Shown: positions 1 to 20,295 of the stretch, one piece after another
Layout: every line of letters starts with the position of its first letter
Position numbering within the stretch: position 1 is the first letter of the stretch
IMG/VR virus record: IMGVR_UViG_3300047443_000001
Coordinates: 1 to 20,295 of that record
DNA: 20,295 bases
Strand: one strand, 5' to 3'
Source: a virus
Position numbers and translations under genes: made by a program
The notes under the pieces: generated by a model
The model's database searches: none
Told to the model about the DNA's origin: nothing
The model's input: the letters and a program-made list of their open reading frames with translations, nothing else

Positions 1-279
1 CAGTCCCAGGATGTCACCGGGATGAACTTCAACGACCTGTTCGGTAATGCGGCAGGGAACGTGACTCCGCTCAACGCGGAGTCTGCTCAGCCGAACACGC
101 CGGTAACCGATGGCGCCGACGCTGGCGCTGGTGCCGGTAGCGAGGCTCTCACGTCTAGCACCAATCAGGCGAACACCTACATGGCAAGCTACCTTCCGGT
201 GCTTGAGTACCTGGCCTCAAGGCCAGGATCCAGCGATTCTGCCCGCAACCTCGTGAGGCAGATCAAGTCCAAGTTGTGA
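1..279 (+). CDS. C-terminal part of a virion gene, possibly the portal protein (5' end outside window)
   Basis: The reading frame is open from base 1 to the TGA at 277-279, so this is most simply the tail of a longer gene. An ATG at 22 would give 85 aa, but only a weak AGGA lies before it, so I do not take it as the start. The visible part is an acidic, Ala/Gly/Thr/Pro-rich linker (about residues 10-50 counted from the ATG at 22) followed by a helical end with YLPVLEYLASRPGSS and a basic RNLVRQIKSKL tail. Disordered tails ending in a short helix are common at portal C-termini, and the position just before the internal-protein block fits, but no portal core is visible. It could also be a separate small protein. 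Confidence 0.6.
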   Translation, partial: QSQDVTGMNFNDLFGNAAGNVTPLNAESAQPNTPVTDGADAGAGAGSEALTSSTNQANTYMASYLPVLEYLASRPGSSDSARNLVRQIKSKL

Positions 280-291
280 TCAGGAGGACCG

Positions 292-3200
292 ATGGCCTAC
301 GAAGCAGCCCACCTTGGCTACCAAGGGAACCTTGGTTTCTGGGGTAACGACGCGTCCGGAACTCCCAAGAACAACTGGTGGAACCAGGACATGTCCGACT
401 CGGGCCAGGCCCTCTACTCTGATCCGCAGACTGGCATCGAGACTGGCACCATGCCTGACGAGCTGCTGGCTCAGTATGACGCAGCCAAGGGCGAAGCCCG
501 CAAGGCTCGCGGAGGTTTCCTTCAGCAGCTGACGGGCGGTATCAAGGATATCGCTGGCGCTGTCGGCGGTGGCGTGGACAGCGTCCTGGAGAACGTGATC
601 GGCAAGACTGCCACCAACCTGGTCGAGGGCGCCGCCAAGGACACGGCTCAGGCCGTCTGGTGGCCCGTGGACAAGCTGGCGACTGGTGCGTACTGGCTGT
701 ACTCCAACGCCATCTCTCAGCCTCTCAGCACGGCGCTCCTGACGAGCGCCGATGCAGAGCTGTCCGGCAATTACAGCAAGCTGAACCCGTTCTCGGACGA
801 GTCGACCTGGGGCAAGAACTACGACCAGGCCGAGCACATCTCCCCTGCCCAGGCGTTCATGAACTACGAGAACACGGCCGAGGCTTCCGGTCAGGGCACT
901 GCCCTGTCTGGCGTTCTGGGCGGTGGTGCCGACAAGACGAGCGCAGCGGAGAAGGAAGCGATCAAGCGCAACACCAATCGCTTCATGTACGACACGGACT
1001 ACTGGCGACGGAAGCAGGGCTGGACCTACACGGTCGGCACTGGCGCCATGGACTTTGCCCTGTCGATGGGCGCTGACCCCTCCTACGCCGCCGTCAAGGG
1101 CGTCTCGTCTGGAGTCAAGGCCGCTCGCTCCACCGCGCTGATCACTCCGGCCACTGCTGCTGCAGCTGCTGCCGAGAAGTCTCAGCGTGGACTAGGCGGT
1201 GTTGGTCAGGCTGTCGGTATCGCCGTTGGCAACCAGTTCGCGAGGACGCCTGAAGAGGCGTCTCGTGGAAAGAAGATCAACGAGTTCTTCGACTGGGCTG
1301 ACGGCAAGACCGCTGCCGAGATCTCTAAGCACCCCATCTGGGGCAAGGGCCGCCGGATCAATCCCGAGGCCAACAAGCTGTCCGAACACCTGGCGAACAC
1401 CAGCCGTGAAGACATGCCGCTCTTCCTCCGCTTCGCCGGTGGCGATAACAGCGCTGCTGCAATCATGGCCCAGAAGGGTCAGGACAACCTGATCCGGATC
1501 GGCAAGCTTCAGGAGAACCGAGCGCTGGTCGACTCGACCAAGTTGGACCTGGACGCCGCTCAGCATTACCTCGCTGGTGAAGCTGCCACGACTCGTGGCA
1601 CTAGCGCCCTGCCCTCCGGGCTTCACGGCCTGTCTACGGCTGGACCTACGGGCCAGGCAGACATCCTGCGAGCCAACGAGTGGAAGAGCGCTCAGCTCGA
1701 TCTCATCAACAAGCAGATCGCGGCTCTCCAGACGAAGGGCGACTACTACTCCAGCATCCTCGGGAACATCGGCAAGGGCGTCGACGACTTCTCTCCCACC
1801 GAGAACAACGTCTTCGGCACGGTCAGCAACCTGTACCGGCAGGGCCCTTTGGCCCTGCGCTCATCGGAAGCCACGGCCGAGAAGAACATCGCCAAGATGA
1901 CCGGAGCCCGTGGGGCGAAGGTCGCCACTGAGTCTCAGCTCGCCAAGGGTGGTCGCTTCGAGGGGCGTCTCCAGACGGATTCAGGCTTCGTTGCCCGCAC
2001 GATCCGGAACGGTTTCTACTCCCCGAATATCAAGCTGGTCAACTCCTTCGGTGACCGACTGCCTTCGACGTTCATCGATCACAATGCCGACGACGCGTTC
2101 GACCGCCTGTCGGACATGCTTCGCCGTGTCCCTAAGTTGGACCCTGAAGTCCGGCTGGGGATGATCAACAGCTATACGAACGCAGGTGATAAGGTCTCCC
2201 GCTCCAAGGAGCTGGACAAGATCCACACTGCAGTCATTCAGCACATGGCGGGTCAGCACAATCTGGACCTTGAGACTGCTCGGATCATCGACGGGGTCAC
2301 CAAGAACGGGATCAGCTCGACTATCGCCAAGCTGACCAACCAGGCCCCGAATGATCAGATCTTCTCTGCCGCCAAGGTAGGTGAAGGCGAGTCCGCCGTC
2401 CGTGCTGACATGGTCGATGACCATGGCTCATGGATCATCTCTCCCCGGGCGAAGACGCAGCTGTCCGTAGGTCAGCCGCTCCTGGACGTCAAGATGCTGG
2501 ACCGACTCCTGAAGCGGAACTCCGGCTACTTGGGTAGCATCCGCACGGCCGGTGGCAAGGTCACCGATCCCGCCACCGCTATCGGCGACTTGCTCAACAG
2601 CCTCTGGAAGGCCAGTACGCTGCTGCGTCCTGGTTACACACTGCGGTCCATGTCGGACGAGCAGGCTGCCAGTGCGGTGAAGTTCGGCATCATGTCGACG
2701 ATCATCGGCGCTGGTAAGGGTGGTGCGAACTGGGCTCTCAACAGGACTCAGCAGCTTGCTGCTCAAGCTGGTGCAGCTAGCTACGTCAGCGCCACCGGTA
2801 CTGGTCGAGGCACCATCAAGATCCTGGATGAGGCAGCCCGTGAGGCTGCCGTCAAGAACCCAGAGCTGAAGATCTCCAGGGTCAAGGTTCACAAGGCCTG
2901 GCCTGTGGTTGAGGGGCGTCTCACGCAAGAGCGTGAAGGCATAGCGGAGATGGAAGCCCTGATCAAGAGAGAGAAGGCGCACAAGACTCCCGATCAGTCC
3001 ATCATCGACGACGCCAACGCCCGGATCGTGGATCATCAGAACACGATCGGCGAGTTCAGCGACTACGCCCACGCTCTCCTTCGGGAGGCTACCGACGCCA
3101 CCGGGCGTCGGCTGGGCGAAGGAACCATCGAACACCGGGGTGTGACTATCCCCGAGGCGTTCAGTAGGGAGTGGGAACATCCGATCCCCCGGGATCAGGT

Positions 3201-5517
3201 GACCTCTTCTCACGCCATGGAGACGATCTTCGCTCGCTCCGAATCGGTCGAGATGAACCGCCTGATCAAGACGGGTTCCTGGACGACCATCGCTCCTGAT
3301 GCCACGAATCCCGTAGCTCAGAAGCTACACATGGAGTCCTGGCTGAACGGCCTGAACAAGCAGTATCGACAGGATCCCCTGTTCCAGCGGGTGGCGAATG
3401 ACCCGACGCTCAAGGAGGCGAAGGCTTGGCTGGCTTCTTCTGATGGCAAGTACCATCGCAGCATTCTTGGCCCCGCCGGTCGAGATGCTGAGGAGCTGCT
3501 GAACGCAGTCAAATCCACCTTGGATCATTACCTTCCGCCCGCGACTGGCCTTCAGGCCAAGATGGCGAAGGGTGAAGAGATTCTGGCTTCCGACCTCAAG
3601 GCCGCCATCCATCCCGAAGCGTTCCCCGTCGTCCACGGCGAGGAGTTCACTTCTCTCACCCGCCATGGCCAGATCCAGTCCGGCTATCATGCCATCGACA
3701 AGCTGATCGAGACCGGCTTCCGAAAGCTGGGCAGTGTGCCTAACGACGTCATGGCACGCCAGCCGATCTACCTGCGCGCCCAAGAGGCGCGCATGAGGCA
3801 GCTCATGGATCAGGAACTGTCGTACCGCAAGGCAGCGGGCAAGGACGACAAGCTCGACCCGAACACCATGAACAACCTGCTTCAGAAGTCTGACCGCCTG
3901 GCCCGCAAGGACATCTCCCAGGTGGTCTACGACCCGACCAGGACTACGGCCACCGAGGCTCTTCGCTTCGTGGCTCCGTTCATGGCTGCTCACGTCGACG
4001 GCCTGTCCCGCTGGGCAGGCCTGCTGGCAGAGAAGCCTCAGATGGCTACGGTTGCAGCGAAGATCTACAACGCTCCGGTCGCGGCCAACATGGTGACCGA
4101 CCAGAGTGGCAACGTCGTAGGCGAAGACGGCTACGCCGACGTCATTGACCCGACCACCGGCAAGGTGGTCGACCACAAGTTCGTTCCCATCGAGGACCGG
4201 ACGCTGCATCTTCGGATGCCGACTGACACCAAGAATGCCAAGAAGATGGGTGGAGCAGGCGTAGCCATCCCGGTATCTTCGATCAATACCCTGTTGCCCG
4301 GCGACCCTTGGTTCAACCCGGGTGGTGGGCCTCTGGTCCAGATCATCGGAACCGAAGTGGCTAAGCAGGTTCCGGCCGTCGGTGATTTCCTTCAGTGGGC
4401 AAAGATCATGCCTTACGGTCCGAGCAAGGGAATCATCGATGCCATGACGCCGAAGTACATGAAGTCGGCGTGGGATGCCTACACGGCTGGCGATGTCGGA
4501 AACGACAAGTACCAGCAGGCCTACCTTGCCGAGTATCAGCGGCAGATGGCCGACTACCACAACGGCGGCGAAGCACCCGACATGAAGAAGGTCGCCAGCA
4601 ACGCCAAGAAGTTCATGTACCTCGACGCCCTGACGTCGTGGGCCATGCCGGTCTCGGTGAAGACGACGCCCCTTACGGGGACGCCGTATCAGTTCTTCTT
4701 GGACCAGTACAAGGCGATGCAGCAGGTTGACCCGAAGAACGCCAAGACGAACTTCTTCAACAAGTATGGAGAAGGATACTTCGCGTTCACAGCCGACCTC
4801 TCCAAGAGTATCGGCGTCCAGGCGACTCTGTCCGCACAGAACACGGCTGAACAGTTCGGTGACCTGATTGCTCAGGACCCCGACCTTGCACCCTTGATCG
4901 TGGGAGACACCTACAACCAGGGGAAGTTCTCCAGCTCGGTCTATCGAAAGCAGATGGACCAGTACTTGGGTGGCACGAGGATGCGCGAGAAGATCTCGGC
5001 ACTCGATGCTATCAAGGAGAACCAGAAGGATCTGGGCTGGCAGCAGTACAGCGCTATGTCGAACATGCTGGACGGGGAGATGATCCGCTCCGGGTTCCAC
5101 TCGTACAACCAGGCGGGCGCTGAACCGCTGGCCAACCTGAAGTCTCAGATGGTTCAGATGGTGGCTGACGGCAATGACGCCTGGTACGAGGACTACGGCA
5201 CCACGTCCACGACGAAGCTCCCGCTTCGCATCAAGGCGATGGAGAAGCTGGTCCAGAACAAGGCCATCATGTCCGACCCGTTCCGCAACGATGCCAAGGG
5301 CATTGCCGCCTACCTGTCGCAGCGCAAGATACTGCAACAGCAGCTTCAGTCCCGAGGTGCTAAGAGCCTGAGCTTCGGACTGGACGGCACACCCTACGGG
5401 CAGAACGCCGACATCGGCATGCAGCTGAGAACACTTCAGCTGTACTTGGTGAACTCCAATCTGGAGTTTGCCGACGTGTTCCATCGATACCTGGAAAGCG
5501 ATGATCTGGGGATGTAA
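292..5517 (+). CDS. Giant virion protein (1741 aa), putative internal/ejection protein
   Basis: The start is ATG 292, preceded by AGGAGG at 282-287, 12 bp after the previous stop. At 1741 aa it fills a quarter of the window. No catalytic motif was recognised. Visible landmarks are Gly/Ala-rich, mildly hydrophobic stretches around residues 78-150 and 245-310 that could touch membrane, LLRPGYTLRSM near 777, a charged helical region near 880-920, RFVAPFMAAH near 1223 followed by a Trp-containing helix, and PGDPWFNPGGGPLV near 1335. From memory, motifs like LLRPGY and R-F-x-x-P-F-x-x-A recur in very large virion proteins of actinophages. The position ahead of scaffold and capsid, next to two wall-hydrolase fusions, suggests an internal protein ejected with the DNA. 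A tape-measure role is less likely because no tail tube or chaperone genes surround it. Function is inferred from context only. Confidence 0.8.
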   Translation: MAYEAAHLGYQGNLGFWGNDASGTPKNNWWNQDMSDSGQALYSDPQTGIETGTMPDELLAQYDAAKGEARKARGGFLQQLTGGIKDIAGAVGGGVDSVLENVIGKTATNLVEGAAKDTAQAVWWPVDKLATGAYWLYSNAISQPLSTALLTSADAELSGNYSKLNPFSDESTWGKNYDQAEHISPAQAFMNYENTAEASGQGTALSGVLGGGADKTSAAEKEAIKRNTNRFMYDTDYWRRKQGWTYTVGTGAMDFALSMGADPSYAAVKGVSSGVKAARSTALITPATAAAAAAEKSQRGLGGVGQAVGIAVGNQFARTPEEASRGKKINEFFDWADGKTAAEISKHPIWGKGRRINPEANKLSEHLANTSREDMPLFLRFAGGDNSAAAIMAQKGQDNLIRIGKLQENRALVDSTKLDLDAAQHYLAGEAATTRGTSALPSGLHGLSTAGPTGQADILRANEWKSAQLDLINKQIAALQTKGDYYSSILGNIGKGVDDFSPTENNVFGTVSNLYRQGPLALRSSEATAEKNIAKMTGARGAKVATESQLAKGGRFEGRLQTDSGFVARTIRNGFYSPNIKLVNSFGDRLPSTFIDHNADDAFDRLSDMLRRVPKLDPEVRLGMINSYTNAGDKVSRSKELDKIHTAVIQHMAGQHNLDLETARIIDGVTKNGISSTIAKLTNQAPNDQIFSAAKVGEGESAVRADMVDDHGSWIISPRAKTQLSVGQPLLDVKMLDRLLKRNSGYLGSIRTAGGKVTDPATAIGDLLNSLWKASTLLRPGYTLRSMSDEQAASAVKFGIMSTIIGAGKGGANWALNRTQQLAAQAGAASYVSATGTGRGTIKILDEAAREAAVKNPELKISRVKVHKAWPVVEGRLTQEREGIAEMEALIKREKAHKTPDQSIIDDANARIVDHQNTIGEFSDYAHALLREATDATGRRLGEGTIEHRGVTIPEAFSREWEHPIPRDQVTSSHAMETIFARSESVEMNRLIKTGSWTTIAPDATNPVAQKLHMESWLNGLNKQYRQDPLFQRVANDPTLKEAKAWLASSDGKYHRSILGPAGRDAEELLNAVKSTLDHYLPPATGLQAKMAKGEEILASDLKAAIHPEAFPVVHGEEFTSLTRHGQIQSGYHAIDKLIETGFRKLGSVPNDVMARQPIYLRAQEARMRQLMDQELSYRKAAGKDDKLDPNTMNNLLQKSDRLARKDISQVVYDPTRTTATEALRFVAPFMAAHVDGLSRWAGLLAEKPQMATVAAKIYNAPVAANMVTDQSGNVVGEDGYADVIDPTTGKVVDHKFVPIEDRTLHLRMPTDTKNAKKMGGAGVAIPVSSINTLLPGDPWFNPGGGPLVQIIGTEVAKQVPAVGDFLQWAKIMPYGPSKGIIDAMTPKYMKSAWDAYTAGDVGNDKYQQAYLAEYQRQMADYHNGGEAPDMKKVASNAKKFMYLDALTSWAMPVSVKTTPLTGTPYQFFLDQYKAMQQVDPKNAKTNFFNKYGEGYFAFTADLSKSIGVQATLSAQNTAEQFGDLIAQDPDLAPLIVGDTYNQGKFSSSVYRKQMDQYLGGTRMREKISALDAIKENQKDLGWQQYSAMSNMLDGEMIRSGFHSYNQAGAEPLANLKSQMVQMVADGNDAWYEDYGTTSTTKLPLRIKAMEKLVQNKAIMSDPFRNDAKGIAAYLSQRKILQQQLQSRGAKSLSFGLDGTPYGQNADIGMQLRTLQLYLVNSNLEFADVFHRYLESDDLGM

Positions 5518-5526
5518 GGAGGAGAG

Positions 5527-6513
5527 ATGGTTCTAGCTCAAGACAGCAGCGGCGGTGTTGGCGGTGGCGCCACAGGAACGAGTGGCTCGTCTACCGACAA
5601 GCTCGCCCAGTTCCAGCAGAGCCTTGGTTCAGCTTCCGCTGCGACCAACAGTTCCAACTTCTTCGCCAGTAGCCAGTACAACCAGTACAGCGTGTACATG
5701 GGTGGAACGATCGGCGGACAGAAGACCAAGGGAAGCATTCTTGGAACTACTCAGGGAGGGGCTTTGGGCCCCTCCCTCGGGGTCCAGAAGGGCGACCTGA
5801 GCAACTACAACAAGATGTCCTACGGCGATGCGATCATGGCCCCAGTCAATAGCTGGACCAGCGATCAGGTCAGGGAGTTCGTGAACAAAGGGATTGTCAA
5901 CAAGATCCCCGGCTTCGAGGTCGGCATGGGCATGCCTCAGATTCAGGCCGCCTGGCAGTCTCAGGTCGAGGCGTCGATTCTGTTCAACCAGGGCCTCAAG
6001 GAAGGCCAGAAGCCCTGGACACCCTACGACGTCATGGACACTTGGTCGAACAACAAGGGCAAGTACGGCACGCAGCGCCAAGGTGACTGGATCTTCGACG
6101 TGGCTACCGGGGAGCGGATCAAGTACGTCGGTCCGACCTCGAAGACCACCACATCGAAGCATGTCGATCTCTCTTCCGCCGCAGACGTCAAGGCTCTCGC
6201 AACGCAGGCCTTGAGGGAGTTGCTGGGGAGGGCGCCTACCGCCAAGGAGATGGCCCAGTTCCGGGCGAGTATCACCTCCGAAGAGAAGGCCAACCCCACG
6301 GTCACGACGACCACGCAGCAGCTGTCTCCGGACCTGGCTACCGGTTCGCTGGACGTCACCGACGAGTCGAGCACTACCACCGGTGGCGTGTCAGACGCCG
6401 CACGAGCGGCGCTGATCCAGGCTCCGACCGAGCAGACCAAGGAGTACGGCAAGTACCAGTCCGGCACTACGTACTGGGACGCCATGATGCAGATGATTGC
6501 GGGTAGCGGATGA
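5527..6513 (+). CDS. Putative virion protein (328 aa) with LLGR-x-P-T-x-x-E region
   Basis: The start is ATG 5527 after AAGGAGGAGAG, 9 bp past the giant gene's stop. The N-terminus (1-65) is Gly/Ser/Gln-rich and probably disordered. Residues about 95-170 look helical (SWTSDQVREFVNKG, WTPYDVMDTW). Near residue 226 comes ALRELLGRAPTAKEM, then a Thr-rich stretch (TVTTTTQQ) and a C-terminal YWDAMMQMI. I recall the LLGR-x-P-T-x-x-E pattern from actinophage virion proteins but cannot name a family with certainty. The gene overlaps the NlpC/P60 gene by ATGA, so the two are probably co-translated and act in the same structure. A 9-bp perfect inverted repeat lies inside the gene at 5754-5776. No enzyme activity is predicted. 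Confidence 0.75.
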   Translation: MVLAQDSSGGVGGGATGTSGSSTDKLAQFQQSLGSASAATNSSNFFASSQYNQYSVYMGGTIGGQKTKGSILGTTQGGALGPSLGVQKGDLSNYNKMSYGDAIMAPVNSWTSDQVREFVNKGIVNKIPGFEVGMGMPQIQAAWQSQVEASILFNQGLKEGQKPWTPYDVMDTWSNNKGKYGTQRQGDWIFDVATGERIKYVGPTSKTTTSKHVDLSSAADVKALATQALRELLGRAPTAKEMAQFRASITSEEKANPTVTTTTQQLSPDLATGSLDVTDESSTTTGGVSDAARAALIQAPTEQTKEYGKYQSGTTYWDAMMQMIAGSG

Positions 6514-7808
6514 CGACGCAAGGTACGGACATCGGCGACTACGCCTCGCAGTACATTGGAACCCCGTACGTCTGGGGAGGCAACAGCCTCACCTCCGGCG
6601 TGGACTGCTCCGGATTGGTGCAGCAGGTCTACAAGCACTACGGCATCAACCTTCCCCGGACGACTTACGACATGATCGGGGAAGGGAAGCCTGTCGGCAT
6701 GAAGGGTCTCCGTCCTGGAGACCTGATGTTCTTCGACACCAGCTCGAAGTCTGGCCCTGACCACGTAGGCATCTACTTGGGCAACGGCAAGATGATCCAC
6801 GCACCGAGGCCTGGCAAGGCGGTTGAGATCGTCGACATCACCAAGGGCTACTACCTCGACACGTTCATGGGAGGACGCCGCATCAGCGGCGTCCATTCAG
6901 TCGGAGCGTCCGAGGCTGACTATGAGCAGAACCCGAAGCTCACACCCGAGGAGCTGGCAGCCAACTACGGCTGGTCATACGGCTTCCTCAACTCGAACTC
7001 CGAGCTGAAGGGCCTGTTCGACAAGGCTGTCAGCGGCACATGGACTGCCCAGAAGTTCCAGGCGGAGCTGAGAGACACGAAGTGGTGGAAGACCACCTCC
7101 GACACCAGGCGTGAAGCTCAGGTCACCAAGAACACAGACCCTGCCACATGGAATGCCCAGATGAGCGCGACCATCATTCAGGTGAAGCAGCTGGCTGCCG
7201 AGATCGGTGCAGCCATCCCGGAGTCCAAGCTCAAGAAGATCGCGCAGAGCGTGATCGAAACCGGCATGGACGAGGGCCAGCTTCGGTATGCGATCGGTGG
7301 CTACGTGGACTTCACGAAGAAGGGCACGCTTCGCGGCGAGGCCGCTATGCATGAGTACACCATGAAGCAGTACGCGTACAACATGGGCATCAAGCTCAAT
7401 GACCAGACGATCAAGAACCAGGCCCAGGCCGTGGTCAAGAAGATCGCCACTACCCAGGACTACGAGGACCAAGTCAGGGAGCAGGCGAAGTCCATGTTCC
7501 CCGCCTACGGGGAAGCCATCGACGCTGGCTCTACGGTCCGCGACATCGCGGCTCCGTACATGAGCCTCATGTCCAACGAGCTTCAGATCCCGGACAACAG
7601 CATCGACGTCATGGACCCCACGATCAAGAAGGCCCTGAACGGACTGGACGCCAATGGGAAGCCTGGAGGGGTTTCCCTGACGGACTTCGAGCAGCAGGTC
7701 CGGAACGACCCACGCTGGAAGAAGACTTCCAACGCACAGAACAACGTCATGAACGTCGGCATGCGAGTGCTGTCCGACATGGGGTTGGTCAGTGGCTCTT
7801 CTAGCTAA
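6510..7808 (+). CDS. NlpC/P60 peptidoglycan endopeptidase fused to a virion module
   Basis: Residues 1-130 form an NlpC/P60 cysteine peptidase domain: PYVWGG (19-24), VDCSGLVQQVY with the nucleophile Cys33, LRPGDLMFF (68-75), GPDHVGIYLG with His85, and MIHAPR with His97 as third catalytic residue. The family cleaves peptide bonds in peptidoglycan stems or cross-links. Residues about 148-430 are a separate helical module nearly co-extensive with the C-terminus of the next gene (ELRDTKWWK, YAYNMG, IDAGSTVRDIAAPYMS, RNDPRWKKT). No signal peptide or SH3-type wall-binding repeat is seen, and the gene sits among structural genes, so a virion-associated hydrolase acting during entry is more likely than a lysis endolysin. 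ATG 6510 overlaps the upstream TGA. Confidence 0.88.
   Translation: MTTQGTDIGDYASQYIGTPYVWGGNSLTSGVDCSGLVQQVYKHYGINLPRTTYDMIGEGKPVGMKGLRPGDLMFFDTSSKSGPDHVGIYLGNGKMIHAPRPGKAVEIVDITKGYYLDTFMGGRRISGVHSVGASEADYEQNPKLTPEELAANYGWSYGFLNSNSELKGLFDKAVSGTWTAQKFQAELRDTKWWKTTSDTRREAQVTKNTDPATWNAQMSATIIQVKQLAAEIGAAIPESKLKKIAQSVIETGMDEGQLRYAIGGYVDFTKKGTLRGEAAMHEYTMKQYAYNMGIKLNDQTIKNQAQAVVKKIATTQDYEDQVREQAKSMFPAYGEAIDAGSTVRDIAAPYMSLMSNELQIPDNSIDVMDPTIKKALNGLDANGKPGGVSLTDFEQQVRNDPRWKKTSNAQNNVMNVGMRVLSDMGLVSGSSS
7053..7094 (+). repeat. 42-bp near-identical repeat, copy 1
   Basis: Fourteen codons encoding KFQAELRDTKWWKT in the NlpC/P60 gene. Compared with 8398-8439, 41 of 42 bases match; the only difference is ACG versus ACA. 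Both copies use the AGA codon for Arg. Confidence 0.9.
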
Positions 7809-7811
7809 AGC

Positions 7812-7836
7812 GGTCGCGAGCCTTATGCTCGCGACC
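7812..7836 (+). terminator. Hairpin between the two wall-hydrolase genes (candidate attenuator)
   Basis: A perfect 9-bp stem, GGTCGCGAG / CTCGCGACC, with a 7-nt loop begins 3 bp after the NlpC/P60 gene's TAA and ends 13 bp before the next ribosome binding site. Only TTGACCC follows, so there is no U tract. It may be a weak terminator, an attenuator or an RNA-stability element. Its position also argues that this stretch is not coding. Confidence 0.45.
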
Positions 7837-7848
7837 TTGACCCTGTTC

Positions 7849-7856
7849 GGAGGAGG
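7849..7856 (+). promoter_or_regulatory. Ribosome binding site that fixes the transglycosylase start
   Basis: GGAGGAGG lies 4 nt before GTG 7861. The frame also opens at GTG 7792, but that start would lie inside the previous gene without a comparable site and would be translated through the 7812-7836 hairpin. GTG 7861 is therefore the preferred start. Confidence 0.75.
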
Positions 7857-7860
7857 AAGA

Positions 7861-9147
7861 GTGACAACCAGCTTCGATGCCCTGATGTACGGGATCGGCA
7901 TACAGGAAACTGGAGGCAACGGTTATCACACCGTCAACTCCATCGGCGCGGTCGGCAAGTACCAAGTCATGAAGGCCAACATCCCGAGCTGGTCCAAGAA
8001 GGTGCTTGGCTACTCGATCTCCTGGCAGAAGTTCCGCGACTCGCCCAACCTGCAAGAGCAGATCGTCCGAGGAATCCTCAAAGGATACTACAACAAGTAC
8101 GGCGCCAAGGGTGCCGCCTCGATGTGGTACTCGGGCCAGCCGAACTACAACAAGACCTACGGCAACCCTCCGGTCTACAAATATGTCAACAGCGTCATAA
8201 GTCACTCGACCAAGTACACGGGCGGCAGCGCCTCCTCCTCTTCTTCGTCCGCCACCTACAGCGGGACAGGAAGTGATGATCCGTTGTCCAGCAATGAACT
8301 GGCGGAGTCCTACGGCTTCGTCGATACGCTGATGGACTCGAACCCCGAGCTGAAGAAGCTGTTCTCTAAGGCCGTGAAGGGTCAGTGGACTGCCGACAAG
8401 TTCCAGGCGGAGCTGAGAGACACAAAGTGGTGGAAGACCCACTCAGAGTCCGAGCGCAAGTACCTGACGAACAGGTACGGCGACCCGGCCACAGCCAAAC
8501 AGGATCTCAATCAGTCCTACGTCCACGTGCGGCAGCTTGCCGCACAGATGGGCATGGTCGAGACCCCGGCCAACATGAAGAAGCTCAACCTGTGGGCGTA
8601 CAACATGACAGCCAAGGGCTGGGATGACGCGCAGCTGAGGAACGAGATCGGTAAGTACGTCTTCTTCGGAGACAAGATCCAGGGCGAGGGCAAGGACGTG
8701 CAGGACAAGCTCCACTCCTACGCGTACAACATGGGAGTGACGATGTCTGGCCAGTGGTACGCCGACAACACCCGCAAGGTGCTTCGAGGCCTGGCCACTG
8801 AAGGCGACTACGAAGACGAGATCCGCAAACAGGCCAAGGCCATGTACTCCGGATGGTCCAAGCAGATCGATGCCGGGCAGACGGTTGCCGACCTGGCTTC
8901 TCCGTACCTGTCCTCGATGTCCCAGATCCTTGAGCTGCCTTCGGGCAGCGTCAGCCTCCAGGACAGCACGATCAAGAAGGCCCTTCAGTACAAGGACAAG
9001 ACGACCGGCAAGAATGTAGCTAAGCCACTCTGGCAGTTCGAGAACGACCTTCGCAACGATCCGCGCTGGAAGAAGACCAAGAACGCACAGGACAGTTTGA
9101 TGCAGGTGGCCCATCAGGTGCTCGCCGACTTCGGCCTTAAGACGTAG
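7861..9147 (+). CDS. Lytic transglycosylase/lysozyme-like domain fused to the shared virion module
   Basis: From GTG 7861 the protein is 428 aa. Residues 1-115 resemble a transglycosylase or Rpf/lysozyme-type domain: GIGIQETGG with candidate catalytic Glu15, SIGAVGKYQVMK (28-38) matching the G-x-x-G-x-Y-Q-x-M core, and AASMWYSGQPNYN (85-97). Such domains cut the glycan strand of peptidoglycan. A Ser-rich linker (about 121-140) leads to residues 146-427, homologous to the NlpC/P60 gene's C-terminus (FQAELRDTKWWK, YAYNMG, IDAGQTVADLASPYLS, RNDPRWKKT). No signal peptide is present with this start. Together the two genes give one glycan-cleaving and one peptide-cleaving enzyme on a common scaffold, probably virion-borne. 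The exact glycosidase family is not certain from eye alignment. Confidence 0.85.
   Translation: MTTSFDALMYGIGIQETGGNGYHTVNSIGAVGKYQVMKANIPSWSKKVLGYSISWQKFRDSPNLQEQIVRGILKGYYNKYGAKGAASMWYSGQPNYNKTYGNPPVYKYVNSVISHSTKYTGGSASSSSSSATYSGTGSDDPLSSNELAESYGFVDTLMDSNPELKKLFSKAVKGQWTADKFQAELRDTKWWKTHSESERKYLTNRYGDPATAKQDLNQSYVHVRQLAAQMGMVETPANMKKLNLWAYNMTAKGWDDAQLRNEIGKYVFFGDKIQGEGKDVQDKLHSYAYNMGVTMSGQWYADNTRKVLRGLATEGDYEDEIRKQAKAMYSGWSKQIDAGQTVADLASPYLSSMSQILELPSGSVSLQDSTIKKALQYKDKTTGKNVAKPLWQFENDLRNDPRWKKTKNAQDSLMQVAHQVLADFGLKT
8398..8439 (+). repeat. 42-bp near-identical repeat, copy 2
   Basis: Second copy, in the transglycosylase-like gene, in the same position of the shared module as the copy at 7053-7094. 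A shorter identical stretch, TACGCGTACAACATGGG, occurs at 7371-7387 and 8719-8735. Confidence 0.9.
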
Positions 9148-9155
9148 GGGAGACG

Positions 9156-10307
9156 ATGACGACACCGATCAACACCGCAAGGACTCAGGCTTCAGCCGCC
9201 GCTACTGCGGCGGGCACGGCCGCATCGACTGACCCTAACGCCCAGCTGAAGAAGTATGACGCCCAGATCAAGCACACTCAGGCTGTCATCAAGAACCTGA
9301 ACGCCCAGATCAAAGCGCTGAAGAAGCCGACCAGCAAGAGCGCCAAGGTGCAGGCCGACTACCAGCGGCACCTGAAGTCGCTGAACGCACAGCTTACTCA
9401 GCAGACGGCCGGTCTCTCTTCTCTCTCCGCTCAGCGTACTGCCACGCAAAACAAGATCTACGAGTCCGGCGGTCAGTACGAGAAGCTGCTGACCGGAACA
9501 GACCGCGATGCCTATATGGCCATCAATGCGCTGTTCAAGACCTACGGTCTCGACACACTGGCCCCGAAGATCTACGACTACGTGAAGAACGGCTACTCGG
9601 CAGACACGATCTCCATCCTCCTCCAGGACACGAAGGAGTACAAGGAGCGGTTCTCTGGCAACCAGGCTCGCATCAAGGCTGGCCTGCCTGTCCTCTCCGC
9701 TTCGGAGTACCTGGCCACCGAGTCCAGCTACAAGCAGATCATGCAGTCGGCTGGGTTGCCCATCGGCTTCTATGACCAGGCTTCAGACTTCACGGACTGG
9801 ATCGGGAAGAACGTCAGCCCGACAGAGATTCAGTCTCGCGTGGACCTCGCCTCACAGGCGACGGTCCTGGCCAACCCGAACTACCGCAAGGCCCTGAATC
9901 AGATGGGCATCTCGGACAACGACATGACGGCCTACTTCCTGGACCCGAACAAGGCGTTGCCTTACCTCCAGAAGTCTGCCGCCACCGCCGCTATCGGCGG
10001 CGAGGCGCTGGCCCAAGGCCTCACGTTCGACAAGGCCTACTCGGAGCAGCTGGCCCTTCAGGGCATCTCGCAGTCCGAGGCGCAGCAGGGTTACTCGCAG
10101 ATCGGCACGGAGCTGGATACATACAAGGCTCTTGGCCAGATCTACGGGGAAGAGTGGAATCAGCGGACGTCAGAGCAGGCTCTCTTCGAGGGCCAGTCGA
10201 CCGCCCTCCAGAAGAAGAGCAAGCTCGCATCGCAGGAACGTGGCGCCTTCAGCGGTGCCACTGGGGCTAGCCGTGGCGGCCTCAGCTCCGGCGGTGGAGC
10301 AAGGTAG
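9156..10307 (+). CDS. Coiled-coil virion protein (383 aa), putative internal protein
   Basis: The start is ATG 9156, 8 bp after the previous stop, with a GGGGAGA site. Residues 1-25 are Ala/Thr-rich. About 27-105 are rich in Gln, Lys and Leu with heptad-like spacing (LKKYDAQIKHTQAVIKNL), a likely coiled coil. The central region has YGLDTLAPKIYDYVKNG and GYSADTISILLQDTKEYK (147-164), which resembles the ELRDTKWWK region of the two preceding hydrolases, then GLPIGFYDQASDF, VSPTEI and AYFLDPNKALPYLQ. I recall the FYD, SPTE and YFLDP motifs from actinophage virion proteins without enzymatic annotation. The C-terminus (about 355-383) is Gly/Ser/Arg-rich and probably disordered. As the last gene before the structured gap it closes the internal-protein block. 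Confidence 0.78.
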   Translation: MTTPINTARTQASAAATAAGTAASTDPNAQLKKYDAQIKHTQAVIKNLNAQIKALKKPTSKSAKVQADYQRHLKSLNAQLTQQTAGLSSLSAQRTATQNKIYESGGQYEKLLTGTDRDAYMAINALFKTYGLDTLAPKIYDYVKNGYSADTISILLQDTKEYKERFSGNQARIKAGLPVLSASEYLATESSYKQIMQSAGLPIGFYDQASDFTDWIGKNVSPTEIQSRVDLASQATVLANPNYRKALNQMGISDNDMTAYFLDPNKALPYLQKSAATAAIGGEALAQGLTFDKAYSEQLALQGISQSEAQQGYSQIGTELDTYKALGQIYGEEWNQRTSEQALFEGQSTALQKKSKLASQERGAFSGATGASRGGLSSGGGAR

Positions 10308-10345
10308 AAGGTGTAGGGCCGGTTCGACTCCGGCCCCTACCACCA
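10300..10345 (+). other. tRNA-3'-half-like sequence (T-arm, acceptor 3' strand and CCA)
   Basis: Bases 10318-10334 form a perfect tRNA T-arm (stem GCCGG/CCGGC, loop TTCGACT). They are followed by 7 nt (CCCTACC), A and an encoded CCA at 10343-10345. Upstream CAAGGTAGAAGGTG resembles the anticodon-3'-strand plus variable region of an actinobacterial tRNA. No matching 5' acceptor strand (GGTAGGG) or anticodon stem is present, so this is not a complete tRNA gene. It may be a tRNA remnant, an attachment-site-like match, or simply a hairpin: GTAGGGCCGG pairs with CCGGCCCCTAC with one bulged C. The first bases overlap the end of the preceding gene. Confidence 0.4.
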
Positions 10346-10486
10346 TGACGGGATCGACCGGCCCCTAGTCATGTAATCAAGTCCGGGAACACGGACGGCA
10401 GAAGCCGTCCGCTTAATCGAACGAGCTGGACCAGGCCTCCCCAGGCCTGACTCCATGGCGTTCACACCTAATTGGGAGGAGTCATC
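10308..10486 (+). other. Structured intergenic gap between internal-protein and capsid blocks
   Basis: This 179-bp stretch has no plausible gene. It holds the tRNA-like hairpin (10314-10340), a perfect 8-bp hairpin (10392-10411), a 7-bp hairpin with CCCC loop (CAGGCCT/AGGCCTG, 10432-10449), a direct repeat CCGGCCCCTA (10330-10339 and 10358-10367) and the scaffold gene's ribosome binding site (GGGAGGA, 10474-10480). I see no convincing -35/-10 promoter, though a promoter for the capsid genes would be expected here. Confidence 0.7.
10392..10416 (+). terminator. Candidate intrinsic terminator upstream of the scaffold gene
   Basis: A perfect 8-bp stem CGGACGGC / GCCGTCCG with an AGAA tetraloop is followed by CTTAAT. 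The stem is strong but the U tract is poor, so it could be a partial terminator or an RNA processing or stability element separating two late transcription blocks. Confidence 0.5.
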
Positions 10487-10978
10487 ATGACTCAGTGGGG
10501 TTACGAAGACAACGACGACGCGGGCCAGGACAACACCACCGAACTGGAAGGTCCCAAGGCTCTCCGTGACGCGTACAACAAGCTGAAGCAGCAGTCCGAG
10601 GAAACGAACAACCTTGTTCGTCAGCTCCTCGAAGACAAGAAGAAGTCTCAGCTTGCTGACGTCTTTCAGTCCCTGGGCGTCCCTGGTGCGAAGGATGTGT
10701 ACCAGGGCGACGCCGACCCGGAGAAGGCCAAGGCGTGGGTTGAATCCATGCGCGGCGTCTTCGGTACTGGCAACCCGGGGGAGACCCCGTCCGTTGTCGA
10801 CAGCGCTCCCGCGCTGGCGCCTGACGCTCAGGCGCAGTACCAGCGTATGACCGAAGCGGGGCAGTCCGGTGTGCCTATGGGCAACATGGACGCCGCCTAC
10901 GCTGCTGTCGGTGACGCTACTGACATCAACGGCCTCATCGCAGGGTTCCAGAACGCCTTGCGAACGAACGGGGCCTGA
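10487..10978 (+). CDS. Putative scaffolding protein
   Basis: The start is ATG 10487, 6 nt after GGGAGGA; an in-frame TTG at 10472 lies before this site and is rejected. The 163-aa product is acidic at its N-terminus (EDNDDAGQDNTTELEG), then has a likely coiled coil (about 24-58: LRDAYNKLKQQSEETNNL, RQLLEDKKK). Downstream is a low-complexity Gly/Pro/Ala region and a helical C-terminus (DINGLIAGFQNALRTNGA). Acidic, helical, coiled-coil proteins directly upstream of the capsid gene are typical scaffolds, which line the procapsid and leave before or during packaging. Here the capsid gene begins 20 bp later. The call rests on position and composition, since scaffold sequences are poorly conserved. 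No protease motif is present. Confidence 0.75.
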   Translation: MTQWGYEDNDDAGQDNTTELEGPKALRDAYNKLKQQSEETNNLVRQLLEDKKKSQLADVFQSLGVPGAKDVYQGDADPEKAKAWVESMRGVFGTGNPGETPSVVDSAPALAPDAQAQYQRMTEAGQSGVPMGNMDAAYAAVGDATDINGLIAGFQNALRTNGA

Positions 10979-10998
10979 CTTCCATAAAGGAGTGAATA

Positions 10999-11985
10999 AT
11001 GGCTAACGCCTTTACCGGCACTACTGCGATGGCGAACCTTGTCCAGACCGCGTATGACCGCGCTCTTGAGTTCGCCCTTCGCGCCCAGCCGATGTTCCGT
11101 ATGGTCGCTGACAAGCGACCCGTCCAGCAGTCGATGCCCGGCTCCTCGGTCGTCTTCTCTCTGTACCAGGATCTGGCTCAGAGCATCACGCCGCTGAACG
11201 AGCTGGTCGACCCGGACGCTGTTGCGGCCGGTAACCCGACCACGGTTTCCGTCACGCTCAACGAGTACGGTAACTCGATCCTGGTCTCCAACAAGCTGGA
11301 CCTGTTCAGCTTCACCGACGTGACCGCTGGTCTCGTCAACCAGGTTGCGTGGAACCTCGTCGACTCTGTTGACCTTCTGGTTCAGAACGTCCTCGCAACC
11401 GGCACGCAGACCATCCGCACCTCGGGTGGCGGCGTTGTCGGTTACGGCTTCGGCACGACCCCGACCAACCCGGTCGCCCTTACGGCGATCGACTCGGACT
11501 CGGTGTTCACTTCGGACATGGCCCGCCTCGCGGTGGTCCAGCTCCGGACGAACAAGGTCCACCCGAACAAGGGCAGCTACTACACCGCCTACATCCACCC
11601 GCAGGTCTCTTACGACCTTCGGCGCGAGACCGGCGCGGCTGCCTGGCGTGATCCGCACAACTACTCGGCCGCCGGTAACATCTGGGCTGGCGAGATCGGT
11701 GAGTACGAGGGTGCTTGCTACATCGAGACCCCTCGCGCCCAGAACGTGCAGTCCGGCGCTGGTGCTGGTGCGACCCAGACCCGCGTGTTCAACACCTACT
11801 ACACGGGCCAGCAGGCTCTTGCCGAGGCTGTCGCGGAGGAGTTCCACACGGTTCGCGGTCCGGTCGTCGACAAGCTGACCCGCTTCCAGCCGCTCGGCTG
11901 GTACGGCGTCGCTGGCTGGTCGCTGTACCGTCCCGAGTCCCTGATCGTGGCCCAGTCCACCTCTTCGGCTCGCAACGCCGCGTAA
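10999..11985 (+). CDS. Major capsid protein, N4-gp56-like family (HK97 fold)
   Basis: The start is ATG 10999 after AAAGGAG (10986-10992). The 328-aa product has the pattern of N4-gp56 family major capsid proteins: an N-terminal helix TAYDRALEFALRAQPMFRMV, then a basic segment DKRPVQQSMPGSSVVF, SLYQDLAQSITPLNELVDP, TVTL-type strands ending in EYGNSILVSNKLDLFSF, a long helix VNQVAWNLVDSVDLLVQNVL, and later YTAYIHPQVSYDLR, WAGEIGEYEGACYIETPRAQ and a C-terminal LGWYGVAGWSLYRPESLIV. Codons are strongly C-ended, as expected for the most abundant virion protein. An intrinsic terminator follows 7 bp after the stop. No N-terminal protease or delta domain is fused. The family assignment is from memory of the pattern, but capsid identity is well supported by the neighbouring scaffold. 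Confidence 0.92.
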   Translation: MANAFTGTTAMANLVQTAYDRALEFALRAQPMFRMVADKRPVQQSMPGSSVVFSLYQDLAQSITPLNELVDPDAVAAGNPTTVSVTLNEYGNSILVSNKLDLFSFTDVTAGLVNQVAWNLVDSVDLLVQNVLATGTQTIRTSGGGVVGYGFGTTPTNPVALTAIDSDSVFTSDMARLAVVQLRTNKVHPNKGSYYTAYIHPQVSYDLRRETGAAAWRDPHNYSAAGNIWAGEIGEYEGACYIETPRAQNVQSGAGAGATQTRVFNTYYTGQQALAEAVAEEFHTVRGPVVDKLTRFQPLGWYGVAGWSLYRPESLIVAQSTSSARNAA

Positions 11986-11992
11986 CGCTGAT

Positions 11993-12018
11993 GGCGGGGC
12001 CTTCGGGCCCCGCCTTTT
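11993..12018 (+). terminator. Intrinsic terminator after the major capsid gene
   Basis: A perfect 9-bp GC stem (GGCGGGGCC / GGCCCCGCC) with a UUCG tetraloop is followed by TTTT at 12015-12018. It sits between the capsid stop (11985) and the next ribosome binding site (12023-12030). Partial termination here would give capsid protein in excess over the downstream tail genes. Confidence 0.92.
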
Positions 12019-12035
12019 CCTTAAGGAGGGAATGC

Positions 12036-12350
12036 ATGTCCGGATTGGACAACACGTCGTACACCGTCCGCACGGTTGCTACCACGACCACGCTGACCAA
12101 CAACGACTCGGTGCTTCTGGTCATCGGCGCTACTGGCGCCGTGACCGTGAACCTGCCCGCTGTCGCTACGGTTCAGCCTGGTCGTGAGTATACCGTCTAC
12201 AAGGACGCTGCGGCTCAGACGATCACAATCGACGGCAGCGGCGCCGAGACGATTGATGGTGGCGCTACCACCACGCTGGCGACCGGCGCCATTCACGCCA
12301 AGACGTTCATCACCGATGGCGTGGCCTGGTTCACCGTCACCGCGTACTAA
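12036..12350 (+). CDS. Small beta-rich virion protein (104 aa), possible head decoration or fibre protein
   Basis: The start is ATG 12036, 5 nt after AAGGAGGG (12023-12030). The frame is open further upstream, but that part would overlap the capsid gene and terminator. The sequence alternates beta-type residues: SYTVRTVATTTTLTNN, VTVNLPAVATVQPGREYTV, TITIDGSGAETIDGG, TTLATGAIHAKTFITDG, VAWFTVTAY. The pattern of V-x-L-P followed by G-x-x-Y-x-V and T-I-x-G is common in phage fibre C-terminal domains and small head-associated proteins. Being first after the capsid terminator suggests a decoration or head-fibre role, but a tail role is equally possible. No cysteines or catalytic motif are present. 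Confidence 0.8.
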   Translation: MSGLDNTSYTVRTVATTTTLTNNDSVLLVIGATGAVTVNLPAVATVQPGREYTVYKDAAAQTITIDGSGAETIDGGATTTLATGAIHAKTFITDGVAWFTVTAY

Positions 12351-12356
12351 CAGAAA

Positions 12357-12409
12357 GGCGCCTCTGTGTCTACTTGGCTATTCACTACCCGAACGGTCGC
12401 AGAGGCGCC
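12357..12409 (+). promoter_or_regulatory. Inverted repeat across the ribosome binding site and start of the 126-aa gene
   Basis: GGCGCCTCTG at 12357-12366 is the perfect reverse complement of CAGAGGCGCC at 12400-12409. The left arm contains the last GG of the Shine-Dalgarno-like GAAAGG (12353-12358) and the first base of the GTG start (12366); the right arm lies 33 nt inside the gene. If folded in mRNA this would partly hide the start. Confidence 0.5.
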
Positions 12410-12746
12410 GTTCGCCTGGAACCCCCTCATGGAGAGGTACAGGATGGATAGGGCTATCTCGGTCGTAGAGGTTAGCCCTGGCGTGTACGAAGAAGTCAGA
12501 TATGACGCGTACACCAACGAACTTGGTGCGGTTAACTATCCAGTCAACCCCAACCAGGACACAGACTTCTGGCCCGCCGCCAGAGCGGGCCTTCACTACT
12601 TCCGTGGCGGATATGAATGGACAGTGACTGACCAAGTGAGGTCCGACCTGATCTCTTCCGGCGTGGCGGATGCATCAAACTTTACTCTCGCTCCAGCCCC
12701 AGGGTTTGGCGAAGGCGGATTCGGAGAAGGAGGATTCGGAGCATGA
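12366..12746 (+). CDS. Unknown virion-region protein (126 aa) with GFGEG tail repeat
   Basis: The proposed start is GTG 12366 after GAAAGG at 12353-12358; ATG 12429 and ATG 12444 are in-frame alternatives. The body contains AISVVEVSPGVYEEVRYD, DFWPAARAGLHYFRGGYEWTV and a helical VRSDLISSGV. The C-terminus is a short repeat, GFGEGGFGEGGFGA, likely flexible. I do not recognise the family. The gene overlaps the SGNH esterase gene by ATGA, so the products may be made in fixed ratio and act together, for example as a base or connector for the esterase-bearing appendage. That role is inferred from position only. The inverted repeat at its start suggests translational control. Confidence 0.7.
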   Translation: MSTWLFTTRTVAEAPFAWNPLMERYRMDRAISVVEVSPGVYEEVRYDAYTNELGAVNYPVNPNQDTDFWPAARAGLHYFRGGYEWTVTDQVRSDLISSGVADASNFTLAPAPGFGEGGFGEGGFGA

Positions 12747-13984
12747 CCTACACACCCATTGCGCCAGGGACTCAGGATTGGGATGTGCCGCTGAACGCAG
12801 CACTCACCGACCAGGACTCCAGAATAACCACGCTGGAAGGCCAGGGCTCTGCTGCGTTCGGCACTTACGTGCCTCCGTCGTGGGGTCAGTTCTGGCGGCC
12901 GAAAAGGAATGCCGCTCCCACTACGGCAGCCAAGGTGGCGGTCGTCGGCGACTCCATCTCGGAAGGGTTCTTCGCGACCGACACCTACACCGATAGCTGG
13001 GTGGGCCGCATGCGCTCAAGCCTTCAAGGCTTGTACGGCAATGGCGGGTCTGGAATGTTCTCCACCGGGCGTACGGACGAGGCTTCCAGCGTGAGCGCTG
13101 GAATCACCAGCACCTGGCAGGGGAACGGCTCTTACGCCACCACCACCGGAACGTGGGTGCAGTCCGGGCTGTTCTTCGGTCCGGGGATCACGCTGCTCCA
13201 GGCCACCGCTGCTGCCACCATCACCTTCACCAGGGTGCGGGGGTCGAGCATCAACATCTACAACGTAAGCGGCGCCGCCCCGAGGGCGAACTTCACTTAC
13301 TCTATCGATGGAGGGGCGCCTGTTCTGGTGACCGTCAACATCGGATCTACGGCCATTCAGGTCACGAATGTCACCGGCTTGTCCGACTCGAACCACACCG
13401 TGGTGCTCACCTGGAACGGCGCCGCTTCCGACCCTCTGTTCATCGTCGGGGTGGAGGGGCTTAACTCCACCGGAATCACGGTCAACAATCTCGCGAAGTC
13501 CGGGTCCAGAACCTCCCAGTGGGTGAGCAACACGACCTTCGGCCCGCCGTACAACGGTGGCACCGCGTATCCCGCAGATCTGGTGATCTACTCCCTCGGC
13601 GTCAACGACGCCAACAACAGCGTGACCGGAGACGGCTGGCTGGACAATGTCACTGTGCACCTACAGGCCATCAAGGCCGCGAATAACGGAGCCACTGACA
13701 TCATCCTGCTGCATCAGCATATTGGCACCTTCGGCTCCGTTCCTGCCACAACCGCCAACCTGTTCGGCGAGTACTCCGCGAGAATCAGGGGCCTGGCCCA
13801 GAACTACAACGCGGCGCTAGTCAACATGTGGACTGTCGGCAGGAACTCTTGGAACTACAACAACAGTATCGGTTACTGGGGGGACCCCAACACCGTTGGT
13901 ATCCCGGGAACGGACACCGTTCACTTGTCGGACTTTGGCCATCAGGCCATCTCTGACATCATCACGCCTATCGTCATGTCCTAG
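12743..13984 (+). CDS. SGNH/GDSL hydrolase with fibre-type N-terminus (virion esterase/deacetylase)
   Basis: ATG 12743 overlaps the previous TGA. Residues 1-50 (PIAPGTQDWDVPLNAAL, ITTLEGQ, then PSWGQFW) look like the virion-anchoring start of actinophage fibres. From about 64 an SGNH hydrolase follows: VAVVGDSISEGF with nucleophile Ser71 (block I), LGVNDANN with Asn288 (block III, G-x-N-D) and DTVHLSDFGH near the C-terminus with Asp391 and His394 (block V). A beta-rich region of roughly 100-250 between blocks I and III looks like an inserted carbohydrate-binding or jelly-roll domain. SGNH enzymes remove acetyl or acyl groups from glycans. In a virion this suggests deacetylation of a surface polymer during adsorption. 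Substrate unknown. The protein has no signal peptide. At 413 aa it is longer than a single SGNH domain. Confidence 0.88.
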   Translation: MTYTPIAPGTQDWDVPLNAALTDQDSRITTLEGQGSAAFGTYVPPSWGQFWRPKRNAAPTTAAKVAVVGDSISEGFFATDTYTDSWVGRMRSSLQGLYGNGGSGMFSTGRTDEASSVSAGITSTWQGNGSYATTTGTWVQSGLFFGPGITLLQATAAATITFTRVRGSSINIYNVSGAAPRANFTYSIDGGAPVLVTVNIGSTAIQVTNVTGLSDSNHTVVLTWNGAASDPLFIVGVEGLNSTGITVNNLAKSGSRTSQWVSNTTFGPPYNGGTAYPADLVIYSLGVNDANNSVTGDGWLDNVTVHLQAIKAANNGATDIILLHQHIGTFGSVPATTANLFGEYSARIRGLAQNYNAALVNMWTVGRNSWNYNNSIGYWGDPNTVGIPGTDTVHLSDFGHQAISDIITPIVMS

Positions 13985-13992
13985 GAGGAGTT

Positions 13993-14172
13993 ATGGCTGC
14001 TAAGCCGAACAAGAAAGCACCGCTCGGACAGGGCGGCAGGTTCGCTGCGGTTGAAGCCGCAGCGAAGAAGTCTGGCGCTCGCAACCCCGCCGCTGTTGCA
14101 GCGGCTGTCGGGCGGAAGAAGTATGGGGCCAAGAAGATGGCGAGCATGGCGGCGAAAGGGAGGAAGAAGTGA
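13993..14172 (+). CDS. Very basic 59-aa protein (Lys/Arg/Ala-rich)
   Basis: The start is ATG 13993 after AGGAGGAG, 8 bp past the esterase stop. The sequence has LGQGGRFAAVEAAAKKSG, then NPAAVAAAVGRKKYGAKKM, and a basic end MAAKGRKK. The pattern (G-G-R-F, A-A-x-x-G-R-K-K-Y-G-x-K-K-M) matches small conserved phage proteins that I recall only as hypothetical. Its charge suggests nucleic-acid binding or a packaged basic protein. The GTGA overlap with the next gene supports real translation. The gene contains two inverted repeats (14041-14066, 10-bp stem; 14090-14104, 6-bp stem). Confidence 0.8.
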   Translation: MAAKPNKKAPLGQGGRFAAVEAAAKKSGARNPAAVAAAVGRKKYGAKKMASMAAKGRKK

Positions 14173-14417
14173 ACGGCGACCGACTGTACGACCCGGCCAA
14201 GGCCGAAGGGGACGTTGAGTTCCACGGCTGCATGAGCGCCCACTGCATGATCTGCGGCCCTAGCGGTAACAGCACACTGACCGACCATAACGAGAAGGGC
14301 ATCCTTGAGACTGCTCTCCACCCGCTCACCGCGCCCAGGCAGGCTGCTCTTGGAAGCAACCACGACAGCCAGCGTCAAGGCATCTACCGTACCAACTCGG
14401 CAGGAGACAACGACTAA
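14169..14417 (+). CDS. Small Cys/His-containing protein (82 aa), unknown
   Basis: GTG 14169 overlaps the upstream TGA (GTGA), with GGGAGGAAG at 14159-14167 as a strong but closely placed ribosome binding site. The product has FHGCMSAHCMICGPSG at about 18-33, a C-x4-C-x2-C arrangement with nearby histidines that could bind a metal. The rest is polar (DHNEKG, NHDSQRQG) and acidic at the end. No family recognised. It belongs to a run of four or five very small, tightly coupled genes between the esterase and the beta-rich structural genes. A virion role is possible but unsupported. Confidence 0.68.
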   Translation: MNGDRLYDPAKAEGDVEFHGCMSAHCMICGPSGNSTLTDHNEKGILETALHPLTAPRQAALGSNHDSQRQGIYRTNSAGDND

Positions 14418-14419
14418 CC

Positions 14420-14659
14420 ATGCCCCCTCGTCAGAAGATCAGCCACGTTCCCGACGTGGCCCCACAGGACGGACTCCTGAAGATTGGTGCGCTTGTCAAT
14501 CTTGTGTCGGGTGGACGTACGCTCACCGACTATGAAGTCCTGGACTTCGATTCCAACTTCGTGAAGTTCCGGGGCAACATCCAAGTTGCCCCGCAGACAG
14601 AGATCGTGCTCATCCCGTGGGCACAGATCGAGGCCCTGGGGCTTCGTGGTGAGCGATGA
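14420..14659 (+). CDS. Small beta-barrel-like protein (79 aa), unknown
   Basis: ATG 14420 lies 2 bp after the previous stop. The nearest AGGAG is at 14402-14406, 13 nt upstream, so translation is probably coupled. The sequence from residue 17 reads like a small five-strand barrel: LLKIGALVNLVSGGRTL, YEVLDFDSNFVKFRG, QVAPQTEIVLIPWAQIEAL. The order (strand, Gly-turn, strand, D-x-x-x-V-x-F, I-V-L-I-P-W-x-x-I) is reminiscent of SH3 or Sm-like folds, but I cannot show homology. The end overlaps the next gene by ATGA and also a nested candidate peptide at 14649. Confidence 0.72.
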   Translation: MPPRQKISHVPDVAPQDGLLKIGALVNLVSGGRTLTDYEVLDFDSNFVKFRGNIQVAPQTEIVLIPWAQIEALGLRGER

Positions 14660-14714
14660 CCCGCGTTGCCCGAAGTGCGGCGGCACGTTCGAGAGCTGCA
14701 CTTGTCGGGGTTAA
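14649..14714 (+). CDS. Nested 21-aa candidate peptide with CPKCGG and C-x-C (low confidence)
   Basis: GTG 14649 (or GTG 14646) opens a frame to TAA 14712-14714 encoding a peptide with DPRCPKCGGTFESCTCRG. The C-x2-C-G-G plus C-x-C pattern is typical of a zinc ribbon or knuckle. Codons here are mostly G/C-ended, while the overlapping frame from ATG 14656 has more A/T-ended codons and an AGA over the same bases. There is only a weak G-rich sequence upstream. It could be a real peptide, the front of a frameshifted fusion with the next gene, or chance. Confidence 0.35.
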   Translation: MSDDPRCPKCGGTFESCTCRG

Positions 14715-14937
14715 CTGTTCGTCTGCTTGCGTCACCAAGGACCATGCGTCCTGGGGTGAGTGCGTCAGGTCCAAGGGGCTTCAGGTCTCTCCTGCCGTGA
14801 ACGACTCCTACGGGAGTCGCCAGAAGGCGTGGGACAAGGAGCTCGACAGCTACGAGTCTGCTACCCGCCAGGGCGTACACCCCGAGGGGACCAAGCAGCA
14901 CCACATCGACAAGGCAATGAAGGAGGCGGGAGCATGA
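14656..14937 (+). CDS. Conserved phage protein of the W-D-x-E-L-x-x-Y / Q-G-V-x-P-x-G-T type (93 aa)
   Basis: ATG 14656 overlaps the previous TGA by ATGA. It is the only start before the conserved part; GTG 14797 would remove it. Residues 21-50 have CSSACVTKDHASWGECVRSK, and 55-93 have SRQKAWDKELDSYESATRQG then HPEGTKQHHIDKAMKE. I recall this Cys/His N-terminus plus W-D-x-E-L and G-x-x-P-x-G-T pattern from many actinophage proteins near capsid genes, all of unknown function. The first 18 residues (Ala/Arg-rich) look out of place and have atypical codons, while the other frame there encodes CPKCGG. So the true N-terminus may differ. The next gene overlaps its stop. Confidence 0.72.
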   Translation: MTRVARSAAARSRAALVGVNCSSACVTKDHASWGECVRSKGLQVSPAVNDSYGSRQKAWDKELDSYESATRQGVHPEGTKQHHIDKAMKEAGA

Positions 14938-15479
14938 GCGTTACCGACGGAAGCCTCACGACCGACGGTGCACAACAGACCATTCGGGTCCTTGGCACGG
15001 TCACGGCCACGCCAACCGGCACGCAAACTGTGGCCGGTACGGTCACGGCCAATCAGGGCACTGCTGCCGCTACGGCGTCAGCTTGGCCTATCAAGGTGAC
15101 TGACGGCACCAGCACCGCCAGCGTCGCGGTTCCTGGCACCGGCGGCTCGGCTCTCCTGATAGCCACCGGAACCAGCGCCGCGCTAACCACCCTGACCGCT
15201 GCAACCACGGGCAACGGAACGTCTTACGACTTCGGTGCGGCCAGGGCTAACATCAGCCTTGCGGTTGTCGTCAACGGCACGGTCACCTCTGGGACCGTGC
15301 GACTCGAAGGTTCGCACAACGGCACCGACTGGATCCTCCTGAACACCTCTGCGACGCTGGCGACCGGGGTCAACCAGGACGTCAGTAAGACTGGCATCGC
15401 CTACCGCTTCGCCCGAGGCGCTGTTGGCACCGCCGTCGGTGGTGGCGGTTCGGTCACCGTGACCGTAGCGGCTGCCTGA
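14934..15479 (+). CDS. Beta-rich structural protein (181 aa), putative tail or surface protein
   Basis: ATG 14934 follows AGGAGG (14921-14926) by 7 nt and overlaps the previous TGA; an upstream in-frame ATG at 14760 would run through the previous gene and is rejected. The N-terminal half is Thr/Val/Ala/Gly-rich with a short repeat (GTVTATPTGTQ, AGTVTANQGT) and WPIKVTDGTSTASV, as in fibre shafts. The C-terminal half resembles a beta-sandwich: ANISLAVVVNGTVTSGTVRL, EGSHNGTDWILLNTS, then RFARGAVG. The S-x-N/D-G-x-x-W turn is common in discoidin-like or fibre-attachment domains. No enzymatic motif. It probably forms part of the tail or a head or tail appendage. The next gene repeats the same turn motif. 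Confidence 0.78.
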   Translation: MSVTDGSLTTDGAQQTIRVLGTVTATPTGTQTVAGTVTANQGTAAATASAWPIKVTDGTSTASVAVPGTGGSALLIATGTSAALTTLTAATTGNGTSYDFGAARANISLAVVVNGTVTSGTVRLEGSHNGTDWILLNTSATLATGVNQDVSKTGIAYRFARGAVGTAVGGGGSVTVTVAAA

Positions 15480-15787
15480 TGGCGAGCGTCACGCCGGGGA
15501 CCCTGGCTGACGTGCTGCCTCCCAGCAGCGCTCCGGCAACCAGCGCCGAAGTTCGGCCGATCGCCGCTATGTCGGAGATCAATCTGTTCGTGTCATACAC
15601 AGGGTCGACTGCTTACAGTCTGGACATCGAGACGTCTCCGGATGGACTTGCCTGGTATGTGGTACAGACGGTCTCCTCGACCAAGGCTACGGCCGTCTCG
15701 CCAGTCATCTTCGCTTCTGCCCGCTTCAGGGTCAACCTGACCTCGGCTGGCAACGGATCCGTAGGAGTGAAAGCGCTCTACAACTAA
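15479..15787 (+). CDS. Small beta-rich structural protein (102 aa)
   Basis: The ATG overlaps the previous TGA as TGATG, with no good Shine-Dalgarno sequence, so translation is probably by reinitiation. After a Pro/Ala/Ser-rich N-terminus (TLADVLPPSSAPATSAE), residues 30-102 form a likely beta-sandwich: MSEINLFVSYTGST, YSLDIETSPDGLAWYVVQT, ARFRVNLTSAGNGSVGVKAL. The turn SPDGLAWYVV parallels SHNGTDWILL in the previous protein, suggesting related folds and a joint assembly. No family name can be given. Confidence 0.78.
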   Translation: MASVTPGTLADVLPPSSAPATSAEVRPIAAMSEINLFVSYTGSTAYSLDIETSPDGLAWYVVQTVSSTKATAVSPVIFASARFRVNLTSAGNGSVGVKALYN

Positions 15788-15796
15788 GGGGGATTC

Positions 15797-16363
15797 ATGG
15801 CACAAGAGTCAGTGGACGTCAGCACCATCGCAAGTGGCGCTGGCCCTATCACCCAATACGCTGTGCAGAACCCTGCAGTTACCGGCGTCTACGTGTACAG
15901 CCTCGCCACCCAGATCGGCGTGGTCGCTGCTAACACCTTCTTGACTATGTTCAATCCGGTCGGCTCCGGCAAGAGCGTCATCTTCGGAGCTGCTTACGTG
16001 TCGACGCTCGCCTCTGGTGCAACGTCGGCCATCGCTCCGATGCGTGGCTATCGGATAAGCGCCGCCCCCACAGGCGGCACCGTACAGGCCAATAGTGACA
16101 TCGCCAAGTTCAACACGTCCTACCCGAACTCGGTCGTGGAGATCAGGTCGGCCAACCCGACAGTCACTCTTCAGGCGGCGCTATGGAACACGCCTCCGAC
16201 GGCCACGTCTGGCGCTGGTGGTGGACAGTTCGTTCACCTGATCACCGTACCCCCCGGCTCCGGAGCGTTCCTGCTCAAGCCTGGCGAGGGTATCGCGATC
16301 AACACCTCAGTCGGCAGCCTCAATCAGGTATGGAACTTCTCCCTTGTGTGGGAAGAACTCTAA
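15797..16363 (+). CDS. Beta-rich virion protein (188 aa), unknown role
   Basis: The start is ATG 15797 after a GGGGGA site. The product has an N-terminal polar segment (ESVDVSTIASGAGPITQYAV), hydrophobic beta segments (GVYVYSLATQIGVVAANTFL, KSVIFGAAYVSTLASG) and a C-terminus PGSGAFLLKPGEGIAI followed by NQVWNFSLVWEEL. The KPGEGIAI and NFSLVWEE pattern is something I associate with phage structural proteins of jelly-roll type, without a defined role. Its neighbours (two beta-sandwich proteins before, adaptor after) suggest a head or neck decoration or tail appendage. It is free of Cys and has no catalytic signature. Confidence 0.75.
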   Translation: MAQESVDVSTIASGAGPITQYAVQNPAVTGVYVYSLATQIGVVAANTFLTMFNPVGSGKSVIFGAAYVSTLASGATSAIAPMRGYRISAAPTGGTVQANSDIAKFNTSYPNSVVEIRSANPTVTLQAALWNTPPTATSGAGGGQFVHLITVPPGSGAFLLKPGEGIAINTSVGSLNQVWNFSLVWEEL

Positions 16364-16375
16364 CCAAGGAGAATC

Positions 16376-17314
16376 ATGGCAATCACGTTCAACGACGTCG
16401 TGGCACGGGTGAAGCAGCAGCTCCTCGGCTACACCCGGGACCAGGCTTCCATTTCGTACCTAGTGGCGCCGATGGACGCTGATGACGTGACGTTCCAGAT
16501 CGACCCCGAGACTGTCACCAACATCTCCAGGGGCCTCATCGAGATCGACGACGAACTGATCCTGGTGAAGAAGTTCGACCGAGCCACAGGGATCGTCACT
16601 GTGTTCGGCGGCACGTCCGGCACTGGACGTGGTGCTGAAGGCACCACTGCTGCGGCTCACACGCTCGACACTTTGATCACCGATGACCCGATGTACCCGA
16701 GGGCTCGCATCAAGGAGGCCATCAACGACACCATCCAGGCCGTCTATCCCGACCTGTGGGTGTTCGGCGAGTACGAGTTCCCGAAGATCGCAGCGCGCTA
16801 CGAGTACCCCCTACCCGTCGACGTGGAAGACGTCTACAAGGTGACGGTCAACACGATCGGCCCTTCGGCCGTCTGGTTCCCGCTCTCTTCGTGGCGCTTC
16901 AACCCGGTGGCTTCGACGACCGCAGGTCAGGTCAAGCCGACCCCGACACCCACCGGCAAGACCCTCCAGATCATGCGCGACTTCATCGTCCCCGGTCGCA
17001 ACATCCGGGTTACGTACACCAAGAAGCCTAACACTCTGGACAACAACGCCGACCCCTTCGAGGCCACTACCGGCCTGCCTGAGCGTGTGGTGGACCTGAT
17101 TACCTACGGCGCCTGCTGGCGCCTGCTGCCTGCCTATGAAGCCGCTCGCCTTCAGCAGTCACAGATCGAGGCGACCGAGCGCGCTCCGCTGGTGCCCGTC
17201 ACTGCCGCTACGCAGGCTTCGCAGTACTACCTCCAGCTATACATGAAGCGTCTCGCAGAAGAGCGCGACCGCCTGTTCCGACTGTTCGAGAACTACCAGT
17301 CCTTCAACGGATAG
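16376..17314 (+). CDS. Putative head-tail adaptor/connector protein with inserted beta module (312 aa)
   Basis: The start is ATG 16376 after AAGGAG. Residues 1-20 (ITFNDVVARVKQQLLGY) and 106-130 (MYPRARIKEAINDTIQAVYP) are helices of the kind found in podovirus adaptor proteins. A long C-terminal helical region carries LPERVVDLITYGACWRLLPA and YYLQLYMKRLAEERDRLFRL. Between them a beta region (EYEFPKIAARYEYPLP, NIRVTYTKKP) is also typical of adaptors. Residues 28-101 form an extra beta module (IEIDDELILVKKFD, VTVFGGTSGT, AAAHTLDTLI) that resembles the N-terminus of the next gene. Adaptors dock under the portal ring and start the tail. The family is inferred from helix pattern and position, not a signature residue. 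A general neck or tail-completion protein is the alternative. Confidence 0.72.
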   Translation: MAITFNDVVARVKQQLLGYTRDQASISYLVAPMDADDVTFQIDPETVTNISRGLIEIDDELILVKKFDRATGIVTVFGGTSGTGRGAEGTTAAAHTLDTLITDDPMYPRARIKEAINDTIQAVYPDLWVFGEYEFPKIAARYEYPLPVDVEDVYKVTVNTIGPSAVWFPLSSWRFNPVASTTAGQVKPTPTPTGKTLQIMRDFIVPGRNIRVTYTKKPNTLDNNADPFEATTGLPERVVDLITYGACWRLLPAYEAARLQQSQIEATERAPLVPVTAATQASQYYLQLYMKRLAEERDRLFRLFENYQSFNG

Positions 17315-17322
17315 GAGGAGCA

Positions 17323-18831
17323 ATGGCTACGCCTGCTCGCTACTACACGTCAACCGCCGTACAGACTTCGCTCACCGGCACGATCACTCCGTCAGACACC
17401 AGCATCTCCGTGGCCGCCACTACCGGCTTCCCCGGCACCACGCCGTTCACCCTCTCTCTCGACTACGGCCAGTCGAACGAGGAGCTGGTGGACGTCACGG
17501 TGATCGCAGGCTTGAACCTGACGGTCACCAGGGCCGTGGATGGCACGCCCGCCTCAGCTCACAACGCTGGCGCTGTGGTCCGTCACGTCTCTTCGGCACG
17601 GGACTTCACCGAGTCCCGTGCTCACGAGATCGCCACGACCAACACGCACGGCATCACCGGGGTCGGCAACGACTTCGTTGGCACCACGTCGACGCAGTCC
17701 CTGAGCAACAAGACCTTGGTCAGGGCCACCGGCACGCTGGCCAACATCGACATCTTCAACACCGGATCGTGGACGACTGCGATCATCGGCGACTCCACGA
17801 ACCCTTCCTTCCCCCGCCTGTCGATCCTCGACAACGAAGTTGCCCTGAACATCATGACATCGATCAGGTCGAACGGCGCTCTGTTCATGTTCAAGGCCGT
17901 CGGTGAATCCGACAGTTCCTATCGGTTCCGGATGACCGACTCGAACACCTCGACCGACAGGTTCGCCCTACTGGCCGGTGGCACGACGACGATCACGCCG
18001 ACTGCGACCACTACGTTCGTGGCCAACGACATCGTGGCTCCCGACACCAGCACCACCAAGAGGGCTATACGTATCGCCGCTGCGGGTGGCGCCACGGAGC
18101 GGTTCACCGTCTGGAATGACGGGCACGTGGACGTGACTGGCACCTCTACCTCCACCCCGCTCTTCGATATCACAGGGCCTGCGGCCCATGCCTCCAGCTT
18201 CCTTCGGGTGCTGAACTCGGGCGCTACTGCGCTGGTCGACGTGGACTCCACCGGGCGCGTGAACGCCCGGTACAACCTGGACGCAGAGGCCGTCAACGGA
18301 GGCGCTAACGTTCCGCTCCGAGTCTTCGCCAACAACCCCGGCCCACAGACAGCGGCCCTCACTCAGTGGGTGGACAGCTCGAACGCCGTCGTGGCCCAGA
18401 TCGACCCGAACGGTGACCCCTCCTTCGGCACCACCGTTTGGACTGCCTTCACTCCGGTGTGGACGAACACGCCAGCGACCAGCACTAATGTGGGCTGGTA
18501 CAAGAAGCTGGGCAAGATTGTGTTCTTCGAGATCTACAGCGTCTTCTCTGCACTGGGGACCACATCCAATACCGTCCAAGGCAACCTGCCTTCCGTCCCA
18601 TTCCGGGACGGCAATGGCGCCAATACGACCAGACAGCTCGCCGCCAGCGGCTGGGTAGCTGGGGCGTACGCCACTAACAGTGGCGTCAGCGGGGTGGCTA
18701 TGGCTCAAGTCCTTGCCACGGGAAGTGGTACCGCCTTCACGGTCAGCGACTTCCAGAATGTTCCCGTGCATGACAATCACTGGCAGTCAGGCACCATCGT
18801 CACCTTCCAGGGCTGGTATCGGGAAGCGTAA
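17323..18831 (+). CDS. Tail fibre protein (502 aa), putative receptor-binding protein
   Basis: ATG 17323 follows AGGAGGAG by 3 nt, 8 bp past the previous stop. Residues 16-88 are an anchoring-type beta module: LTGTITPSDTSISVAATTGF, EELVDVTVIAG, LTVTRAVDGT, SAHNAGAVV. A helix ARDFTESRAHEIATT (91-105) and THGITGVGNDFVGTTSTQSL follow, familiar from fibre necks. A long Thr/Ser/Asp-rich shaft (150-360) with repeated short strands leads to a C-terminal globular part: TVWTAFTPVWTNTP, GWYKKLGKIVFFEIYSVF, WQSGTIVTFQGWYREA, the type of tip domain common in phage fibres. No lyase or esterase motif is visible, so it probably binds rather than cuts. It could recognise the host receptor. Confidence 0.85.
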   Translation: MATPARYYTSTAVQTSLTGTITPSDTSISVAATTGFPGTTPFTLSLDYGQSNEELVDVTVIAGLNLTVTRAVDGTPASAHNAGAVVRHVSSARDFTESRAHEIATTNTHGITGVGNDFVGTTSTQSLSNKTLVRATGTLANIDIFNTGSWTTAIIGDSTNPSFPRLSILDNEVALNIMTSIRSNGALFMFKAVGESDSSYRFRMTDSNTSTDRFALLAGGTTTITPTATTTFVANDIVAPDTSTTKRAIRIAAAGGATERFTVWNDGHVDVTGTSTSTPLFDITGPAAHASSFLRVLNSGATALVDVDSTGRVNARYNLDAEAVNGGANVPLRVFANNPGPQTAALTQWVDSSNAVVAQIDPNGDPSFGTTVWTAFTPVWTNTPATSTNVGWYKKLGKIVFFEIYSVFSALGTTSNTVQGNLPSVPFRDGNGANTTRQLAASGWVAGAYATNSGVSGVAMAQVLATGSGTAFTVSDFQNVPVHDNHWQSGTIVTFQGWYREA

Positions 18832-18852
18832 CAACTCTACTCAGGAGGAATC

Positions 18853-19068
18853 ATGGCAATATCCATCAGCGACATTCAGGATCGGTACATCACGACCGGA
18901 ATCTACGGAAGTGACGGAAGCGTGGTTGTACAGTTCGTCTTCCAGGACGTCTATGGAGGGGTGAGTGGAGCGGACATCGCCAGGGCGATCGAAGCGGTGA
19001 TCCAGAGCAAGCATTCTGGAGCTACGGTCTCCAGCCAGCACGCCCATTCAACCGGTGACACCATCTAA
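18853..19068 (+). CDS. Small protein between fibre and large tail gene (71 aa), unknown
   Basis: The start is ATG 18853 after AGGAGG (18843-18848). The sequence begins ISISDIQDRYITTGIYG, has a beta pair SVVVQFVFQDVYGG, a helix DIARAIEAVIQSKHSG and a His/Ser-rich end (SSQHAHSTGDTI). No family recognised. Its place between fibre and tail gene, each with its own strong ribosome binding site, suggests a tail accessory or fibre-attachment or chaperone protein, without direct support. Confidence 0.72.
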   Translation: MAISISDIQDRYITTGIYGSDGSVVVQFVFQDVYGGVSGADIARAIEAVIQSKHSGATVSSQHAHSTGDTI

Positions 19069-19079
19069 CTGGAGGATCC

Positions 19080-20295
19080 ATGAATGACATCGTCCATCAG
19101 ATTCCGTGGCAACTGTCTAACTTTGGTGGATCCGGTGTCGGCGGAAGCTACAACCTTCAGGACTACCAGTTCGACTACGCCCTCGGAGGGATCCCGTTCC
19201 TGTCGGCCACGCGTGATGCGTGGCCTTACACCGAAGGCATGGCGGAGATCAGGAAGCAGCAGTTCGACTCCTTCGCCGAACCGGGCGAGCAGTCCATCTC
19301 CGGTAACTTCTGGTGGCTGCGGTCTCAGTCCAACTTCTCCGGTGGTGCTGGCATCATCTACCAGGACCCCGACACCGACAACCAGTTCGATGTCAGGTTC
19401 GCCGACTCGCTCGGCGTGGACCCCTGGACTTCTGGTGAGCTGAAGCTCTTGAGGCAGCCTGACAACAGGTTCACGGTCACCTCTTCGTTCACCCGCACGG
19501 TCGGCTATGTCGACCCTTCGGGGGTCGACTCTGCTTGGTACACGGACGGTGGCATCTTCTGGAAGATCACCTCGGCTGGACGCACCGGCATCACCAACCC
19601 CTCGGCTGGAACTCAGTTCGACCTTGCGGGAACCGGTACCCGGTACTTCATCCTGGCCTCTGACGGCATCTGGAGCGGGATAGATACGGCTGCCGCTACG
19701 CAGATGTACACACCTCCCGGTGGAACCCTGACGTCTGGCGCTATCGCCTTCGTCAAGGGGCGTATCGCAGCCGCGTTCAACAACACGATCTACTTCGCGC
19801 CGATCAATACCGGCGGGCCCATAGCCATCCCCACAACGTCATCGTTCACGCACACCGATCCGAACTGGGTGTGGACCTCGATCACCGAGGGGCCGACCGC
19901 GATCTACGCGGCAGGCCGGAACTCCACTTCCTCCGCTATCCACAAGTTCACGATCGACTTCAGTGGAACCACGGAGATCGTGCTTCCCACGATCACGGCG
20001 GTCACCCCTACGGGTGAACGCATCAACTCTATCTTCGGGTACATCGGGTCCTTCATGGGTATCGCCACCACGAAGGGCTTCAGGGTCGGAGAGTTCGACT
20101 CGAACGGAGACGTGGTCTATGGACCACTGCTCTTCACTCCGACCGGTGGATGTCAAGGCATCACCGGCTTCGACAGGTTCATGTGGACAGGCTCCACGGC
20201 GGCACACGATGGCTCCTCCGGGCTTTACAGGGTCGACCTGGGTAATACCATCCAGGAGCAGACAACGAAGGCTGTACGGTACGCCTACGCCCGCG
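19080..20295 (+). CDS. Large tail protein, 3' end beyond window (at least 405 aa)
   Basis: ATG 19080 follows GGAGG (19071-19075) by 4 nt, 11 bp past the previous stop. The frame stays open to the window edge. The N-terminus (MNDIVHQIPWQLSNFGG) leads to IPFLSATRDAWPY, then FWWLRSQSNFSGGAG and FADSLGVDPWTSGELKLL. The W-L-R-S-Q-x-x-F-x-G-G-A-G and G-V-D-x-W-x-x-G patterns are ones I recall from actinophage tail proteins. After about residue 110 the chain looks like repeated beta blades (AWYTDGGIFWKITSAG, RYFILASDGIWSGI, KGRIAAAFNNTIYFAPI, GPTAIYAAGRNSTSSA, GYIGSFMGIATTKGFRVGEF), consistent with a beta-propeller-like region. Position after adaptor and fibre suits a tail nozzle or hub-type protein. 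Codons match its neighbours. Confidence 0.82.
   Translation, partial: MNDIVHQIPWQLSNFGGSGVGGSYNLQDYQFDYALGGIPFLSATRDAWPYTEGMAEIRKQQFDSFAEPGEQSISGNFWWLRSQSNFSGGAGIIYQDPDTDNQFDVRFADSLGVDPWTSGELKLLRQPDNRFTVTSSFTRTVGYVDPSGVDSAWYTDGGIFWKITSAGRTGITNPSAGTQFDLAGTGTRYFILASDGIWSGIDTAAATQMYTPPGGTLTSGAIAFVKGRIAAAFNNTIYFAPINTGGPIAIPTTSSFTHTDPNWVWTSITEGPTAIYAAGRNSTSSAIHKFTIDFSGTTEIVLPTITAVTPTGERINSIFGYIGSFMGIATTKGFRVGEFDSNGDVVYGPLLFTPTGGCQGITGFDRFMWTGSTAAHDGSSGLYRVDLGNTIQEQTTKAVRYAYAR

Follow-up and report, generated by a model that had tools for sequence, protein, structure and literature searches.

The window, the whole 20,295-nucleotide stretch analysed here, is a fragment of a soil-phage genome close to the Beephvirinae, a group of short-tailed Streptomyces podoviruses. 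It holds two adjacent genes, here called A and B, that encode predicted peptidoglycan hydrolases with different catalytic heads and a common C-terminal module. The features discussed below all lie on the plus strand:

292-5517, plus: gp9 homologue, a 1741-aa protein in the same structural gene block as A and B
5527-6513, plus: gp10 homologue, the gene upstream of A
6510-7808, plus: gene A, NlpC/P60 endopeptidase head and helical module, 432 aa; homologues named peptidase or minor tail protein
6510-6905, plus: A head, NlpC/P60 (C40) domain with Cys33, His85 and His97 (PF00877, residue conservation)
6939-7787, plus: A module copy, residues 144-426 (BLASTP, tree)
6999-7097, plus: A patch 1, module residues 24-56, containing WTAQKFQAELRDTKWWK; covaries with B of the same genome and is a gene-conversion segment in some genomes
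7434-7481, plus: A patch 2, module residues 169-184; covaries with B on one helical face
7861-9147, plus: gene B, lytic transglycosylase head and helical module, 428 aa, GTG start at 7861; homologues named glycosylase or minor tail protein
7861-8229, plus: B head, GH23/SLT-like lytic transglycosylase fold with Glu16 (VIA-align, Glu16 invariance)
8281-9135, plus: B module copy, residues 141-425 (BLASTP, tree)
8344-8442, plus: B patch 1, the counterpart of A patch 1
8782-8829, plus: B patch 2, the counterpart of A patch 2
9156-10307, plus: gp13 homologue, the gene downstream of B, kept beside the pair and in the ct2KA10 outgroup

Both open reading frames lie where a first-pass annotation, made from the sequence, had placed them, with one correction: the mechanical reading frame of B starts at 7792, and the gene itself likely starts at the GTG at 7861, after GAGGAGGAAGA, from which the 428-aa product aligns with its relatives. 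A peptidase gene followed by a glycosylase gene, flanked by gp10 and gp13 homologues, is the arrangement of the Beephvirinae gp11/gp12 pair, for which RefSeq already uses the names 'peptidase' and 'glycosylase'. The pair occurs, always in the order A then B, in each of the 29 isolate records and each of the 74 distinct contigs that carry the two modules, and a prophage genome scan found the pair in two Streptomyces genome assemblies and no others.

In relatives, A and B follow the genes for the portal and the giant protein, in that order, and are in turn followed by those for the gp13 homologue, the scaffold and the capsid. Among relatives, a short tail, of 16 nm, is documented for the podovirus Abafar (PMC11536984). 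Although both heads belong, by family and fold, to peptidoglycan hydrolases, as lysis enzymes (endolysins) would, relatives have separately annotated endolysin (gp2) and holin genes located elsewhere, A and B are surrounded by virion genes, and B modules that lack a head are retained (see below). It is, therefore, very improbable that A and B serve in lysis rather than entry.

Catalytic heads and a common helical module

The head of A matches Pfam PF00877 over residues 17-124 (E 5e-30), scoring 104 bits against a curated cut-off of 23. Cys33 and His85 are invariant in 61 of 61 relatives and residue 97 is H, E, D or N, so that both the profile score and a Cys-His pair with a polar third residue place this head in the NlpC/P60 (C40) family, with a predicted activity on peptide stems or cross-links. 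For the head of B, the window's own sequence gave no Pfam SLT match, while its FlowerPower orthologue matches PF01464 (SLT) with E 4e-5 and 23.8 bits against a cut-off of 21.3. The predicted fold of the B head (model residues 2-124) aligns in VIA-align with Cj0843 (Z 13.1, rmsd 2.7 over 117 residues) and with Pseudomonas aeruginosa Slt (Z 12.8), and Glu16 is invariant in 58 of 58 relatives. Fold and catalytic Glu are both those of GH23/SLT enzymes, and the B head is accordingly modelled as a GH23-type enzyme that would cut glycan strands. Isolate homologues share 57-60% identity with A and 52-58% with B.

The first-pass annotation had described a common C-terminal module of about 280 residues beneath unrelated heads, and this description holds. 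Residues 144-426 of A and 141-425 of B are identical at 129 of 287 positions (45%; 64% positive; 242 bits; E 3e-80, BLASTP), the C-terminal motifs it had quoted are in register, and at the DNA level 121 nucleotides match at 79% (6991-7111 and 8336-8456). The two heads, by contrast, gave no significant BLASTP alignment with each other. AlphaFold models (mean pLDDT 82 for A and 89 for B) arrange the helices of the two C-termini in the same order, with no sign of unrelated folds; the module is all-helical, spans roughly 285 residues, and is preceded by a disordered linker (residues 133-142 in A and 123-139 in B). The model of A also matches the predicted FlowerPower B protein with E 1.9e-21 over 307 columns.

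In the module tree, the copies from A and those from B separate into two clades (support 100/99), a split present in every bootstrap tree, which supports common ancestry through a single old duplication, as had been proposed. Both proteins match phrog_6654 (PHROGs v4, function unassigned there) over nearly their full length (E 1e-146 for A and 3e-122 for B). A tblastn search of 50,697 phage records returned the module only in 29 Streptomyces records and in ct2KA10. Among the matches listed against solved structures, none was to the module, either in sequence searches (the best, at E 0.3, was unrelated) or in fold searches, which were filled by the head. Further module candidates in the window were rejected. 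The gene at 9156-10307 contains KNGYSADTISILLQDTKEYK, which by eye resembles WTAQKFQAELRDTKWWK, but HMM and profile-profile comparisons of it as a third copy were at noise (probability 1-9%); the gene at 5527-6513 and the 1741-aa protein failed the module comparison.

Head replacement and loss around a retained module

The suggestion that heads had been exchanged was borne out for B. On the module tree, the SLT head of B has been replaced by SLT_3, or lost, 8 times, at least 5 of them by well-supported branches. For example, the B modules of genomes L057 and L036 are 93.8% identical and carry unrelated heads, and in two further genomes, L018 and L107, the B module persists headless, with no match elsewhere in either of them when SLT_3 and the SLT head of the window were searched for. 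These comparisons support head exchange in B as real and recurrent, with the module staying in place, and the two headless forms indicate that a glycan cutter is not always needed. No head exchange was seen in A. Within this phage group, SLT_3 in B is a further head on the module; outside the group, the tblastn search returned no module with another head.

A more distant relative, the ct2KA10 group (OX376640 and IMG/VR contigs L151-L160), has the same gene order with a single module protein in which no enzyme head was detected, which is further support for the duplication. As this outgroup is headless, heads may originally have been gained by a bare module, not swapped between two enzymes. In addition, the C-terminal region of the gp10 homologue shows similarity to the stretch immediately ahead of the module in single-module proteins of the outgroup (hhalign probability 68%, E 5e-5, one comparison), which is only suggestive of kinship with the middle part of the outgroup protein.

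Same-genome covariation of the A and B modules

Two patches of the module are more alike between A and B of the same genome than between A and B of different genomes. A-B identity in patch 1 is 0.67 within genomes versus 0.58 between them, and on the patch 2 face it is 0.49 versus 0.29, whereas the remainder of the module is flat (0.33 versus 0.32). The patch 2 signal has helical periodicity (p 0.005) and falls on a single helical face. Since the face positions were initially picked on the same data, they were checked in two separate clades, in which positions 169, 172, 173, 176 and 180 recur. Agreement between the clades over all columns is modest (Spearman 0.19, p 0.002), and only the recurrent patch 2 positions are therefore trusted.

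Part of what A and B of one genome have in common in patch 1 stems from recent gene conversion. In three genomes (L073, L097 and L103), the codons of patch 1 are identical far more often than those of the rest of the gene pair (p 1.6e-5, 2.8e-4 and 7e-4), and in L019 an odd motif, WLAEIS, is common to A and B with near-identical codons. The conversion-like codons of L073 and L019 weaken a reading of the covariation as selection only. Could conversion between tandem copies be the whole explanation, leaving the signal silent on shared docking? We consider this rather unlikely, because the amino-acid excess remains in the 26 genomes without any hint of conversion (patch 1, 0.65 versus 0.58; patch 2 face, 0.49 versus 0.30), in which the patch 2 positions off the face show none (0.42 versus 0.43), and conversion is unable to pick out one helical face. 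The covariation supports, at the sequence level, docking of A and B on a common partner, and indirectly supports their location at equivalent sites of one particle.

That common partner could be part of the virion or a ligand of the host wall, which would fit the covariation equally well. Gram-positive lysins usually consist of a catalytic head and a C-terminal binding domain, and the module might thus be a cell-wall-binding domain, A and B covarying as they track the host wall. Yet the module matched no known wall-binding family, a headless homologue occupies the same position in the ct2KA10 structural block, and these phages have a separate endolysin gene. We regard wall binding as unlikely, and favour docking on a virion partner.

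A proposed role at entry and relation to known systems

We postulate that A and B are paralogues located in the virion of an actinobacterial phage with a short tail, that their modules dock on a shared partner, that their heads are exchangeable, and that they open the wall jointly. This is probably the correct reading, as it best explains the module homology, the conserved pair, the A/B split, the head changes in B, the headless outgroup, the gene position and the covariation. Each protein would consist of a catalytic head, a flexible linker and a helical module; the module would be the structural part and the heads exchangeable tools. Docking would take place in the capsid core or in the short tail, on a virion partner that A and B have in common. 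At infection, A would cut peptide stems or cross-links and B glycan strands, and together they would open the thick wall and let DNA pass. A two-enzyme entry device for thick walls, as the first-pass annotation had envisaged, is plausible. More tentatively, perhaps a single virion ring or core holds A and B at equivalent, even mixed, positions, where both contact the same partner via patch 1 and the patch 2 helix face, with B re-equipped with new or no heads by recombination near the conserved patch 1, and with conversion and selection keeping the docking surfaces matched.

Virion lysins of actinobacteria-infecting podoviruses have hardly been studied; we found no literature on the A/B pair, and no virion proteomics or enzyme assays for any relative. 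Nature has, in effect, already set up an experiment here: the carrier was duplicated, its heads were swapped and two of its forms have no head. The swaps tell the structural part from the exchangeable wall-cutting activities, and the docking residues are predicted. Covariation of same-genome paralogues may also be an inexpensive means of searching other duplicated virion proteins for binding surfaces that they share.

Among known systems, gp13 of phi29 is a virion lysin of a Gram-positive podovirus with glycan- and peptide-cutting activities (PMC9863714), as is proposed for A and B together. Its lysozyme-like and endopeptidase domains are on one polypeptide at the tail knob, in contrast to the two paralogous carriers here. 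A and B could be external tail-tip lysins of this sort rather than internal ejection proteins, a question of location that is compatible with the paired-module claim. T7-type ejection proteins are reported absent in phi29-like phages (PMC8954989), and depositors label homologues of A and B minor tail proteins; however, those names are based on annotation alone, and the block from portal to capsid looks more like an internal-core set. A tail-tip location is, in our judgement, a serious possibility that falls somewhat short of even.

T7 gp15/gp16 and their K1E/K1-5 homologues resemble B in that they come from podoviruses and carry a transglycosylase head at the N-terminus of a long body; this head can move to the gp15 homologue from that of gp16 (PMC8954989). 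They differ in their Gram-negative hosts, in having no peptidase partner, and in sequence, for which no similarity was found; no match between the gp15/gp16 body and A or B was listed in PDB searches, the fold searches being dominated by the head. In the window pair, the two bodies are paralogous, and a single locus exchanges one head for a different one. The ct2KA10 group has the same order of genes, namely portal, a giant protein of about 1,800 residues, the module protein, the gp13 homologue, scaffold and capsid. Its module protein matches the module over the C-terminal two thirds (hhalign probability 99.4%), and the group differs in its single-copy, headless module. Immanuel3 and FlowerPower (Beephvirinae) have the same gp11/gp12 pair in the same order; the Beephvirinae annotations examined mention neither paralogy, head swapping nor covariation. 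The A/B pair is thus a variation on virion-associated peptidoglycan hydrolases, its presence in the virion putative and its type known before, and the covariation of two module patches between A and B within a genome is new here.

Two predicted wall hydrolases on a duplicated module

The window, 20,295 bases of a viral record, has its closest relatives among the Beephvirinae (Kumquat, Zeigle, FlowerPower, Immanuel3, Manuel and Abafar), of which Abafar is a podovirus with a tail of 16 nm (PMC11536984). The two adjacent genes of interest are:

Gene A, 6510-7808: NlpC/P60 protein
Gene B, 7861-9147: lytic-transglycosylase-like protein

The ORF list starts B at 7792, but a strong ribosome-binding site precedes the GTG at 7861, a start that agrees with the relatives. 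As the first-pass annotation had claimed, the proteins share a C-terminus beneath unrelated heads, with 45% identity over the C-terminal 287 residues (E 3e-80). The A head lies above the Pfam cut-off for NlpC/P60, the B head is recognised by its fold (Z 13.1 against solved Slt enzymes) and through an orthologue's Pfam match, and the catalytic residues of A and of B show no variation among about 60 relatives each. These genes are named peptidase and glycosylase in RefSeq entries of relatives and minor tail protein in GenBank, and PHROGs places both in one family of function unknown. The two activities were thus already annotated; the common module, its history and its consequences were found in neither the annotations nor the literature consulted.

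AlphaFold models of both proteins (mean pLDDT 82 for A and 89 for B; pTM 0.41 and 0.58, modest values that make the relative placing of parts unsure) have a disordered linker after the head and C-terminal helices in identical order, and so do not show the unrelated C-terminal folds that would have refuted the first-pass annotation. With the A model as query, Foldseek matched the B protein of FlowerPower, itself a predicted structure (E 1.9e-21), together with unnamed uncultured-phage proteins, one of them 271 aa long; no solved structure was found for the module in this fold search, which was dominated by the head.

The NlpC/P60 gene precedes the B gene in all 74 distinct contigs (IMG/VR and isolates, possibly with assembly errors) that have both modules complete, A sometimes being a truncated remainder at the contig end. 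In an unrooted tree of 106 modules, A and B lie on opposite sides of a split that has 100/99 support and is present in each bootstrap tree, which bears out the proposed duplication. Because the most divergent group (L059, L061, L062 and L065) holds both copies, the duplication predates it. In a distant outgroup, made up of ct2KA10 and about nine IMG/VR loci, the gene order is that of the A-B phages (portal, giant protein, module protein, gp13 homologue, scaffold, capsid), and a single module protein corresponds to the C-terminal two thirds of the module, with no recognisable enzyme. In Streptomyces phage JXY1 (L071:4683-5986), gene A is two ORFs, NlpC/P60 head alone and module alone, through either sequencing error or a real split.

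Head exchange and loss in B

The head is of the SLT type in most B proteins and is SLT_3 (PF18896, E 5e-23) in nine rows of the B tree. These SLT_3 heads are scattered over the B-module tree, giving 8 head-state changes, at least 5 of them demanded by well-supported branches, and for a smaller set every bootstrap tree places the SLT_3 heads in 4 separate positions. Exchange is clearest between L057 and L036, whose modules are 93.8% identical over 291 residues and whose heads have no real similarity; heads with 66-73% identity to that of L057 sit on modules with only 54-57% identity. Head exchange, as first suggested from the window, is thus upheld for B.

The B module has also been retained without its enzyme: the B genes of L018 and L107 are modules alone, beginning where A ends, and these contigs contain no match to SLT_3 or to the window's SLT head elsewhere. 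Between A and B of L016/L017 lies a small antisense HNH-endonuclease-like ORF (HNH/His-Me type; L016:3863-4267, minus strand), and the reading frame of the B head is apparently broken (adjoining, L016:4300-4450). A homing nuclease so close to where heads are swapped would be consistent with exchange at that junction.

Covariation of A and B within genomes

Had the copies evolved independently since duplication, A should be equally similar to the B of its own genome and to any other B. Over most of the module, A-B identity is 0.33 within and 0.32 between genomes; it is 0.67 versus 0.58 in patch 1 (module residues ~24-54) and 0.43 versus 0.36 in patch 2 (166-188). In patch 1, A resembles the B of its own genome (0.63) more than the A of other genomes (0.56). 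The patch 2 excess falls at positions 169, 172, 173, 176, 179, 180, 183 and 184 (0.49 versus 0.29), with none at those in between (0.44 versus 0.45), a helical periodicity (p 0.005) whose face positions were first noticed in the same data used to test them; positions 169, 172, 173, 176 and 180 recur in two separate clades. Permutation p-values treat related genomes as independent, an effect limited by this two-clade check and by representative sets, and the covariation holds among 42 representatives below 75% identity.

Gene conversion has occurred in patch 1, in L073 (20/24 codons identical versus 13/45 elsewhere) and also in L097 and L103, and A and B of L019 share an odd motif there that its sister L011 lacks. 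The covariation holds after removal of all genomes with any hint of conversion. We infer that both copies contact one partner differing between phages. It may be a virion protein or a polymer of the host wall; conservation of the gene block and the existence of headless homologues favour the first.

Genomic setting and comparison with known systems

Elsewhere in the window, 292-5517 encodes a 1741-aa protein, a candidate giant internal protein, that matches no Pfam family; even the ct2KA10 group has a protein of similar size and position. Downstream of the capsid gene, 12743-13984 encodes a GDSL lipase/acylhydrolase-like protein (PF13472, E 9e-13), possibly a tail esterase, and 16376-17314 matches the SU10 adaptor family (PF24175, 27.6 bits, cut-off 27), which fits a short-tailed phage. 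Between the gp13 homologue and the scaffold gene, relatives such as Immanuel3 and FlowerPower have about 20 tRNA genes, L107 22, L018 about 16, L011 and L015 one each, and the window (10308-10471) and the Streptomyces chromosome locus L161 none; gain or loss of the array takes place at a single fixed position. The A-B pair is also present within a scaffold of 7.9 Mb from Streptomyces sp. MP131-18 and a contig of 45 kb from S. himalayensis (L161:4115-6849, L162:4282-6876), so that prophages may be among the relatives.

A and B are most likely entry proteins of a short-tailed phage, in which the module would be docked in the core or tail with the head on a flexible tether, and peptide cuts (A) and glycan cuts (B) would be made together. 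Swapping of transglycosylase heads between ejection proteins is described in T7 relatives (PMC8954989), and in phi29 a single polypeptide, gp13, has both activities (PMC9863714). In contrast to both, the bodies of A and B are paralogues that stand side by side and co-evolve, with one position repeatedly re-equipped.
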